Assembly (NCBI GenBank): GCA_029260075.1
Contig: JAJDDY010000087.1
Span: 248,001 to 312,000, forward strand
Source: Phycisphaerae bacterium
Lineage (GTDB): Bacteria > Planctomycetota > Phycisphaerae > UBA1845
Length of the DNA stretch: 64,000 nucleotides
Direction: 5' to 3'
Shown here: positions 1 through 64,000 of the stretch, piece by piece
Layout of the letters: each line of letters begins with the position of its first letter
Position numbering within the stretch: the first letter of the stretch is position 1
Translations under genes and position numbers: made by a program
The notes under the pieces: model-generated
What the model saw: only the letters and a program-made list of their open reading frames with translations
The model's database searches: none
What the model was told of the DNA's origin: nothing

Positions 1-219
1 ATCGCCGCCGCCGGCGCGGTTGAGCTAATCACCTGCGTACTGGCCATGCGCGACGGCGTCGTACCACCCACGATCAACTACGAACACCCCGACCCCAACT
101 GCCCACTCGACTACGTCCCCAACAAACCCAAATCCATACCCGTCCGCGCTGCGCTGTCCAACAGCTTCGGATTCGGCGGGCAGAACAATACGCTGATCGT
201 TAAAGCACCGTCTACGTAG
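1..219 (+). CDS. fabF: Beta-ketoacyl-ACP synthase II, C-terminal fragment
   Basis: The reading frame is open from the first base of the window to a TAG at 217-219, so only the last 72 codons are present and the 5' part lies outside. The fragment carries the family's C-terminal signature: an AAAGAVE stretch, PPTINYE, the NKP-PVRAALSNSFGFGG segment, and a final NNTLIVK. The asparagine-serine-phenylalanine-glycine-phenylalanine-glycine-glycine motif is the conserved thiolase-fold end of FabF/KAS II. These enzymes elongate acyl-ACP chains in type II fatty acid synthesis in the cytoplasm. The catalytic Cys and first His are upstream of the window and cannot be checked. KAS I (FabB) or a PUFA/PKS-type ketosynthase are less likely alternatives. 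Confidence 0.88.
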   Translation: MAAAGAVELITCVLAMRDGVVPPTINYEHPDPNCPLDYVPNKPKSIPVRAALSNSFGFGGQNNTLIVKAPST

Positions 220-351
220 GCCACAATGCGCCCGCGGCGTGCCCATGCTCGGGCAGTGTGGGATACTTTCCGTGCCCCCCCCCAAAAAAAAATTGCACGA
301 ACGGTGCGCTTCCTCCGTTCAGATGACGCATGTATTGTCGGAGCTTGGATC

Positions 352-380
352 TTGACAGCGGCCGATCGCCATGTTACCCT
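352..380 (+). promoter_or_regulatory. Candidate sigma-70-type promoter upstream of the YWTD lipoprotein gene
   Basis: A perfect TTGACA (352-357) is followed by a 17-base spacer and TACCCT (375-380), which keeps TA and final T of the -10 box. Transcription would start near 387, giving a leader of about 190 bases before the ATG at 581. The rest of 220-580 holds a C9/A9 homopolymer run near 277-294 and no convincing gene. Confidence 0.35.
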
Positions 381-580
381 GGCTTCAATCTTTCATCATC
401 GCAGCCACTGTGGGCGCGACGGCTTGGAGAGGGATTCGGGGGACCCGGTTACCGATTCTTGGGCCGAATATCCGCCACGCATCACCACCGCTGCTCAACA
501 CACAGCATGACCACGAAGTCTCCAGCCCTTGGCGACGGTTGCGGGACAAGAACGTCAACTCGCCCATAGGATTACATGAC

Positions 581-2332
581 ATGCGTCGCTATCCCTCTTT
601 CGGTCTCGTTCTCGTCGCAATAGTCGCACTCCCGTTGATTACTGGGTGTCCTGACCCAACGGTACTGGATCCCTGTTCGGGAATCTCTTGCGATGACGGC
701 GATACATGTACGGTTGACAGTTGTGACAACGGTACTTGCGTCAACGCCCCTATGGACTGCCCGCAAGGTGAGACCTGTGAATCCGGGCAATGCGGACGAA
801 TTGTACCGGCGGAGTGCCGAGCCAACGATCGCGACGACGGAGTGTTTTGTAACGGCTCGGATACGTGTATCGGCGGGAGTTGGATCCACACGGGCAACCC
901 GTGCGAGGCCGGGCAGACTTGTAACGAAGGAGGCGACAGGTGCGATGATTGTACCAGCGTCGCCGATTGCGCAGACAACAATCCTTGCACCAACGATTCA
1001 TGCGTTAACGGTACGTGCTTGAACACGAACAACAATACGTCGTGTAACGATGGGGCGTTTTGCAACGGCTCGGACACGTGTAGTGGCGGGGTTTGCACGC
1101 ACGCGGGGAATCCATGCACGTCGGACCAAAGTTGCAACGAAGGCACAAACAAGTGTGATGATTGCGATACCGACGTCGATTGCCTCGACAACAATCCCTG
1201 CACCAGCGACGTATGTCTTGACGGTAAGTGTTCGCACATCAACAACAATGTGCCGTGTGATGATGGAGTGTATTGCAACGGCTCGGACACGTGCAGCGGC
1301 GGGACTTGCATCCATGCGGGAAATCCATGCGCCGCGGGACAGACCTGTAACGAGGGCGCCGACAGCTGTCCTGATTGTACTACGGACGCCGACTGCGACG
1401 ACGGCGATTTCTGCAACGGCAGCGAAACGTGCGATAACACCGGCACCTGCAAGAACGGAACTTCCCCATGTTCGGCGAATCAGGTCTGCGATGAAGAGGA
1501 TAACCGTTGCACCAAAGCCGGCAAGATGTACTGGACTCAAAGGGCGTCCGATATCATGAGGGCCGATCTAAACGGTGACAATGTCGAAACCGTAGTCATA
1601 ACGGACGGTCCCACGCAACTCGGCATTAGTCTTGACTTAGTTGCCCGGAAGGTCTACTGGGTTCGGTGGGACGGCAGCAACTCGTCCAACGCAAGAATCC
1701 AACGTGCAGACCTAGATGGACCGGACTTCAACACCAACTTCGAGCCGAATTTCATAACAGGCCTGAACACGCCTTACGGTATCGCCGTCTCGAATGCCGC
1801 CAACAAGGTGTATTGGGCATCTTCAGGCGGGAACAGAATAGGGCAGGCGACTTTGAGCGGTGCTAACGTTGAGACCCTCGTGCCTAACCTCTCGGACGGG
1901 CCGTTCGGCATTGATTTCAACCCGGCCGGAGGATCCAGCGGTCAGATCTACTGGACGGAGAACAGTTTCCCGGACACGGTGAAGCGAGTCGACTTTAGCG
2001 GCTCCAATGTGCAAACCCTCGTGTCGGGATTGAGTGAACCGAATTTCATGGCGTTGGATTTGGCAGGTTCGAAGATGTACTGGACGGATAGCGATTCAGA
2101 TGAGATCCGACGAGCCGACCTGGATGGCAGCAACGTTGAGAACGTGTTGTTCACTGGGGACACGCCTATGGGAATCGCAATTGACTCGGGGGCGGGGAAA
2201 ATATACTGGACAGAATGGGAACCGGACAAGATTAGAAGGGCGAATCTGGATGGAACAGACGTGGAGGATCTTATTACGAGTGGACTTGATGTTCCGGTCG
2301 ATATCGCCCTCGATGTCCCAGGCGGCGGTTGA
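581..2332 (+). CDS. Lipoprotein with Cys-rich repeats and LDL-receptor class B (YWTD) propeller
   Basis: 583 residues from an ATG at 581. I prefer this start to an upstream one at 371 because it places a lipoprotein signal (MRRYPSFGLVLVAIVALPLITGC) at the N-terminus, with the lipobox Cys near residue 23. Residues about 25-310 are a Cys-, Asp- and Asn-rich array of repeated units (CNGSDTCSGG, AGNPC, QTCNEG, DC-T-ADC), also visible as imperfect repetition in the DNA. From about residue 315 to the end there are six YWTD-type blades (KMYWT, KVYWV, KVYWA, QIYWT, KMYWT, KIYWT), each followed by an R-A-DLDG-NVE motif, as in LDL-receptor class B repeats, which fold as a six-bladed beta-propeller. It is probably a surface-anchored binding or adhesion protein. 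The ligand is unknown. The next gene converges on it. Confidence 0.85.
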   Translation: MRRYPSFGLVLVAIVALPLITGCPDPTVLDPCSGISCDDGDTCTVDSCDNGTCVNAPMDCPQGETCESGQCGRIVPAECRANDRDDGVFCNGSDTCIGGSWIHTGNPCEAGQTCNEGGDRCDDCTSVADCADNNPCTNDSCVNGTCLNTNNNTSCNDGAFCNGSDTCSGGVCTHAGNPCTSDQSCNEGTNKCDDCDTDVDCLDNNPCTSDVCLDGKCSHINNNVPCDDGVYCNGSDTCSGGTCIHAGNPCAAGQTCNEGADSCPDCTTDADCDDGDFCNGSETCDNTGTCKNGTSPCSANQVCDEEDNRCTKAGKMYWTQRASDIMRADLNGDNVETVVITDGPTQLGISLDLVARKVYWVRWDGSNSSNARIQRADLDGPDFNTNFEPNFITGLNTPYGIAVSNAANKVYWASSGGNRIGQATLSGANVETLVPNLSDGPFGIDFNPAGGSSGQIYWTENSFPDTVKRVDFSGSNVQTLVSGLSEPNFMALDLAGSKMYWTDSDSDEIRRADLDGSNVENVLFTGDTPMGIAIDSGAGKIYWTEWEPDKIRRANLDGTDVEDLITSGLDVPVDIALDVPGGG

Positions 2333-2626
2333 TGCCCGGGATCAGAGGATATTCACGTTAACGCGCGCACGCCGGTGCATCGGGCATCTTGAAGATCGGC
2401 GACGTATGCCAGCGAGAGACAGCAGGACACGTCGGAATTTCTGGAATTCATGACGACGCTCCTCTGTGCACAAGCGGTAGCGCCGGTGCTGTCAGTGTAC
2501 TGGGAAGCAGCATGGTTCGGTCCGACATTACACTGATCGACCGCATTAACGTGCTTTCCGTGCGCATGGAAAATGGAGGTACCGAGGGCATGAGTGGGAC
2601 GAAACCGCGTGCGTACTGCCGCGTGA

Positions 2627-3295
2627 CTACTCGCCCGGCAGTTCCGCGACTGGCTGTGGTTGGCTACCGGCTTGTGCTCGTTGCGTCATCTCGTCGAGGT
2701 GATCCAGGCACAATTGTGACCATGTTTCCAGGGTGTCTCGGACGGCGTGTAATTCTTCCGGGCTCATGAAGGCCATCTGGGTGATCATCTGCTCCCGCTT
2801 GGTGACTGCTGGGCGATCCAACGTCCAGTGGTGGACGATGCCCAGGTGTACCTGCCCGACCTCGGTCGAGTCGTCGTTGAGTAGCGCGACGACATGTTCT
2901 TCGTAGCTTGTGTCAACAGAGACCTCCTCAGCCACTTCGCGCTGCACCGCGGCACGGTAGGCGGGGCGCAGGTCGCCGGATGTCATGGCTGTGTCATCGG
3001 CCGGGTTGATGTGGCCACCAATGCCAATGGACCGGCGTCCGACCAGCCGCGTTTCGCCCGCCCGCTTGCCTCGAACATAGCTGAGGCGCTTACCCTCGTG
3101 CGTCATGATGACGTAGGGGATTAGTTGTTTGTAATCGGGGTCGCCCTCGGCAAGCGACCGGGGCATGAACGACGGCGTGCCTCGAACGAACAGGCGGTCA
3201 AGGTAGCGATCGGCATCAAACGTCAACCCTTGGAACATCCCCACCTCTTCGAGGACGCTTCGTTTGACGACCAGAACCTGCTCTTCCAAAGCCAT
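2627..3295 (-). CDS. Nudix-family (NUDIX hydrolase-like) protein
   Basis: 222 residues. A Nudix-like core is visible around residues 85-135: a GIGGHI turn, then an acidic/variable insert, then AVQREVAEEVSV, matching the REUXEEXGU helix of the Nudix box with its two metal-binding glutamates. The spacing between the first Gly and the helix is longer than the textbook box. The N-terminal part (EQVLVVKR, then YLDRLF-RG) resembles a group of planctomycete and phage Nudix-like phosphoesterases. Members hydrolyse nucleoside diphosphates linked to another moiety. The substrate here cannot be told. It is convergent with the upstream lipoprotein gene. The 294 bp between them show no further gene. Confidence 0.75.
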   Translation of the reverse strand: MALEEQVLVVKRSVLEEVGMFQGLTFDADRYLDRLFVRGTPSFMPRSLAEGDPDYKQLIPYVIMTHEGKRLSYVRGKRAGETRLVGRRSIGIGGHINPADDTAMTSGDLRPAYRAAVQREVAEEVSVDTSYEEHVVALLNDDSTEVGQVHLGIVHHWTLDRPAVTKREQMITQMAFMSPEELHAVRDTLETWSQLCLDHLDEMTQRAQAGSQPQPVAELPGE

Positions 3296-3350
3296 AAGTC
3301 ACTCCCGTTGCGTTTACGCTGACCACACGCCGCGTTGCTTGCGAAGCATT

Positions 3351-3549
3351 GTGCCGAGAAAGGATTCACGGCACAGCGTATTCACGGCACAGCGTTCCTT
3401 AGTGAGTGCCGAGAAAGGATTCACGGCACAGCATGGATTCGCGGCAGAGCGTGTCGCATGCACATCGCACCGGCGAGTATACACGTCCGGCGGAGTTTCT
3501 GGCAATGGAGGCGTCGTTGCGTCGTGTGCCGAGAAGGGATTCACGGCAC
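3351..3549. repeat. Three copies of a covarying hairpin repeat (GTGCCG/CGGCAC arms)
   Basis: Copies at 3351-3374, 3406-3429 and 3526-3549. Each has arms GTGCCG and CGGCAC around a 12-base loop that reads TGAATCCTTTCT (one copy TGAATCCCTTCT) on the minus strand. The same loop occurs at 11691, 11919, 45286 and 45326 with different but still complementary arms. Partial copies (TTCACGGCACAGC) lie between them. Confidence 0.85.
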
Positions 3550-3569
3550 AGCGGTTCATGGCACAGCGT

Positions 3570-3627
3570 AAGTCGCTAATGGATCACCGGCTGGAAGCCG
3601 GTGCCACACTTTTTCAACAGGCGGCTT
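3570..3627. repeat. Dispersed palindromic repeat, family A (CACCGGCT-GGA-AGCCGGTG)
   Basis: A palindrome with 8-base arms CACCGGCT/AGCCGGTG and loop GGA, preceded by TCGCTAATGGAT and followed by CCACACTTTTTCAACAGGC. Near-identical copies occur around 9667-9727, 12030-12062 (inverted), 21300-21350, 58660-58700 (inverted), 60760-60810 and 63845-63915. All are intergenic except the one read into nadB. Confidence 0.9.
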
Positions 3628-3648
3628 GACGATCGAGCCACGTTTCTG

Positions 3649-3690
3649 GCGGGTGGCCCATGGATTTAGCCGTGGGGGACTCGAATCCAG
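3649..3690. repeat. Dispersed repeat, GGTGGCCCATGG-type
   Basis: The sequence GGTGGCCCATGG, then TTTAGCCGTGGGGGA and CTCGAATCC, recurs in inverted orientation at about 9290-9350, 11888-11906, 13934-13980 and 23333-23370. It is non-coding here and lies just after the flagellin stop codon. Confidence 0.8.
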
Positions 3691-3706
3691 CGTCGATTCG
3701 ACTGGG

Positions 3707-5158
3707 CTAACCTAGCAGCGAGAGTACGAGGTTCGGGAGTGTGTTGGCTATTTGCAAGGCTGATTGAGTCGTTTGCACGAGGATTTGAGCGCGGGTTAGC
3801 GCGGAGACTTCCGTGGCGATGTCGGCATCGCGGATAATGGACTCGGACGCGGTGACGTTTTCCAGCGCGACGCGTTGGCTGTTGATGTTGGGTTCAATCT
3901 CGTTGCGCTGTAGATCTCCCAACCGGCCTCGATACGTCGCGATTTCACTGATGGACGCGTTGACGATTTTTTGTGCGGTCTCGAAGTTGCCCGACGCGAG
4001 CGAGTTGTCACGACCGGAGCCGAGCGAAAACAGCAAACCATCGTCGGAATTTCCAAGCTGCGTTGTGGCGATCGAATTGAAACCGACGTAACTCTGACCG
4101 CTGGGGTTAATCTGCGACGTCAGTTGGAAAAGGGCACCGCCGCCGGTGATGCCAAACGTGGCCGAAGAAAGCGTCTGCGCGAACGCACGGGTCAGGCGCA
4201 ACCTTGCGTCGAGCGTTTGCGACCGCACGTCGGCGCGAAGTCCGTTCATGGTGGCCGATCGCCCGTTGATCAATACGATCGCTTCTCGACCGACCGCACG
4301 ACGAACGGTCCCGGAGGTACTGGCTTCAACGAAATTCCCGTTGATTGGCGACACGGAAACAAACGCATCGACGCCGACGGCTGTGCTCTGCAAGACCAAC
4401 GCGCTGGCGACGCCGGTGATTCCGGTAGAAGAAACAGTGGCCGACACGCCAGTGATAGACGCCACGCCGTTGATCGTCGCGCGCACGTCGCTCAGCGAAG
4501 TTCCGGAGGCGAAACTCAACACCGACGTACCGAGCGTACCCCTGATCTCGATCGTTGTGCCCGAGGTTGTGGACGTGCCCGTTGTGTTCGTACCCACCAA
4601 ACCGATTTGGGCGGTGAGCGCCGATTGCGTCACTTTCACCGTGACACTTCGCGTCGTACCGTTGGGTACAAGCGCGCTATACAACTCAGCCGTAGGAATC
4701 GCAGCCGGAGGAACGCCTGAGGTTAGGTAGGCCCGGGTGCCATCGAGCAGCTTGCGACCGGCGAACGTGGTCGTAGCGGAAATGCGGTCGAGGCTTGCCA
4801 GGATCGAATCGATCTGGAGCTGATTGGCCTCTTCCTCTTCGTTGGTCAGTCCGCCCGTGTTCGACGTCGAGACGACCAACGCTTGAAGATCGAGCAGCAG
4901 CGCCGACGCTTCGTTAAGGGCCCCTTCGGCGACGGAGATGACGTTGTTCGCGCGCGTGGAGTTGTCGATGGCCTGCTCGATGCCGCGGATTTCCGACCGA
5001 AGTCGTTCGGACGCAATCAGCCCCGCCGGATCGTCCGCACCGCGATTGATCCTCAACCCGGTAGACAATCGCTGCAACCGGATCGAAAGGTCGATCTGGT
5101 TCTTCTGCATTTGGTGGATGGACTTGAGGGCGGGTACGTTGGTATTGATGCGGCTCAT
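3707..5158 (-). CDS. Flagellin
   Basis: 483 residues from the ATG at 5158 (MSRINTNVPALKSI). An AAGGA ribosome binding site lies about 9 bases upstream, and the typical flagellin N-terminus supports this start over one 11 codons upstream. Residues 1-140 and the last 90 or so match the coiled D0/D1 domains: LSTGLRINRGADDPAGLIASERLRSEI, and the C-terminal half with SIRDADIATE-like IIRDADIATEVSALTRAQILVQ, then LQIAN and a terminal LLG. The middle is a Thr/Ser/Ala-rich variable region exposed on the filament. Flagellin is exported by the flagellar type III apparatus and polymerises into the filament. It is the downstream member of a pair with the gene at 5473-6999, but a terminator between them and its own sigma-28-like promoter suggest separate transcription. 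Confidence 0.95.
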   Translation of the reverse strand: MSRINTNVPALKSIHQMQKNQIDLSIRLQRLSTGLRINRGADDPAGLIASERLRSEIRGIEQAIDNSTRANNVISVAEGALNEASALLLDLQALVVSTSNTGGLTNEEEEANQLQIDSILASLDRISATTTFAGRKLLDGTRAYLTSGVPPAAIPTAELYSALVPNGTTRSVTVKVTQSALTAQIGLVGTNTTGTSTTSGTTIEIRGTLGTSVLSFASGTSLSDVRATINGVASITGVSATVSSTGITGVASALVLQSTAVGVDAFVSVSPINGNFVEASTSGTVRRAVGREAIVLINGRSATMNGLRADVRSQTLDARLRLTRAFAQTLSSATFGITGGGALFQLTSQINPSGQSYVGFNSIATTQLGNSDDGLLFSLGSGRDNSLASGNFETAQKIVNASISEIATYRGRLGDLQRNEIEPNINSQRVALENVTASESIIRDADIATEVSALTRAQILVQTTQSALQIANTLPNLVLSLLG

Positions 5159-5206
5159 CGAGTCGTCCTTGACCGCGCTAGCCCGACTCACATGGATCCG
5201 GGCTGT

Positions 5207-5230
5207 GGTTCACACCACCGTGTGTGAACC
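5207..5230 (-). promoter_or_regulatory. Hairpin in the flagellin leader
   Basis: Perfect 9-base arms (GGTTCACAC and GTGTGAACC) with a 6-base loop, about 50 bases upstream of the flagellin start codon and inside the predicted 5' leader. It could affect mRNA stability or translation. No regulator is known from the sequence. Confidence 0.6.
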
Positions 5231-5261
5231 GGAAACTGATACGTCCATCGCTGCAACAACG

Positions 5262-5297
5262 GCCGAAAATACCGAAAGTCTCAACGGTATTTTCGGC
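5262..5297 (-). promoter_or_regulatory. 12-bp inverted repeat overlapping the flagellin -10 box
   Basis: Perfect arms GCCGAAAATACC (5262-5273) and GGTATTTTCGGC (5286-5297) separated by 12 bases. The right arm includes the predicted sigma-28 -10 element (5290-5297) and the left arm lies just downstream of the likely transcription start. It may be an operator or an early-transcript hairpin. Confidence 0.65.
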
Positions 5298-5316
5298 AGA
5301 TGATCGGACGTTCTTA
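5290..5316 (-). promoter_or_regulatory. Sigma-28 (FliA)-like promoter for the 3707-5158 flagellin
   Basis: Read on the minus strand: TAAGAACG (5316-5309), an 11-base spacer and GCCGAAAA (5297-5290). The flagellar sigma-28 consensus is TAAAGTTT, 11 bases, GCCGATAA. The start would be near 5283, giving a leader of about 125 bases. Confidence 0.6.
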
Positions 5317-5361
5317 AGTTGCTCGAACTGCGACGGACTCTGGCCGTAACCGCCGCATGTC

Positions 5362-5409
5362 GCGAAGAAAAAACGGCGTCGACCGCGAATTACCGCAATT
5401 GACGCCGTT
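5362..5409 (-). terminator. Rho-independent terminator after the upstream flagellin
   Basis: On the minus strand the arms AACGGCGTC (5409-5401) and GACGCCGTT (5380-5372) flank a 20-base loop and run directly into six T residues (complement of the A-run at 5368-5373). It lies 64 bases after the stop of the 5473-6999 flagellin. Confidence 0.75.
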
Positions 5410-5472
5410 GGTATGTCCAGCAAGTTCAGATGAGGAGCACCGACGCCCAATGGGGCCTCACTCTACGACCTA

Positions 5473-6999
5473 CTAGCCGAGCAACGCCAGAGCGTTTTGT
5501 GGCTGGGCGTTGGCCAGCTGAAGAATCGTGGTCGAAGAGTTGACCAGAATCTGGGCTCTCGTCAGTTTCGACGTTTCAGAAGCGAAGTCAGCGTCACGAA
5601 TCGCGCTTTCCGCTGCCGTTACGTTTTCGTTCGCCACCTTCAGCGAGCTAATCGTGCTCTGCAGCGTGTCTTTCTGGAACGCACCCAAGCGACCGCGAAG
5701 ACTGGCGATGGTACTGATCGCCGCACGAACCACCTTTTGAGCTGTTGTGAAGTTCTTGCTCGCAAGATCGTTCGCAAGACCGGACCCCAACGTCGCCAGC
5801 GATTGCGACGTGGACAGGCCGATTTGAGAGGTCGAAACTTCGTTGATTCCGATTGCCTCGAGGCCGGATAGTCCGACCGTCGGCGAGATCGAAAAGCGTG
5901 CCCCGCCGCCCGTGACTTCGAACGTCGCCACAGACGCACTCGTGGCAACGCCGGCAAAGTCACTGCTCAGGGTGAGATCCAAAGAAAGGTCTCCGGCGCG
6001 AACCGATGCGTCGAGCCCCTGGACCACGGCGTTGGTACCGTTGATCGTAAACGTGCCGTTGGTACCGTTCTTCTTGATAGCGGCAGATGTACCCGCGTCG
6101 ATGCCGATGGCATCGCCTGCGGTGATCCCGGAGTTCTCCAGAATGCTGACGGAGACGAGCGCGTCGGTCCCGTAGGCCGTGCTGCTGAACGACACGGTCG
6201 GCGTTCCGGTGCCCAACGTACCGAGATAAGCTGACGCCTGCACACCCGTGAGCGCGGACCGATCGTTCACAGCCGTGACGATGGCGGCCGCCGTCGTTCC
6301 GGACGCGAAGCTGAGCAACTCGGACCCGGATTCGCCGCGAATCTGAACGCTGGTAGCGGCACCGAGTGTACCGTTACGGACGCTGGTCGACGTCGCAATG
6401 GTCCCGCCGAGTACTGCACTGACCGACGCTCGTGTTGATGCGGTCAAACGTGTCACGTTAATCTGACGGAACGCACCCGAGGCGATCTTGGACGAATTGA
6501 CCTGAACCGACGAGAGTTGATTCAGCGCCGTCCCAGTGGTCTCGTTGGTATTCACGCCCGAGGTCGTAAACGTGAGATTGCCGTTGAGCAGTTTCTTGTC
6601 GCCGAACGCGGTGGCTTCCGCTAGACGGTTGATCGAGCCGAGAATCGAATCGATCTGAAGCTGGTTGGCCGAAATCTCTGCGGACGTAAGCCCCGCTTCG
6701 TTGGACGTCTGGTCGATCAGGTTTTCCAACCCAAGCAACAGTGAGCTAATCTCCTGCAATCCGCCTTCAGCGACGGCCACAATCGTGTCAGCTCGGTTAG
6801 CGTTGTCGACCGCAGTGGTGATTGCGCGGATGCTCGAGCGCAATGTTTCCGACGCAATCAAACCCGCAGGATCGTCGCGGCCCGAGTTGATCCTCAAACC
6901 CGTGCTCAAGCGAGTCAGGGATTCGTTCAGGGACGCGTTATTCACAGTCAAAGCACGCCGCGAGATCAGCGATTCGACGTTGGTGTTGATCCGAGTCAT
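5473..6999 (-). CDS. Flagellin
   Basis: 508 residues, starting MTRINTNVESLISRR with a GGAGG ribosome binding site 11 bases upstream. The N-terminal D0/D1 part has LSTGLRINSGRDDPAGLIASETLRSSI, and the C-terminal part has SAIRDADFASETSKLTRAQIL and ends NALALLG. The central third is a Ser/Thr/Ala-rich variable domain with repeated beta-strand-like phrases also seen in the neighbouring flagellin (for example SVQIRGESGSELLSFASGTT here and IEIRGTLGTSVLSFASGTS there), so the two genes are diverged duplicates. The two would co-assemble or be used alternately in the filament. A rho-independent terminator follows at 5362-5409. I did not find a convincing promoter of its own. Confidence 0.95.
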   Translation of the reverse strand: MTRINTNVESLISRRALTVNNASLNESLTRLSTGLRINSGRDDPAGLIASETLRSSIRAITTAVDNANRADTIVAVAEGGLQEISSLLLGLENLIDQTSNEAGLTSAEISANQLQIDSILGSINRLAEATAFGDKKLLNGNLTFTTSGVNTNETTGTALNQLSSVQVNSSKIASGAFRQINVTRLTASTRASVSAVLGGTIATSTSVRNGTLGAATSVQIRGESGSELLSFASGTTAAAIVTAVNDRSALTGVQASAYLGTLGTGTPTVSFSSTAYGTDALVSVSILENSGITAGDAIGIDAGTSAAIKKNGTNGTFTINGTNAVVQGLDASVRAGDLSLDLTLSSDFAGVATSASVATFEVTGGGARFSISPTVGLSGLEAIGINEVSTSQIGLSTSQSLATLGSGLANDLASKNFTTAQKVVRAAISTIASLRGRLGAFQKDTLQSTISSLKVANENVTAAESAIRDADFASETSKLTRAQILVNSSTTILQLANAQPQNALALLG

Positions 7000-7288
7000 A
7001 CCGGTTCGTGCCTCCAGACGCGTCGTTGCTGACTACCGAACCCCAACAACCACGTGGTGGGGCGGTCCAGCAACTCTTGCGGACGAGGTCGCGCGACCCT
7101 ACGGTCGCCGACCAAGTCGGTCATGTAATCCGTATCCCAAAGCGGACAAAATCGATCGGCGGTCTGCTTCCATCCTGGCGATTCAACTGCTTCCACCCGA
7201 ACACCTCTGTGTGATCGTGAAACAGATGACCCGCCAGTGACCCCGATCAACGTCCGCCCATCCAGGCGGCCGACTGTTGACCACTTGA

Positions 7289-7315
7289 CAAACGGAACCA
7301 TCGTCGCGCCGATAA
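7289..7315 (+). promoter_or_regulatory. Sigma-28 (FliA)-like promoter on the strand opposite the flagellin genes
   Basis: CAAACGGA (7289-7296), an 11-base spacer and a perfect GCCGATAA (7308-7315). This is the full flagellar -10 consensus with correct spacing. It points away from the flagellin gene at 5473-6999, into a stretch without a convincing ORF, and is followed 98 bases later by a terminator hairpin. Confidence 0.55.
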
Positions 7316-7321
7316 CAGCCC

Positions 7322-7437
7322 TTTAGCACTTTCGGACTACACATCCGGACGCCTTCGCTCCGGTCCACGTACGGACATACCCGAAACGTCCAAATAACCA
7401 CGTGGAGCTGTAATACGCGCGCCGTCGCGTAGTTTTT
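7322..7437 (+). ncRNA. Putative short RNA driven by a sigma-28-like promoter
   Basis: Predicted transcript of about 115 bases between the sigma-28-like promoter at 7289-7315 and an intrinsic terminator. The terminator has perfect arms TACGCG (7414-7419) and CGCGTA (7426-7431), loop CGCCGT, then GTTTTT. No ATG with a ribosome binding site was seen inside. The family is not recognised. The rest of 7000-8092 shows only repeat DNA near 7740-7870 and no supported gene. Confidence 0.4.
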
Positions 7438-7739
7438 ACCGGACACAGCAATCCCAGCCTGCGATGCGGAAATGCAAATTTTTTATCGCTGCGAGTGGAA
7501 AAATCACCTCCAACTTGGGCGCAGAGTCCACACCGAACGTACCGGACGTCCGAGCGCCGTGCGGTGCATCCTCTTATTAGTCCCACCGTCACTCGGTAGG
7601 AGAAGCGGACTATGACCGTATGCGGTTTCCAGAACCGTAATCATACCGCCATCCAGCATTACCAATACGGGATCGAACAGCGTGTGTTGGTTGGAAAAAA
7701 CGTAGCACGATTTGCCCGTTGCGAGGACTTCGTCACGAC

Positions 7740-7870
7740 TCAAGTGATGGGTTCGTCCAAACCGAGCCGCGACCGTTAGGGAGCGTTCTTTGGGTGTCAC
7801 GACCGGTCTTCATACGTGCGCTTCCTTACGGTCGCGGCTCGGTAAGCCTGTCATTCGATGTGTGACCGAG
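7740..7870. repeat. Dispersed intergenic repeat (GAGCCGCGACCGT-type)
   Basis: The block TGATGGGTTCGTCC, GAGCCGCGACCGT, GGGAGCGTT, CTTCCTTACGG and CGCGGCTCGG recurs closely at 23085-23215 and, inverted, at about 48420-48500. Shorter pieces are at 34365-34390 and 49827-49850. The start and end are partly complementary (GAGCCGCGACCGT with ACGGTCGCGGCTC), so the unit can fold into a long hairpin. Confidence 0.75.
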
Positions 7871-8092
7871 CACCAGGTAGGGCGCCTAAGGGCGCATCGT
7901 GTTCTTGGAGACAATGCTGGTGGTGCGTCAAGAGCGCACGACGAGAAGAGATGAACTGCCCGAAGACACGACCGCCGCTCGACGATCGTGGAGATCACAC
8001 GCGGCCGTTAGTGGCTCGATCATGCGATCGCCAAATCGAGAAAAAACTGGGGAAAAGCGAGGTTTCTCGTGCGGCTGCCAGATTCGCCCGGA

Positions 8093-9049
8093 CTACTCTG
8101 CCGCGGCGGGCGCGGCCAAAGCGTCCTCAATCGTCTTGGCGATGAGTGCGTAGACATTGCTGGGAATGACATCGATCCGGAGTGCGTCGGCCAGGTCTTC
8201 GATGTCTTTTTCGATGGTCGGTAGCAGGTCCAGAAGGACGCCCACGTCGGTTCCAACGAACGCCGTAGCCTCGTTGCATACGCGAGATACCTCTTCCGTG
8301 TTCGGAACCTCGCACAGCAGCTTGGCCAACTTGTCACCTGAATTGAGGATTCGGGCACAGGTGGCTACCTCGTCGGTGCCGGGGGTTGGCGATGCGTGCA
8401 GATTCACCGCCCGCGTGATGTCCTCGGGTATCGACCAATGCGCAAGGACCATGGCTGCGACCTCGCCATGAGTCACTTGGATCGCCGCCTGCTCTTCTTC
8501 CTGCTTGGAGAAAGTCCCGTACGGACAGTACGTGGCTATGACGCCGCTGTAGGCCTTGGGGAACGCTTCGGCGAGGATCGGGATACCGATGTCAGCCAAC
8601 AACGCCCCTATCGAAACCTCATCGCGCCGTTTGGGCAGCACCAACGCCGCAAAATGAGACGCGACCACGGAGGATGCCAACGAGCGTCGCCAGAAATAGC
8701 TCATGTCCAGTCCGGCCACGCGTTTCTTGGACATGGCGTCGACGAGATATCGACCGAGGAGAATTGAGCGAACGCGTTTGGGCCCCAGCAGCGTCAACGC
8801 ATGCTGAAGTGATACTACCTTGCTGCGCACGCCGAACAGCGCCGAATTGGACAACCGAAGCACCTCAGTGACGGTTCCCGCGTCTGCAGATAGCACTTTG
8901 ACAAGATCGCGATAGGAAAACTCCGGATCCTGCATGATTTCGAGGAAACGCAGGACGACCTGCGGTACCGATGGAACCGCGGCCGAACGCTTGAGTGTGT
9001 CCAAAACCGCCGCCTTCATCGGACGTCCTTGATCAGCTTCTGTCGACAT
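8093..9049 (-). CDS. HDOD-domain signalling protein
   Basis: 318 residues from an ATG at 9049 (MSTEADQGR), with GAGGA about 9 bases upstream. Residues about 12-220 match the HDOD domain: VPSVPQVVLRFLEIM, a conserved helix SADAGTVTEVLRLSNSALFG, VVSLQHALTLLGPKRVRSILLG, YFWRRSLASSVVASHFA, and IGALLADIGIPILAEAFP. HDOD proteins are HD-related regulatory modules that usually lack the metal-binding HD pair and take part in signalling for motility, DNA stress or stalk functions. Its position just beyond the flagellin genes fits a motility or signalling link, but this is inference. The start could be 10 codons later. Confidence 0.88.
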   Translation of the reverse strand: MSTEADQGRPMKAAVLDTLKRSAAVPSVPQVVLRFLEIMQDPEFSYRDLVKVLSADAGTVTEVLRLSNSALFGVRSKVVSLQHALTLLGPKRVRSILLGRYLVDAMSKKRVAGLDMSYFWRRSLASSVVASHFAALVLPKRRDEVSIGALLADIGIPILAEAFPKAYSGVIATYCPYGTFSKQEEEQAAIQVTHGEVAAMVLAHWSIPEDITRAVNLHASPTPGTDEVATCARILNSGDKLAKLLCEVPNTEEVSRVCNEATAFVGTDVGVLLDLLPTIEKDIEDLADALRIDVIPSNVYALIAKTIEDALAAPAAAE

Positions 9050-9287
9050 ACCCTGGTGTCCTCGTTCCGAACGGCCGCATCGCCAGAAAAGACGTGTATG
9101 CGACGTCACTTCGAATCATCGGTCAGCCACACAGCCGGTCTTAGTCGACCCGTTGCGGAAAAAGCTGTTTCCGATAACGACACACCGGTACGCCTTGCTT
9201 GTAGCTTGTTGCGGAACTGTGGGCGCAAGATGTTTGCCGCTGCGATGGCCTTGAACTCGGTAGGTGCTACCCTGACGCGAAGGGTCC

Positions 9288-9352
9288 CGGATTCGACTCC
9301 CCCACGGCTAAGGCCATGGGCCACCCAGACAAAGCCATGGGCCATCCAGAAA
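9288..9352. repeat. Dispersed repeat cluster (inverted GGTGGCCCATGG-type)
   Basis: GATTCGACTCCCCCACGGCT followed by AAGGCCATGGGCCACCC and a partial second copy (AAAGCCATGGGCCATCC). The 694 bp between the HDOD gene and thiC hold this repeat and a family A repeat. I looked for a TPP riboswitch upstream of thiC and saw none. Confidence 0.75.
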
Positions 9353-9584
9353 CCCAGACAGACTTATCGGCGTAGGTAGGACTCGTTGCGGCGCACTCGA
9401 TGCTTCGTTACGTTGACGCCATTTGCGCGGCGGGCTACAACATATTCCCGTTGCTGCGACGGTTTGCAATGTGCGGGATGACCACAAAGTTATCGAACCC
9501 GACCACGGACGCGACGATGACCGCATGTGTCCAACCGCCCGTACGCCGATGCAGTCGCACCGACATCGGAAACGCGACGACTGA

Positions 9585-11657
<2,073 letters not shown>

Positions 11658-11690
11658 CTGGGCGCCGCCACTCGCCCGTGTCGCACCGCT

Positions 11691-11778
11691 GGTGCGTGAA
11701 TCCTTTCTCGCACCCATGTCCGCGCGAACCCCTTCACGCGGGCTGCCGGAACGATGGAATGCAGGATGGGAATCCTGC
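11691..11778. repeat. Covarying hairpin repeats after thiC
   Basis: The first hairpin at 11691-11714 has arms GGTGCG/CGCACC and loop TGAATCCTTTCT. A diverged copy lies near 11723-11741 (arms GCGCG/CGCG). A different hairpin at 11761-11778 has arms GCAGGAT/ATCCTGC around GGGA. All lie between thiC and nadB. Confidence 0.8.
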
Positions 11779-11786
11779 TGGGCGGA

Positions 11787-11889
11787 GGGACGAGATAGGA
11801 ATCTCGTCCCAGCGAATGATAGGAATCTCGTCCCAGTGAATGATAGGAATCTCGTCCCAGTGAGTGATAGGAATCTCGTCCCAGCGAGT
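11787..11889. repeat. Tandem array of a 24-bp unit with terminal hairpin
   Basis: Four head-to-tail copies of GATAGGAATCTCGTCCCAG plus a variable YGARt tail, at 11794-11817, 11818-11841, 11842-11865 and 11866-11889. The first copy completes a perfect hairpin with arms GGGACGAGA (11787-11795) and TCTCGTCCC (11802-11810). A single related hairpin is at 19062-19085. Confidence 0.92.
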
Positions 11890-11898
11890 CCCCCACGG

Positions 11899-13725
11899 CT
11901 AAAGCCGCCGCTGCCGCTGGTGCGTGAATCCCTTCTCGCACCCACGACCACGTGTATTTTTTCTCGCATCCACAACCACGTGTACTTTTCTCGCACCCAC
12001 AACCTCGTGAATCCCGCTGACATTCCTGTGTGGCACCGGCTTCCAGCCGGTGATCCTGTTGACGCTGCATCCCACATAACGGGATGCAGCCGACGGCCCG
12101 CGCCGCTCAAAAACAGTGCCATCTTCATGGCGCTCTACGACGACATGATCATTCGTCGAAGCCGTTTCGCCGGCTGCATCACTTCGAAAATGTACACCCA
12201 CCGATTCTGTGCGAAGCTGCGCGCAACCGGCGATGACGCGGGCGACGGTCAGTTCGTTTTGTACCTCCCACCCGGTCGGGCGGTCGAACGTCTTGTCGAG
12301 CGTGTAGTGGGTCCAGAAATCCAGAATTTCGCAGGTCTCGGTGAGTCGGTCGCCTCGGCGTGTGATCCCGACGTTGCGCCACATCAAACTCTTGAGCGAG
12401 TTGCGAATGTCCGCCAGATCGAGCGACGTTCGCTGCGACGGTTGACGCTTGTGTTGAACAGCCCGAACCGAGGGGCGGTGGGCAGCACCCGACGCCAACC
12501 GGCCGGCGGTTTCGCCGGCCACCTTGCCGAACACCAACCCCTCAAGAAGCGAATTGCTGGCCAGGCGATTCGCACCGTGTACGCCCGTGCAGGCCACCTC
12601 GCCGCAACCGAGCAATCCGTCGACCGAGCTTCGTCCGTCGAGGGATACGTCCATGCCGCCGATCAGATAATGTGCACTTGGTCGAACGGGAATGAGGTCG
12701 CGGGTCACGTCGATTTGAAACTCGGCGCATCGCCTTGTGATGGCTGGGAACCGTTCACGGAATCCCGACAGATGTCGCACGTCGAGAAACACGCAGTGCG
12801 ATCGCGTGCCGCGCAGATGTTCGTGAATCGCTCGGCTGACGATGTCGCGCGGGGCGAGCTCGCCATCCGTATGGTGGTCGCTCATGAATCGATAACCATC
12901 GCGATCGATCAGGTAAGCCCCTTCGCCGCGCACCGCTTCCGAAATCAACGATCGACCCGCGCCGGCTACATACAGCGTGGTCGGATGAAACTGGACCATC
13001 TCCATATCGCGCAGACGCGCTTGCGCACGAAACGCAGTGGCCACGCCATCTCCCGTAGCCACGCTCGGGTTCGTCGTCTCGCGCCACAATTGCCCGCACC
13101 CGCCGGACGCGAGTATGGTTTGCGCCGCCCAGATGAGTTGGTGGCCATGCTTGGCGTGGTACGTGACAGCCCCGACGCAGGTTTCGTCGACAGTGATCAA
13201 ATCGATCAAGAAGCAATGTTCAAAGACACGAATGGCGGGAATTTTCATAAGCCGCGCGCGTAACGTCGTCGCCAGCGCTCGACCGGTTTGATCGCCGTCG
13301 GCGTGAACGATGCGGTGTTCAGAGTGACCACCTTCACGGGTGAGTGCCAAGTCGTCGCCCGTTCGATCGAGATTCATGCCCCAATTGATGAGTTCCTTAA
13401 TCGCTTGCGGACCCTCGTCGACCAACCGGTGGACAGCCTCATGATCACACAGACCGGCCCCGACACGAATCGTATCTTGAAAATGCGACGCACATGAATC
13501 GTGGGACGATAGCGCCGCAGCGATACCACCCTGTGCGTGCTGTGTACACGAATCGTTGAAGTCGGCTTTGGTCAGCAACGTCACCTGACCGAATTGTGCC
13601 GCCTCGATGGCTGCACGCGCACCAGCCACACCGCTACCAATCACAAGCACGTCGGTGACGACATGCCCGACGCGATCGGCGTCGAAGTCGGTGAGGTAGC
13701 GGCGGGTGTCGATGAGTGAAGCCAT
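11899..13725 (-). CDS. nadB: L-aspartate oxidase
   Basis: 608 residues. NadB oxidises L-aspartate to iminoaspartate, the first step of de novo NAD synthesis, with FAD. Visible features are the FAD dinucleotide fold near residue 27 (VLVIGSGVAGARAAIEAA), HAQGGIAAAL, the DTIRVGAGLCD segment, EGGHSEHRIVHADGD with the catalytic His/Arg region, VQFHPTTLYV, RGEGAYLID, HYLIGGMDVSLDGRSSVDGLLGCGEVACTGVHGANRLASNSLLEGLVFG, and the C-terminal helical domain (MWRNVGITRRGDRL). The core ends near residue 545. The last 55-60 residues are translated from dispersed repeats (the family A palindrome gives ITGWKPVPH, the hairpin repeat gives CEKGFTHQR), so the original stop codon appears to have been lost. No nadA or nadC is adjacent. 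Confidence 0.96.
   Translation of the reverse strand: MASLIDTRRYLTDFDADRVGHVVTDVLVIGSGVAGARAAIEAAQFGQVTLLTKADFNDSCTQHAQGGIAAALSSHDSCASHFQDTIRVGAGLCDHEAVHRLVDEGPQAIKELINWGMNLDRTGDDLALTREGGHSEHRIVHADGDQTGRALATTLRARLMKIPAIRVFEHCFLIDLITVDETCVGAVTYHAKHGHQLIWAAQTILASGGCGQLWRETTNPSVATGDGVATAFRAQARLRDMEMVQFHPTTLYVAGAGRSLISEAVRGEGAYLIDRDGYRFMSDHHTDGELAPRDIVSRAIHEHLRGTRSHCVFLDVRHLSGFRERFPAITRRCAEFQIDVTRDLIPVRPSAHYLIGGMDVSLDGRSSVDGLLGCGEVACTGVHGANRLASNSLLEGLVFGKVAGETAGRLASGAAHRPSVRAVQHKRQPSQRTSLDLADIRNSLKSLMWRNVGITRRGDRLTETCEILDFWTHYTLDKTFDRPTGWEVQNELTVARVIAGCAQLRTESVGVHFRSDAAGETASTNDHVVVERHEDGTVFERRGPSAASRYVGCSVNRITGWKPVPHRNVSGIHEVVGARKVHVVVDARKNTRGRGCEKGFTHQRQRRL
11919..12062. repeat. Hairpin and palindromic repeats read through by nadB
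   Basis: A hairpin at 11919-11942 (arms GGTGCG/CGCACC, loop TGAATCCCTTCT), degenerate copies near 11950-12010, and an inverted family A palindrome at about 12030-12062. All are inside the annotated 3' end of nadB. Confidence 0.8.
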
Positions 13726-13933
13726 GGCTTGCGACAGTGTGGCCGAGCGACCGCAAGGTTACAAGAGGCGCGGTCTCGACAGCGTCCAATTGTGGCTGAC
13801 ACGCGGGCGTGTAACTGCGGGATGCGAGAAGTCAAATTCACGATATTCTTGTGGACGACCAACTTTGAATTCGTGGGTGTACGGTTGTTCCTGAAGAACG
13901 ACGTCCGACAGGCGGCGTAGCTCTTTCGATGTA

Positions 13934-13980
13934 CCGCCGATTCGACTCCCCCACGGCTGAAGCCATGGGCCACCCGGTCG
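13934..13980. repeat. Dispersed repeat (inverted GGTGGCCCATGG-type)
   Basis: GATTCGACTCCCCCACGGCT, then GAAGCCATGGGCCACCCGG, downstream of smpB and between it and the divergent side of nadB. The TTCGACTCCC part resembles a tRNA T-arm, but no tRNA fold is present. Confidence 0.75.
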
Positions 13981-13994
13981 TTCTATGATCGTCG

Positions 13995-14465
13995 CTATCG
14001 ATTCGAGCGCATGGCTCGATCCATTTCGCGTTTCGCATCACGTTTCTTCAAGTCTTGCCTCTTGTCGCTGTGCGACTTGCCGATGGCGATTCCCAGGGTC
14101 ACTTTCGCCAGACCACGCTCGTTGAAGTAGACCGCCAGCGGGATGAGCGTGTAGCCCTTTTGGTCGACGCGGTGGCTTAGCTTGTTCAGTTCCCGCTTGT
14201 GGACAAGAAGTTTGCGCCGGCGATAGGGTTCATGGCTTCCGGCGTGCCCGAAGCGATAGGTGGCGATGTGCGCACCGATGAGCCACAGCTCGCTGCCGTC
14301 CAATCGGGCGAACGATTCGGCGATCGAGGCGTTGCTTTCACGAAGGCTTTTAACCTCCGTACCGGTCAAAATGATGCCGCATTCGATCTTTTCTTCGATC
14401 CGATATCGGTGGGTCGCTCGGCGATTCCGGCACACGGTGTTGTCTTGCTCTTGTTGCTTTGCCAT
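13995..14465 (-). CDS. smpB: SsrA-binding protein SmpB
   Basis: 156 residues, the normal length. SmpB binds tmRNA and is required for trans-translation, rescuing stalled ribosomes in the cytoplasm. Family motifs are NRRATHRYRIEEKIECGIILTGTEVKSLRESNASIAESF near the N-terminus, then LIGAHIATY, RRRKLLVHKREL, GYTLIPLAVYFNERGLAKVTLGIAIGK, and the basic tail KRQDLKKRDAKREMDRAMR, which enters the decoding centre. The start is ATG at 14465. The tmRNA gene is not in the window. Confidence 0.98.
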   Translation of the reverse strand: MAKQQEQDNTVCRNRRATHRYRIEEKIECGIILTGTEVKSLRESNASIAESFARLDGSELWLIGAHIATYRFGHAGSHEPYRRRKLLVHKRELNKLSHRVDQKGYTLIPLAVYFNERGLAKVTLGIAIGKSHSDKRQDLKKRDAKREMDRAMRSNR

Positions 14466-14582
14466 AAGTTACTTGATAGCATATAGTTATGAAATATCCA
14501 CGCAAGACACTGGAGCGGCCGATAATCGGGACCGATTTTACATACGGACGGTGGGTATGCAACGCATCGTTGGCCGATAGGG

Positions 14583-14588
14583 TATAAT
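14583..14588 (+). promoter_or_regulatory. TATAAT -10 element upstream of the ECF sigma gene
   Basis: A perfect TATAAT 30 bases before the GTG start codon of the sigma factor gene. No good -35 box is seen 16-18 bases upstream, so the promoter may need an activator or another sigma factor. Confidence 0.3.
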
Positions 14589-14617
14589 CTAGTGTACGGA
14601 ATTGGGAGCATGAAGTA

Positions 14618-15235
14618 GTGGCGAAGACCGCAGCGAAGACGGACAGGCGCTACGAGAAACAGTTGATCGCTCGCGCGTGCGACGGTGATCGTGGTGCTGC
14701 GCGCACGTTGGTCGACCTCCACAAGGATCGCCTCTTCGCGTTCATCCAGCGAATGCTTCGCAATCATCACGACGCCGAGGAGATTTGCCAAGAGGCGTTC
14801 CTCAAGGCCTTCGTCTCTCTCGATTCGTTCCGCACCGAATACCGATTCAGCACTTGGCTGTTCACCATCGGATACCGCGTTTGCTTGAACCACCTTCGGC
14901 GCAAACGTGCCGTCACCGGCGAGCCGGAATTGACGGAGAACTTGGCCCATAGTTCGGACGCTACGTGCGAAACGTTGGAATCTGAAGAGGCGGCCCGCTT
15001 GCGGCGAACCGTCTGGAATTCCGTCGCCACACTAAGCGAGCCGCAGCGCGCGAGCTTGGTCCTATTTTATCGACACGACATGGGCTGTCAGGAGATCGCC
15101 CGCGTCTTGGAATTGCCCGTAGCCACCGTGAAGAGCCATCTTCACCGAGCGCGGAACCGGCTTCGCGAGCTTCTGGAACCAGTTGCTGATCAAGACATCG
15201 CGGCGTTCCGCAATCGCCGCGGTCTTGCCGGGTAG
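14618..15235 (+). CDS. ECF-type RNA polymerase sigma factor
   Basis: 205 residues from a GTG start with GGGAG about 12 bases upstream. Region 2 is clear (DAEEICQEAFLKAFVSLDSFRTEYRFSTWLFTIGYRVCLNHLRRKR, residues about 50-95) and region 4 (LSEPQRASLVLFYRHDMGCQEIARVLELPVATVKSHLHRARNRLRELL) ends with the helix-turn-helix that reads the -35 box. Region 3 is absent, as in all ECF factors. It is followed after 65 bases by a zinc-finger anti-sigma factor gene, the usual arrangement for an extracytoplasmic stress response. The signal and regulon are unknown. Confidence 0.93.
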   Translation: MAKTAAKTDRRYEKQLIARACDGDRGAARTLVDLHKDRLFAFIQRMLRNHHDAEEICQEAFLKAFVSLDSFRTEYRFSTWLFTIGYRVCLNHLRRKRAVTGEPELTENLAHSSDATCETLESEEAARLRRTVWNSVATLSEPQRASLVLFYRHDMGCQEIARVLELPVATVKSHLHRARNRLRELLEPVADQDIAAFRNRRGLAG

Positions 15236-15300
15236 AAGGTAATGGACGCGGCCGATACGGATCGATCGCGAGCATGCACAATACGAAAACGAGCGTTCGA

Positions 15301-15966
15301 ATGAACTGCGAGCAGGCCCGACAACTCTTCGATGCGTACTTGGACGGCGAGCTGAACGGATCGCTGGCGACCGAGTTGGGCGCCCACCGAATCAAATGCT
15401 CTGACTGCCGGCGCCACCTTGCGCTGATGGAAGTCAGTGGCCATATCGTGGCGTCAGATAGCGGTTTGAATGAGATGGACGAACGGTTTACCGATCGCCT
15501 GATCGCGTGCGTTGACGAAGGGCCAATCCAGAGACAGTCGTGGTTGTACCGTCATTGGCGAATGACCGCCGGTGGACTGGCCGCAGCAGCCGCCATCACG
15601 CTCGTCGTTCTCGGCGTGTTCGGACAGCGTGAAACCCGCGTCGCCGGCGAGAAAAACATCCTCATCGAGCGACCGCGCGGCGACGGCGATTCGTCTCCGC
15701 TTCTCGAAGGCATGCCCTCCTACCCGGGCGCAGCCGATCACGATCTTACGTCGGGTGCATGGATCGACCGGGCACGCAAGAACATCGAAACCAAGCGCAA
15801 CAGCGCCGCGTCACTACAAGAGGCGCTGGACCAGACGGCTAATAAGTGGATCGATGCCCTCGAAGCCGCCCACGACATTGACTCCATCGAATCCACCGCC
15901 ACCGAGGCGGACCATGCCCCGTCTTCGCAACCATCCCAAGACGATCCGAGCCTTCCCAAGCGCTGA
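15301..15966 (+). CDS. Membrane anti-sigma factor with ZAS-type zinc finger
   Basis: 221 residues from ATG 15301 (MNCEQARQLFDAYLDGELN). An upstream ATG at 15274 is possible. The N-terminal 45 residues form a ZAS domain with the HX3CX2C motif (HRIKCSDC) and an early Cys3, which would bind zinc and hold the sigma factor of the preceding gene. A single membrane segment lies around residues 88-108 (MTAGGLAAAAAITLVVLGVFG). The remaining 110 residues are a low-complexity, probably periplasmic or extracytoplasmic, domain with a coiled-coil-like ALDQTANKWIDALEAAHDIDSIES stretch. Release of the sigma factor would follow cleavage or a conformational change after a cell-envelope signal. Confidence 0.85.
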   Translation: MNCEQARQLFDAYLDGELNGSLATELGAHRIKCSDCRRHLALMEVSGHIVASDSGLNEMDERFTDRLIACVDEGPIQRQSWLYRHWRMTAGGLAAAAAITLVVLGVFGQRETRVAGEKNILIERPRGDGDSSPLLEGMPSYPGAADHDLTSGAWIDRARKNIETKRNSAASLQEALDQTANKWIDALEAAHDIDSIESTATEADHAPSSQPSQDDPSLPKR

Positions 15967-16109
15967 CGCGATGTCAAGCGGATACACCAAGCCGTTGTTC
16001 AGCGCCCGGCGAACGGCTGCTGTCGGCGCTGGGTGTGTGACAGTATTGGCGTGCCAACGGACGGTGTCACCGTTAGGGCAATGCGCGCATCTTACAGCCC
16101 CAACGGAGC

Positions 16110-16260
16110 GTAATAGCAAATCCCAGGGTGAAACCCTGGGCCTGCATGACCGTATCGAACGAGCCCTGAAAGGGCGCGTTCGATGATCGTCATCTATCCC
16201 CAGGGTTTCACCCTGGGCTTTGTTAGTCTGCCCTATCAGGGCACCGCGGCGGCGTTACGC
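16110..16260. repeat. REP-like palindromes, family B
   Basis: Two inverted copies of the CCCAGGGT/ACCCTGGG palindrome (about 16119-16140 and 16198-16220) with AGCCCTGAAAGGGCGCG between them and CCCTATCAGGGCACCGCGGCGGCG after. Other copies are at 22070-22260, 26395-26870, 26945-27005 and 27495-27590, around the RAYT transposase gene. Confidence 0.88.
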
Positions 16261-16356
16261 ACTAAGCGATGGGAAATGAAGAAGTCTAGCAGGCCTCTAT
16301 CCCGTTCCCGCCAAAACCGTCACACACCCGTCGGCGCTCGGGCAGGGCGATCCGCC

Positions 16357-18366
16357 ATGCGTTTCGGATTGTTCTTCGCACTCTTGCTATCACTCGTTTC
16401 GCCCGCAAGCGGTATTACAGGCGCCAAGCCCGAGTCTTCCTTCTCGCAGTTCGTTCCGGAATCAGCCGAACTCTTCATTACGATCCAGCGGCTTGCTGAC
16501 ATCAACGCGGCACTTGATCGCGCCCACGCGTGGGGGCTCGCTCCGATGCTTGTCGGCGGCAAGATGGACGAAGCGGACGGATCTGACCTGGCTGAGACGG
16601 TCGTACGTTTTCTTGGCATGTCCGTTGCCACCGATCGAGAATCATTGCTGCGCACCGAATTCGGAGTTCTTGCACGATCTTCGTTTGATCCCGCCGACGC
16701 CGTTTGGTTCCTGCGTGTGGCCGACAAGAAGACGTTGGACCAATGGTTCCCGCCCGAGGAGCGTAGTGGACAAGGGGCGTTCGGTGAGGTGCGTTATTTT
16801 CAATCGGGTAAGGGAACCCTGGTTTGCGCTAGCGAACACGTGGTGGTCTTGGCTCGCCGCTGGGGTCCGGGCTCACTCTTGCGTGAAACGTTGAAGCTCA
16901 TGAGCGGGGGACCGGGCGGGTCACTCGGCGAATTCAAAGGCTACCGGGAACTCACGTCCTACCTTCCGCGCAACGAATTGGCGTGGATTTACGTTGCCCC
17001 GGAAGCCGGGGAAACGCCGCTGTCGCCGTTGTGGCCGGCCGTCGACCGGGCGCTAATCGGTCTCTACGAAGGGCAAGGTCGGTTGGATGTCGCGGTTCGG
17101 GCTTCACTGATCCAACCACACCCCAAGCCCAAACTCGCTCCACGCGCCATGCGACCGTTCCTACGCCTGCCCCACTCGACGCTGTTTGCCATGGCGACGA
17201 CGTTCGATTTCGACCGGGCGTTCAAGTTCGCGGCGGAGCAGCCGGGTCGAACCACGGCCACGCGATACCTTTCCTTCCTTGCCGCCCTACAGTCCGCCCC
17301 CTCCGGACCCCTTGGTGACGCCGCGCACCTTGGTCCACACGCACTGCTTGTCTGGGGTCAAGACTTGGAGGACGCCGGCGCCACACCGCAGTTCGCGGCG
17401 ATGCTCGAATGTCAGGACGGCATGGCGGTATTCAACCGGGCGCGGCGCACGGCCCAATCGATCATACGGTTGGCCACGGCGCTGAAGGTCAACACGCAAC
17501 CCGGCGGCCTGAAAGTGCTCACCAAACGGCACGTTGGCGCGCGCATCCTACACGTCCCGCTAACGGGTATTGCGAAACCGTCATCGTCCTCATTCATCAA
17601 GCTGCTCAGCCACCTCGATCCTGCTTGGACCGTTTGGAATGGTTGGTTGATTGTGGCATTGAACCTGGAACACCTCGAACGCATACTCGACGCCCAATAT
17701 GGCCTCGTGCCCGCCCTGGCCACCGTTCCGGATATGCAAAACATCTGGCGGCGCTCGACAGAACGATCCGTAGTCAGCGTGGTTCAGCCGGGAATGGCTG
17801 CGGACGTGTTGAGCGCGTGGCTTGGCGCACATGATCGCGGCGAGCCGTCGTGGCTCCACCCCGCACTGTGGTCGGTGGCGGGTACGGCAGAAGTCGATTC
17901 GTCCGTCGCGGGCATCAAGTTGGAAACGAGGGTCGAAGGGGGCTCAGTTGTGGTGAAGAGCGTAGGGGCTGCTAGTCCTGCGGCGGGCAAGGTTTTACCC
18001 GGCGATCGCATCCTCGGCGTTGACGGCCGGCTGCTGCCGCTGGTCGATCCGATTTCCGCCTTCCGCCAGGCGTGGATCGACAGTCAAGGAAAACCCGGTC
18101 CGACCTTTCGCGTCACCCGTACGAATCGGGCCATGGACGTGGTCGTCTTGGCCGCACCGCACGATGAACCGTCGACGCGTCCACGTATCAGCCCCGCTGG
18201 CGCTCTGCGCGAACTGACGGCCGTAGCCCGGCAGCTTGATTTCATCAGCTTCGACGTGGACGTGAGCGACGAGCGCCACTACTCCGCCCGCCTCACGCTC
18301 CGGTTCGCTCCGAACGTATCGACCGCGTCGACTACGGCTGGCGAACGTACGCCGCGCGATGAATAG
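16357..18366 (+). CDS. Secreted protein of unknown function with C-terminal PDZ-like domain
   Basis: 669 residues from ATG 16357 (MRFGLFFALLLSLVSPASG), which starts directly with a signal peptide. Alternative in-frame ATGs at 16276 and 16183 only add repeat-derived or basic residues. After the signal comes a large region with no domain I recognise, in which phrases such as ESAELFITIQRLADINAAL suggest a family of planctomycete secreted proteins. Residues about 515-605 look like a PDZ domain (GGSVVVKSVGAASPAAGKVLPGDRILGVDGRLL), typical of periplasmic proteases or scaffolds, but no protease motif is visible. It lies downstream of the sigma/anti-sigma pair, separated by REP-like DNA. Its 3' end overlaps the convergent trmB gene by 35 bases. 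Confidence 0.7.
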   Translation: MRFGLFFALLLSLVSPASGITGAKPESSFSQFVPESAELFITIQRLADINAALDRAHAWGLAPMLVGGKMDEADGSDLAETVVRFLGMSVATDRESLLRTEFGVLARSSFDPADAVWFLRVADKKTLDQWFPPEERSGQGAFGEVRYFQSGKGTLVCASEHVVVLARRWGPGSLLRETLKLMSGGPGGSLGEFKGYRELTSYLPRNELAWIYVAPEAGETPLSPLWPAVDRALIGLYEGQGRLDVAVRASLIQPHPKPKLAPRAMRPFLRLPHSTLFAMATTFDFDRAFKFAAEQPGRTTATRYLSFLAALQSAPSGPLGDAAHLGPHALLVWGQDLEDAGATPQFAAMLECQDGMAVFNRARRTAQSIIRLATALKVNTQPGGLKVLTKRHVGARILHVPLTGIAKPSSSSFIKLLSHLDPAWTVWNGWLIVALNLEHLERILDAQYGLVPALATVPDMQNIWRRSTERSVVSVVQPGMAADVLSAWLGAHDRGEPSWLHPALWSVAGTAEVDSSVAGIKLETRVEGGSVVVKSVGAASPAAGKVLPGDRILGVDGRLLPLVDPISAFRQAWIDSQGKPGPTFRVTRTNRAMDVVVLAAPHDEPSTRPRISPAGALRELTAVARQLDFISFDVDVSDERHYSARLTLRFAPNVSTASTTAGERTPRDE

Positions 18367-19093
18367 TCCGCCCCTCGGCCGTATACTTAATCTCGAAGTT
18401 CGTACCCTCCCACGCCTCGCCCGGGTCGACGCCGGTCTGTTCCCACGGCAACTCGGAAATCTCCACCTGCTGGTCGAGCACCTCGCGCATGACAGCGAAG
18501 TACTCAGCATGGTCTGATTGAATCAACCAAACGCCGCCGGGCTTGATCGCGCGGACGGCCGCGTTGGCGAAGTCCGGCTGAACCAAGCGACGCTTGTGGT
18601 GTCGTTTCTTGGGCCAAGGGTCCGGGTGATAGAGGTGAAGCGCGGACAAGCACGCGGGGGGAAGATGATGCATGACGAAATCGCGGGCGTCGGCGCGCAT
18701 CATCCGCACGTTGGTCATGCCCCACCGCGCCATGCGATCGGCTGCATGGCGGTAGAACTTGTTGGCCCATTCGATGCCTAGGAATCGGCGATCAGTATTG
18801 GACCGAGCACGGCTCAACAGAAACCCACCCTTACCACTACCGATCTCAAGCTCGAACAAGCCCGGCGAACCGAACCAGGTCAGCGGATCCGCAACCTCGC
18901 CCTCCGCAGGCGGAGCGACCATGATGTCTTCTGTCGTTAGCACGAAGGCATGTTCGCCTGAAGCAATTGTTCGTACAAGACCGGTGGGTCTAGACGCGGG
19001 TCGGTATGTCAGAATGAGATAAGTGCTGGGACAGATAAATTCCGGGACTACATACGTGCTGGGACGAGATTCCCATCTCGTCCCTCCTCGCAA
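18332..19093 (-). CDS. trmB: tRNA (guanine-N7)-methyltransferase
   Basis: Up to 253 residues. TrmB methylates G46 of tRNA with S-adenosylmethionine. The Rossmann SAM-binding motif is LFELEIGSGKGGFL. It is followed by FLGIEWANKFYRHAADRMARWGMTNVRMMRADAR, the catalytic segment LHLYHPDPWPKKRHHKRRLVQPDF, the KPGG turn, and C-terminal T-NFE-KY (GTNFEIKYTAEGRTIHRAAY). The start is uncertain. The first 25 codons of the longest frame are made of a dispersed hairpin repeat (19024-19110), so initiation probably occurs inside, for example at GTG 18943 or ATG 18922. It is convergent with the PDZ protein gene. Confidence 0.93.
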   Translation of the reverse strand: MRGGTRWESRPSTYVVPEFICPSTYLILTYRPASRPTGLVRTIASGEHAFVLTTEDIMVAPPAEGEVADPLTWFGSPGLFELEIGSGKGGFLLSRARSNTDRRFLGIEWANKFYRHAADRMARWGMTNVRMMRADARDFVMHHLPPACLSALHLYHPDPWPKKRHHKRRLVQPDFANAAVRAIKPGGVWLIQSDHAEYFAVMREVLDQQVEISELPWEQTGVDPGEAWEGTNFEIKYTAEGRTIHRAAYVRQP

Positions 19094-19110
19094 GCAGAAT
19101 TCCCATCCTG
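19062..19110. repeat. Hairpin repeat related to the 11787-11889 array
   Basis: Perfect arms GGGACGAGA (19062-19070) and TCTCGTCCC (19077-19085) around TTCCCA. Next to it a second palindrome-like block, GCAGAATTCCCATCCTGC, matches the hairpin at 11761-11778 with a mismatch. Confidence 0.8.
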
Positions 19111-19144
19111 CGCAACATGGCTCGCGCGTCGGCGCGTGTGGAGT

Positions 19145-19633
19145 TCAAACCAGAGCGCTGACGTCGACACCGAGCGCTCGAGCGAGGCGTTTGAGCGTGC
19201 GAATCGTAGTGCGATCGGGGTTCCGCTCGATACGCGAGATTTGCGACTGAGGAAGCTTGAGCTTGAGGCCGAGTTGGGTCTGCGTCCAACCTTTCGCTTT
19301 TCGAGCGGCGGCGATGCGCTCAGCCGCAAGCTCTAGCGCGAGTTCGTCCGCGTCGACGAAGTCATCATCGCCGCGCTCCACTTGCTCGATCGCCGCGTCG
19401 GCCATGCTTCTCTTGACCATGGATTCGTACTCATCGATGGGAACGAGCACATACGCCGGCCGGCCGTCGCTGATGACGTAGGGATGTGCTGCTTCCGGTT
19501 TTTTGACAACCGCACGCCCACTGCGCGATCGCTCGCGCGTCTTTCCCGCCGGGCGCCGGTTGTTGCCGGATGCGGTTACGGGTCGCCGCCCGCGCTTGGA
19601 CGTCGCTTTGTTGGCGGTGCTATCCTCCGACAT
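19145..19633 (-). CDS. Antitoxin: Phd-like segment plus XRE helix-turn-helix
   Basis: 162 residues. The C-terminal half is an XRE/HigA-type helix-turn-helix (AERIAAARKAKGWTQTQLGLKLKLPQSQISRIERNPDRTTIRTLKRLARALGVDV). The middle (residues about 50-75, PYVISDGRPAYVLVPIDEYESMVK) resembles the Phd/YefM antitoxin fold, and the N-terminal 45 residues are basic and low in complexity. Its start overlaps the end of the upstream toxin gene by 58 bases, so the two are translationally linked. In such modules the antitoxin neutralises the toxin and represses the operon through the palindrome at 20037-20056. The toxin-first order is that of higBA. Confidence 0.85.
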   Translation of the reverse strand: MSEDSTANKATSKRGRRPVTASGNNRRPAGKTRERSRSGRAVVKKPEAAHPYVISDGRPAYVLVPIDEYESMVKRSMADAAIEQVERGDDDFVDADELALELAAERIAAARKAKGWTQTQLGLKLKLPQSQISRIERNPDRTTIRTLKRLARALGVDVSALV

Positions 19634-19881
19634 TCCCTCACCCTGATGCGTGTCCGTTCACGGTTGGTTTCAAAGATCGCCAGACACCCGGCGAAGCGAA
19701 AGAACCGTAACATGTATCGACTAAGCTTTGGGTCGTGAAGAGCTTCGGACCGCTCGATCAACGTGACCGGGTCGGCGCGTAGCTCATGAAGTTCGGAATA
19801 GAACGCGTTGGCTTCCGATTCCTTGCATCGATGTCGGACAAACCAAACCACATCCCTGTGCAGTTCCACCTTGATACGCAC
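19576..19881 (-). CDS. RelE/HigB-family toxin
   Basis: 101 residues from a GTG start at 19881, 7 bases after a strong AGGAGG. The compact alpha/beta pattern and the C-terminal strands (SRYMLRFFRFAGCLAIFETNRERTRIRVRECRR) fit the RelE/ParE/HigB superfamily of ribosome-dependent mRNA interferases or gyrase poisons. I cannot tell which target applies. It is followed by the XRE antitoxin. The last 19 residues overlap the antitoxin start and are basic. The sequence is diverged, so the family call rests largely on context. Confidence 0.72.
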   Translation of the reverse strand: MRIKVELHRDVVWFVRHRCKESEANAFYSELHELRADPVTLIERSEALHDPKLSRYMLRFFRFAGCLAIFETNRERTRIRVRECRRIAPPTKRRPSAGGDP

Positions 19882-20033
19882 TCACGGACCTCCTGCGCTA
19901 ATTCGGCGCAGAACGTATTCGTAGCGTCAAGGCGGAACACGCATCCCTGGTCAGTAGCACCCATTAGGGGTGCCCCCCCTCTCCGTTGTGTTCCACGGCC
20001 AGGAGGTCGGCCTCACTTCTACATCTCATTCAT

Positions 20034-20061
20034 AGTATATATCAAATCTGATATATGTCAA
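20034..20061 (-). promoter_or_regulatory. Toxin-antitoxin promoter with operator palindrome
   Basis: On the minus strand a perfect -35 TTGACA (20061-20056), a 16-base spacer and TATACT (20039-20034). An inverted repeat with arms ATATATCA (20037-20044) and TGATATAT (20049-20056) and spacer AATC fills the promoter spacer, so bound antitoxin would block RNA polymerase. The leader to the toxin GTG is about 145 bases. Confidence 0.7.
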
Positions 20062-20074
20062 GCGGATGATTCGC

Positions 20075-21190
20075 TCAATCTGCGGCGTGAACCACGCGAT
20101 CGTGGTCCTTCATGCAAAACCGATCGGTCATACCGGCGATGTAGTCGCAGATAACACGGTGGGGGCCATGGATTTCGAGGCGGGCTGCGAAACGGGGCGG
20201 AAGTCTCGACGGGTCGCTCAGGTATGCTCCGAACAAAGCCCGGACGATCGCGCCACCGTTGGTGTCCATCTCGACGACGTCGGGGTGGTTGTAGACGCGC
20301 GAATTCAACAATCGCTCCAACGCCGCGAGCCTGTGTTCCATCACAGCAGACGGTGCAACGAAGTCATGAACTGTGGGCTGCGCGACCGCTGCAGAACTTG
20401 TCGATTCGACGCGATGCGTTGAAGCCTCGACCACATCGGTGATCACCGAACTGAGCATGGTGTCGAGCACTACGCGCCTAATGGCGTGGATGTTGGCCTG
20501 TGGCTCGGCGTTGATAAGGTTTATCGCCTCTTGCCAAAGTGGCACATCGGCAAGCTGTTCCAGATCGACGAACCCGGCGCCGATGGCGTCTTCGAGGTCG
20601 TGATGATCGTAGGCGATGCGGTCGGCGACGGAGGCGATTTGCCCCTCGACCGAGCTTACTCGACTAACTTGGTCTGACTCCGCAGGCGTGTCGAACTGCG
20701 TGCAATGCGACGCCAATCCCGCGCGCGTAGCCGCCGTCAGGTTCAGTCCGCGAAACGCGGGGAACGGATGTTCCAGATATTCGACGACGCGTAAGCTGTG
20801 CAGGTTGTGGTTGAATCCGCCGTAGTCGACCATAAGCTGATCGAGCACCTGCTCAGCCGCATGGCCAAACGGCGGATGGCCTAGGTCGTGGGCCAAGGCA
20901 ATCACCTCAGCCAACGATTCGTTAGCGGAGAGCAGCCGAGCAAGCGTCCGCGCAAGTGACGCGACCTCAAGCGTGTGGGTCAATCGCGTTCGGAAGTGGT
21001 CGTGGTGTGCGGCTCCGAACACTTGGGTCTTTTGTTCGAGCCGCCGAAAGGCCATGCTCTCGATCACGCGGTGGCGATCGAACTCAAACGGACTTCGAAG
21101 CCGATCCACCGGCTCATCGTGTACACGATCAATGGCGACGTTGGACGGCGTAGCGTACTTGGCTGGTTCGTGCTCATCGGAGTTGTGCAT
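20075..21190 (-). CDS. dGTPase-like HD-domain triphosphohydrolase
   Basis: 371 residues from ATG 21190 (MHNSDEHEP). A GTG at 21271 would add 27 residues. The HD metal site is present: RTRLTHTLEVA (first His), IALAHDLGHPPFGHAAEQVLD (His-Asp pair and a further His), and a distal Asp in SVADRIAYDHHDLEDA. The N-terminus has the RHRVIESMAFRRLEQKTQVF motif typical of deoxyguanosinetriphosphate triphosphohydrolase-like proteins. These hydrolyse dNTPs to deoxynucleosides and triphosphate. The exact substrate is not predictable. It is adjacent to but transcribed apart from the toxin-antitoxin module, whose promoter starts just beyond its stop codon. Confidence 0.9.
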   Translation of the reverse strand: MHNSDEHEPAKYATPSNVAIDRVHDEPVDRLRSPFEFDRHRVIESMAFRRLEQKTQVFGAAHHDHFRTRLTHTLEVASLARTLARLLSANESLAEVIALAHDLGHPPFGHAAEQVLDQLMVDYGGFNHNLHSLRVVEYLEHPFPAFRGLNLTAATRAGLASHCTQFDTPAESDQVSRVSSVEGQIASVADRIAYDHHDLEDAIGAGFVDLEQLADVPLWQEAINLINAEPQANIHAIRRVVLDTMLSSVITDVVEASTHRVESTSSAAVAQPTVHDFVAPSAVMEHRLAALERLLNSRVYNHPDVVEMDTNGGAIVRALFGAYLSDPSRLPPRFAARLEIHGPHRVICDYIAGMTDRFCMKDHDRVVHAAD

Positions 21191-21299
21191 GTCGGGCGTG
21201 TACCTACCGATTCGATCTTGGCTACTCGGATGGTGCTCCGGCCTTACCGATCGCAAGTCGGCTAGCAGCACCTAAGACCAGTGCCACACGTGTGGCAAT

Positions 21300-21350
21300 T
21301 GATCACCGGCTGGAATCCGGTGCCACACTCTTCTTCAACAGCTGCACTCT
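21300..21350. repeat. Dispersed palindromic repeat, family A
   Basis: GATCACCGGCTGG, AATCCGGTGCCACAC and TCTTCAACAG between the convergent ends/starts of the HD and HIT genes. Confidence 0.8.
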
Positions 21351-21354
21351 TTCA

Positions 21355-21876
21355 TCAGTCGACCAGCCCCGATTCCTTGGCGCACCGCACAAGATCGTTC
21401 CACAGTGTGTCCAGCGCATCCGGAATCACGCGACTGTTGCCGATGATGGCCATGAAATTCGTGTCGCCGTTCCAGCGTGGCACGATGTGGGCGTGCAGGT
21501 GATCGGGAAGCCCCGCCCCAGCGCATCGTCCCAAGTTGTACCCGACGTTCATACCATGCGGCTTGAGCACCTTGCGCAGCACGGCGACGCCATCGCGAAT
21601 CGATCGCGTCATCTCCGTAAGTTCGTCTTCCGACAGATCGGCAAAGTCGCCCTTGTGCTGAGAAAGTGCGATGAGAAGATGCCCGTTCGTGTAGGGGAAG
21701 CGATTCATCACCGCGAACGTGTTGGCCGTTCGCCATACGACGTGATGGTCGCGGTCGTTGTCGGGTTGCTGCCAATAGCGACAGAGAAAACAGCCATCCT
21801 CTTCGGCTTCGTGGTCGAGCGAGCGGATATAGTCCATCCGCCACGGTGCCCAAAGGTTGTCATTAAACTCGGCCAT
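21355..21876 (-). CDS. HIT-family nucleotide hydrolase/transferase
   Basis: 173 residues from ATG 21876 (MAEFNDNLWAPWRMDYI). A TTG two codons upstream is possible. The histidine triad HLHAHIVPRW (HxHxHxx) near residue 130 carries the nucleophilic His. A CXXC-like FLCRYW segment near residue 30, N-RFPY-NGHLLI and the VGYNLGRCAGAG block fit the Ap4A phosphorylase/HIT branch common in actinobacteria and planctomycetes. Substrate assignment would need biochemistry. Confidence 0.92.
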   Translation of the reverse strand: MAEFNDNLWAPWRMDYIRSLDHEAEEDGCFLCRYWQQPDNDRDHHVVWRTANTFAVMNRFPYTNGHLLIALSQHKGDFADLSEDELTEMTRSIRDGVAVLRKVLKPHGMNVGYNLGRCAGAGLPDHLHAHIVPRWNGDTNFMAIIGNSRVIPDALDTLWNDLVRCAKESGLVD

Positions 21877-22069
21877 GATCAAGGATCACCCGCGTACGAA
21901 CCTGGAGCCGCATACGCCGGTCCAATGTTCGCATGTTCCACTTTACCCGGCGAAGGTGTGGGCAACAACCGGGACGATCGCCGCCGGTCGGGCTGGAGTG
22001 CGTGATAGAATCGGGGGGAACGGTATAGCGCCTGGCTAGATTTCTGCATGTCCCATTGGTCAATACGTA

Positions 22070-22260
22070 GCGCCGCCGCAGTGCCCTGAAAGGGCAATCT
22101 ACATCAGCCCAAGGCAATGCCCTGGGACTGGTCCGAGGCCGTACAGCGCAAGCTCTGAAGGAGCGATATGTGGGGTCATTCCGCCCTTTCAGGGCTGGCA
22201 CGTTTCGGATTCACGCAGATCCAGAGCGTTCCCCTGGGCTGTAATAGGACGCCACGTTGG
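22070..22260. repeat. REP-like palindromes, family B
   Basis: Elements GTGCCCTGAAAGGGCA, CAGCCCAAGGCAATGCCCTGGGA, TCTGAAGGAGCG and GCCCTTTCAGGGCTGGCACG fill the space between the HIT gene and the next lipoprotein gene. Nothing else was recognised in the 513 bp. Confidence 0.8.
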
Positions 22261-22389
22261 GGCTGTAAGATGTAGCCATGAGGTGCACGCGTGGTCGCAA
22301 CTGCGACACGTTTCGTTGGCACGCCCAAACTGTCTTGCACCCTTCGCGCCGATTGCAATGTTTCGGACCCGCGTTAGACTCTCGGCGCT

Positions 22390-23046
22390 ATGAGAAGAAC
22401 CAAACTACCGAAGTCCCTGGCGTCACTGGTGCTGGCGTGCGTGCTGGTGTTGCATGCCGGTTGCAGCCGCGACGTCCGACTGGCCCAGCGCAAGGTCCGC
22501 ACCGTCAAGGTCGAACCCAAGACTATCTACGGTATGACGCTCGACGAGAACGCATCGCCGCAGGAGGTCACGTTTGTGTTGCTGCGGGCAATTCGCGAAG
22601 ACTTCCAGGCGAAGACAGACGAAGAACGCGAGAGCGCGCTGGATAAACAATTCGATATTTGCGCAGCCGACGTGATTCAAGCACAGAATCGGGGCACCAT
22701 GGCCCGAGACGAATTTGTTCACAACGTGGTGTACCACTGGACGCCGACCGTCTCTCATTATGTGAACGATTTCGATACGGACTGGGACAAGGCCAAGCCT
22801 CGGCTCGTTCGGGTCGTCAAGAAGCCGGCTGACCTCGCCGCGCCGGATGCGTCCACATGCGAAGTCGCTATCGAGGTGGCTGACCCGGACGGCGACCCTA
22901 ACGCCCGCGTTATCATCGTCGTCTGGCTTGCACGGGATGAAGGTCTGTGGCGCGTAATACACCTCGGATTTGAATCTAGTCGGCGCACGCTCGGTTCGCT
23001 CGCGATCCGAAAGATCACGGTAGACCCATCCCTCGCCGGCGATTGA
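22390..23046 (+). CDS. Lipoprotein of unknown function
   Basis: 218 residues. A signal peptide with a lipobox (LASLVLACVLVLHAGC) puts the lipidated Cys at residue 25. The mature part has no domain I recognise. It contains an acidic central region (HYVNDFDTDWDKAKPRLVRVVKKP) and a C-terminal segment WRVIHLGFE that resembles the end of small NTF2-like or DUF-type secreted domains. It is flanked by repeat DNA on both sides and is probably monocistronic. Confidence 0.75.
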   Translation: MRRTKLPKSLASLVLACVLVLHAGCSRDVRLAQRKVRTVKVEPKTIYGMTLDENASPQEVTFVLLRAIREDFQAKTDEERESALDKQFDICAADVIQAQNRGTMARDEFVHNVVYHWTPTVSHYVNDFDTDWDKAKPRLVRVVKKPADLAAPDASTCEVAIEVADPDGDPNARVIIVVWLARDEGLWRVIHLGFESSRRTLGSLAIRKITVDPSLAGD

Positions 23047-23084
23047 CCACCCCACCCGTTTACTTGGCTTAGTCACGATTCATG

Positions 23085-23215
23085 TGATGGGTTCGTCCGA
23101 TCCGAGCCGCCACCGTGTGGGAGCGTTTTCAAGCTGTCACGACAAGCTTTCCGACCTCCGCTTCCTTACGGGCGCGGCTCAGTACGCCCGTCGTTCGACG
23201 TGTAAGGAAGCACTC
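23085..23215. repeat. Dispersed intergenic repeat (GAGCCGCGACCGT-type)
   Basis: TGATGGGTTCGTCC, GAGCCGCCACCGTGTGGGAGCGTTTTC and CTTCCTTACGGGCGCGGCTC match the 7740-7870 element in the same orientation. A GGTGGCCCATGG-type repeat (inverted) follows at about 23333-23370. Confidence 0.75.
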
Positions 23216-23374
23216 GCTGGTTCCGGTCCAAAAAAGTGGCTCAACTATTCGCGGCCCCCCGCGTTGGGTATGCCACTCGAAGATGTCTGGGTGGTCCACC
23301 TCTTCAGTGGCGGGAGAGCAGTTCCAACCGCGATTCGACCCCCCACGGCAAGAGCCATTGGCCACCCGGCCCTT

Positions 23375-23538
23375 GTGCTTCGTCACACCTTAATCTTCGG
23401 GTTGTCGCCGCCTACACCACCGGAGGCAGGCGCGCCGGTCAGAGCCCGCCGCGCAAGCGGTGGGACCGGTCCGCGGGCTGGCGCCCGCGGCTCCGATGCC
23501 GTCGCAAACCTGTAGATTAAGCTGTGACGGAACCCTAG
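23375..23538. mobile_element. MITE-like element, copy C
   Basis: Imperfect terminal inverted repeats: GTGCTTCGTCACACCTTAATCT at the left and, inverted, GGGTTCCGTCACAGCTTAATCT at the right. The interior (CGCGGGCTGGCGCCCGCGG and GGCGCGCCGGTCAGAGC) is shared in inverse orientation with the element at 33596-33760. No coding capacity is seen. It ends 60 bases before the uvrA N-half start. Confidence 0.7.
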
Positions 23539-23598
23539 CCATGCTGCTCCACTCCCCGAGTAGGCAGCCCGTTGCGAACGGCGTACCATTCGGTCGTT

Positions 23599-25560
23599 AT
23601 GGAACCTACGTCAATCACCGTCAAAGGGGCTCGCGAGCACAACCTGCAGGGCGTATCGCTCACATTGCCGCGCGGCAAGTTGATTTGCTTCACCGGCGTT
23701 TCCGGAAGCGGCAAGAGCAGCTTCGCGTTCGATACGTTGTTCGCCGAGGGACAGCGTCGTTACCTCGAATCGCTGAGTTCCTACGCCCGGCAGTTCTTCG
23801 GTCAGCTTGCCAAACCCGACGTCGATCAGATTACCGGGCTCAGTCCAGCCATCGCTATTCAGCAGAAGACCAGCGGGTGGAACCCACGCAGCACGGTCGG
23901 AACCATCACGCAGATTCACGACTACCTGCGCGTGCTGTTCGCCCGAGTGGGCCGGCAACATTGCACGTCCTGCGACAAACCGATCAGCGCCCAAACGCGC
24001 GAGCAGATCATCACCCGCATTCTCGACCTGCCAGCCGGTTCCAAGTTGCTCATTCTCGGGCCGGTCGTTCGTGGGCAAAAGGGTGAATACCGTGACCTCT
24101 TCGAGGACATGATCAAACAAGGGTATGCACGAGCGCGAGTGGATGGCGAGGTCGTCTCGCTGGCTGAGGCACCGCTGCTCGCGCGCCACGTGCGCCACAA
24201 CATCGAAATCGTGGTCGACCGCCTGACCGTCGCGACCACGGTGCGCACGCGCTTGGCGGAGGCCGTCGAGAACGCGCTGAAGATCGGAGACGGTGCGCTC
24301 ATCGTGCAGGTTGTGGAAGACGCCGAATCCGATCGGGCCACGGCGAGCAAGAAGGGCAAGACATCCGGTAAGCGAACGCCGCGCGGCACGAAAACGAAAA
24401 GCCGATCGAAGGGGGGATCGACCGACTTGCTCTTGTCCTCCCACTACGCCTGCCCCGATTGCGACGTGAGCTTCGAACCGCCCACACCGCAGTTGTTCAG
24501 CTTCAACTCGCCCACCGGCATGTGCCTGACCTGCGACGGACTGGGTACCAGCTTCGACTTCGATCCCGACCTGCTGGTCCCAAACCCCAGCAAGAGTTTC
24601 CTGAAGCTGGCGATAGAACCGATGCGCGTGCGCATCGGCAAGTGGCGACGGCACATCTTTCGCGGTGTAGCCACGCACGTCGGGTTCGATCTCAAGACAC
24701 CGTGGTCGAAGCTGGCACCGAAAGCGAAGAAGGCGTTGCTGTTCGGAACGGGTGAGCAACACATCACCTTCGAATGGCGGTGGTCGGGCGGCGTCCATCG
24801 TCACGGCGGTACGTTCGAGGGCGTGATCGCCGATCTTCGAGAAAAACATCGCCGGGCCAAGTCCACGTTTGTTCGTTCGTACTACGAAAAATATATGCGC
24901 AAACGCGTTTGCCCTGACTGCCGTGGCGGTCGAATCGGCGTGCAGGGGCGAGCGGTTCGTGTGGCTGGCAGCAACATCAACGAAGTGTCCGCAAGGTCGA
25001 TCGAAGACGCAGCCACGTTCTTTGATAAGATCAAACTGTCGCCGCTGGAAAATGTCATCGCGGAACAGGTCTTGAAAGAAATTCGAGGCCGGTTGCGTTT
25101 TCTTTGCGACGTCGGGCTGGGCTATCTCGCACTCGACCGAACCGCGCCTACGCTTTCCGGAGGCGAATCACAACGCATACGCCTTGCGTCGCAAATCGGC
25201 GCCGGGCTGGTCGGCGTGCTGTACATCCTCGACGAACCGAGTATCGGTTTGCACCCGCGCGACAACCAACAACTGCTCGACTCACTCTGCCGCCTACGCG
25301 ACTTGGGCAACACGGTAATCGTCGTGGAGCACGACGAACAGACGATGCGCGTGGCCGACGAAATCGTCGACTTCGGACCGGGGCCGGGCGTGCGCGGCGG
25401 CCACGTCGTCGCCCACGGAGACATAGACACGATCCTCGCGTCGAAGAAATCAATCACGGGGAAATACCTTCGAGGCGAGGAGGAGATTGAGATACCGAAG
25501 AAACGGCGGGCGGTATCGAAACCGCGTCGAGCAAGACAGGGCGCGAGCGACAAGCAGTAA
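23599..25560 (+). CDS. UvrA N-terminal half (first ATPase module only)
   Basis: 653 residues from ATG 23599 (MEPTSITVKGAREHNLQGV). UvrA recognises damaged DNA in nucleotide excision repair. A normal UvrA is about 940 residues with two ABC modules. This protein holds only module I: Walker A GVSGSGKSS near residue 32, EGQRRYLESLSSYARQF, the Q-loop and UvrB-binding region, paired CxxC knuckles (CTSC, CPDC, CLTC, CPDC), the signature LSGGESQRIRLASQIGAGL, and Walker B ILDEPSIGLHPRDN. It stops after ITGKYLRGEEEIEIPKKRRAVSKP, just where module II should begin. The matching module II starts the 1737-residue protein at 27691, 2.1 kb downstream, beyond a GIY-YIG gene and a transposase gene. It looks like the first part of a broken tandem UvrA gene and may still act with the second part as a split protein. 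Confidence 0.93.
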   Translation: MEPTSITVKGAREHNLQGVSLTLPRGKLICFTGVSGSGKSSFAFDTLFAEGQRRYLESLSSYARQFFGQLAKPDVDQITGLSPAIAIQQKTSGWNPRSTVGTITQIHDYLRVLFARVGRQHCTSCDKPISAQTREQIITRILDLPAGSKLLILGPVVRGQKGEYRDLFEDMIKQGYARARVDGEVVSLAEAPLLARHVRHNIEIVVDRLTVATTVRTRLAEAVENALKIGDGALIVQVVEDAESDRATASKKGKTSGKRTPRGTKTKSRSKGGSTDLLLSSHYACPDCDVSFEPPTPQLFSFNSPTGMCLTCDGLGTSFDFDPDLLVPNPSKSFLKLAIEPMRVRIGKWRRHIFRGVATHVGFDLKTPWSKLAPKAKKALLFGTGEQHITFEWRWSGGVHRHGGTFEGVIADLREKHRRAKSTFVRSYYEKYMRKRVCPDCRGGRIGVQGRAVRVAGSNINEVSARSIEDAATFFDKIKLSPLENVIAEQVLKEIRGRLRFLCDVGLGYLALDRTAPTLSGGESQRIRLASQIGAGLVGVLYILDEPSIGLHPRDNQQLLDSLCRLRDLGNTVIVVEHDEQTMRVADEIVDFGPGPGVRGGHVVAHGDIDTILASKKSITGKYLRGEEEIEIPKKRRAVSKPRRARQGASDKQ

Positions 25561-25605
25561 TGCCTCGTTCGATCTAACACTTCAGCGCCACGTCGCCGTG
25601 GACCC

Positions 25606-25670
25606 GTAGCGCAGGCATCTTGCCTGCATCGAAATCGCGGCTCGCGCAGGCTGGAAGCCTGCGGTACAAA
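25606..25670. repeat. Palindromic repeat related to family A, with changed stem
   Basis: A hairpin with arms CGCAGGCT (25645-25652) and AGCCTGCG (25656-25663) and loop GGA, preceded by the similar CGCAGGCA-TCT-TGCCTGCA. It keeps the inner GGCT/AGCC and GGA loop of family A, but the outer CACC/GGTG pair is replaced by CGCA/TGCG. Confidence 0.75.
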
Positions 25671-25699
25671 TAACTTTGCGCTGTGGTGCTAATTTGCGG

Positions 25700-26338
25700 A
25701 TGAATAAAGGGATGTCTCGAATACAAGCAACAGTGAACGGCGGTTCCCTCGGGCGATGGTTCGAGGCGCTTTGCCGGATTCAGTATCCGCAAATAGAGAT
25801 GCTGGCTCGCGCCGACGGAATGAAGCTACAGAACAAGGTGTTGCCGAACGTTGGCGCTATCTATACATTCTGGTGGACGGGCGACTTTGATTTGCTCACA
25901 GCGAACAAAGTCAACAGAAACCTCGTGTTACCGGGACCTGGTGGGCGCGAGGTTGAATTCTTCGTGGACGACGAATGGCTTGGGGTCAAGGCGGGTCTTC
26001 CGATTCCACTGTACGTTGGCAAGACTACGGCCGGTCTGCGCAAACGCATCGGCCAACACCTTTGCTTGAAACAAGAACGCGTCTTGCCACGAAGAGGCGA
26101 GGTACCGTCGAGACGGAAGGGATACAAAGCGGAACGACCGACCTCGACTAGCCAACTTCGCGCGGGGATCGACCACCTGTTTCCGATGGAGAACAACACG
26201 CGGTCGATCGTTCTGGAGCACGTCGGTTTGTCGTATGTGGAACTCGACGGCGACAAGCACGCAGCCAACAGGTTCTACCTGGAAGACCTCGCGATCGGGC
26301 GCATGCGCCCGCCGTTCAACGTGGACATCGAACGATGA
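25700..26338 (+). CDS. GIY-YIG-type nuclease-like protein
   Basis: About 212 residues. The start is uncertain (ATG 25700 or 25712). The GIY-YIG signature is recognisable in a stretched form: GAIYTFWW (GIY strand) near residue 50, then after an insertion PIPLYVGKTTAGLRKRIGQHL (YIG strand with the conserved Arg and His) near residue 100, and a final E-DLAIGRMRPPFNV segment where the family has its metal-binding Glu followed by P-P-N. The family includes homing endonucleases, UvrC N-domains and restriction enzymes. It sits between the two parts of the split UvrA locus, so it may have come in as a mobile or selfish gene, or it may be a repair-linked nuclease. Neither is proven. Confidence 0.65.
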   Translation: MNKGMSRIQATVNGGSLGRWFEALCRIQYPQIEMLARADGMKLQNKVLPNVGAIYTFWWTGDFDLLTANKVNRNLVLPGPGGREVEFFVDDEWLGVKAGLPIPLYVGKTTAGLRKRIGQHLCLKQERVLPRRGEVPSRRKGYKAERPTSTSQLRAGIDHLFPMENNTRSIVLEHVGLSYVELDGDKHAANRFYLEDLAIGRMRPPFNVDIER

Positions 26339-26394
26339 AACAAACTAGGGACGGCGAGACCGACGAAGCGCGGTTCGTGGACACTTCAGCGGTA

Positions 26395-27005
26395 CCGGCC
26401 AAGGCCCTGAAGGGGCCAACTATAACAGCCCAGGGCGACGCCCTCGTTGTTCTACACAAGTATCTATCGGGTTTGCGCGGTAGATGTGGGCGACGATGCG
26501 CTGGTGCGAACAAGATCCCATGGCGCCTTGAGGTGATCACGGCGCGTTGAAATGATCATGATGCGTTGAAATGACCGAAATCCCGAACCGGAAGGGCATC
26601 GATCCTTGCCCTGAAGGGGCTAAAATAGCTCAGCCCAGGGTGAAACCCTGGGGGTGGAGGGACGGTCATTGAGCCGAGCCCTGAAGGGGCGGGATAAGTA
26701 TTCGAGGAATGCCGCAGCCGTCAGCAACTCGTTACGCCGTGCCTATGCCGCCCCTGCAGGGCTCGTTCGATCCGGCCACACAAGCCCCAGGGTTGCACCC
26801 TGGGCTTTGTTATTGCGCCCCGTTGGGGCTACGTTATTGCGTTACGTCGGCCTTGTGTTTCTTACATTCCCTCGGGTTGTGGCTACGGTCGACTCGAACG
26901 ACTCGTCGGCGGCAGACGACGACTGATACGGAAATGTGTAGAACGACGGGGCAACGCCCTGGGAATCGATCAGGCGAAACAGAACGAAGCCCTGAAAGGG
27001 CGCAC
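26395..27005. repeat. REP-like palindrome cluster around the RAYT gene (5' side)
   Basis: Many family B elements: CAGCCCAGGGCGACGCCCT (26428), CAGCCCAGGGTGAAACCCTGGG (26633), AGCCCTGAAGGGGCGGG (26678), CCCCAGGGTTGCACCCTGGGC (26783), GCCCCGTTGGGGCTACG (26816), CAACGCCCTGGGA (26951) and AGCCCTGAAAGGGCGC (26988). Two short direct repeats, GTGATCACGGCGCGTTGAAATGAT and CATGATGCGTTGAAATGACC in parts, lie at 26533-26572. No gene is supported in 26339-27020. Confidence 0.88.
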
Positions 27006-27020
27006 TGGAGTAATGCTGCG

Positions 27021-27473
27021 ATGGCGCAGTCGTTGGCGCAGGTATTGATTCACGTGATCTTCAGTACGAAGGAGCGTTACCCGTTTCTAAGGGCAAATGT
27101 GCGCGCGGAGTTGCATGCGTATACTGCGACCGTGTTACGGGGCATGAATTCGCCTGCGACAGTCATTAACAGCGTCGACGACCACGTACATGTGTTGTGT
27201 CGATTGTCGAAGAACCATGCCGTCTGTGACGTGGTTCGCGAAGTCAAGACGAGTACGTCGAAGTGGCTGAAAACCAACGGTCAAGATTTGACGAAGTTCG
27301 GCTGGCAGAATGGGTACGGTGCGTTTTCCGTGAGTCCGTCGCAGGAAGCCACGGTGCGTCGGTACATCGAAAATCAAGAGGCGCATCATCGGAAGGTTTC
27401 GTTTCAAGATGAGTTTAGGAGTTTCCTCATCAAGTACGACATCGAGTTTGATGAACGGTATGTTTGGGATTGA
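27021..27473 (+). CDS. REP-associated tyrosine transposase (IS200-like, Y1_Tnp)
   Basis: 150 residues from ATG 27021 (MAQSLAQVLIHVIFSTKER). The HUH motif is DDHVHVLCRL near residue 55. The catalytic Tyr is in VRRYIENQEAHHRKVSF near residue 115. RAYT proteins are domesticated IS200-family transposases that cut and move short REP palindromes and are usually single copy. The gene is intact and bracketed on both sides by REP-like family B palindromes (26395-27005 and 27495-27590), matching the expected partner repeats. Together with the GIY-YIG gene it separates the two pieces of the UvrA locus. Confidence 0.9.
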   Translation: MAQSLAQVLIHVIFSTKERYPFLRANVRAELHAYTATVLRGMNSPATVINSVDDHVHVLCRLSKNHAVCDVVREVKTSTSKWLKTNGQDLTKFGWQNGYGAFSVSPSQEATVRRYIENQEAHHRKVSFQDEFRSFLIKYDIEFDERYVWD

Positions 27474-27494
27474 CTTTGTGGTCGCCGTTGCCCT

Positions 27495-27590
27495 ATTTCG
27501 CCCTTTCAGGGCTGGATCGGCCCGCGATGTTATGTCCCCAGGGTTGCACCCTGGGCTGTGTTATTGCGCCCCTTCAGGGCGTCGGTGTTC
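27495..27590. repeat. REP-like palindromes (3' side of RAYT gene)
   Basis: GCCCTTTCAGGGCTGG, CCCCAGGGTTGCACCCTGGGC and GCCCCTTCAGGGCG. These are the same units as upstream of the transposase gene. Confidence 0.88.
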
Positions 27591-27690
27591 GGTGGCATTA
27601 GACGCCCTCTGGATCAAATATGATCTAGTCCGCTTACGTAAAGACGACTTGATTCGCTTACGCGACGAGGCGGGAATTTGAGCGACGACG

Positions 27691-30600
27691 ATGGGAAAGA
27701 AGAAGCAAATCAAGAAGACGCTGAAGCGTGCGAAGAAACGGCGGGCATCGCCCGCCACGCGCGGAACAGCGCGCGCGGACACGAAACGTACAAAGGAGCG
27801 CCGGCGCGCGGTTGGGAACGGCGCGGCGGCGCGTGCCGGTGCGAATTCGGTGGATGGCGACGTCTCCTGGCTGACCATTGTCGGCGCCAAGCACAACAAC
27901 CTGCACGATCTCACCGTCGAGTTCCCCCTCGCGAGATTCGTATGCATCACCGGCGTGTCCGGGTCGGGCAAGAGCTCGCTGGTTAACGACATCCTGTCCA
28001 AAACACTGGCCCGCGATCTCAACGGAGCCGTCAAGGTCGAACCCGGCGCGCACGACCGCATCGAGGGCATGGACCAACTCGACAAAGTGATCGACATCGA
28101 TCAGTCGCCGATCGGCCGAACGCCACGCTCCAACCCAGCCACCTACATCAAGGTGTTCGACGAAATTCGAGCGCTGTTCACGAAGCTACCCGACGCCAAA
28201 GTGCGCGGCTACAAACCCGGTCGATTCAGCTTCAACGTACACACCGGGCGAGCCGGCGGCGGGCGATGCGAATCGTGCGAAGGCAACGGCCAGAACAAAA
28301 TGGAGATGGATTTCCTTGCGGACGTTTGGATCGCCTGCCCCGTGTGCAACGGCCATCGCTTCAGCCGAGAGACGCTGCAGATTCTCTACAAAGGTAAGAG
28401 TATCGCCGACGTGCTTGGTATGGATGTGCAGGAGGCGCTCGACCACTTCGCCAACGTGCCGAAGATCGCCCGTATGCTCACCACGCTACACGACGTGGGG
28501 CTCGATTACATCAAGCTCGGTCAATCGTCGACCACGCTTTCCGGCGGCGAAGCCCAGCGCATCAAGCTCGCCCGCGAGTTGGTCAAACAAGCCACCGGTC
28601 GAACAATGTATGTCCTGGACGAACCGACCACCGGTTTGCACTTCGACGACATCAAGAAACTGCTCAGCGTGCTCCACCGATTCGTCGACGACGGCAACAC
28701 GGTCGTCGTGATCGAACACAACCTCGACGTCATTAAGACCGCCGACTGGGTGATCGATCTCGGACCGGAGGGTGGAGCGCGCGGCGGTCGTATCGTAGCC
28801 CAAGGCACACCCGAACTCATAGCGAAATCGAAACGGTCGTACACAGGCCAAGCCCTTCGCGAACTGTTCGACGAACGAGCGAAGCGGCTCAGCAACCGCT
28901 CGGCCAGAAAGGCTTCACGTGGTGGCAAGAAGAAGTCCGCATCAACCAAGACCGCCAAGCGCAAGCGATCATCCGTGGGCGACATCACGGTCGTCGGAGC
29001 GAAACAGCACAACCTGAAAGACGTCACGGTCACGATTCCGCGTGGAAAAATGACCGTCTGCTCTGGACCAAGCGGAAGCGGCAAGAGCAGCCTGGCCATC
29101 GACACGCTCTATACAGAGGGGCAGCGGCGCTACGTTGAATCACTAAGCGCCTACGCGCGACAGTTCTTGAGCAGACTTGCACCGCCGAAGGTGGATCACG
29201 TCTATGGCCTATCGCCGTCGATTTGCATCGAGCAGAAGACGACAAGCAAGTCGCCGCGCTCGACCGTCGGAACAATCACGGAAATCTACGACTACATGCG
29301 GGTGCTCTGGGCGCGGATCGGCGTGCCCCACTGTCCGAAGTGTCGAATTCCGATCGGTACACAGTCGAGCGACGAGATTGTCGAGAAGGTGCTGTCGCTC
29401 GGTGACGGCGTTCGCGTCATGCTCATGGCACCGATCGAGTTGACCGGTCAGGAATCATACGCCCAGCGTTTTGGTCACGAACGCGCCAACGGCTATGCGC
29501 GCGTGCGCGTCGACGGCGCGATCCACAAGCTGGACGATGAGATTGAGATTGACGCCAAGCGCCGCCACGCGGTGGAACTCGTGATCGATCGACTCGTCGC
29601 GCGCCGTCGCAACATCGCACGCATCACCGACAGCGTAGAACAAGCGCTTTCTGTCGGCCAAGGCGTCATGATGGCAACCGTCGTGGGCGACGACGAGTCG
29701 CAGGTCGCGGAGCATCGATTCTCTCAGCACCGCTCGTGCGAACAATGTGGCACGGCGTTTGATGAACTGACACCGCACCATTTCTCATTCAATAGCCGGA
29801 TGGGTTGGTGCGAAGCGTGCGACGGGCTTGGCGTTCAGCAAGGGGCCAGCGCATCCGCCGTCGTCATACACCCCACACTTTCGCTCTTGGACGGCGCCAT
29901 CGCGGGGTGGGACGCTCTGGAAGACAACGCACCGATGCACGCGATGGTTTCCGCCTTGGCCAAACACATTGGCTTCGACGTCGACACACCATGGAACGAC
30001 CTGACCGAGACGCACCGGCTTGCTGTGCTCTACGGAACCGGCGACGCATGGATACAAGCACTTCCGCAGCGACCGAAGACTTCCGCACGCAAAGCGAAAA
30101 CCGGACGTGCGAAGACCAAGCGAAGAACGAGCGCCGACTTATCGTCGTGGGGTGCGTTGCGCTTTCGCTGGCGTGGTTTCTTCCCCGCAATCAACCGGGC
30201 CACAAGAACGAGTTGGCAATACCGCAAGCGATTGGAGGATCTTGCGACCGAGGTGCCGTGTGATGCGTGCGCCGGTGGGCGCTTGCGACCTGAATCGGCG
30301 TCAGCGTGCGTTCAAGATTCCACGATTCAACAGGTGTGCGGACTACCGCTGGCTAAGGCGCTGTCATGGTTCGAGGGGGCGAAGTTCACGTCGCGCGATC
30401 GAAAAATCGCCGGCGAGTTGCTTCACGAAATCACCTCGCGACTCCGCTTCCTGGTCGACGTGGGTTTGGATTATGTATCGATCCATCGATCCGCCGCCAC
30501 GTTGTCGGGCGGCGAGTCCCAGCGCATCCAACTGGCGTCACAAATCGGAACCGGTCTGACCGGCGTGCTCTACGTGCTGGACGAACCGACCATCGGTCTT

Positions 30601-32904
30601 CATCCACGCGACAACACTCGATTGATCGGCGCGCTGCGTCGCCTTCGCAATCTGGGCAACACCCTACTACTCGTCGAGCACGATCGTGAAGTTATCGAGT
30701 CCGCCGACCACCTGCTGGACTTCGGTCCCGGAGCCGGAGCAGACGGTGGCCAGATTACCGCATCGGCGTCGCCGAAACGAATTCGAACCAAACGCGACTC
30801 GCTCACCGGAAAATATCTTTCCGGCAAAGAAGCCATACCCGTGCCATCGAATCGCCGCGCCGTAACCGACGATACGCCGACGCTCACGATTCACGGTGCG
30901 AGAGAACACAACCTACGAGAAGTCGACGTGTCCTTCCCGCTCGGCCGGTTCACGTGTGTCACGGGTGTGTCAGGAAGCGGCAAGAGCACGTTGGTGTCGT
31001 CGATCCTGTACAACGCCCTTGCAACGCGCATTCACCGTGCCCGGCTGGTGCCCGGCGGACACGATCGGATCAGCGGCGTGGAGCGGATCGACAAGGTCAT
31101 CAACGTCGATCAATCGCCGATCGGTAACAGCCCCACGAGCAACCCCGCTACGTATACCGGTCTGTTCGATACGATTCGATCGCTGTACGCCAGACTTCCT
31201 GACAGCAAGATTCGCGGCTATGGCCCCAATCGGTACAGCTTCAATCGACCGGGCGGGCGCTGCGAGTCGTGCGAGGGCATGGGCCAGCGGTGCATCGAGA
31301 TGCACTTCCTCCCCGACGTTTGGATTGAGTGCGAAAGCTGCAAAGGACTCCGCTACGTCGCCGAAACGCTGGACGTTCGTTACCGTGGCAAGAACATCGC
31401 CGAGGTGCTGAACATGCGCGTGACCGAAGCGATAAACCTGTTTGAATCCGTCCCGAAAGTCGCACGAATGCTCACGACGCTCGACGACGTCGGCCTTGGC
31501 TACGTCCAACTTGGACAGTCGGCGCCGACCCTTTCCGGTGGCGAAGCCCAACGCGTTAAGCTCGCGGCCGAACTTGGCAGGCCATCGACCGGAAAGACGT
31601 TGTACATTCTCGACGAACCGACCACCGGTTTACACTTCGACGACCTGAAGAAACTGCTCGGCGTGTTGCACCGCCTCGTCGACGTGGGCAATACCTGCAT
31701 CTGCATCGAACACAACCTGGACGTCATCAAGACAGCCGACTGGCTCATCGACCTTGGGCCCGAAGCCGGTGAGCGCGGCGGTCAAATCGTATGCGCCGCC
31801 CCGCCCGAACAAGTGGCGGCTCAGCCCGATTCGCATACCGGTCGAGCGTTGGCGCCGGTGCTGGCTGAGGGTCCACTCATCGAGCGCGTCACGCACGCGC
31901 AAGCCAAGAAGCGGAAGATTGAAAAAGTCGTACAAACCGTGCCCGATCTCGGCGACGACGTGGATATGCCGTGGGTGGGAAATGGTCGGGTTTGGCATAC
32001 GGTAAACCATGTGGACGCCAAGGGTCAACCCACCGCATGGGATTCGAAGCTGTTGATCTGGCTCGTCGACACGATCGAAAAGGTCGGCACGTTCGCGCCG
32101 ACTGATTGGAGCCAGCGGTCGCGCATCGAGATCAAAGCCAAGGCGGCCAAGCCCTGGTTCTGCCACATCCTGACCGGCGGACAAGACTTGCTCGATGTAG
32201 CCATTCGTGTTCCAGAGCAAACGCTCGACGCCGATCGGGTTGCGACACAACTGAACATCAAAACGCTCGACGAGCGAAAAGACTTGCAAATCTACGGGCA
32301 GTGGGCGCGTCTGCGCCGCCGAACGTCGGTCGAGGGTTGGGAAGAATGGCGCATGCACCTGCGAGACTTCGCCGATGTGAAGAAACCCCCATTCCGTCGC
32401 TTCTTCACCGAAGCGGCCAATGCCTACGCCGCCGCGGTGGAACAAGTCAAAGCCGACCCAACCAAGACGATGCCATGGATGAAAGACGGTCAGCAGTGGC
32501 ATCTTTCGCAACGCGGCATCTCACAGCGTAACCCTATTCGATGGAAACCGGCGATGTTGATGGCCATGCTGGGTCGATTCAAGTCGATACAAGGGGACAT
32601 CGGGTTCAACTGGTCGAGCAAGACAGCCGTCCAGCTGGAATTGTCCGGCGAGATCAAACCGGTCGCCAAAATCGTCACGAACATCGGCCGCGGACTACGC
32701 GTCGAGCTACGTGCCCCCAGCGGCGTGGTCACGCCCGCACAGGTCGATCGACTGGGCGAAGAGCCGGAGATTAAGCGTCATCCCGCTTACGATCGCGTGG
32801 TCTTTTGGATGCGCTCGTTGAGTCAGATTGATTCCAAGCAATTGCAAAACGTCTGGCGTATCTGTCGCGGGACCGAGGAATCGGAGCAGTTGAAGTCGGC
32901 ATGA
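27691..32904 (+). CDS. uvrA: Giant UvrA: module II of one UvrA, a full second UvrA, and a duplicated C-terminal domain
   Basis: 1737 residues. Residues 1-55 are a Lys/Arg-rich leader. Residues 60-425 are a UvrA ATPase module II (Walker A GVSGSGKSS near 88, zinc finger CESC...CPVC near 190-215, LSGGEAQRIKLARELV near 288, Walker B YVLDEPTTGLHFDD). From about 431 a complete UvrA follows. Its module I has Walker A GPSGSGKSS near 460 and LSGGESQRIQLASQIG near 938. Its module II has GVSGSGKST near 1090, CESC...CESC and LSGGEAQRVKLAAELG near 1280. Residues about 1413-1737 hold a domain occurring twice, each copy starting MPW-(V/M)-(G/D)-WH. With the 653-residue protein at 23599-25560 this makes four ABC modules, as in the tandem-fused UvrA proteins I associate with planctomycetes. 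The product should load UvrB at DNA lesions. It overlaps the next gene by 4 bases (ATGA). Confidence 0.93.
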   Translation: MGKKKQIKKTLKRAKKRRASPATRGTARADTKRTKERRRAVGNGAAARAGANSVDGDVSWLTIVGAKHNNLHDLTVEFPLARFVCITGVSGSGKSSLVNDILSKTLARDLNGAVKVEPGAHDRIEGMDQLDKVIDIDQSPIGRTPRSNPATYIKVFDEIRALFTKLPDAKVRGYKPGRFSFNVHTGRAGGGRCESCEGNGQNKMEMDFLADVWIACPVCNGHRFSRETLQILYKGKSIADVLGMDVQEALDHFANVPKIARMLTTLHDVGLDYIKLGQSSTTLSGGEAQRIKLARELVKQATGRTMYVLDEPTTGLHFDDIKKLLSVLHRFVDDGNTVVVIEHNLDVIKTADWVIDLGPEGGARGGRIVAQGTPELIAKSKRSYTGQALRELFDERAKRLSNRSARKASRGGKKKSASTKTAKRKRSSVGDITVVGAKQHNLKDVTVTIPRGKMTVCSGPSGSGKSSLAIDTLYTEGQRRYVESLSAYARQFLSRLAPPKVDHVYGLSPSICIEQKTTSKSPRSTVGTITEIYDYMRVLWARIGVPHCPKCRIPIGTQSSDEIVEKVLSLGDGVRVMLMAPIELTGQESYAQRFGHERANGYARVRVDGAIHKLDDEIEIDAKRRHAVELVIDRLVARRRNIARITDSVEQALSVGQGVMMATVVGDDESQVAEHRFSQHRSCEQCGTAFDELTPHHFSFNSRMGWCEACDGLGVQQGASASAVVIHPTLSLLDGAIAGWDALEDNAPMHAMVSALAKHIGFDVDTPWNDLTETHRLAVLYGTGDAWIQALPQRPKTSARKAKTGRAKTKRRTSADLSSWGALRFRWRGFFPAINRATRTSWQYRKRLEDLATEVPCDACAGGRLRPESASACVQDSTIQQVCGLPLAKALSWFEGAKFTSRDRKIAGELLHEITSRLRFLVDVGLDYVSIHRSAATLSGGESQRIQLASQIGTGLTGVLYVLDEPTIGLHPRDNTRLIGALRRLRNLGNTLLLVEHDREVIESADHLLDFGPGAGADGGQITASASPKRIRTKRDSLTGKYLSGKEAIPVPSNRRAVTDDTPTLTIHGAREHNLREVDVSFPLGRFTCVTGVSGSGKSTLVSSILYNALATRIHRARLVPGGHDRISGVERIDKVINVDQSPIGNSPTSNPATYTGLFDTIRSLYARLPDSKIRGYGPNRYSFNRPGGRCESCEGMGQRCIEMHFLPDVWIECESCKGLRYVAETLDVRYRGKNIAEVLNMRVTEAINLFESVPKVARMLTTLDDVGLGYVQLGQSAPTLSGGEAQRVKLAAELGRPSTGKTLYILDEPTTGLHFDDLKKLLGVLHRLVDVGNTCICIEHNLDVIKTADWLIDLGPEAGERGGQIVCAAPPEQVAAQPDSHTGRALAPVLAEGPLIERVTHAQAKKRKIEKVVQTVPDLGDDVDMPWVGNGRVWHTVNHVDAKGQPTAWDSKLLIWLVDTIEKVGTFAPTDWSQRSRIEIKAKAAKPWFCHILTGGQDLLDVAIRVPEQTLDADRVATQLNIKTLDERKDLQIYGQWARLRRRTSVEGWEEWRMHLRDFADVKKPPFRRFFTEAANAYAAAVEQVKADPTKTMPWMKDGQQWHLSQRGISQRNPIRWKPAMLMAMLGRFKSIQGDIGFNWSSKTAVQLELSGEIKPVAKIVTNIGRGLRVELRAPSGVVTPAQVDRLGEEPEIKRHPAYDRVVFWMRSLSQIDSKQLQNVWRICRGTEESEQLKSA

Positions 32905-33557
32905 AATCATTAGTACCGAATCGCTTCCTGTTCGATTTCGAATTGGACTTGCACTATCGAGCGAAGCTACCCGCCATAACCGGCACGCTGTCCGACTGGT
33001 CCGACGATGACTTGCTCCCCAAGCTGTCGGCGCTTGACGACGGCGTCGACTTCGCCGACGTGTGGTCCTGTTGGAACGAATCCGGATTGGCCATCGCCTA
33101 CCGCGTCATCGGGAAGAAGCGACCGCTCCGCTGCACCGCGAACAAGTTCTGGATGGGCGACAACTTGCGCCTATGCACGGACATGCGCGACGCCCGGACC
33201 AACAAGCGAGCGACGCGATTTTGCCAGCAGTTCTATTTCATGCCGGTCGGCGGCGGGGCGAAGAGCACGAAACCCGTAGTCGGCATCAATCCGATCAAGA
33301 GAGCCCGCGAATCGGCGCCGAACATCGACACAACGAGGATCGAGATCGCCTCGTGCGTCAAGCGCGACGGCTATGCGCTCGAAGCCATGATCCCCGCACC
33401 CTGCCTCAGCGGGTTCAATCCGCAAGAGCACCCGCGTATCGGTTTCTACTACATGCTCGAAGACGGCGACCACGGGCAACAGTTTCTGACGGTCGGCGAC
33501 GATCTTAGCTGGCACGTCGACCCGTCCACATGGGCGACAGCCGTGCTGCAACAATGA
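32901..33557 (+). CDS. Carbohydrate-binding-module-9-like domain protein coupled to UvrA
   Basis: 218 residues. The ATG overlaps the TGA of the giant uvrA gene (ATGA), so translation is coupled. The sequence (LPAITGTLSDWSDDDLLPKLSALDDGVDFADVWSCWNESGLAIAYRVIGKKRPLRC, then TDMRDARTNKRATRFCQQFYFMP, ending IGFYYMLEDGDHGQQFLTVGDDLSWHVDPSTWATA) has the pattern of CBM9-like/DOMON-like beta-sandwich domains. There is no signal peptide, so it acts in the cytoplasm, which is odd for a sugar-binding fold. Its coupling to UvrA suggests a role beside the repair protein. This is inference. Confidence 0.7.
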   Translation: MKSLVPNRFLFDFELDLHYRAKLPAITGTLSDWSDDDLLPKLSALDDGVDFADVWSCWNESGLAIAYRVIGKKRPLRCTANKFWMGDNLRLCTDMRDARTNKRATRFCQQFYFMPVGGGAKSTKPVVGINPIKRARESAPNIDTTRIEIASCVKRDGYALEAMIPAPCLSGFNPQEHPRIGFYYMLEDGDHGQQFLTVGDDLSWHVDPSTWATAVLQQ

Positions 33558-33595
33558 ACCAATGCGAGGACGCGGGGCATGGCAGCGAGACAGAT

Positions 33596-33760
33596 TAGTG
33601 CTCCGTCACAGCCAAATCTATGCGTTTGCGAGGGCATCAGAGCCGTGGGCGCCAGCCCGCGGACCAGTCCCGCCGCTAGCGCGGAGGGCTCTGACCGGCG
33701 CGCCTGGCTCCGCTGGTGCGGACATCGTCAACGCGAACAGTAAGGTGTGACGCCGCACTA
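33596..33760. mobile_element. MITE-like element, copy B
   Basis: 165 bp with imperfect terminal inverted repeats: TAGTGCTCCGTCACAGC at the left and, inverted, TAGTGCGGCGTCACACC at the right (3 mismatches in 17). The interior GCGGGCTGGCGCC-type palindrome and GAGCCCTCCGCGC block are shared with copy C. No ORF of its own. Confidence 0.72.
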
Positions 33761-34318
33761 GGCGGCGCCAAAACCGATGCGGGTGCCACGCTGCAACGAT
33801 GAACGAATGCGTGGACGCGGGGCATGGACCGGCGTGCCGAACACTAGGCACGATCGACCAACCGCAACGGACGCTTCGGCGACCCGCATAGACGCTCCCA
33901 AGCCGGCCAAATTGGGCCCAATTCACTTGACGAATTCGTCCGATATGTTATACTTAGCGGTGGATGTGACGGTCTCCCAAGTCAGGAAACTTGCGGCAAC
34001 GCCACAACAAGAGAGCTTCGAGCGGTTCGGAACTTGATGACGCACGCAACATGTTAACTTCGTGTTGTGACAAGCGCCCTGGGGTAGCCTCGGGACGTGG
34101 GGGACGAATGCGTCGTGAAGTCGTGAGCCGCTTTTTGTATGCCCAAGTGGCCAATCGGTCTCGCTTGGGCGTCCTCATGCGTGGAATCTCGGTCTCACGA
34201 CGTGGTTGGCAGGCTAATCCGTCGACCCGACGTCCGTGGTTCCAAGGCGCGCACCGATCGTCACCTTCCAGCGACGTTGCACGAAACCCTTCAGTTGTTC
34301 ATAAGCAGAGATGAAAGT

Positions 34319-34428
34319 CTAGTGCTGTGTCACAGCAAAGAATTAGGGTTCCGTTTGTTCGATCAGAGCCGCGACCGTGAGGGAGCGGACATCGCTAACC
34401 ATAACATTAAGCTGTGACGCAGCACTAG
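34319..34428. mobile_element. MITE-like element, copy A, abutting thrS
   Basis: 110 bp with 18-bp terminal inverted repeats differing at one base: CTAGTGCTGTGTCACAGC (34319-34336) and the inverse of CTAGTGCTGCGTCACAGC (34411-34428). Inside is a piece of the GAGCCGCGACCGT-type repeat. It ends 5 bases before the thrS Shine-Dalgarno sequence. The 886 bp between the uvrA cluster and thrS hold the two MITEs and no other recognised gene. Confidence 0.8.
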
Positions 34429-34443
34429 CATTTGGAGAAGTAC

Positions 34444-36630
34444 TTGGGATCGCAAACGCTGAAGGTTCGACTGCCTGACGGTAATACAATCGAAATCGAC
34501 GAGGGTGGTTCGACGGCAGACGTCGCGTCCGCCATCGGTCCCGGGCTGGCGCGTGCCGCCATCGCCGGCGTCGTAACACTCAACGGTGACGCGCGGGTAG
34601 TCGATCTGTCACAGCCACTCCCCGGCGACTGCGACCTCACCATTCTCACCACCAGCGACGACAAACCGGAAAGCCTCCTCGTCCTCCGCCATAGCGCCGC
34701 CCACGTCATGGCCGAGGCCGTGTGCAAGCTGTTCCCTACTACCCGGCTGGTCTACGGGCCCCCATTGGAAGACGGCTTCTACTACGACATCGACCTTGAT
34801 CACTCGATCACGCCGGATGACTTTGCGGCCATCGAAGCCGAAATGAAGCGCATCGTGAAGGAAAAGCGCCCCTTCACGCGCGTCGAGATGTCACGCTCCG
34901 ACGCCATGGCCAAGCTCCGCAAAGAGGAAAGCCGATACAAAATCGACAACGCCGAGCGGGCCGAAGGCGACACGCTCAGCTTTTACGTAACCGGAGATTG
35001 CCCCGGCGAACATTTCGAAGACCTCTGCCGCGGACCGCACGTACCCACGACCGGCGTAATCAAGTCGTTCAAGATTCAACAGGTCAGCCGCTCACACTAT
35101 CGCGGCGACGTGAACGATCAGCCACTGCAACGCCTCTATGGTACGGCGTTCTTCAAGAAGGCCTCGCTCACCGAACACCTCACGCGGTTGGAAGAAGCCA
35201 AACGTCGCGACCATCGAGTCATCGGCAAGGCGCTCAACCTCTTTACGATCAGCGAAAAGGTCGGCAGCGGATTGATACTCTGGCTGCCCAAAGGCGCCAC
35301 CATCCGCACGCAGTTGCAAAACTATCTGACCGAAGAGATGGAAAAACTGGGCTACGACTTGGTCTATACGCCGCAAATCGGCCAACTCGGGCTCTACCGT
35401 ACCAGCGGCCATTTCCCATACTACGAGGAGTCCATCTTCCCGGCGATGTTCGAGTCTGACCGGGGCAAGGCCGTGCAGAGCGCGCTGCAGTTGGCCCAGC
35501 GTGTGGCCAAGATGACCGGCGACGCCCAGACGACGGGCCTGGCATCGGTCCGGGCCATGCTCGGCGCCATCGCACAGTCGTTCGGCCCACTCGCCGGAGC
35601 GGGCGAAGCCGACGGCATCGAAACGACGATCGAGGTGCTGAACGCGGCATTGGTGGAAGAGCCGGGATTCCTGGTTCGGCCCATGAATTGCCCGCACCAC
35701 ATTCAGATCTACGCGTCCGCCATGAGAAGCTATCGCGACCTGCCGCTTCGCATCGCCGAATACGGCACGGTCTATCGATTCGAGCAGAGCGGCGAAATCA
35801 GCGGTTTGACGCGTGTGCGCGGCTTCACTGTCGACGACGCCCACTTGTTCTGCACGCCGGATCAACTGGCTGTGGAGGTCAGCGCCACGGTCGACCTCAC
35901 GCGGCGCGTGCTCAAGGTGTTGGGGCTGACGGACTATCGCGTCCGCATAGGCCTACGGGACGACGCCGGTGACAAGTGGGTCGGATCGCGCGAAAACTGG
36001 GACAAGGCCCAAGAGGCTGTGCAACGGGCCGTGACCGACAGCGGTATCCCCTTCACCATAGAAGAGGGCGAAGCGGCGTTCTATGGCCCCAAGATCGATT
36101 TCGTCGTGAAAGACTGCATCGGTCGTAGCTGGCAGCTTGGCACGGTTCAGGTCGACTACAACCTGCCTGAGCGGTTCGATTTGACGTATGTCGGCCCGGA
36201 CAACGCCCCGCATCGGCCGATCATGATTCACCGGGCACCGTTCGGAAGCATGGAACGCTTCGTCGGAATCCTCATCGAGCACTTCGAGGGGGCGTTCCCG
36301 CTGTGGCTTTCGCCGGTTCAGGTGGCTGTCACCTCCGTGAGCGAAAAAAGCGCAGCCTACGCGCGAATCGTGTACGATACGTTGAAGGCAGCAGGATTGC
36401 GTTCGGAGCTTGACGTGGGCGACGAGAAGATAGGCCCCAAGAAGCACCGGTTCCGCGCCGCCAAGGTTAATTACATTGTCGTCGTCGGCGAGCAGGAGGC
36501 GGCTGACGAAACCGTCAACGTCAACGACCGCGATGGCACGACGGTCGGCACAATGCAGGTGCATCAGCTAATCGCTGCGTGCATGAAAGAGATTGATACC
36601 AAGGGCAGCTCGACGGTCGAACTTCCCTAA
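34444..36630 (+). CDS. thrS: Threonyl-tRNA synthetase
   Basis: 728 residues from a TTG start at 34444, 6 bases after GGAG. An upstream TTG at 34432 lacks a ribosome binding site. The order is a TGS domain (residues 1-65), then the SAD editing domain (HSAAHVMAEAVCKLFP, YGPPLEDGFYYDID, CRGPHVPTTG), then the class II catalytic core with motif 1 (GLILWLPKGATIRTQL), zinc ligand Cys in RPMNCPHHIQIYASAMRSY, motif 2 (YRFEQSGEISGLTRVRGFTVDDAHLFC) and motif 3 (HRAPFGSMERFVGILIEH), and the anticodon-binding HGTP domain (PLWLSPVQVAVTSVSEK). It is about 90 residues longer than usual because of an insertion near residues 332-405, between SIFPAMF and GFLVRPMNCPHH. A MITE lies directly upstream and may supply or have displaced its promoter. 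infC follows. Confidence 0.97.
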   Translation: MGSQTLKVRLPDGNTIEIDEGGSTADVASAIGPGLARAAIAGVVTLNGDARVVDLSQPLPGDCDLTILTTSDDKPESLLVLRHSAAHVMAEAVCKLFPTTRLVYGPPLEDGFYYDIDLDHSITPDDFAAIEAEMKRIVKEKRPFTRVEMSRSDAMAKLRKEESRYKIDNAERAEGDTLSFYVTGDCPGEHFEDLCRGPHVPTTGVIKSFKIQQVSRSHYRGDVNDQPLQRLYGTAFFKKASLTEHLTRLEEAKRRDHRVIGKALNLFTISEKVGSGLILWLPKGATIRTQLQNYLTEEMEKLGYDLVYTPQIGQLGLYRTSGHFPYYEESIFPAMFESDRGKAVQSALQLAQRVAKMTGDAQTTGLASVRAMLGAIAQSFGPLAGAGEADGIETTIEVLNAALVEEPGFLVRPMNCPHHIQIYASAMRSYRDLPLRIAEYGTVYRFEQSGEISGLTRVRGFTVDDAHLFCTPDQLAVEVSATVDLTRRVLKVLGLTDYRVRIGLRDDAGDKWVGSRENWDKAQEAVQRAVTDSGIPFTIEEGEAAFYGPKIDFVVKDCIGRSWQLGTVQVDYNLPERFDLTYVGPDNAPHRPIMIHRAPFGSMERFVGILIEHFEGAFPLWLSPVQVAVTSVSEKSAAYARIVYDTLKAAGLRSELDVGDEKIGPKKHRFRAAKVNYIVVVGEQEAADETVNVNDRDGTTVGTMQVHQLIAACMKEIDTKGSSTVELP

Positions 36631-36682
36631 CGCCCCCAAGGCCGAACGCGACCGTCGAGTCGACACGGCGTAGTGTTCATCG

Positions 36683-36719
36683 GCGCGCGGTACGACCGCG
36701 TGGGATCGCCAGTTTTTTT
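36683..36719 (+). terminator. Terminator-like hairpin between thrS and infC
   Basis: Stem CGCGGT (36687-36692) / ACCGCG (36696-36701) with a 3-base loop, outer pairing GGCG (36683-36686) with CGCC (36708-36711), then AG and a run of T residues (about 36714-36719). It lies immediately before the infC ribosome binding site, so it could also act as an attenuator for infC. Confidence 0.5.
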
Positions 36720-36734
36720 GAAAGGTAGTTAACC

Positions 36735-37469
36735 ATCGCGAAGGCACTGCGACTCAACGCACAGATTCGGATCAGCCCGGTTCGAGTCATTGATCAGCAC
36801 CAAACACAACTTGGTGTCATTCCCCTCAAAGAGGCACAGGATCTCGCTCGCGATTCCGGACTCGATCTGGTCGAGGTCTCGCCCATGGAACGACCGCCGG
36901 TCTGCCGCATCATCGACTATGGCAAGTACAAGTACGAGCGGAAGAAACGTCAGAAGATGGCCTCCCAGAGCCACGTCGTGACTACCAAAGAAATCCGCCT
37001 CCGTCCCAAGACCGACGTTCACGATCTTGTCGTCAAGATGAAGCGCGTTCACGAGTTCCTCGACGAAGGGAACAAGGTCCAATTCACCATGCTGTTCCGA
37101 GGGCGTGAGCGGTTCCATAAGGAACGCGCCACCGTCATATTCGATCGCCTTCTTCAGGAGTTGGGCGAAACCGTAAAGGTCGAGCGGCGACCTACGGTAG
37201 AAGGAAGAAGAATGACGATGGTCATTGCCCCTGTGAAACAGCCAAGCGGCGGTGGCGGTTCACAAAAACCAGCCACACAAAAGAAAAAGAGCGCGCCACC
37301 CAAGACCGCGTCCGACAAGCCCGCGCCATCGCCCGCTACTGTCGATACGGAAGCTGCAACGCCAGTCGCCGACACCGCGGAAGCTGCGCCCCAAGCCACA
37401 CCTGTCGCAGAGCAAGCCACGCCAACGGCCGTCACGGAAGAGAAAACGATCGACCAGGGTACAACTTGA
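36735..37469 (+). CDS. infC: Translation initiation factor IF-3, apparent AUC start
   Basis: 244 residues if started at ATC 36735. The IF-3 homology begins right there (ATC GCG AAG, then residues [19 protein letters not shown]), 9 bases after GAAAGG. An in-frame TAG is at 36726-36728 and no ATG, GTG or TTG lies between it and the conserved N-terminus. The first ATG (36885) is inside the N-domain ([23 protein letters not shown]). IF-3 binds the 30S subunit, checks the start codon and prevents premature subunit joining. In E. coli the AUU start of infC makes IF-3 repress itself, and an AUC start would allow the same here. The C-domain runs to [21 protein letters not shown] tail of about 75 residues rich in Ala, Pro, Thr and Lys follows. 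rpmI and rplT, the usual followers of infC, are absent. Confidence 0.9.
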
Positions 37470-37525
37470 TACGTACTGCTCGCCAGCCGCCCATGCATTG
37501 CTCACCAATCACTGGAGTCGAACCA

Positions 37526-38029
37526 ATGAGACTAACCCTTGCCACCGCAATGGTCGTCGCGCTGCTTGGGGCCTCAGGTTGCGCTGGCTCACGTGTGGCC
37601 GCTCGTCTCAACAACAAGCCGGCCCCGTCGTTTGCCCTGCAATCGCTGGACGGCACTACGGTCCGCCTTAGCGATTATCGTGGTAAACCGGTCGTGCTCG
37701 CTCTGTGGGCGTTGGGGTGAGCGCCCTGTCGTGCGGAGGCTCCGCACATCAGTCACCTCGTCGAGACCCATACCGACGACGGGTTGGTCGTGCTCGCGGT
37801 GAATACGTGGGACGAGCCGCGCGAAGCGCTCGCCGGATTCGCCAGGGAGCACAGCCTACGCCAAACGATCCTCCTGGACGGCAGCGAGGTGGACAAATCC
37901 CTCGGGGGCGTCGGCGTTCCGACGGTGCTTTGGATCGACAAAGAGGGCATTGTTAGAGATGTGCTGTGGGGTGCGGGCAGCGAGACCGTGCTTCAGAGAA
38001 AGACCAAGAAGCTCTTGGACCAAAGCTGA
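37526..38029 (+). CDS. Thioredoxin-like (TlpA/ResA-type) lipoprotein, predicted selenoprotein with UxxC
   Basis: 167 residues if the in-frame TGA at 37718-37720 is read as selenocysteine (residue 65). The start is ATG 37526, 8 bases after GGAG. A signal peptide with lipobox ([11 protein letters not shown]) precedes a TlpA-like fold: [32 protein letters not shown], then [44 protein letters not shown] and a final helix. The normal WxxxCxPC active site reads W-A-L-G-U-A-P-C, so U replaces exactly the nucleophilic first Cys. After the TGA the same frame continues intact for 103 codons with conserved family motifs, including the cis-Pro in GVPT. A 17-base hairpin starts 10 bases after the TGA (see SECIS entry). 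The role would be thiol-disulfide exchange outside the cytoplasmic membrane. The alternative is a point mutation from TGC/TGT to TGA, making a fresh pseudogene. selA, selB and selC are not in the window. Confidence 0.8.
37718..37747 (+). promoter_or_regulatory. UGA plus SECIS-like hairpin
   Basis: TGA 37718-37720, a 10-base gap, then perfect arms GTGCGGA (37731-37737) and TCCGCAC (37741-37747) with loop GGC. Bacterial SECIS elements need a short stem-loop close after the UGA with a G in the first two loop positions. In E. coli fdhF the minimal element is a 17-base hairpin 11 bases after the UGA. Size, spacing and loop all agree. Confidence 0.78.
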
Positions 38030-38512
38030 GTCTCGACGCCTGCACACAAGAACGATTGCGAATTCCCGCCGGCGCCGCCGCGCGTGACCACTTGGTCCCG
38101 GCGGGCGTCCATCCGATCACCACCGTTTCCTCCGATGAATCTCGCGCAGCAACGCCCGTGCTCGCGATCAATATCGCCAGCCGCACGGATCAGGAGTGCA
38201 GGGCACCGCGATTCCGTTCCACTCATGGCCCGTCGCCGTCAATACCGATAACATGCGCTGGATGTCTCAGCCGCCGACCAGAGTCAACGTCGTGCGATTC
38301 GCATGTCCGGCGTCGTCATGAACCGGTAGGAGGTTGGGATCGTGAAGCGTCTCGCACATGCCAACTCTGGCGAAGGCAGATGACGGGCGCTACTCAGGTT
38401 TAAGAAGCCTCGGATGCGTATGGCTGTCGCAGAATCAGCCACAGGCGATGTCGGAAGGTCTCAACGTCCATTTTCGTCATAGCCAACAAATTCTTCCTGT
38501 GAGGACAAATCC
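38030..38512. other. Intergenic region without recognised genes
   Basis: 483 bp between the thioredoxin-like gene and the porin gene. The stretch near 38070-38190 can be read in frame as protein-like (DHLVPAGVHPITTVS, TPVLAINIASR) but has no start, ribosome binding site or recognised family. It may be a gene remnant. No repeat was seen. Confidence 0.4.
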
Positions 38513-39997
38513 ATGTTGAATCGACATCCCTCGGCTGGCTGGTGCAGTGTAGTGCTTGTCTTTCCCCTGTTGTGCGGCTCGGTGGCCTCGGGTCAAACGC
38601 AATCAGAGCAGAAGCGCACCGCGAGGTTGGCTCAGGCGGCGAGCGATGCCCCGGCCGAATCCGCGGTTCCGGTACGCGGACCGAAGTATCTCAACCTTCG
38701 CTATGACGAAGATTTTAGCTATCTCGACGGATCCGAGGGGTCATACACGTCCGACTATTTCGACGCCATCAAGAACATTAACCTCGGCGATGACTGGCGT
38801 TTGTCGCTGGGCGGAGAGTTTCGTTTTGATTTGGAAAGCGAAACGAACAAGGCGTTCGGATCCACCGAGCCCGCGAACGATACGTTCACCATCTATCGCT
38901 ACTTGCTCCATGCCGACGTCAAGTACCGCGACCTGTTCCGCGTGTTTGTCCAGGGTGTCGTTGTACACGATGAGGGCCGCGATCTGGCGCCGCGCGGGAG
39001 CGACGAGAACATTCTCGACATCCAACAGTTATTCTTCGATGTACGACCGTTAGGCGAAGACAACGCACTGACACTCCGCGTGGGTCGTCAAGAGCTTCAA
39101 TACGGCAAGCAGCGCTTCGTTTCGCCTCTTGATTGGGCGGCCGTGCGGCGCCGTTTCGACGGGGTCAAGCTGTTTTGGAGCAACGAATCCTGGAACGTCG
39201 ACGCCTTTTACGCCAAACCCGTTCCGGTCCAGCGTCGACAGAACGACCAGTTTAACGAAGACTTTGATTTCTACGGTGTCTATTCGACGTACAAAGCCAT
39301 CGCGAGACACACGCTCGATTTCTACTTCTTCGGTATCGACAACGTCGGCAACCCGACCAACCCCAACGGAAAAGCGGGCGACGTCTCGCGCTATACGCTG
39401 GGGTCACGCTTCCAGGGCAGGACAGGTCCCGTCGACTACGAAGCGGAGTTGGCTGGCCAATGGGGGAAAGCAGCGGGTGACACCATCCAAGCATGGAGCT
39501 TGTCAATCCTAAGCGGATACACGTTCGCCATACCGTCGAAAGTGCGCCTCGGTCTTGGTTTTGATTGGGCAACCGGTGATGATGACCCCACCGACGGATC
39601 TGTGGGCACGTTCGACCAAATGTTTCCGTTGGGGCACGCCTACTTCGGATACTTGGATCTTGTCGGTCGGCAAAACATAACAGCCGCCAACGTGAACGTC
39701 TCTGGGTGGTTCGTTCCTAAGAAGGTAAAGGGTACGATGACGTACCACACCTACTGGTTGAGCGATTCTGAGGATGCACTGTACAACGCAGGCGGCGGAG
39801 CGGGTCGGCGCGATGCCACTGGAAGTAGCGGACGCGACGTCGGTTCCGAGCTTGACCTGACCGTCGTCTGGAAGCTCGACACCCACAGCAAGTTCCTCTT
39901 CGGCTATTCACATTTCTGGTCAGGCGATTTCGTCGCCAACACCGGACCGGGCGAGGACGCGGACCTGTTCTACATGCAATATCAGATGAAATTCTAG
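38513..39997 (+). CDS. Alginate-export (AlgE-like) outer-membrane porin
   Basis: 494 residues with GAGG 9 bases before ATG 38513. A signal peptide (about residues 1-28, ending VASGQ) is followed by a long run of alternating beta-strand patterns (DDWRLSLGGEFRFDLE, FTIYRYLLHADVKYRDLFRVFVQGV, NALTLRVGRQELQYGKQRFVSPLDWAAVRRRFDGVKLFW) and a final aromatic residue (QYQMKF), typical of outer-membrane barrels. The GRQ-L-YG-QR and W-vRRrFDGVrl pattern is that of the alginate-export/AlgE-like family. The exported substrate cannot be inferred. It stands alone, without alginate genes nearby, and indicates a cell with an outer membrane. Confidence 0.83.
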   Translation: MLNRHPSAGWCSVVLVFPLLCGSVASGQTQSEQKRTARLAQAASDAPAESAVPVRGPKYLNLRYDEDFSYLDGSEGSYTSDYFDAIKNINLGDDWRLSLGGEFRFDLESETNKAFGSTEPANDTFTIYRYLLHADVKYRDLFRVFVQGVVVHDEGRDLAPRGSDENILDIQQLFFDVRPLGEDNALTLRVGRQELQYGKQRFVSPLDWAAVRRRFDGVKLFWSNESWNVDAFYAKPVPVQRRQNDQFNEDFDFYGVYSTYKAIARHTLDFYFFGIDNVGNPTNPNGKAGDVSRYTLGSRFQGRTGPVDYEAELAGQWGKAAGDTIQAWSLSILSGYTFAIPSKVRLGLGFDWATGDDDPTDGSVGTFDQMFPLGHAYFGYLDLVGRQNITAANVNVSGWFVPKKVKGTMTYHTYWLSDSEDALYNAGGGAGRRDATGSSGRDVGSELDLTVVWKLDTHSKFLFGYSHFWSGDFVANTGPGEDADLFYMQYQMKF

Positions 39998-40334
39998 AGA
40001 AGGCGCTATCCAAGTGTAGCGGTCGATCGGCGGTCTTTAGCCCGGATCATGATCAGTTGCCGCTTCGTTTGGACGGCAAACTCCATAGGACCCAACCAAG
40101 ATACAGATGACTTGCGGGGTCGGCTTTCCATTGGCTGGAAGGTCGACCCCTTGATCTTGCGCGAGCGCAACCCGAGTCCGTTTCTTGAACGACTGATGCG
40201 GTCGGCGCTGCGTCACCGGTGCCTGATGCGCGCGGAGCAGGCGCCCGCGCTGACGGACGGTGTTCGCATCACGGGCATGATGGGAGCCTAAGGATCACCG
40301 CTTGGACGCAGCCGCGAGCATTCTTCAACAGATC
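39998..40334. other. Intergenic region without recognised genes
   Basis: 337 bp between the porin and amidase genes, convergent ends. An 80-codon frame at 40049-40291 lacks a ribosome binding site and any family resemblance, so it is not called. No repeat copy was recognised. Confidence 0.4.
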
Positions 40335-41033
40335 CTATCGGTAGGCGGAGGCCGCGTTGGTCGTCGAGACGGCGCGCCGCACCGACGCGAAGGGGAAATT
40401 ACGACCGGGGCACTGCGTGTTGCCCGTGATCTTGCCATGTCGAGAGATGTTGCGCGGAGAAATCCCGCACGTGGCGGTTAGGAAACGCACGAGTTTCGTA
40501 AGTGAGGCGAGTTGAGCAGAACTCGGACGAGTATGCGTGAAGTCACCCACGAGGCAGATTCCGATTCCGTGGTCGTTATAGAAGTTGTTCCGCGTTTTGC
40601 AGTGGGCGCCGTGCTTTTGCTTGTCCCAGCGGGGGCCGACCTCGACGAATCCATCGGGCGTGTCGGTGCCGTTGCCGATCACGAAATGATACCCAAGCTC
40701 GTTCCAGCCCTTTACTTCTCGATGGTACTTGTCGAACCGTACCGCCCCGCCGGTATCCGTGCCGCTATGGTGCAAAACGATATGTTTCCATCGTCGGCTT
40801 AAGGCACTTCGCTTGGGGTACCAGTTCGGTGCATACACGGTTGGCGTTCGAGGCAAAGGAGCCCGACGCCGGGCCAGCGGCGATGGCTCGCGTGTGGTCT
40901 GGCGAGCGACCGGGTGTTTTGTGGGTGCAACGTGGTAGATGGGATAGGGGGCTGTGCCCGCTTGCCGTTTCGGCTGCGACGCACATCCGGCCACAACGAC
41001 CAGAATCATCCCGGCACTTGCTAGTGACTTCAT
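40335..41033 (-). CDS. PGRP/amidase-2-domain lipoprotein (N-acetylmuramoyl-L-alanine amidase-like)
   Basis: 232 residues from ATG 41033 (MKSLASAGMILVVVAGC), with a lipobox at residue 17. After a Pro/Arg-rich linker, residues about 85-220 form an amidase-2/PGRP domain: WKHIVLHHSGTDTGG with the first zinc His, YHFVIGNGTDTPDG, GAHCKTRNNFYNDHGIGICLVGDF, and NISRHGKITGNTQCPGRNF giving the second His and the Cys ligand. Such enzymes cut the amide between MurNAc and L-Ala in peptidoglycan. It would act in the periplasm, anchored by its lipid. This fits a planctomycete with peptidoglycan. Confidence 0.9.
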   Translation of the reverse strand: MKSLASAGMILVVVAGCASQPKRQAGTAPYPIYHVAPTKHPVARQTTREPSPLARRRAPLPRTPTVYAPNWYPKRSALSRRWKHIVLHHSGTDTGGAVRFDKYHREVKGWNELGYHFVIGNGTDTPDGFVEVGPRWDKQKHGAHCKTRNNFYNDHGIGICLVGDFTHTRPSSAQLASLTKLVRFLTATCGISPRNISRHGKITGNTQCPGRNFPFASVRRAVSTTNAASAYR

Positions 41034-41229
41034 TCCGACCTCCAAGGCCATCGGGGCACACCGTGATGCACAACCCGTCTTGCGTGGTTATCGGCCACCG
41101 TGACCCAATGTGTCAAGGCAATCCGTCGCACGCGCTGGCGTGGACAAGCTGAGCCTTTCTTCGGTGGCGCAGCCCACGGAGCGAAATTATCGGAGTAGCT
41201 CAACTTGGTCGGACGTTTGAACGATATAC

Positions 41230-41526
41230 ATGGTGCAGCGTCGACACGACGGAAGCGGCGAGAAACTGCAGAACGCATCGCACAACGGATCGAACAACAT
41301 GGTATGCAACTGGCAACCTCCGAGGGACGACGCAGGCGAACGGGATGCGTCGATGTACCCATCTCCATCGCGCTTCGATCGTGCGGGTGTTCGTAGCTAC
41401 AAAGTGGTCGCCGTCCGTGAGGCGCTTCGCAACCATGCGTACGACGACACCCGCGTGCTGGATTCGATGCTGGAAGACCTGCTGGATCGGCTTGTGGAAT
41501 CTGAAGGAGAGGATTCGCACACCTAA
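41230..41526 (+). CDS. Small protein with FlgM-like C-terminus
   Basis: 98 residues. The N-terminal half is charged and low in complexity. The C-terminal 40 residues (SYKVVAVREALRNHAYDDTRVLDSMLEDLLDRLVES) follow the pattern of FlgM anti-sigma-28 proteins, which end in two helices with a V-x-R-x-x-I/L-x-x-x-x-Y motif. If correct it would inhibit the sigma factor that drives the flagellin promoters. No clear ribosome binding site is seen, and the opposite strand is also open, so this is tentative. Confidence 0.4.
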   Translation: MVQRRHDGSGEKLQNASHNGSNNMVCNWQPPRDDAGERDASMYPSPSRFDRAGVRSYKVVAVREALRNHAYDDTRVLDSMLEDLLDRLVESEGEDSHT

Positions 41527-41607
41527 CGACATGCCCGGCGATCACCATCGCCTCTCTCCAAGTTCAACTGGCAGGATCGCAAGAAGCGCCGAAGGCTACT
41601 CGGGTCA

Positions 41608-42357
41608 TCAGGCGCGGCTACGCTGCTTAGCGCTCTGTTCAAAGTACAAAATTCGCGCACAGTTCGTGCAAATCTGCACTTCGTCTCGCGTCTTGAGCGT
41701 GTTGACCAAATCAAGGGTAAGCTTCATGTTGCAGCCGGAGCAGGCGTAGTCTTCTCGTTTGGGGTGAAGCTTGAAGACGGACACCATGGCTTCGCCGTCG
41801 TGACGTTCGGCCACGCGCGTGAAACTTGACAGAATACTGGGATCGACGTCAGCTGAGCACACACTACGCTCCCCCTCAAGCTGTTTGCGCTGCGCCCGCG
41901 TCCGCTTGTCGAAATCGTCGAGCACGGTCTGTGCTTGGGTCATGCGTTCCGTGGCTTCGGTTCGATCTTTTTCAAGCTGTTCGATCTTCTCCTGAAGCGT
42001 CTGCGCCTCCTCCATCATTTGGAGTACTTCGCCTTCGAGCTTGGCGTTGTCGGCTTTTTCGGTGTTCATGGCCTCCAGAACAGCGGCGTACTCTTTGTTG
42101 GTCTTCGCCTTGTTCAAGGCCTGCCGGTGTTTGTCGATGGTCTGCTCGCGCGCGGTGACGTCCAGTTGAAGGGCGTCTTGCTTAATCTGGCGTTGGATCG
42201 CGAGCGCGCGGTGCTCGCTGAGCTGGGATTCGGCTTGAACTACATGTCGTTTGTGGTTGTCGACCCGGCGTTGCTTCGACTCTCGTCCCTGACGAATCTC
42301 CGCAAGCTGCAACTCGACGGCCTGAAGGCGATGCAGCGCTTCCAAGGTTTGGCCCAT
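41608..42357 (-). CDS. Coiled-coil protein with C4 zinc ribbon (DUF164/CT398-like)
   Basis: 249 residues from ATG 42357, with GGAG 6 bases upstream. A TTG at 42390 is possible. Residues 1-165 are a long antiparallel coiled coil, with the marker motif NKEYAAVLEAM. The C-terminal 60 residues carry a C4 zinc ribbon: YACSGCNMKL and VQICTNCARILYF (two CxxC pairs). This family is widespread. Members have been tied to flagellar or secretion-system chaperoning and to stationary-phase persistence, but the role here is unknown. Confidence 0.88.
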   Translation of the reverse strand: MGQTLEALHRLQAVELQLAEIRQGRESKQRRVDNHKRHVVQAESQLSEHRALAIQRQIKQDALQLDVTAREQTIDKHRQALNKAKTNKEYAAVLEAMNTEKADNAKLEGEVLQMMEEAQTLQEKIEQLEKDRTEATERMTQAQTVLDDFDKRTRAQRKQLEGERSVCSADVDPSILSSFTRVAERHDGEAMVSVFKLHPKREDYACSGCNMKLTLDLVNTLKTRDEVQICTNCARILYFEQSAKQRSRA

Positions 42358-42637
42358 TCGGGACTCCACGAGGCTGGTCTGTTCGGTCAACCGCTCGGAC
42401 TACGATCCGACGGTTACGAACGAGGCAGTATGACAGATTACCACTCAGCTTGCAAGTAGCCTGTCCACGCCCTCGTTTACGATTGAGCGGGGAGATTCGT
42501 TACCGGGCGTGGTGGACTTGCTCAGGGCTTGGGTCGTGGGAACCCGAACGGCGTCGTAGTCTCTCCGGACCGCGGGCGAGCTGATCGCCACGACCGAGTC
42601 GTACACGCGTTGTGTACCCTGACGGATGGTTTGACGA

Positions 42638-43627
42638 TCAGGTCAACCAGGGCATGAGTGAGCGCACGGTTTCGCCGGCCCGTTCGTACGCAGAATCCAC
42701 ATCCTTGGCATGAAGCGCTTTGAATCGCTTGCCGCCCGAACGATGCTCTTCGATCCACTCTCGTGCGAAGTTGCCGTTGCGCACGTCTTCCAGAATACGG
42801 GCCATCTCTTCTCGGACGGTGTCGTTAATGATCCGTGGCCCGCGCGTCAGATCGCCATACTCAGCCGTATTCGAAATGCGATCGCGCATGCCGCTCAACC
42901 CGCGCGCGTAGAGCAAATCAGCGATCTGCTTGAGTTCGTGAACGCATTCAAGGTAGGCGAACTCCGGTTCGTATCCGGCGGCGACGAGCGTTTCGAACGC
43001 GGCTTTAGTCAATGCCGAAACGCCCCCGCACAGCACAGCCTGTTCGCCGAACAGATCCGTTTCGGTTTCGGCGGCGAATGTGGTTTCTACCACCGCAGCG
43101 CGCAAGGCGCCGATCCCCGTCGCCCAAGCAAGTGCGGTCGACTTCGCCCGACCGGAAACGTCCTGATGAACAGCCAGCAGCGCCGGGAGCCCCTTGCCCT
43201 GCTCGTAGAGCGATCGCACCAAGGTGCCCGGACCTTTGGGGGCCACCATGATGACATCCACGTCCGCGGGCGGTCTGATGAACTCGTACCGGATGTTGAA
43301 CCCGTGAACAAAACCCAGGGTCTGTCCGGGGCGAAGATGTGGGGCGATGTGCTCGCCGTAGATGTCCGCAGCTGACTCGTCAGGCAATGAGATGATCAAC
43401 AGATCGCTACGGCTAGCTGCTTCGGCAATCGCCACCGGTTGAAACCCGTCGAACGCCGCTTGATCGGCGCCGCGACCCGGTCGCTGACCGACCACAACCT
43501 CGAGCTGTGAATCCCTCAGATTCAAAGCGTGGGCCCGTCCCTGATTTCCGAACCCGATCACCGCGATCACCACCTCGCATAACGGTGACAGGTCGGCGTG
43601 GTCTTCTCGATAGATGGTCAGACCCAT
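42638..43627 (-). CDS. ilvC: Ketol-acid reductoisomerase (NADP+)
   Basis: 329 residues from ATG 43627 (MGLTIYRED), of class I length. IlvC isomerises and reduces acetolactate and acetohydroxybutyrate in valine and isoleucine synthesis. The NADPH fold is VIAVIGFGNQGRAHALNLRDS. The catalytic acids and Lys lie in MVAPKGPGTLVRSLYEQG, TFAAETETDLFGEQAVLCGG (Asp and Glu Mg ligands) and AYLECVHELKQIADLLYARGLSGMRDRISNTAEYGD. All key residues are present. No other ilv genes are adjacent. mgtE is divergent. Confidence 0.97.
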   Translation of the reverse strand: MGLTIYREDHADLSPLCEVVIAVIGFGNQGRAHALNLRDSQLEVVVGQRPGRGADQAAFDGFQPVAIAEAASRSDLLIISLPDESAADIYGEHIAPHLRPGQTLGFVHGFNIRYEFIRPPADVDVIMVAPKGPGTLVRSLYEQGKGLPALLAVHQDVSGRAKSTALAWATGIGALRAAVVETTFAAETETDLFGEQAVLCGGVSALTKAAFETLVAAGYEPEFAYLECVHELKQIADLLYARGLSGMRDRISNTAEYGDLTRGPRIINDTVREEMARILEDVRNGNFAREWIEEHRSGGKRFKALHAKDVDSAYERAGETVRSLMPWLT

Positions 43628-43806
43628 GATATTACGGTCCTTGTGGTCCCGGCGACGTCGCCGCCGACTTGTGCCCATCGCCCATGGTCAGATCGCAAAG
43701 TCGACCCTTGAGGTATCTGTCGAGACGCATCCTCATTGCCATCAGACAAGCGCTGATCATAATACGCCGACGATCAAACTGCCACCAGTTCACGCTGAGC
43801 GTTGTC

Positions 43807-45195
43807 ATGAAGCCCGACAGACAAGATTTCCACGAACGACTCACCGACGCTGTCGCGACCAATGACGACGCACGCCTGACGACCATCCTCGCCCAAGCGC
43901 GGGCGGCGGACATTGCCGAGTCCTTCGAGTTGCTCGACGAGACCGAGCGGTCGCGCATCCTCTTCGCACTACCGCCGCACACGGCCGCCGAAGTGGTCGT
44001 CATGCTCGGCGAAGCAGTTCGTGGCGACATCGTCGAAGACCTTGATACGAAATCGCTCACCGACATCGTATCGGAACTTCCACCCGACGACGCGGCCGAC
44101 ATGCTCGCCGAACTGCCGGAGGATGAAGCCGACGAAATCCTCGACCAGATGGAGGACGAGCAGGCGGACAGAATCGAAGAGCTGCTCGAATATGGAGAGG
44201 ACACCGCCGGCGGCATCATGACGCCGGATGTCGTCGCCGTGTACGGATGGAAATCCGTGGTCGACGCGGTTGAGTACGTTCGCGCCGCCACACAGGAAGA
44301 AGATCTTCACGAAATCTACATCGTCGATGAAGCTGACCATTTGGTGGGTACCGTGCCGTTGCGCCGACTGGTCACCACCGCTCCGACGACGACACTCGAA
44401 GAAATCGTGGAGCGCGATCCGGTTATGGTGCTGGCGTCGGATGACCAGGAGACCGTCGTGCAGGTCATTCGCAAGTACGACGTGATCTCGGCAGCGGTGG
44501 TCGATGCGGAAGGCCGTCTTCTCGGCCGAATCACCCACGACGACCTGCTCGACGTCGCCGTGGAAGAAGCGGAAGAAGACCTCTACAGAATGGCCGGTAC
44601 GGACCCGGCTGAAATCGAAACGAGTTCCGTCTTCAGCGCGGCGTTCGTTCGACTGAAGTGGTTGCTGCCTTGCATGTTGGGCATGTTGCTGACGGCCAGC
44701 GTGCTCCTGATTAGCGAAGGCCACCTCGACGGCGCGCTGTTCGGCGCGCTCGCGGCGTTCGCACCGATGATCGGCGCCACCAGCGGCAACAGTGGAATCC
44801 AAACGTCAACAATCATCGTTCGAGGATTTGCCACTGGCGAGTTAGCGGCCACAAAAATCAGTCGAGCCCTGTTACGCCATGGGCGCATCGCCCTGGCGAT
44901 GGCGCCCGTTTGCGGCGTGGCGGCGTGCGGGCTGGCGACGATCGGAATACGCGTCTTGATTCGAATGGGCATCATAGAGAGCCACGTCGACAGCATTCGC
45001 GCCGTGCCACTGGCCATCGGATTGGCCATGCCCGTCGCAATTCTTGTGGCGGCGGTATTGGGGATCATGCTACCGTTCGGGTTCCGTCGATTCGGCGTTG
45101 ACCCCGCCATCGCCTCCGGTCCGCTCGTAACGACCGCGAACGACGTCGTCTCGGTAGCCATCTACATGTTCCTGGCCATGCTCATCGTGGGATAG
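43807..45195 (+). CDS. mgtE: Magnesium transporter MgtE
   Basis: 462 residues from ATG 43807 (MKPDRQDFHERLTDA), close to the usual 450. The domains in order are an acidic superhelical MgtE N-domain (residues 1-125; LDETERSRILFALPP, ELPPDDAADMLAELPEDEADEIL), a CBS pair (about 130-255; GGIMTPDVV, ILVDEADHLVGTVPLRRLV) that senses cytoplasmic Mg2+ and closes the gate, and five membrane helices (about 275-460) with the pore motif FAPMIGATSGNSGIQTSTIIVRGFATGE. It imports Mg2+ across the inner membrane. The upstream part of the longest frame (from 43669) is not family-like. Confidence 0.96.
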   Translation: MKPDRQDFHERLTDAVATNDDARLTTILAQARAADIAESFELLDETERSRILFALPPHTAAEVVVMLGEAVRGDIVEDLDTKSLTDIVSELPPDDAADMLAELPEDEADEILDQMEDEQADRIEELLEYGEDTAGGIMTPDVVAVYGWKSVVDAVEYVRAATQEEDLHEIYIVDEADHLVGTVPLRRLVTTAPTTTLEEIVERDPVMVLASDDQETVVQVIRKYDVISAAVVDAEGRLLGRITHDDLLDVAVEEAEEDLYRMAGTDPAEIETSSVFSAAFVRLKWLLPCMLGMLLTASVLLISEGHLDGALFGALAAFAPMIGATSGNSGIQTSTIIVRGFATGELAATKISRALLRHGRIALAMAPVCGVAACGLATIGIRVLIRMGIIESHVDSIRAVPLAIGLAMPVAILVAAVLGIMLPFGFRRFGVDPAIASGPLVTTANDVVSVAIYMFLAMLIVG

Positions 45196-45285
45196 TGCGA
45201 CGTCGGAACGTCGGAGCACTAGACAGTCGAAACTTTGAGACGTCGAAACAAGAAAACCCGACGGCATGGTGCAGTCAATCCGCTG

Positions 45286-45349
45286 GTACGTGAATCCTTG
45301 CTCGTACGTTCATCAAGGTGCCGCTGGTGCGTGAATCCTTTCTCGCACC
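45286..45349. repeat. Covarying hairpin repeats
   Basis: 45286-45307 has arms GTACG/CGTAC and loop TGAATCCTTGCT. 45326-45349 has arms GGTGCG/CGCACC and loop TGAATCCTTTCT. They lie between the convergent mgtE and protease genes. Confidence 0.85.
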
Positions 45350-45385
45350 CACACCGCACACGTTCTAAGCACAACATTGAACTTG

Positions 45386-47557
45386 CTAGACCCCGGGCAG
45401 AGAAGAGTTGATGTAAGGGTCGTACGCACCACCGCCGTTGAGCAGGTCGATTTCGCGAAGAAGATCCAATGTGGTGATGAGGCCTGAGCGGTTGATGTCC
45501 AACGACCGATCGAGTCCGGTGCCCGGTGACACAATCAGCGTTCGACCGAGCTCAATCAGATCGGTGATGTCCGTCGTACCATTCTCCGTAACGTCGCCGG
45601 GGAGGTATCCCAACGAAACCGAAGTGCCGCTGAGCGTATGTGTAATGATCGTTCGCGCACCTGGCGTAACCCGACGACTGAGAATTACGCGAACCACGTC
45701 GAGCCCATTCTGCACCGCCACTACGAACGGCGCACCGGTAAAACCACCGAATTGATCCACGGTGAAGTCCTCGCGCACGACGCCTGACGTGTCGCCGAGC
45801 ATGGTCATGTCGACGAAAAGCCAGCCGTCCTCGTTGGTTCCGTCCGCATCGAACGGTTGTCGAGCATCGATGGCGCCGCTCGGCGGATCGCTTTGCAGAA
45901 TTCGTGGCAGCACGGACGCAGCAAGCAACGCCTCATTCGCGTTGATACGCCCGGCGCCGAAGCTGTTGTCTGCGCCAATGGCACCGAGATCGTCCGCCGT
46001 TACGGTGATCAGCAAGCGAATTTCGTCCGCGGTGAGGGTCGGTTCGAACGATTTGATGAGCGCAGCCAAACCCGTCACGTGGGGTGTGGCCATGGACGTG
46101 CCGCTGAGGAAATGATACGTGCCGCCAAGGTTGGTAGAACAAACGCCACCATCGCGACACTGCAAGTCGGAAAAGCATTCCGCTCCTGCATCGATCCCGC
46201 CCACACATACCAGTTGTGGCCACGTCGAGTAAATGTTGGACCCCGGCGCGGCCACGTCGAGCTGACTTCCGAAGTTGGAAAAGTTGGCCAGCACATCGTT
46301 GTCCGTCGTGGCGCTGACCGCCATACTGTTGGCATACCTGGCAGGATAGACGACGAAGTTGCGAAAACCGCAAGCGTTCGAATTGCCCGCGGCGCTGACC
46401 ACGAGCACGCCGTTGTCGTGCGCATAGTTGACTGCGTCTTCGAGCACCTGCGAGCCCGAGCAGAACTGCAAACTGATGTTGCAAATGTCGGCCCCGTTAT
46501 CGACGGCCCACATGATGCCCTCAGCCACATTGGTGGCGCTTCCGCCACAGGGATTGGATCCGCCAAATACACGAACCGGAAGGATATTGGCGCCCCACGT
46601 CACACCGGCAACACCTAGGCCATTGTTACCGCTAGCTGCGGCGATGCCCGCGACGTGCGTGCCGTGAGGGCATCCATCGCGCGTGTCGGTGAGATCCTCC
46701 CCATCGACCAAGTTAATACCCGGCAACAACCGGGCACCGAATTCGGTATGCGGTGTGACGCCCGTATCAATAATCGCGATGGTCACCGTGCCCGGGTCGC
46801 CGGTGTGCATTGCCCACGCCTCGGGCGCGTCAATGTCTGCGTCCGCCGTACCCATGGGATCGCGACACTCAGAGTCTACCAGGCAAGATTGAAGCGGTCC
46901 GGAATCGCAAAACCCATTAACGCAGGCACCGCACGACTCACCCGTATTGTTCATTCCATACTGCTCGCAAAAATCCGCATCGTTGGGGATCAGCGCAGCC
47001 ACCTGCCCCCATTGCTCGACTTCGGCATACTCGATGTCATCGCGCAAGGCCATCAGGTCGGCCACCATGGCGGCGGCGTCCGTTCCGGGCGGCACGTCGA
47101 GAACCAACGTCCGGTTCAGACCATAATGTTGGGCGACCCTTTTGTTGGCCAACGGACGAGCGACAGCCAATCTGGCGCCGCTGGCTCGCCACGCCTGGAT
47201 ACGATCGGATAGCTGCGCCGGTAGAGAAGCGTGCCAATCGATGGCACCGGATCGTTGACCGTAGACGCGACGGTTCGCCGTCGCCACCGACTTCGTGGCG
47301 GTCATCGCACCGGGCGTCAGCTTCAACACGATGCGCGTGGGATGGGCATTGTTCTGGGCGGCGGGCGTGGCGCCGGTTTCGCCAAAGCATGGCGCGGAGG
47401 CAGCAAGCCACACTGCGCCAAGTGACAGCATGACGGTTGCGCGCAGCGCCCGCCTGCTCGCCGTGACCCTCAAGCCGAAACGGTAGCGCCGCGCACCGAA
47501 TAGGCGCGAACCGGTTGGTCGATCGACGTACGTCAGCTGCGCTAGTTCGTCGAACAA
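45386..47557 (-). CDS. Subtilisin-like serine protease (S8) with dockerin-like tail
   Basis: 723 residues. A hydrophobic export segment lies around residues 42-60 (MLSLGAVWLAASAPCFG) after a basic n-region. A shorter start at ATG inside (MLSLG) is possible. An inhibitor-I9-like propeptide precedes the peptidase. The catalytic triad is visible: Asp in TIAIIDTGVTPH, His in GCPHGTHVAGIAAASGN, Ser in FLSGTSMATPHVTGLAA, and the oxyanion Asn in VSAAGNSNACG. Two Cys-rich inserts (CGACVNGFCDSGPLQSCLVDSEC and CFSDLQCRDGGVC) interrupt the domain. The C-terminus has a dockerin-like pair of calcium loops (LPGDVTENGTTDITDLIELG and SLDINRSGLITTLDLLREIDLL), as in many planctomycete secreted proteins. It is probably an extracellular protease. 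No operon partner is seen. Confidence 0.92.
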   Translation of the reverse strand: MFDELAQLTYVDRPTGSRLFGARRYRFGLRVTASRRALRATVMLSLGAVWLAASAPCFGETGATPAAQNNAHPTRIVLKLTPGAMTATKSVATANRRVYGQRSGAIDWHASLPAQLSDRIQAWRASGARLAVARPLANKRVAQHYGLNRTLVLDVPPGTDAAAMVADLMALRDDIEYAEVEQWGQVAALIPNDADFCEQYGMNNTGESCGACVNGFCDSGPLQSCLVDSECRDPMGTADADIDAPEAWAMHTGDPGTVTIAIIDTGVTPHTEFGARLLPGINLVDGEDLTDTRDGCPHGTHVAGIAAASGNNGLGVAGVTWGANILPVRVFGGSNPCGGSATNVAEGIMWAVDNGADICNISLQFCSGSQVLEDAVNYAHDNGVLVVSAAGNSNACGFRNFVVYPARYANSMAVSATTDNDVLANFSNFGSQLDVAAPGSNIYSTWPQLVCVGGIDAGAECFSDLQCRDGGVCSTNLGGTYHFLSGTSMATPHVTGLAALIKSFEPTLTADEIRLLITVTADDLGAIGADNSFGAGRINANEALLAASVLPRILQSDPPSGAIDARQPFDADGTNEDGWLFVDMTMLGDTSGVVREDFTVDQFGGFTGAPFVVAVQNGLDVVRVILSRRVTPGARTIITHTLSGTSVSLGYLPGDVTENGTTDITDLIELGRTLIVSPGTGLDRSLDINRSGLITTLDLLREIDLLNGGGAYDPYINSSLPGV

Positions 47558-47777
47558 GTAATGGAACCCCTATCGTTGTGTCGCGAGTTAGGCCCGCGAC
47601 ACCCCCAGAAAACCGAGCCACGCCCCGTCCGTGCCCCAATCTTAGTCGGACATTGACCAGGATACACAGCCCCTGCGATTCATCTTAGGAGCTCGGTAGT
47701 GACGGATCAATCGGTTCGACAGGTTGTGCGTTGGGGTGAACGAACACCGATCGGTATCTTCCCGGACCCAAATGCGG

Positions 47778-48335
47778 TCAGGTGTTCCAAGTCGGCCTGG
47801 TGGAGGATAAGAAACTCAGACGCTCATAGAGGGAGTGACGTTTTCGGATGAGATACAGCAGATGTTGGGCGGCCTCTTCACTGAAACGTCCGGTAAAACG
47901 CCACGAGGAGATGTCTTGCTCCAACTCTCGCCACCGCTGGGTGCCTCCGAGTCGCCGTTTGCGCCGGCTATCGACCGTTTCGAGCGCGGTGCGAACGCTG
48001 GTCTCAATGTGCTGAAGCTCGACCTCGATGGCGTGGGCCGATGTTTCCTGCGACCAATCGACCGGACCGGTCTTGACGGGTTCCTGCTTCTCAGGGGGCT
48101 TATCGGAGACTGCAACCGCATCGGTATTGTCGGAGCTTGGGACCGCATCCTGACCCGCCGCGCTGGTTTCGTCGGTGGCGGGTGCCGAATCGGCCTGAGG
48201 CGCCTCCGCGGGCGCCGCGCCGTCATCGCCGTCATTGCCACATCCGACCTTCCCCGGCTGGGGCTGATCTTCCGGTGCGCTGGGGGTGTCGTCCGCCGGC
48301 GACTGATCGTTCAACTGGTCTTCTTCGTCTTGCAT
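47778..48335 (-). CDS. Small acidic protein of unknown function
   Basis: 185 residues from ATG 48335 (MQDEEDQLNDQ). Upstream in-frame codons are repeat-derived. The first 100 residues are acidic and disordered (Asp, Pro, Ala, Gln). The C-terminal 85 residues are helical (IEVELQHIETSVRTALETVDSRRKRRL, WRELEQDISSWRFTGRFSEEAAQHLLYLIRKRHSLYERL). No signal peptide or known domain. It may be a cytoplasmic adaptor or chromosome-associated protein, but no function is claimed. Confidence 0.55.
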   Translation of the reverse strand: MQDEEDQLNDQSPADDTPSAPEDQPQPGKVGCGNDGDDGAAPAEAPQADSAPATDETSAAGQDAVPSSDNTDAVAVSDKPPEKQEPVKTGPVDWSQETSAHAIEVELQHIETSVRTALETVDSRRKRRLGGTQRWRELEQDISSWRFTGRFSEEAAQHLLYLIRKRHSLYERLSFLSSTRPTWNT

Positions 48336-48419
48336 AGCGTACGTGCCATCTTGTCCAACAACGCGCTCGCCACGCCCTAGTGCTCTTTCGCACACAGTAT
48401 GACGGGAATGCTGGACGGG

Positions 48420-48535
48420 TAAACTGAGCCGCGCCCGCAAGGAAGCGGACGGTTCACGTCCGGTCGTGACAGCTTGAAAACGCTCCATCACGGGGGTGGC
48501 TCTGATCGGACGAACCCGAAACTTGTACCGCCCCA
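48420..48535. repeat. Dispersed intergenic repeat, inverted copy of the 23085-type element
   Basis: GAGCCGCGCCCGCAAGGAAG, CGTGACAGCTTGAAAACGCTCC and GGCTCTGATCGGACGAACCC form the reverse complement of the repeat at 23085-23215. Confidence 0.75.
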
Positions 48536-48565
48536 GTGCTCCGGCGGCAAGCGACGACGTCGAAG

Positions 48566-49720
48566 TTACGGCTGTTCTGCCGACGTCAACGCGGTCTGCA
48601 AGGCGAGCACGGCGTAGCTGGTGACCAAGTGCGGATTGCCCTCGTACCAGCGATCCGAGTCGTTTACCCAGCTACCGTCGTCCCGCTGTCGTGCGACCAG
48701 CGTTTCGATGAGTTCGGCGCGCCATCGTCGCGGAACGCCATGATCATCGGTCAGCTCTTCAGCACCCCAAGCCTGCATGGCTTTGGCGAAAATGTAGTAA
48801 TAGTAGTATAGCCCCTGCTGCGACTGTTCGTCGGGCATGTTGGGGTTGGTGCTGAGTGTGTAGTGGCGTTTGATCCAGTCCACGGCCTGCCGCACGCGTA
48901 CGTCGTTTCGATCCACGTGGGCGTAGAGCAAGCTTTTGAAACCGGCGTACGACATCGACCCGTAGCTTCGAAGCCTGGGGGTTTCGTCGTCCATCTTCGT
49001 ACCGGCCTTCGATTCTCCCCCAGCGACCGGAGTGTAAACAAACCCTCCGTCCGAGCTGCCCTTGGCGAACGCTTGGTCGTTGGTTTCGCCGAGCATCTGG
49101 CAGCGAGACACGAACACCATAGCTTTCTGGTAGACCGGATCGTCGGCGGAAAGGCCGCTCTGATGTAGTGCTTCGAGCATCAATTGCGTGTTGGACAGGT
49201 CTGGGCGTTTGTGTCGACCGTACCCCTGCCCGCCGTACCATGAGCTTGAGGTTTCATGGCCTTCCCCGCCATCCCACTGAAGCTTCTTGAGGAACGCCTG
49301 CGCCTTGCGAATCGTTTCCGTGTGGGCTGCGTCGCGGGTGGCTGCCAGCGCCATGAGCGCCACGCTCGTGTGATAATTTCGCATGCCCGAATCGGGGACG
49401 TAGATGCCGCCGTCTTCCTGAACAAAGCGAAGCAGGAAAGCCAACCCCCGCCGCACGGCCGGATGCTTAGGTCCGAACCCATGCCCTTGCGTGAGCGCTT
49501 TGACCGCCAACGCGGTAATGGCTGGGTTGGGTTTATCGAACGCTTCCCAAGCACCGTCCGGACGCTGCGTCCCAGCCAGATATCGCAAACCGCGATCGAT
49601 TGACGCCTGCGCTGTCGTCCTGACGACAAAGTCGGCAGCTTGCCCATCCGCCGCGTACCCGCTTGCCGATCCGATGCCGACGAGTGAGCAAAGTGTGATT
49701 ATGGTTATTTTGGAGATCAT
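48566..49720 (-). CDS. Secreted prenyltransferase/squalene-oxidase-repeat protein (terpene-cyclase fold)
   Basis: 384 residues with an N-terminal signal (MISKITIITLCSLVGIGSASGYA). The rest is an alpha/alpha barrel built of QW-like and prenyltransferase repeats: AQASIDRGLRYLAGTQRPDGAWEAF, AVRRGLAFLLRFVQEDGGIYVP, AQAFLKKLQWDGGEG, VDWIKRHYTLSTNP, and RDDGSWVNDSDRWYEGNPHLVTSYAVLALQ. The DXDD catalytic motif of squalene-hopene cyclase is not visible, and the protein is exported, so it is probably not a hopene synthase. It belongs to a family of secreted prenyltransferase-repeat proteins frequent in planctomycetes, with unknown ligand. The neighbouring YbjQ-like and glycosyltransferase genes run in the same direction. 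Confidence 0.8.
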   Translation of the reverse strand: MISKITIITLCSLVGIGSASGYAADGQAADFVVRTTAQASIDRGLRYLAGTQRPDGAWEAFDKPNPAITALAVKALTQGHGFGPKHPAVRRGLAFLLRFVQEDGGIYVPDSGMRNYHTSVALMALAATRDAAHTETIRKAQAFLKKLQWDGGEGHETSSSWYGGQGYGRHKRPDLSNTQLMLEALHQSGLSADDPVYQKAMVFVSRCQMLGETNDQAFAKGSSDGGFVYTPVAGGESKAGTKMDDETPRLRSYGSMSYAGFKSLLYAHVDRNDVRVRQAVDWIKRHYTLSTNPNMPDEQSQQGLYYYYYIFAKAMQAWGAEELTDDHGVPRRWRAELIETLVARQRDDGSWVNDSDRWYEGNPHLVTSYAVLALQTALTSAEQP

Positions 49721-49799
49721 AGGGTGCTCGCTCCGTCCGCTAAGTGGCGCCGTTTGGTGCGTTGATTATAGGATTTTTTCGAACCGCGTCACGCTTGGC

Positions 49800-49890
49800 T
49801 CTGTCACACTCCGAGTGACGGGTTTACCGAGCCGCGACCGTCAGGGAGCGGTTGCCTCACTCGAAGCCGGACCGCTTCCTTGCAGGCAGG
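49800..49890. repeat. Partial dispersed repeat (GAGCCGCGACCGT-type)
   Basis: GAGCCGCGACCGTCAGGGAGCGGTTG with GACCGCTTCCTTGCAGG downstream matches the start and middle of the 7740 and 23085 elements. Confidence 0.6.
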
Positions 49891-49919
49891 GCGATGAAAG
49901 AGATTCCTGAGACACGCTC

Positions 49920-50507
49920 TTACGACGTTTGCGTGGGGGCGTTTCCAGTCGAACCATCGATCGTGCGGTCCTCGGGCGCCGCCGGTCGCGTTGGTTTGTC
50001 TGCCGGACTAGCGACGTCCGAACGGCGCTTTCGGATAACGACGGCGTCGCCGCTGGCGCTGCACCGACCGGAGGCGTTGCGGTCATGATTCACGTTGGTG
50101 ACGCCGTTGGCACCTTTCATAGCCGCGGCTGCCTTCAATCCTTCGGTGGCCTCTTCGGGCCTGCGGAAGCCGTCCACGAAGACGGCCTCGACCTGTTCGA
50201 CCAAGTCGTATCCGGCGATCGCGCCAGTGCTGGACGTGGCGATGATGTGGGCGGCTTCGGCGCGGCGTTTGGCGGCCACGACTTCATCCACAGGCCCGTA
50301 TTGTTCGCCGTATTTTTGCAATTTCGGGTGAATGCGCGGTGGTCGTCGCCTGCGAAAAAAAAGGCGGACTCGTCGTACCATCACGATAGCTGCCGCGAAC
50401 CCGACAAGCACGATCAGGGCGGTCAGTCGTCCGTCCCCGAAGTCGAACCACGATGCGGCGTCCTCAGACTTCACGAGGTCCAGAGCATTCTCGAATTCTT
50501 CAGGCAT
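49920..50507 (-). CDS. Membrane-anchored YbjQ-like (heavy-metal-binding-type) domain protein
   Basis: 195 residues from ATG 50507. One membrane helix lies at residues about 28-46 (LTALIVLVGFAAAIVMV) followed by an Arg-rich stretch (RRVRLFFRRRRPPR). Residues about 85-165 (IIATSSTGAIAGYDLVEQVEAVFVDGFRRPEEATEGLKAAAAMKGANGVTNV, then CSASGDAVVIRK) follow the YbjQ/UPF0145 pattern. The C-terminal 30 residues are disordered. The start codon overlaps the end of the upstream glycosyltransferase gene by 8 bases (ATGCCTGA), so the two are translationally coupled and probably act together. Confidence 0.65.
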   Translation of the reverse strand: MPEEFENALDLVKSEDAASWFDFGDGRLTALIVLVGFAAAIVMVRRVRLFFRRRRPPRIHPKLQKYGEQYGPVDEVVAAKRRAEAAHIIATSSTGAIAGYDLVEQVEAVFVDGFRRPEEATEGLKAAAAMKGANGVTNVNHDRNASGRCSASGDAVVIRKRRSDVASPADKPTRPAAPEDRTIDGSTGNAPTQTS

Positions 50508-51774
50508 GACGCGCCGATTCCTCAACGGCGTCGGCCGGGCGTCGTGTCACCGGGGTTTCGCCGATCCCCGTTTCCAGAGATTGCCCACGATATGTCGTGC
50601 CCCGCCACGTGGTGCTTGTAGCCCCGAGAACCTTCAACATCGCACTAAGCAACATGCCGAGCGCCACCACAGCGCCGACAACGTAACCCAAGGACCAGAA
50701 TCGGCGCTGACCCAGCATTGCATAGATACGCGTAGCTACCGTTTGCTGACATAGCACGGCCAGCGACCACGCGAACGCCGACCAACCCCATACCTCGGCG
50801 GTTTCCGTTGGCGCCATCGCCCAACCGGACAGGGCAATCAGCAGGCTAAGCCAAGGAACAATCGAAAGCGCGACCAGCAGGCTCGCCGAGATCGTCAAGC
50901 GACGCATGTTGCGGAGGCATCCGAAGTAGATCCGACTCCACCCGTTCCAAGCAGCCGCAAGCGATGGGTGCATCCGCGTGCGATAGAGGCCTGCACTTTC
51001 GACCACGCGCAGTCCGAGCCCCTGACTCTTGGCGAACCCCGCCATGCACACGTCCTCATTGACTTCGGTCTTCACGCGCTCGTGTCCACCGATCGCGTCA
51101 TACGCACTTCGCTTGATCAACATGAACGCCCCGTTGGCGTATGCGGTACGCGTGTTGGGGTCGTTCACCCGGGTAGGAAGAAACCATGAAATGAGCACCA
51201 AGCCACACACCGGCTGAATCGCTCGCTCCCAAACAGTCGGCGTGTCCAGTTGAGGGGTAATCGATAGCAGTGAAACGTTGTGGGCGAGCACCTCGCGGGT
51301 CGCCATGGAGAGCGTGCTCGTGGCCGTGAACCGGCAGTCGGCGTCGGTCAACAGCAACCACGGACCACGACTTGCGGTGATACCCTCGCGCATGGCGTTG
51401 TTCTTGCCGAACCACCCGTCGCGCAGCGTCGCGATGTGAATCACGGTTAGGCGATCTTTGTGGCGACTTGCAAGTCTGTTGAGGATGGACGCCGTATCGT
51501 CCGAGCTGCGGTCGTTGATCACAATGACTTCGAAATTGGGGTAGTCCTGTGCAAGTAGTGAGTTGACGCACGTTTCAATGTGGTCCTGCTCATCCTTGGC
51601 GGCGACCAATATCGAAACCATTGGCGGTTGTTTGGGGGGACCGTCGTACGTCGTGGGACCAAGGGCCTGTCGACTTCGGAGCGCCGCCGAAACGAGAAGC
51701 CACCGGAACACCCAAGTGCTTCCCACAGCAACCGCCGCGCCAAGCCATACAACAAACCCAATCGACATGTACAT
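50500..51774 (-). CDS. Membrane glycosyltransferase, family 2 (HpnB-like)
   Basis: 424 residues. One N-terminal membrane helix (IGFVVWLGAAVAVGSTWVF), a GT-A domain with VSILVAAKDEQDHIETCVNSLLAQDY, VINDRSSDDTASIL, GKNNAMREG and the metal-binding DxD-like LLTDADCRF, then EDVCMAGFAKSQG (catalytic base region) and the WNGWSRIYFGCLR motif, followed by three or four C-terminal helices. The arrangement resembles hopanoid-associated HpnB and other processive or lipid glycosyltransferases. Proximity to a terpene-cyclase-fold gene is suggestive but not proof of a hopanoid role. It is divergent from comEC. Confidence 0.85.
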   Translation of the reverse strand: MYMSIGFVVWLGAAVAVGSTWVFRWLLVSAALRSRQALGPTTYDGPPKQPPMVSILVAAKDEQDHIETCVNSLLAQDYPNFEVIVINDRSSDDTASILNRLASRHKDRLTVIHIATLRDGWFGKNNAMREGITASRGPWLLLTDADCRFTATSTLSMATREVLAHNVSLLSITPQLDTPTVWERAIQPVCGLVLISWFLPTRVNDPNTRTAYANGAFMLIKRSAYDAIGGHERVKTEVNEDVCMAGFAKSQGLGLRVVESAGLYRTRMHPSLAAAWNGWSRIYFGCLRNMRRLTISASLLVALSIVPWLSLLIALSGWAMAPTETAEVWGWSAFAWSLAVLCQQTVATRIYAMLGQRRFWSLGYVVGAVVALGMLLSAMLKVLGATSTTWRGTTYRGQSLETGIGETPVTRRPADAVEESARHA

Positions 51775-51794
51775 GGCCCCGTGTCAGCGATCGA

Positions 51795-51850
51795 AGGTCA
51801 AAGATCAAGAGTCTCGGATCAAAGGTCAAAGACCGCTCGATCTTTGACCT
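51795..51850. promoter_or_regulatory. 12-bp inverted repeat in the divergent glycosyltransferase/comEC region
   Basis: Perfect arms AGGTCAAAGATC (51795-51806) and GATCTTTGACCT (51839-51850). Between them two more direct copies of the TCAAAG-core (ATCAAAGGTCAAAGA) lie at 51819-51832. It is the only structure in the 132 bp between the two divergent starts. Confidence 0.5.
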
Positions 51851-51906
51851 CAGACGCTTGACCGTCTAGCTTTGATTATGTCTCGGATGGGTCAAATCGG
51901 CAAGCC

Positions 51907-54597
51907 ATGGACGAACGCGACGAATCATCTTGCAACGAACCCACACCGCGCGTCATGACCTTGGCACCTCTGTGCCCTGTAGCCATCGGCATGATTCTCG
52001 GAATCATCGTCGACGCGGGCTACGAACCGCATGGGTTTGTATTTCCTTGTGTGTTCTTGGTGGCCGCCGTCCTAACCCTAACGACCCGCGCACGACGCGT
52101 GGCTGGACCGATGCTGGTGTTGGTGGCGTCCGGCTGTGTCGGCGGTAGCCTCCATCACTATCAGGCGCGCACGCTTCCCCAATCGGGATTCGCACAATTC
52201 GTTTCCGATGATCGACAGTTGGTCGAACTGCGCGGCACGGTAGCGTCGACGCCGCGCCTATTGGTCACCACGCCATGGGACTTTTCGAGATGGTTGTCGC
52301 GAGGCGACCGAACAACTTTTCTGCTCGACGTGGAATCCATCAAAGGCGTGGACGAAACGATATCCACACGGGGTCTCGTTCGCGTCACCGTGGCTGAACC
52401 GGTACTCGACCTTGAAGAAGATGAGCCGGTCGAGGTATACGGTTGGCTTTACCCTCTGCGCGCGGCTACCAATCCGGGCGCCGTGGACTGGGCTGCGTAC
52501 AATCGACGGCGCGGCGTGACGGCTGGTCTTTCGTGCGCAACGCGTGATGCGCTCAAGCGGATCGATCCGCAGTGGCGCCGCGGGTTCGGACCGGTCGCGT
52601 GGATGCGCCAGACGGCGCGTCACCTTTTGATCGACGACCCCGCCATGCCGGAACGCGAGCAGTCGCTCCTAGCCGCCATGGTGCTCGGACGCCGATCGCA
52701 AATTGATCGCGAACTCAACGCCGCGTTCATTCGTGCGGGCTGCGTACACTTCCTGGCTGTCAGCGGATTTCACGTGGCCATCGTGATGACGCTGGTTTGG
52801 TGGCCTTGCAGAATGTTCGGCGTATCACGACGGCGGGGCGCGCTGATGATGGCCTTCGCGCTGGTGTCGTACGCCCTGCTGGCCGACCCACGACCACCGA
52901 TCTTTCGCGCAACGATTCTCGGGCTGATGTACCTCGCGTCGGTCTTGTTGCGTCTTCCGCGTTCGCCGCTGAATTGGCTTTCACTGGCGGCCATCCTGCT
53001 GCTCGCGTGGAACACGCAACAGGTGTTCGACGTGGGTTTCCAATTGACGTTTCTTTCGGTGCTTGGCGTGTGGTACCTTGGCACCAAAAGCTTAGCATCG
53101 TCCGTCGTGATCGCGTCGATTGCGATCCGCGACGTTATTGATCGCTACGTATTTCGTCGACCGTTTGCTTCGGAGGATCGCAGACTCGTCGACGTGGCGA
53201 TCGCGCGAACGGCCACACGTTCGGCGTCGCTGATCCGTCGCCTCGGCCGATGTCGCCGCTGGGTTTTCGCACCGTTGGTCGTGTCAATGGGCGCTTGGCT
53301 CGCGGCGGCGCCGCTTGTCGTCTACCACTTCCACCGTATGCATCCCTACGGCCCATTGGCGACGCTGGCGGTATTGCCGTTCGTTTATCTCATCATGACC
53401 CTAGGATTCCTGAAGGTCGGGTTGACGGCAGTATGGCCGGCGCTGGGCGCCGGCGTGGCCCCACTGCTCGCGATGGTGGAGCGGATACTCATCCGCTTCC
53501 TGGAATGGATCGGATCACTTCCCAACGCCTCCCTTCCCGTAGGCGCCATGCCGAAATGGTTGATCGTTCTGTACTACGCATCGCTGCTACTCTTCGTGGT
53601 TCGCTTCTACAAACGAAAAATCTTGGTGGCGCCGGAAGCCGAACAAGAGACTATGGCCACGCCGAAACTCGTGGGTCTTTTTTCAACGCGCGTTAATTTG
53701 GTCCTGACGTTGGTTTGGGTTGCGTCGCTCGTTGGCGTGGTGTCGGGTGCCGCCATCTGGCGTCGATCGATAAGACCACCGGACCGCATGGTCGTTACCG
53801 TGCTGTCGGTCGGCGCCGGCTCAGCCACGGTCGTTGAGCTACCGGACGGCAAGACAATCTTGTACGACGCCGGAGCCACGAGCCCCTACGACGTGGGTCG
53901 CGGTGTCGTTGTGCCTTTCCTTGAGCATCGCAGCATCACGCGGATCAATCGCGCGTACGTAAGCCATCCGAACCTCGATCACTACAGCGGAATTCCAAGC
54001 ATCTGTCGGGACATTGATGTGAGATCGATCGTTGTGAACGAATACTTCTCCGAGCGAAGTGAGGCGTCGTCACCTAGTCGACATTTCTTGGACCTGATCG
54101 AAGCAAATGGCCCGACGCTGGACGTGCTGGATCCGGCGATCACGCGCTGGAACATCGGCGACATCGAGTTTGAGCTACTTTGGCCACCGTCGGGGTTGGA
54201 CGATACCGTCTCGGCGAACAACACGTCCAGCGTCCTACGCATAACCTATCAAGGTCGATCGCTGCTACTTACTGGCGATATCGAAGAGCATGCGATTAGG
54301 GCACTGACCGAACGAGGCGGTATCGCGGCAGACGTGCTTGTCCTACCACACCACGGCGGCGTCGTGCGAAGCACGGGAGCCTTCATCAACGCCGTGAACC
54401 CGAAGATCACCATTCGTTCGAGCAGGCAGCGTACGTCCGAGACGACCAACGGATTGCCCCAACTTCTGCGCGATCGGCATTTCTTCAACACGGCGGATGT
54501 CGGGGCCATACGCGTCATGTTCGATGCAACGGGCATCACCGTAGCCACACACCGGAACGGTCTCGTGCTGACGCGCTCCGGTCAGCCAACGCCATAG
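51907..54597 (+). CDS. comEC: ComEC/Rec2-family DNA uptake protein
   Basis: 896 residues. ComEC forms the inner-membrane channel that passes single-stranded DNA during transformation. The regions in order are N-terminal helices (LCPVAIGMILGIIVDAG), an OB-like domain (residues about 105-210; VELRGTVASTP, EPVEVYGWL, AAYNRRRG), the competence channel with many helices (GCVHFLAVSGFHVAIVMTLVW, DVGFQLTFLSVLGVWYL), and a C-terminal metallo-beta-lactamase domain (VLSVGAGSATVVELPDGKTILYDAG, SHPNLDHYSGIPSI, LLLTGDIEE, LVLPHHGG), which would degrade the non-transported strand. The metal motif HxxxDH reads HPNLDH. No other com genes are in the window. Confidence 0.94.
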   Translation: MDERDESSCNEPTPRVMTLAPLCPVAIGMILGIIVDAGYEPHGFVFPCVFLVAAVLTLTTRARRVAGPMLVLVASGCVGGSLHHYQARTLPQSGFAQFVSDDRQLVELRGTVASTPRLLVTTPWDFSRWLSRGDRTTFLLDVESIKGVDETISTRGLVRVTVAEPVLDLEEDEPVEVYGWLYPLRAATNPGAVDWAAYNRRRGVTAGLSCATRDALKRIDPQWRRGFGPVAWMRQTARHLLIDDPAMPEREQSLLAAMVLGRRSQIDRELNAAFIRAGCVHFLAVSGFHVAIVMTLVWWPCRMFGVSRRRGALMMAFALVSYALLADPRPPIFRATILGLMYLASVLLRLPRSPLNWLSLAAILLLAWNTQQVFDVGFQLTFLSVLGVWYLGTKSLASSVVIASIAIRDVIDRYVFRRPFASEDRRLVDVAIARTATRSASLIRRLGRCRRWVFAPLVVSMGAWLAAAPLVVYHFHRMHPYGPLATLAVLPFVYLIMTLGFLKVGLTAVWPALGAGVAPLLAMVERILIRFLEWIGSLPNASLPVGAMPKWLIVLYYASLLLFVVRFYKRKILVAPEAEQETMATPKLVGLFSTRVNLVLTLVWVASLVGVVSGAAIWRRSIRPPDRMVVTVLSVGAGSATVVELPDGKTILYDAGATSPYDVGRGVVVPFLEHRSITRINRAYVSHPNLDHYSGIPSICRDIDVRSIVVNEYFSERSEASSPSRHFLDLIEANGPTLDVLDPAITRWNIGDIEFELLWPPSGLDDTVSANNTSSVLRITYQGRSLLLTGDIEEHAIRALTERGGIAADVLVLPHHGGVVRSTGAFINAVNPKITIRSSRQRTSETTNGLPQLLRDRHFFNTADVGAIRVMFDATGITVATHRNGLVLTRSGQPTP

Positions 54598-55120
54598 AGT
54601 GCCATGGTCAAGCGCAGCGCGGCCACGAACTGCGTGCGTCGACACATGCCCGCGCCTTCAGCTTGGGCATGGCACCCGAAAAGCGCTAGAACCTCTGTGG
54701 GAGCAGCGGTAGCAACCGGCGTTGTCGCTCGGCGACAAGATCGCACAAGCTTGGGGGTGGATTGCCCAATTGGTTTCCGGAAAGCTACCACTGTGAGCGG
54801 CGGCGTCCCTTCGTCGAAGAACGGTCGTGATCCGGTCCGACGGAGCGGTTACATGGATGTTCGCGGTACGATTCGGGACGGCGTCAACGCCCATTCCAAC
54901 AAGCATACTGGTCGCCGTTTGGCGCCCCGGTGAAATTGCCAGCCCAACACACTATCGCTATAGTCCGTGGCGTGAGATAGCCTGAGACGGCACACAATCA
55001 CGAAGATCAACACCTGCGTCAGCGTCGGCGGGATATGTTGAAGTCGTCTCACCCGGCTAACCGGCGTCTCCGCGCCGGACCAAGCATGTTTGACGTCGCT
55101 ATGGGGCAGTTTGATAGATC
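54598..55120. other. Intergenic region without recognised genes
   Basis: 523 bp between comEC and ald. The longest frame here (54604-54933, plus strand) is Arg- and Ser-rich, has no ribosome binding site and no family features, so it is not called. No listed repeat family was found. Confidence 0.4.
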
Positions 55121-56233
55121 ATGATCGTCGGTATACCCAAAGAAATCAAAACACACGAATACCGTATCAGCACAACGCCCGTTGGTGTTGATGAACTGGT
55201 GCGCCGGGGACACACCGTTTTGCTTGAGCAAGACGCCGGCGTCGGGTCCGGATTGTCGAACGACGAGTACGCCGGTGTCGGCGCCGAGATTGTCGACACC
55301 GCGCAAGAGGTCTTCGCCCGCGCCGACATGATCATCAAGGTCAAAGAACCGCTCGCGGTCGAGCGCAGCATGATGCGCGACGGGCAGGTCATGTTCACCT
55401 ACTTTCACTTCGCCGCCGATCGCGAACTCACCGACTCGGTCGTCGCCACCGGCGCCATCGCCATTGCCTACGAAACCATCGTCGACCCCGAGGGGCGCCT
55501 GCCCCTCTTGACGCCGATGAGCGAAGTGGCTGGTAAGATGAGCATTCAAGAAGGTGCGAAGTATTTGGAGCGACCGATGCAGGGACGGGGCATTTTGCTC
55601 GGCGGCGTTCCAGGTGTCGAGCCCGCGGAAGTGCTGATTCTCGGCGGCGGCATCGTGGGCACCAACGCGGCCAAGGTCGCGGCGGGACTCGGGGCGAACG
55701 TAACGATCATGGATATCAACATCGATCGACTCCGCTACCTCGACGACGTCATGCCCCCCAACGTCCACACCGTGTTCAGCGATCGACATACACTAAGAAA
55801 ATATCTGAGACTTGCGGATCTCGTTATCGGTGCGGTATTGATCCCCGGGGCACGCTGCCCCGTATTGGTCACGCGCGAGATGCTGTCAGCCATGCTGCAC
55901 AACGCGGTGATCGTCGACGTCGGCGTCGATCAGGGCGGATGCGTGGAGACGATTCACCCCACGACGCACGACGACCCGACCTATATCGTCGATGGCGTGA
56001 TCCACTACGCGGTAGCCAACATGCCCGGCGCCGTGGGACGAACGTCCACCTTCGCCCTGACCAATGCGACACTCCCCTACGCGCTAAAGCTGGCCGACAT
56101 GGGTTATCAGAACGCCTGTCGAAACGATCGAGGATTGGCTGAAGGCATCAACGTGGAACGCGGCAAAATCACGAACAAAGCGGTGGCGGATACGTTTGGA
56201 TTGGAATTCGTGGCCTCGACGTGTGCAGCTTGA
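55121..56233 (+). CDS. ald: Alanine dehydrogenase
   Basis: 370 residues, full length. Ald interconverts L-alanine and pyruvate plus ammonia with NAD. Motifs are MIVGIPKEIKTHEYRIS at the N-terminus (substrate Arg), DMIIKVKEP with the catalytic Lys, YFHFAADRELT (catalytic His), PLLTPMSEVAGKMSIQEGAKYLE, the NAD fold VLILGGGIVGTNAAKVAAGLGANVTIMDIN, VIGAVLIPGARCPVLVTREM, and VDVGVDQGGCVET and HYAVANMPGAVGRTSTFALTNATLPY. It is transcribed toward the efflux adaptor gene 163 bases away, but no link in function is evident. Confidence 0.97.
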   Translation: MIVGIPKEIKTHEYRISTTPVGVDELVRRGHTVLLEQDAGVGSGLSNDEYAGVGAEIVDTAQEVFARADMIIKVKEPLAVERSMMRDGQVMFTYFHFAADRELTDSVVATGAIAIAYETIVDPEGRLPLLTPMSEVAGKMSIQEGAKYLERPMQGRGILLGGVPGVEPAEVLILGGGIVGTNAAKVAAGLGANVTIMDINIDRLRYLDDVMPPNVHTVFSDRHTLRKYLRLADLVIGAVLIPGARCPVLVTREMLSAMLHNAVIVDVGVDQGGCVETIHPTTHDDPTYIVDGVIHYAVANMPGAVGRTSTFALTNATLPYALKLADMGYQNACRNDRGLAEGINVERGKITNKAVADTFGLEFVASTCAA

Positions 56234-56396
56234 CTACCGGCGTACATCGCGCACGCCTACGTGTTCCGCCGCGATATGATTACTGACACGAGGGCGCGGG
56301 CGCCGTCGACGCGAATCGATCACCGCGTGCTCCGTTGCATCGGACGCCATCAACCATCGCCTGCGTCCAATACGTGACCGACACAGAGGTGCCATC

Positions 56397-57767
56397 ATGA
56401 AGAACGTCGTCATTGCCATTCTTGCACTAAGCACGATCACTACTGGATACATCGTAGCCACCAACAGCCTGCAGATGTCCATCGAAGGTTTGGACGGGAA
56501 GACGCTGGTCGTGCGGCGGGGCGATATCACCATCCCGGTCAACGCGACGGGGAGCATCGTTCCCTATCGGCGCATCGAGATCAAAGCCGAAGCGAGCGGC
56601 GAGGTAATCCACATCGCCAGAAACGCCGGTGAGCGCGTCCGCGCGGGCGAGCTGTTGGTTCGCCTCGACCCGATCAACGAGCAGCGCAACGTCGATCGCG
56701 CCAAGCTCGACGTCGAGGTGGCTGCAGCGCGTTTGGAAGAATCCCAACTCCTTCTCCGACAAGCGGAGACCGCCGATCTAAGCGCAGCGAACGCCATCAT
56801 CGAGGATCTGACCGGCGCGATGGCGTACGCCGAGTTTCGACGTGACAAACTCGCCGCCCTTCCCGAACACCAACGCGCCAACGAAGAAATGTTCGAGCGC
56901 GAAACGACATTGCAGCGGAGTCAATCTCAACTTCGCAAAGCCCAAGCTGATCTCGAACGAATCAATCTCGCAATCCCGCGCGCTCGACAAGCCGTTCGAC
57001 AGGCGGAAGCGGCGCTGGCGTCCGCCAAGAATTTTGAAGACGACGCCGCGCTGCGCTTGACCAAGACGGACATCCTCGCGCCCTTCGACGGCGTCGTGGC
57101 AAAGATCGAAAAACAGGTTGGCGAAGTGATTCAGGGCGGAAAAACAACGATCACCGGTGGCACGGTCCTGGCGATCATGCTTGATGTCCGCCGCCTGATC
57201 GTTCAAGCCGAAGTGGACGAAGCCGACATCGGTCGCGTCCTAAAATTGGCACCGCCGTGGGCGCTGCCCGGCCACGAAGACGGACTCCACATGCCCGAAG
57301 ACACCGCCACGCTCGATGCCCTCGAGCACACGCCGACCATCCGGGTCGAATCCTTTCCGGACGAAGAGTTTCGCGGCGTGATCGAGCGAATCTATCCCGA
57401 ACCGGAACGCCGAGCCGGTGTAGTTACCTACCTCGTCGATGTGGTTATTTCCGGTGGCGATCGATCCAAACTGCTTTCGGGTATGCGTGCCGACGTGACC
57501 TTCACATCAGAACACGCCAAGAATGTCTTGCTGTGTCCGACCGAAGCCATTCGTCGAGGCCCCTCCGGCGGGCTGGGCGTGTTCATACCCAAAGAAACCA
57601 CCGACTCCGACGAGCGACCGTACGAGTGGATCGAATGCACGTTCGGTTTGGACAACGGCAACGTCAGCGAGGTTCGTGCCGGTTTGTCGGAAGCCGACGT
57701 CGTGTATACGAAGCTGCCCCGAAAGGTAGACCGCGACAAGATGAAATCGAAGAAGAAGAAGACGTGA
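56397..57767 (+). CDS. Efflux pump periplasmic adaptor (MacA/HlyD family)
   Basis: 456 residues. One N-terminal membrane anchor (VVIAILALSTITTGYIVA), a lipoyl-like split domain (GDITIPVNATGSIVPYRRIEIKAEASGEVIHIARNAGERVRAGELLVRLDP), a long coiled-coil hairpin (residues about 105-215), the returning lipoyl half (LTKTDILAPFDGVVAKIEKQVGEVIQGGKTT) and beta-barrel/membrane-proximal domains. It links an inner-membrane ABC transporter to the outer membrane. The following gene is the matching ATPase, 91 bases downstream. A 33-codon frame (GTG 57765) bridges the gap but shows no family features. Confidence 0.92.
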   Translation: MKNVVIAILALSTITTGYIVATNSLQMSIEGLDGKTLVVRRGDITIPVNATGSIVPYRRIEIKAEASGEVIHIARNAGERVRAGELLVRLDPINEQRNVDRAKLDVEVAAARLEESQLLLRQAETADLSAANAIIEDLTGAMAYAEFRRDKLAALPEHQRANEEMFERETTLQRSQSQLRKAQADLERINLAIPRARQAVRQAEAALASAKNFEDDAALRLTKTDILAPFDGVVAKIEKQVGEVIQGGKTTITGGTVLAIMLDVRRLIVQAEVDEADIGRVLKLAPPWALPGHEDGLHMPEDTATLDALEHTPTIRVESFPDEEFRGVIERIYPEPERRAGVVTYLVDVVISGGDRSKLLSGMRADVTFTSEHAKNVLLCPTEAIRRGPSGGLGVFIPKETTDSDERPYEWIECTFGLDNGNVSEVRAGLSEADVVYTKLPRKVDRDKMKSKKKKT

Positions 57768-57858
57768 TCGTTTCGATTCCGAAATACCGCGACGAACTTG
57801 CTATGCACAGCGGCGGAACGCTCAGACTCACTACCACGCGATCGGATGAACCCACACG

Positions 57859-58656
57859 ATGATTCGTGCCAAACGAATCCACAAAGACTATCCGATGGGC
57901 GAAACCGTGGTACACGCCCTCGACGGGGTCGATCTGCACATATCCGCCGGCGAGTTCGTCAGCATTGTCGGTGCATCGGGCAGCGGCAAGAGCACGCTCA
58001 TGCACATCATCGGTTGCCTCGATAGGCCGACGAGCGGCGTCTTGGAAGTCAATGGCCACGACGTCAGCGCCATGAACGAAAAACAAGTCGCCCTCCTGCG
58101 GAATCAGGAGATCGGATTTGTGTTCCAAACCTTTAACCTCATCAATAGAACCAGCGCACTGGACAACGTCCTCGTACCACTCACCTATACGCGCCGCGGA
58201 TTCTCCAAGAAAACAGCCAAGCAGGCGTTGGAACGGGTCGGTCTGGGTAAGCGGGTCACCCATAAACCCAGTGAGATGTCCGGCGGGGAGTGTCAGCGTG
58301 TGGCCATCGCCCGCGCCATCGTCAACAGCCCCTCGCTCATCCTCGCGGACGAACCGACCGGCAACCTCGACTCGAAGACGTCCACGCAAATCATGGACAT
58401 TTTCCATCAGCTACACGCCGACGGCATCACCATCATCATCGTCACGCACGAGATGGACATCGCGGCGCAAGGCGACCGGCTCATCAGTATGAAGGATGGC
58501 CACATAGAAGAAGACACCGCCGTCGACGACCAACGACGCCGCGACATCATCACCTCCACCCAAGAAGCACAGCAAAACCTGTTCCGCCGAAAGAAAGGCG
58601 AACAAAAAGAACCCGGATCGCGCACAATGACGCCGGACGCCAAACAGATTACATAA
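57859..58656 (+). CDS. ABC transporter ATP-binding protein (MacB/LolD type)
   Basis: 265 residues. Walker A GASGSGKSTLMHIIGCLDRPTSG near residue 37, Q-loop FVFQTFNLINRTSALDNVLVPLTY, signature MSGGECQRVAIARAIV, Walker B LILADEPTGNLD, and switch His in IIIVTHEMDIA, all as in the lipoprotein-export/macrolide-efflux branch. The last 40 residues are a charged tail (EAQQNLFRRKKGEQKEPGS). It would power an efflux or lipid-export pump with the adaptor upstream. No permease gene is found on either side within the window, so the pair is incomplete here. Confidence 0.95.
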   Translation: MIRAKRIHKDYPMGETVVHALDGVDLHISAGEFVSIVGASGSGKSTLMHIIGCLDRPTSGVLEVNGHDVSAMNEKQVALLRNQEIGFVFQTFNLINRTSALDNVLVPLTYTRRGFSKKTAKQALERVGLGKRVTHKPSEMSGGECQRVAIARAIVNSPSLILADEPTGNLDSKTSTQIMDIFHQLHADGITIIIVTHEMDIAAQGDRLISMKDGHIEEDTAVDDQRRRDIITSTQEAQQNLFRRKKGEQKEPGSRTMTPDAKQIT

Positions 58657-58659
58657 GGG

Positions 58660-58700
58660 TCTGTTGAAGAAGTGTGGCACCGGCTTCCAGCCGGTGGTCG
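58660..58700. repeat. Dispersed palindromic repeat, family A (inverted)
   Basis: TCTGTTGAAGAAGTGTGG followed by CACCGGCTTCCAGCCGGTG, right after the ATPase gene stop. The 430 bp up to the HAF-repeat protein show no other feature. Confidence 0.85.
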
Positions 58701-59086
58701 AGACGTAAACGCTACGACAACGTGGCACGCTCGTCTCGACCGTTTGGCAGAGTCCGAATGGATACGTGGAACGCGGTTTGTCCATGAACGAAGGACACGG
58801 GGAGCCGGTGCGCCATCACCGACCCCTTGGGGGCTACTCGCCACCCCCCCGGAAAGGGGCTGACGCCGGATTGGAGACGCCAGAAAGTACCGAACATCTA
58901 TTGACTACGAACAGCCTCTTCATGGATACCCGACTACGTTCAGGACATGCTCGGCTGGCGAGATAGCGCCCGATAACGTCCTTTATTTACCACAAAACAG
59001 AGTGTGCGTAAAGGTCACAAAGTAGTACACTTTCCTTCGTGCTGTTCAGCTGGACCAAAGCAGCTTCGCTTAGGGGAGTACTGAGG

Positions 59087-60424
59087 ATGATATCATTAAG
59101 TTGTCGACTTGCATGGTTGACGAAGACGAGCGGATACATCTGGCTCCCTGTCCTCATGGTCCCGAGTATCACCCTTGCCGAGCCGACCTTCGAAGGGCTT
59201 GGGGATCTTCCTGGAGGCTTTTGCGACAGCAGGGCTTGGGCGATTTCGGAGGATGGAGTCGCCGTCGCCGGAATGAGCTGGTCGGAAGCGCCGGAACGGG
59301 ATGATGGGCCTCTTGGATTTGAGGCGATACGGTGGGCCCAGGATACAGGCATTCAGGGGTTGGGGGGGCTTCCTGGACGCTCGGATAGCTGGGCACTTGA
59401 TATCGCATCACGCGGGGACGTTGTCGTTGGCGGGGCGCGATGGGCAAACAACGTCTCCGAAGCGCGAGCGTTTCGATGGACCGACGTCGAAGGGATGGTT
59501 GACCTCGGTGTGTTCTCGTCGGATGTCGGCTCCAGCATTGCGAGAGCTGTGTCTTCTGATGGAAACACTATTGTGGGCCGGGCACGCGGAGGAATAGCGG
59601 GTGTCAACCAAGCGTTTCGCTGGACGGCTGCAACTGGCATGCAGCTTCTTACTGGAATGCCATCATCTCCTGCAAGCGTGGCTTCTGACATCTCCGCTGA
59701 CGGCAGGGTCATCGTCGGGTGCTTAGGAAACGAGGCATATCGCTGGACAGAAGCTCTCAGGCTGGAGTTGATCGGTCCCGTCGACGCCGTGTTCGCAAAA
59801 GCGCGAGAGGTATCTGTCTCCGGAGACGGTTCCACCATCGTAGGCTCGGCGTTTGAGGCTGGTACGACCGAACCTCGGATTGGCTTCCGGTGGACGACGG
59901 CGCAGGGATTCGTCCTTCTACCGCTCCCGAGCTTCGCTCGCGAGGTGAATCCGCAAGCCGTTTCGTATGATGGCTCCGTCGTGGTTGGATACACAGTAGA
60001 CGGCAACGACCACAATAGGGTGCGTCCCTTCATCTGGGACGACGCCACGGGAATCCGCAATATCAAGGATGTCCTGATTCAGGAGTACGGGCTTTGCGAG
60101 GTCGCTGCTTGGAGCCTGGGATTTGTGCGAGATGTAAGCGCCGATGGTCGGAGCATCGTCGGCACAGGCGTCAACCCAGACGGTAACGGTGAGGCGTGGC
60201 TCGCACGGTTACCCGGGCCGAATGCGGCGATACTGTTCGGTGACCTAGACGGCGATGGGAACGTTGACCTTGACGACTTCTCGGAACCTAACGCGTGCTT
60301 ACGTGGCCCAGAGGCAGCGCCGCAAGGCTGCCCCCCCGAAGCATTCGCGGACCTAGATTGCGATGACGACCAAGACCTTGCAGATTTCGCTCGCTTTCAG
60401 GTTGAGTTCACGGGCGGAACGTGA
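59087..60424 (+). CDS. HAF-repeat secreted protein with dockerin-like C-terminus
   Basis: 445 residues from ATG 59087, 8 bases after GGAG. A signal peptide (SCRLAWLTKTSGYIWLPVLMVPSITLA) is followed by seven to eight repeats of about 45 residues with the pattern S-dG--vvG-----(a)-FRWT---G---LG (for example AISEDGVAVAGMSWSE, AVSSDGNTIVGRARGG, DISADGRVIVGCLGNEAYRWTEA). This is the HAF repeat, thought to form a beta-propeller. The C-terminus (GDLDGDGNVDLDDFSEPNACLRGPE, FADLDCDDDQDLADFARFQVEF) is the dockerin-like calcium-binding tail of many Phycisphaerae-type exported proteins. Function unknown, probably cell surface or extracellular. Confidence 0.85.
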   Translation: MISLSCRLAWLTKTSGYIWLPVLMVPSITLAEPTFEGLGDLPGGFCDSRAWAISEDGVAVAGMSWSEAPERDDGPLGFEAIRWAQDTGIQGLGGLPGRSDSWALDIASRGDVVVGGARWANNVSEARAFRWTDVEGMVDLGVFSSDVGSSIARAVSSDGNTIVGRARGGIAGVNQAFRWTAATGMQLLTGMPSSPASVASDISADGRVIVGCLGNEAYRWTEALRLELIGPVDAVFAKAREVSVSGDGSTIVGSAFEAGTTEPRIGFRWTTAQGFVLLPLPSFAREVNPQAVSYDGSVVVGYTVDGNDHNRVRPFIWDDATGIRNIKDVLIQEYGLCEVAAWSLGFVRDVSADGRSIVGTGVNPDGNGEAWLARLPGPNAAILFGDLDGDGNVDLDDFSEPNACLRGPEAAPQGCPPEAFADLDCDDDQDLADFARFQVEFTGGT

Positions 60425-60451
60425 AAGTAGGTATCACGAACGGGAAGCCAG

Positions 60452-60474
60452 GGCAGGTCGACGACCTGCCTTTG
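60452..60474 (+). terminator. Terminator-like hairpin after the HAF-repeat gene
   Basis: Perfect 8-base arms GGCAGGTC (60452-60459) and GACCTGCC (60463-60470) with a 3-base loop, followed only by TTTGCC, so termination may be weak or Rho-aided. Confidence 0.5.
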
Positions 60475-60759
60475 CCATTAGCAATCGTGTGTCCGGTTGA
60501 TATTGTAACGTCATGTCGACATATGTGCGATAGCGGGCCTGCGATGCGACGTATCTCTTCACGGTGGTCACCGATCGTCGTCAACGGATTCTGACAGGAT
60601 CGCTTTGTCGCGGTCTGCTCCGACGGGCGTTTGTCTCCGTTGAAAGCGCCTTCCGTTCGAGATCGGCCTCTTCGTGCTATTGCCGGATCATCTGCATTGC
60701 ATGTGGACGCTTCCGGCGAACAATGACGACTTTCCTCCCATCAAGAGGACGAAATCGCG

Positions 60760-60981
60760 AATGGATCACCGGCTGGAAGCCGGTGCCACACATTTTTTGG
60801 CAGGCTGCCAACGCACGGCGGTCGCGATTGGGAAGTGCCCGACCAGCAGCGGTCGCAGTCTCGTAGGACGGGTCATCGACCCGGCACTTCTTGGGTGTGG
60901 CGTTCGGTTGCGTAGCCATCATTCCATTGACGCTAACGCAATCGGATGACATATTTGAGTCAAGCCATGCCGGGTCGATGA
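60760..60981. repeat. Family A repeat plus a 14-bp inverted-repeat element
   Basis: Family A palindrome at about 60760-60810 (GATCACCGGCTGG, AAGCCGGTGCCACACA). Next, TCATCGACCCGGCA (60873-60886) is perfectly inverted as TGCCGGGTCGATGA (60968-60981), with partial matches beyond, enclosing 81 bp. This may be another small inverted-repeat element. No gene is supported between 60475 and 61055. Confidence 0.65.
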
Positions 60982-61055
60982 GCCGACGTAAGCGCTATGC
61001 GCTCATCCGGCCCGTTCGACCAAACCGGACGCTGGAGTGCCGTTCCCATGACACT

Positions 61056-62327
61056 TCAATAAACGCGAGTCAGATTCGCTCCGGGGAAGTAATAGCGAAC
61101 GATCGCGCCGGCGGGTTGACCGGACCGGGCCAAACCTTCCATGCCCCATTGGCAAAGTCCCAGACCATGTCCGAACCCGCGACCGCGCTTGAGCACCAGA
61201 TGGTCGCCTTTCACGCCAATGCTGCAGTCGGTGCTGCGCATGGTCGAACCCCCAATCGCCAGACGAAACCGCTCAGCCAACAACTCCCATGACTGGCCTG
61301 ACGTGTCCGTCACGCGAACGCGAACGGGACGACCGGACGGCGTTCGATCCGTCACATCGATCGAATCGATGCGCCGCAACGATCGCATGGTCGAAAAGCG
61401 GGCCTTGAGTCGCGAGCGAACTTGGCTCAGTTTCATTCGAACCGGACCCCATCGATAGGACTTCCCCGGTGCAATTTTGCAATGGTCGCAACCCACGCCG
61501 CCGCGCAGCGGTTCGATGTCGTTGGCTTCGCCGAAGATGGCTGCTGATTGAGACATTCCACCACAGGCCGCGCTATAGTAGGTGCATACCAAACGTTCCT
61601 CGCCGGACTGCTCGGCTGTGACGACGACACCCCGCGTATAGTCAGCCGCCTGCGCCGCACGCCGTCCCGTCTCATCGAATCGCAAACCCCGGTAGACCTG
61701 GGCACCTTGCGTTGACGCGACGTCGTACCGGGCGTGGTTCCTGTCCATCATTTCATAGAGCACAAACGACCGTGCGACTATGGCCTGCGCCCGGTAGGCC
61801 TCCGTATCGAACGTCGGCCAAATCTCCCGAGCCACGACGCCGGCGACGTATCGCTCCGCGTCGACGAGGTTGATCAAATCAAGACGTCGTGCGTCGACGG
61901 TAATGCGGATCGACCCCGGATATTGATCGGGCAACGCCCAATCGCCTTTCCGAAAGACGGACAGGCTGATCGGAGACTCGGCGTCGGCGCTAACCGTACA
62001 CTCTATCCCCGACCACTCTTGGCCTACGACGCGAAGTGCGGAATTCTTGGACGGTTCGACGACATACCAGTCGTCACCCGGCAGTTCATGCGCCGATTCG
62101 TCCTCATCGCACACGATGTGCAATCCGGCGTCAGCGCGAAGGCGTACCCTCGGCGCGTCCGAAACAATCAGCACGCGTACGTCGCGAAGGGGGTCGGGTT
62201 TGTAGGCTACTACAGGATGTTGAGGTGCTGTCGTAGTACGGCGACAGGAAGGTTGGGCGATTAGTGTGATGGAGACGATCGCCGCCGCGTGCAACATCCG
62301 GCCCGGTGTCTGGCCAAAACCAAACAT
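61056..62327 (-). CDS. SpoIID/LytB-domain protein
   Basis: 423 residues with GGAG about 10 bases before ATG 62327. A signal peptide ends in a lipobox-like LIAQPSC. Residues about 140-410 match the SpoIID domain: RRLDLINLVDAERYVAGVVAREIWPTFDTEAYRAQAIVARSFVLYEM, YDVASTQGAQVYRG, A-YTRGVVVTAE, TYYSAACGGMSQSA, and the C-terminal GRGFGHGLGLCQWGMEGLARSG with YFPGANL. SpoIID of Bacillus is a lytic transglycosylase acting on denuded glycan. Homologues in non-sporulating bacteria are linked to peptidoglycan turnover. The catalytic Glu in VVAREIWP is present. Confidence 0.92.
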   Translation of the reverse strand: MFGFGQTPGRMLHAAAIVSITLIAQPSCRRTTTAPQHPVVAYKPDPLRDVRVLIVSDAPRVRLRADAGLHIVCDEDESAHELPGDDWYVVEPSKNSALRVVGQEWSGIECTVSADAESPISLSVFRKGDWALPDQYPGSIRITVDARRLDLINLVDAERYVAGVVAREIWPTFDTEAYRAQAIVARSFVLYEMMDRNHARYDVASTQGAQVYRGLRFDETGRRAAQAADYTRGVVVTAEQSGEERLVCTYYSAACGGMSQSAAIFGEANDIEPLRGGVGCDHCKIAPGKSYRWGPVRMKLSQVRSRLKARFSTMRSLRRIDSIDVTDRTPSGRPVRVRVTDTSGQSWELLAERFRLAIGGSTMRSTDCSIGVKGDHLVLKRGRGFGHGLGLCQWGMEGLARSGQPAGAIVRYYFPGANLTRVY

Positions 62328-62382
62328 GCGGCTTCCACTCCCTGTTCCGCCTCCGCCGTTCCGTCACGGTTGCGACCGTCGA

Positions 62383-63360
62383 TCAGTCACCCGCTTGGCG
62401 AAGCGACAGACCTTGCTTCGCCAACTCGCGTTTGATCTCTGTGAGTGAGGTCAGTCCGAAATTCTTGATGGTCATCAGCTCGGACTCTGACCGCTCGCAC
62501 AACTCGCCAAGCGTCGCGGTACCGAGTCGCTGCAACGCCTTTCGCGAACGAACCGAGAGTTCCAGCTCACTCACCGAACGCGAGGAGTGCAACGAGTCCT
62601 GCCCCATCGCGGGCGCGGTGCCACCGACCATGGAAACGCCAGCCGTTGGTAGAGACTGGCCAAGGTGCAGGTTTTTTTGCGCCAGCAGCGCCTTGATTTC
62701 CGTAAGCGACGTATCGCCGAAGTTCTTGTAAGAAAGGAGCTCCGCTTCGGTAGTCTTGAGCAAGTCGCCGAGGGTGGCGATGTTCATCTGACGGAGGCAG
62801 TTACGACTACGCACACTAAGCTCGAAGTCGCCCACGGGCATATCGAGCACCGCATAGTGGCGTTCCTGCTCTTGCTGTGAGTGCTCGTCGAACACCATCG
62901 TATGGGAGCTCTTGACGGACTTGAGCAGGTGCCTCGCGCGAAAATGGTCCGGGTGTTCGTCGAGAACGGCACCCAAGCATCGCTCCGCCATGTCCAACCG
63001 GCCATGCTCTTCGTACAGCACGGACAGGTTGATCAGCGCGTTGACGTGTACCGGATCTTGCTCGGCGCACCGCTCGTACAATTCGATGGCTTTGTCGTCA
63101 TCTCCGTGTTGATCGCACAAGAACGCCGCGCGAAACGTGGCTTCGACGTGATCGGGGTGTGACTCCGTCATCGCCAAATAGGTGTCGAGAGCGGTCGCAC
63201 GATCGAACGACATTTCCGCCAGGTAGCCGCGCAGGAACGTAAGCTCTGCGCGATTGTCGTCTGTTTCCGTTGTCCCTTCCAAAGTCTTAGCCGCTCGATC
63301 AAGCTTGCCACTTTGGATCAACTTCGCAACACCGTTCAACGTCTCGGTGGCCGTGGTCAT
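62383..63360 (-). CDS. TPR protein with two RNA polymerase alpha C-terminal domains
   Basis: 325 residues from ATG 63360 (a TTG two codons upstream is possible). Residues about 20-155 are tetratricopeptide-like repeats (ALDTYLAMTESHPDHVEATFRAAFLC, AIELYERCAEQDPVHVNALINLSVLYEEHGRLDMAERCL). Residues about 175-245 and 265-325 are two alphaCTD modules, each with the helix-hairpin-helix pattern of RNA polymerase alpha: LSVRSRNCLRQMNIATLGDLLKTTEAELLSYKNFGDTSLTEIKALL and LSVRSRKALQRLGTATLGELCERSESELMTIKNFGLTSLTEIKREL. The alpha assembly domain is missing, so it is not RpoA. It may bind AT-rich DNA or transcription factors in place of, or in competition with, RpoA. It ends the gene block. 55 bases separate it from the SpoIID gene, in the same direction. 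Confidence 0.93.
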   Translation of the reverse strand: MTTATETLNGVAKLIQSGKLDRAAKTLEGTTETDDNRAELTFLRGYLAEMSFDRATALDTYLAMTESHPDHVEATFRAAFLCDQHGDDDKAIELYERCAEQDPVHVNALINLSVLYEEHGRLDMAERCLGAVLDEHPDHFRARHLLKSVKSSHTMVFDEHSQQEQERHYAVLDMPVGDFELSVRSRNCLRQMNIATLGDLLKTTEAELLSYKNFGDTSLTEIKALLAQKNLHLGQSLPTAGVSMVGGTAPAMGQDSLHSSRSVSELELSVRSRKALQRLGTATLGELCERSESELMTIKNFGLTSLTEIKRELAKQGLSLRQAGD

Positions 63361-63844
63361 AGTCAACGTGTCCCGTAGTTCCGCTCGGTCTCGACGGCAG
63401 CCCGCATCAAGCTGCTTTTCGGCTGTTCGTTGGCACGGCGGAAATCATGCCGACGACGAGATGCCCCGCCCAAGTGGGCGCGAACCCAGCCCACAACGCC
63501 CCTACCGCTTGTCGGCGGCGCCGAACAAGCAATCTCTGGGCGGATGAAGCCGCTCAGTATACCCACCGGCGGCGATAGAGCAATAACGCCCCATCAAGCT
63601 TCGGCAGGACGGTGCATCCCGAAGGAAAGGGGGGTTGATCCGTGGCCAAAAGAAGGTGCGTCCGGGACGCACCGTACGCTGGTGTTGCGGTGACCGGACG
63701 ATCTGCCGGGTCACTGGGCGGGCTGTGAACCGGGCGAGCTCTACGACTCGGCGCGCCGTCGACCGTGGACCAGCTTAGCAGTCTGTCGGACAAGGCTGGT
63801 ATTCAGTCACGTCGCCGCGAAGCCTCCCGTGACAACGAGACTTG

Positions 63845-63915
63845 TTCCCGTCGAGCGGCGGAAATCGTTAGTGGATCACCGGCTGGAAGCCGCTGCCACA
63901 CTTGTTCAACAGGCT
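63845..63915. repeat. Dispersed palindromic repeat, family A
   Basis: TCGTTAGTGGATCACCGGCTGG and AAGCCGCTGCCACACTTGTTCAACAGGC (given in parts), with one mismatch in the stem. The 640 bp from 63361 to the window end contain no other supported feature, and the frames there are repeat-derived. Confidence 0.8.
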
Positions 63916-64000
63916 GGCAGACCCCTGAGAAACCGGAAGTCGAAAATACCGGTATTGTGCCCGTCTGACCAGAAAAACTGGATCGCGTAGTTGCCCACGA

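Follow-up and report, generated by a model that had tools for sequence, protein, structure and literature searches.

Short hairpins recur between the genes of the 64,000-nt stretch of planctomycete DNA analysed here (the window), and their stem arms vary in sequence yet remain complementary, which raises the question of what kind of element keeps its pairing while changing its stem. The preliminary description had named an RNA element, a protein-binding hairpin on DNA and a transposition substrate tolerating any paired stem as candidates. The third fitted best, as a RAYT gene was found between such hairpins in this genome and in three other genera. The hairpins are very probably REP elements of a REP/RAYT system whose RAYT would bind the paired stem regardless of its sequence, and our verdict is that they are no RNA but a new REP/RAYT family whose GCT foot is atypical.

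All seven copies listed in the preliminary description were found in the window, each with a paired stem, and two additional copies carried a third stem, GGGACG/CGTCCC (Table 1). Each copy of this element (hairpin 1) spans 27 nt and comprises GCT, a 6-bp stem, a T.T mismatch, three base pairs (GAA/TTC or GAT/ATC) and a TCCT or TCCC tetraloop. Folding as DNA predicted this structure for three stem types (z ~ -6 versus shuffles), with the mismatch, the GAA/TTC pairs and the tetraloop taking the place of what had been described as a fixed 12-base loop. The 12-mer itself, with up to two mismatches, matched nine times in the window against 3.07 expected (0/100 shuffles reached nine), and two of the nine matches (28906 and 57347) had no such stem. 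The tandem array of 24-nt units (Table 1) is possibly a product of replication slippage.

Table 1 Coordinates of hairpins, other palindromes and in-frame Y1 insertions. Locations without a prefix are positions in the window.
Feature	Location	Strand	Description
REP hairpin 1	3351..3377	-	GCT foot, GTGCCG/CGGCAC stem, T.T mismatch, GAA/TTC, TCCT loop; sequence and fold
REP hairpin 1	3406..3432	-	GTGCCG/CGGCAC stem; sequence match
REP hairpin 1	3526..3552	-	GTGCCG/CGGCAC stem, TCCC loop; sequence match
REP hairpin 1	11688..11714	+	GGTGCG/CGCACC stem; sequence match
Hairpin 2 GCAGGATTCCCATCCTGC	11761..11778 (core 11765-11774)	-	Partner of hairpin 1 at 11787-11813, same strand, spacer ~8 nt
REP hairpin 1	11787..11813	-	GGGACG/CGTCCC stem, inner GAT/ATC, A-T replacing T.T; additional copy
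Tandem array	11794..11911	-	About four 24-nt units, 5' half (CGCTGGGACGAGATTCCTATC..) of GGGACG-type hairpin
REP hairpin 1	11916..11942	+	GGTGCG/CGCACC stem, TCCC loop
REP hairpin 1	19058..19084	+	GGGACG/CGTCCC stem, inner GAT/ATC, TCCC loop; additional copy
REP hairpin 1	45282..45308	+	Five-pair stem GTACG/CGTAC, one-base loop variant TGAATCCTTGCT
REP hairpin 1	45323..45349	+	GGTGCG/CGCACC stem
Family A palindrome CACCGGCTGGAAGCCGGTG(CCACA)	3585, 9687, 21304, 60767, 63877; L035:1336, 1371, 1922, 1961
C33 RAYT palindromes	L354:1382-1400 and 2006-2024		First one preceded by GTAG tag
PurH with Y1 insertion	G000:C88 (L209:820-3216), L206, L207, L387-L393
AlaRS with similar in-frame Y1 insertion	L208:1149-5114		Own genome
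IleRS with similar in-frame Y1 insertion	L203		G417
ValRS with similar in-frame Y1 insertion	L204		G417
ValRS with similar in-frame Y1 insertion	L205		G410

Across the whole 4.9 Mb genome, the core TGAATCCYTTCT occurred in 289 exact copies (reversed control, 0), and a looser hairpin pattern gave 347 matches. A sample of 161 copies (60 distinct sequences) from 1.16 Mb of this genome, picked by foot and core alone and ignoring outer-stem pairing, was analysed in detail. GCT lay directly 5' of the hairpins in 94-100% of copies per major stem class where the search did not impose it; upstream of GCT the sequence was essentially random with little conservation, and the 3' edge of the unit was vaguer. 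Short, palindromic, present in high copy number, almost only intergenic and preceded by a conserved motif 5' of the foot, the hairpins share these properties with REP elements. The T.T mismatch was present in 139/161 own-genome copies but was A-T in most relatives. Across 392 genomes of the phylum, the strict (T.T) pattern matched this genome only, which makes the T.T form a local one. With the looser pattern, copies were detected in 12/40 relatives, including all four genomes holding a RAYT orthologue.

Within the 1.16 Mb, 11 different 5' arms occurred with their exact complement. The share of Watson-Crick pairs among the 161 copies was 88% at pair 1, 93-98% at pairs 2-6 and 9% at the mismatch position, and reached 99-100% at the inner three pairs, where the pattern used for selection partly fixes the outcome. 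At each of pairs 2, 3, 4 and 10, at least two Watson-Crick types were observed, pair 4 being G-C in 85 copies, C-G in 37, A-T in 24 and T-A in 8. Perfect stems were found in 29 of the 60 distinct sequences, compared to 5.4 expected and a maximum of 15 in 2000 shuffles of the 3' arms. The inner three pairs, within the supposed 12-base loop, also covaried (GAA/TTC with GAT/ATC).

Five stems make up most copies (GGTGCG 58, GTGCCG 36, GGGACG 18, GGAGCG 9, GTGTCG 7), as would be expected if a few independent masters had each been copied and the covariation reflected descent rather than repeated compensation. Because the hairpin copies are related, we used a tree-based null, a simplified R-scape-like test in which Fitch substitutions on a FastTree phylogeny were re-dealt over columns and scored by an APC-corrected G statistic (300 null sets). 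The top four column pairs were all stem pairs, whether the own genome was tested alone or nine genomes were pooled. Of column pairs 7-24, 6-25 and 13-18, only 7-24 (E 0.003) and 6-25 (E 0.05) stood out in the own genome, and all three did so in the nine-genome set (E <=0.013; 0.013 for 6-25 and 0.01 for 13-18), the last of them sitting within the loop as first drawn. The covariation is therefore backed beyond shared ancestry, and one or two stem variants spread by copying alone, the case that the preliminary description had set against its own proposal, is not what the sampling showed. Minor stems were paired too (CGTGCG/CGCACG, AGTGCG/CGCACT, GTGACG/CGTCAC, GGACCG/CGGTCC, GGGCCG/CGGCCC), the inner change from GAA/TTC to GAT/ATC was found with several stems and, when the 161 copies were grouped into 70 clusters, stem types were mixed in 34/42 multi-copy clusters. 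Against this evidence, an origin of the pattern from a few masters is very improbable.

Single-stranded hairpins are prone to arm-to-arm template-switch correction, and compensation could thus be mutational, with template switching at the quasi-palindrome converting one arm to the other; such a process may coexist with reading as a REP. The GGGACG group, in which T.T has partly been exchanged for A-T, is consistent with this explanation. However, free correction should erase the mismatch, which most own-genome copies keep, and we consider a mutational cause unlikely. Under the REP/RAYT reading, the paired stems change in step since the enzyme appears to need a hairpin, not a given stem sequence.

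Covariation is typical of RNA, and it could equally arise in a structured RNA (a terminator, a small RNA, or a hairpin for 3' end processing or stability) through selection on the RNA fold. Copies favoured gaps between convergent genes (49/151 intergenic copies, in 16% of intergenic space), and a role in stabilising or terminating transcripts is also possible for known REPs. However, 151/161 copies (94%) were intergenic compared to ~31 expected (1.16 Mb; heuristic gene calls, coding 81%) and their orientation relative to tandem neighbour genes was random (46 same, 37 opposite), which argues against an RNA element. Both strands were used within clusters (41/91 neighbouring pairs inverted), a conserved downstream T run was not found, and Rfam had no match at the hairpins, its only hit in the window being Acido-Lenti-1, elsewhere. 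Random orientation, together with the bracketing of a RAYT gene by the hairpins in four genera, led us to reject the RNA reading as very unlikely.

Six Y1 matches above cut-off were identified in the own genome, that of a planctomycete whose nearest named hits are Phycisphaerae. One of these, a RAYT (G000:C86:223102-223638), lies 24 kb upstream of the window between hairpins with differing stems (upstream GGTGCG with GAA/TTC, downstream GTGCCG with GAT/ATC). The C86 protein (178 aa) scored 116 bits against NCBIfam NF047646 (cut-off 80; 110 bits for the G417 orthologue) and 21.5 bits against the IS200/IS605-type model NF033573, below its cut-off of 55, and its best PDB match was 4er8, TnpA-REP (E 1.3e-6). 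Three orthologues from other genera (G417, G393 and G411) are 60-62% identical and carry inverted two-hairpin units on both flanks, and all four proteins share the HUH motif MPN-H-[VL]-H and the catalytic-Tyr motif Y-[IL]-H-[EG]-N-P-V-R-K. No such hairpin units were present at any of 11 other RAYT loci checked (0/11). A search of a genome contigs collection found no close relatives of the C86 RAYT, and its structure prediction, from a 4-row alignment, had a mean pLDDT of 35.8, too low for a comparison with TnpA-REP. The hairpins are almost certainly copied around the genome by a matching RAYT.

Other candidates for the mobilising enzyme were rejected. Different repeats flank the window's own Y1 gene (27021-27473), and the motif Y-x-x-x-Q-x-x-H-H places it in a different subclass. 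Near the C33 and C87 RAYTs there were no TCCY hairpins, C33 having its own palindrome. At the Y1 gene on C52 (L033), GTGCCG copies lay ~1 kb away and on one side only.

In complete copies, a second hairpin (hairpin 2) lies 6-9 nt downstream of hairpin 1 on the same strand. These two-hairpin units were clearest in relatives, where they read GCT-GGTGCGAGAATCCCTTCTCGCACC-CACTCTT-GCGGGAATCCCTTCCCGC-GAA. Hairpin 2 was missing from ~88% of own-genome copies, and the mobile unit could therefore be hairpin 1 alone. Neither empty sites nor excision products were observed. Genome G418 (L163-L176) held at least 25 hairpins with many different paired stems (GTATCG, GGACCG, CTGTCG, CGGTCG); a RAYT of the hairpin-bracketed type was not detected in it, which we assume reflects loss or an assembly gap.

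In the mechanism we propose, the unit would be ~55 nt of one strand, made up of the GCT foot, hairpin 1 (variable 6-bp stem, then T.T or A-T, then GAA/TTC or GAT/ATC, with a TCCY tetraloop), the spacer, and hairpin 2, whose head is likewise GAW-TCCY-WTC. If it works like TnpA-REP and IS200/IS605 enzymes, the HUH/Y1 transposase at C86 would bind the unit as a single-stranded hairpin, contacting the TCCY head, the paired stem and the GCT foot, which contains CT and may be the recognition or cleavage motif. Cleavage would take place beside the unit, and copies would be joined at new, mostly intergenic sites. Because pairing rather than stem identity would be required, stems could drift through compensatory changes. 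It is conceivable, if somewhat doubtful, that one RAYT serves the whole hairpin cloud, reading no more than the GCT foot, the TCCY head and whether the stem is paired. If true, this cloud would be a natural selection experiment separating structure from sequence in HUH-enzyme recognition, and tolerance of stem swaps would explain the fast diversification of REP families.

The closest known enzymes belong to RAYT subclass 2.6 (Quentin et al. 2018, PMC6006769), equivalent to group 5 of Bertels et al. and described mostly from Bacteroidetes, whose genes are flanked by atypical hairpins with copies elsewhere in the genome (PMC6006769). The likeness extends to a single Y1 domain of ~179 aa, N-H-[LIV]-H, W-Q, Y-I/L-H-x-N-P, a C-terminal S-S and a hairpin-flanked gene; the present system differs in its planctomycete host, YIHENP and a defined two-hairpin unit with GCT, its placement coming from motifs. 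In its binding of single-stranded REP, E. coli TnpA-REP reads GTAG and depends on the bulge, and it cuts at CT on the 5' or 3' side of the structure; a perfect stem, by contrast, is required by a group 3 enzyme (PMC8266576). With the E. coli TnpA-REP/BIME system (group 2, subclass 2.2), the hairpins share an HUH/Y1 enzyme, an intergenic mismatched hairpin and, 5' of its foot, a short motif, but the motif there is GTAG and the bulge has two mismatches, compared to GCT and a single T.T, A-T in relatives, here. Pseudomonas REPINs are likewise two-hairpin mobile units, and compensatory changes in their hairpins have been noted before (Bertels and Rainey 2011, PMC3116915); however, a REPIN consists of two inverted REPs, whereas both hairpins of the present unit lie on the same strand. 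GTAG- and CGTC-tagged palindromes are intergenic and have been reported in Planctomycetes too (Di Nocera et al. 2013, PMC3733652); ours are also tagged intergenic palindromes, but with GCT in place of GTAG/GTGG or CGTC. IS200/IS605 elements (IS608, ISDra2) share subterminal hairpins with a 5' guide motif and a Y1 transposase, and differ in the transposase family model (NF033573) and in that one RAYT copy here accompanies ~300 hairpins. The present system departs from known REP/RAYTs in its GCT foot, in having both hairpins of the unit on one strand, in its freely varying stem and in its phylum. A conspicuous repeat from a phylum that has been little studied would be explained as a DNA mobility system, not RNA, adding a RAYT substrate with an atypical foot whose compensated stems form a ready library for asking what these enzymes recognise.

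The same covarying pattern had been ascribed to a second set of palindromes (family A, Table 1), which proved to be a separate repeat with little stem variation: 60/117 cores were identical (ATCACCG/CGGTGCC), and the ..GCAG/CTGC.. type occurred in only two. Family A brackets, in inverted orientation, a Y1 gene lying in frame inside purH (L035), and is therefore likely a separate, second REP family with its own RAYT. Another RAYT in the genome (G000:C33, E. coli-like, YIHLNP) is flanked by palindromes of the form GGCAGGTC-3 nt-GACCTGCC.

Two further observations look more surprising than the REP finding: Acido-Lenti-1 at Y1 genes, and in-frame Y1 domains in PurH and aminoacyl-tRNA synthetases. 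Matches to Acido-Lenti-1 RNA (RF01687) at 26786-26830 and 27537-27581 (+) flank the Y1 gene of the window. The own genome had 13 matches (5 over cut-off) and relatives up to 114, with counts of 13-114 in many genomes. Above cut-off, RF01687 was present at 8/30 loci of window-type Y1 proteins, in seven genomes, and at several of these loci it lay near the gene and on either side of it, where a rough count from copies per genome predicts <1. Acido-Lenti-1 was listed only as a probable RNA in the original paper (PMC2864571), and it may be a transposase-linked DNA repeat instead. Covariation by itself does not prove RNA, and the window's Rfam 'RNA' resembles another transposase-linked repeat.

Of the 37 genomes with a match to PurH, 10 encode a PurH of 781-965 aa, compared to the usual ~550-640. 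All ten long proteins, from genomes of the order, contained a Y1/HUH domain in frame and without a stop, at one shared site flanked by SFNN..LCAEL and FIKHTNACG, and at least two unrelated-looking Y1 types were represented. Translated repeat peptides, among them PSRDRKEA, PLPHGRGS and GGTGVSPVQA, flanked the insertions in aminoacyl-tRNA synthetases (Table 1). An in-frame Y1 domain in the essential enzyme PurH is reminiscent of inteins or homing elements, and a literature search found no report of such insertions. Elsewhere in the window, a 1737-aa ORF with internal repeats (27691-32904) looks like a fused double UvrA, and a second UvrA-like ORF lies at 23572-25560.

Follow-up and report, generated by a model that had tools for sequence, protein, structure and literature searches.

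The window, a stretch of 64,000 nucleotides from a Phycisphaerae bacterium, carries a gene for a protein in which a TPR array is followed by two copies of alphaCTD, the C-terminal domain of the RNA polymerase alpha subunit (CTD1 and CTD2). The domains were already known and alphaCTD-like stretches are known elsewhere; what appears to be new is a TPR and two-CTD family that is not an alpha subunit. The architecture, the conservation, the single origin and the near-universality of this TPR-CTD protein in the Planctomycetota are established, and its fold is given by prediction. Its probable role is that of a transcription factor throughout the phylum.

Domain architecture and predicted structure

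The gene is a minus-strand open reading frame with its ATG at 63360 and its stop at 62383 (Table 1). RNA_pol_A_CTD (PF03118) matched the 325-aa product in two stretches with an E-value of 1.5e-40. The N-terminal part matched TPR families above the Pfam cut-offs, namely TPR_19 (1.5e-12; 48.1 bits versus 25) and TPR_14 (42 versus 23.5). The NCBIfam RpoA models matched by their C-terminal ends only and far below the cut-off (138 versus 302 bits), indicating that the assembly domain, i.e., the alpha N-terminal domain, is absent. These searches agree with the earlier note, which had described two alphaCTD modules behind a TPR array and a missing assembly domain, and the NFG-TSLTEIK segment that it had singled out is present in both modules. 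A chance match or annotation noise was ruled out by the E-value and by the two copies seen throughout the orthologues.

Table 1. Features of the TPR-CTD locus in the window.
Feature	Position	Strand	Evidence
Gene for 325-aa TPR - alphaCTD - alphaCTD protein	62383..63360	-	ORF and translation; homologues in 238/244 phylum genomes
TPR array, aa 1-139	62944..63360	-	Pfam TPR, AlphaFold2, TPR structures in Foldseek/VIA, orthologue lengths, entropy
Long conserved helix, aa 140-172, TPR-to-CTD1 connector	62845..62943	-	AlphaFold2, alignment, mean entropy 1.76
CTD1, canonical alphaCTD, aa 173-233	62662..62844	-	Pfam, residue conservation, fold matches
Variable linker, aa 234-259 (241-253 disordered in model)	62584..62661	-	AlphaFold2, entropy
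CTD2, alphaCTD with K at N268 position, aa 260-320	62401..62583	-	Pfam, residue conservation, fold match
SpoIID-like gene (PF08486, E=2.9e-18), directly downstream	61056..62327	-	ORF, Pfam, synteny

The AlphaFold2 model, built with a 50-sequence alignment, had a mean pLDDT of 92.5 and a pTM of 0.61. Its order is TPR helices, which were modelled with confidence, a long helix, the first CTD, a disordered linker and the second CTD. The CTD pair predicted alone had a pLDDT of 78.5. In fold comparisons, CTD1 matched the alphaCTD of Caulobacter in complex with AT-rich DNA (9zum_A; Z 13.3, rmsd 2.1 over 76), and CTD2 matched the E. coli alphaCTDs 8y5t_A2 (Z 13.2, rmsd 1.1 over 67) and 1lb2_E (Z 12.3, rmsd 0.9 over 66). 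Spx and CAP complexes of alphaCTD were also among the fold matches of the CTDs. The TPR part matched 9gzg_A (Z 18.2, rmsd 2.5 over 153). It shares the TPR superhelix with MamA, YrrB and consensus TPR proteins, all of which are without CTDs, and this similarity says nothing on the ligand. Most orthologues are about 100 aa longer than the window protein in the N-terminal TPR region, and the family consensus of the joining helix ends with YDExxERxxDRxxQxLxIP.

Two alignments of the family were used. Alignment A1 held 50 of the 53 fetched orthologues (L007, L016 and L032 were left out, and the window protein stood in place of L004), and alignment A2 was made without L016, L083 and L101. L072 is a duplicate of L026.

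Distribution and origin of the family

The distribution across planctomycetes, a check proposed in the earlier note, proved near-universal, so that the protein is no speciality of a single species. Of 244 Planctomycetota genomes, 238 have a long homologue at E <= 1e-34, whereas the remaining six (G007, G029, G111, G133, G162 and G195) gave RpoA-like scores only; these genomes may be incomplete, and G133, for example, still has three PF03118 copies. In a closer sample the protein was present in 57/60 genomes, in one of them as a 131-aa fragment. Among 148 genomes with a completeness of at least 90%, 125 have three PF03118 copies, 5 have two, 1 has one and 17 have four to six. Three copies correspond to one RpoA plus the pair in the TPR protein, and the window genome has exactly three matches in total.

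Additional PF03118 matches were noticed in short open frames at G155:C1:4088706-4088888 (155 aa), G188:C14:61784-61975 (109 aa) and G112:C4:337088-337279 (137 aa), which are possibly standalone alphaCTD proteins. Two or three additional, weaker matches lie in open frames of 701-822 aa (G017:C19:17212-17892, G175:C151:1396-2082 and G054:C215:8340-8804).

Exactly two CTDs were present in all 53 fetched orthologues and in all of the 80 best named loci. The set of 53 leans to close relatives because 30 of them are the best matches of the phylum search, and the 80 loci overlap with it (L142 with G053:C34 and L171 with G071:C45, for example), such repeats being kept. One genus includes two genomes (G082 and G219; L222 and L227) that have lost CTD2 while keeping CTD1 with all its contact residues. 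A third genome of this genus, G178, likewise has no more than two PF03118 matches.

In a tree of 157 domains, built from few columns and with a bootstrap that had not settled, CTD1, CTD2 and RpoA-CTD each fell on one side of a branch (95/97, 99/87 and 98/90, respectively). Since each is one supported group, the TPR-CTD protein represents one ancient family, and the fusion most likely goes back to one event early in the evolution of the phylum. The best 80 of 584 contig matches were of Planctomycetota type by title, save three (one Alphaproteobacteria and two named only 'bacterium'). An origin as a mobile element or phage gene was rejected, as no match covered 80% of the protein in the 61 plasmid and 14 phage records with any match. 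The annotated matches among those plasmid and phage records listed are rpoA, and Streptomyces accounts for 21 of the 61 plasmid records.

Relation to the resident RpoA

The window genome has a separate, normal rpoA on another contig (G000:C20), between ribosomal protein genes that were identified as those of S4 and L17 by reading of the sequence. This intact gene and the single origin of a phylum-wide family ruled out a broken or duplicated rpoA fragment. The TPR-CTD protein and RpoA have the PF03118 domain family and its predicted fold in common, and CTD1 retains the DNA-contact and sigma-facing residues. Unlike RpoA, the TPR-CTD protein has no N-terminal assembly domain, carries two CTDs per chain and has a TPR array in front; its gene stands separately beside a normal rpoA, rather than being the sole alpha gene next to rpsD/rplQ.

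The RpoA of the window genome (L002:1326-2448) has His at the N268 position, where 29/30 RpoA of its family have Asn. The His prompted the idea that the DNA-binding Asn had been handed over from the RpoA of this lineage, which was rejected because of these 29 proteins. Only the sigma-facing pair has drifted in the same-family RpoA, with an acidic residue at 259 in 13/30 and at 261 in 11/30.

Conservation of the DNA-contact residues

For the comparison of contact positions, the E. coli residue numbering was checked. Beyond R265 and N268, the DNA contacts of alphaCTD include C269, G296, K298, S299 and E302. In the E. coli alphaCTD, R265 and N268 are reported to contact DNA and to be critical for DNA binding, and changes of N268 to A, T, D or W to damage function (PMC11434276). 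In CTD1 of the window protein the equivalent residues are R184 (R265), N187 (N268), C188 (C269), G215 (G296), T217 (K298), S218 (S299) and E221 (E302), and D178 and E180 correspond to 259 and 261.

Among the 53 orthologues, CTD1 has R265 in 53, N268 in 52, C269 in 49, G296 in 53, S299 in 51 and E302 in 53. The 80 named loci, which overlap with these orthologues, have R265, N268, G296, S299 and E302 in 80/80 each. The five positions R265, N268, G296, S/T299 and E302 were kept together in 52/53 CTD1, compared with 43/50 RpoA of the phylum (a set of 50 out of 57 genomes with a match). The K298 position is Thr in 47/53 CTD1; judged from these sequences the exchange is neutral, since 49/50 phylum RpoA have Thr there as well.

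CTD2 of the window protein has R271 (R265), G302 (G296), S305 (S299) and E308 (E302). Among the 53 orthologues, R265 and E302 are kept in all CTD2, G296 in 51 and S299 in 50, but N268 in only 4. The N268 position is occupied by Lys in 31 and by Arg in 15, i.e., by a basic residue in 46/53, and in 79/80 of the named loci, suggesting that CTD2 is not a second identical reader of the UP element. The earlier note had held that systematic loss of DNA-contact residues in orthologues would speak against its reading. Such loss was not observed in CTD1 but did affect CTD2 at N268. Likewise, the two consecutive modules it reported are there but are not equivalent, given this substitution and the absence of CTD2 in two genomes of one genus.

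By resampling, the contact positions showed higher conservation than the remaining domain positions in CTD1 (p 0.014), CTD2 (p 0.007) and RpoA (p 0.0001). The mean entropy in the family alignment was 0.86 for CTD1, 1.50 for CTD2, 1.76 for the joining helix, 2.30 for the TPR part (aa 1-137) and 2.96 for the linker. Hence, CTD1 is the part under the strongest constraint, and the TPR array is the most variable folded part. E286 is kept in 52/53 CTD1. The 287 determinant, which CRP-type activators contact, showed no particular conservation (mean entropy 1.19).

Conservation of the sigma-facing residues

The alphaCTD residues 259 and 261 of E. coli meet the basic K593 and R603 of sigma region 4, and we take this acidic pair to be the sigma-facing determinant of alphaCTD. 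Acidic residues at both positions were found in 53/53 CTD1, 25/50 RpoA and 25/53 CTD2. Where a genome has both genes (36 genomes), CTD1 exceeds RpoA in acids in 19, equals it in 17 and falls below it in none. On the sigma side, housekeeping-type tails have R603 in 29/29 and K593 in 28/29, these tails coming from 29 of 30 loci and including paralogues of some genomes. The conservation of the acidic pair of CTD1 could also serve another partner.

Gene neighbourhood

Synteny was examined with open reading frames from our own caller, and loci cut by contig ends were kept in. The SpoIID-like gene is the +1 neighbour in 57/80 named loci, mostly of the window's class. Of 40 diverse loci, 16 have ruvA and 9 a SpoIID-like gene at +1, and ruvA takes this position in 1/80 named loci. 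At least one of SpoIID, tgt, yajC, secD and ruvA lies nearby in 30/40 diverse and 66/80 named loci, with tgt, yajC and secD farther along from the TPR-CTD gene. The order tgt-yajC-secD is common to many bacteria. The neighbourhood is an old housekeeping context that names no function by itself, and the SpoIID-like gene is not claimed as part of the mechanism. These frequent neighbours are not transcription genes, which counts against a transcription factor.

Known relatives

Stretches of alphaCTD outside RpoA are represented by the BREX PglW model NF033442, the standalone PRK07758/NF005841 and the beta' model NF011498. All three models match the TPR-CTD protein, but far below their cut-offs, and their partner domains differ from those of the TPR-CTD protein. 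The AfsR/SARP regulators of Streptomyces, as described in PMC10936776, are TPR-bearing transcription regulators too; however, they activate via a SARP DNA-binding domain, whereas the TPR-CTD protein has its own alphaCTDs. The available part of the open-literature search results contained no functional description of the TPR-alphaCTD-alphaCTD family, and the available passages of PMC10632474 (on P. limnophila essential genes), PMC8103513, PMC12283558, PMC4693257 and PMC2613000 held nothing on the TPR-CTD protein.

Proposed function

We lean towards the view that the TPR-CTD protein is an alphaCTD acting in trans, as a core planctomycete transcription factor or a polymerase accessory, although with reservations. 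We infer DNA binding, contact with sigma or polymerase, a TPR ligand and an effect on transcription. The helix-hairpin-helix of CTD1 would put its R265-type arginine into the minor groove of AT-rich promoter-upstream DNA, with the acidic 259/261 pair facing the basic patch of sigma region 4. CTD2, with a basic residue for N268, may bind more weakly or in an altered way, and either add to the backbone affinity or make a protein contact. A peptide of a partner would sit in the TPR superhelix, and the protein could thus recruit this partner to promoters or enable it to modulate how transcription starts, either alongside the alphaCTDs of the polymerase or as their substitute. That CTD1 is intact in both genomes that lost CTD2 appears to support such a role. 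The idea of a possible regulator raised in the earlier note therefore holds as a possibility, now with a confirmed architecture. A further-reaching proposal is that the phylum moved part of promoter reading to a separate protein, with CTD1 as the strictly kept alphaCTD that faces sigma and DNA and with the alphaCTD of RpoA drifted at 259/261, so that many promoters would need a diffusible alphaCTD, under the control of a TPR ligand, to start transcription; this we regard as rather doubtful.

The CTDs might instead act as a decoy or adaptor that replaces the polymerase's alphaCTD in binding activators, sigma, NusA or Spx-like factors, with the TPR part sequestering or delivering them and DNA binding being secondary. 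The invariant acidic pair and the retained E286 of CTD1 would fit, as would the fold matches to Spx and CAP complexes, alphaCTD being a known protein hub, and the departure of CTD2 from the DNA-reading sequence at 268. A pure protein decoy, however, would not need the groove-contact residues that CTD1 keeps as strictly as RpoA does, and we consider this explanation unlikely.

A role of the helix-hairpin-helix pair in recombination, repair or nucleoid organisation, with the TPR part as a scaffold, is suggested by ruvA as the next gene in 16/40 diverse loci, by the helix-hairpin-helix domain that RuvA likewise has, and by the basic residue at 268 of CTD2, which could give non-specific binding. 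It is less probable still, because the fold and sequence are those of alphaCTD and not of a general helix-hairpin-helix, the acidic pair would have no evident task in such a factor, and the neighbour in the window's class is SpoIID instead. The yajC, secD, tgt and SpoIID-like neighbourhood could also point to a link between transcription and export or the envelope, in which the TPR part binds Sec or envelope partners and the CTDs hold transcribing polymerase. Such a link seems very improbable, as the common gene order may mark only an old chromosomal context.

Here a near-universal phylum protein of single origin carries two copies of a domain that is tied to polymerase in well-studied bacteria. 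Should it work at promoters, transcription initiation in planctomycetes involves a component that textbook models lack, and regulatory work on these bacteria would have to take it into account. The TPR-CTD protein also offers a clean test of alphaCTD action in trans.
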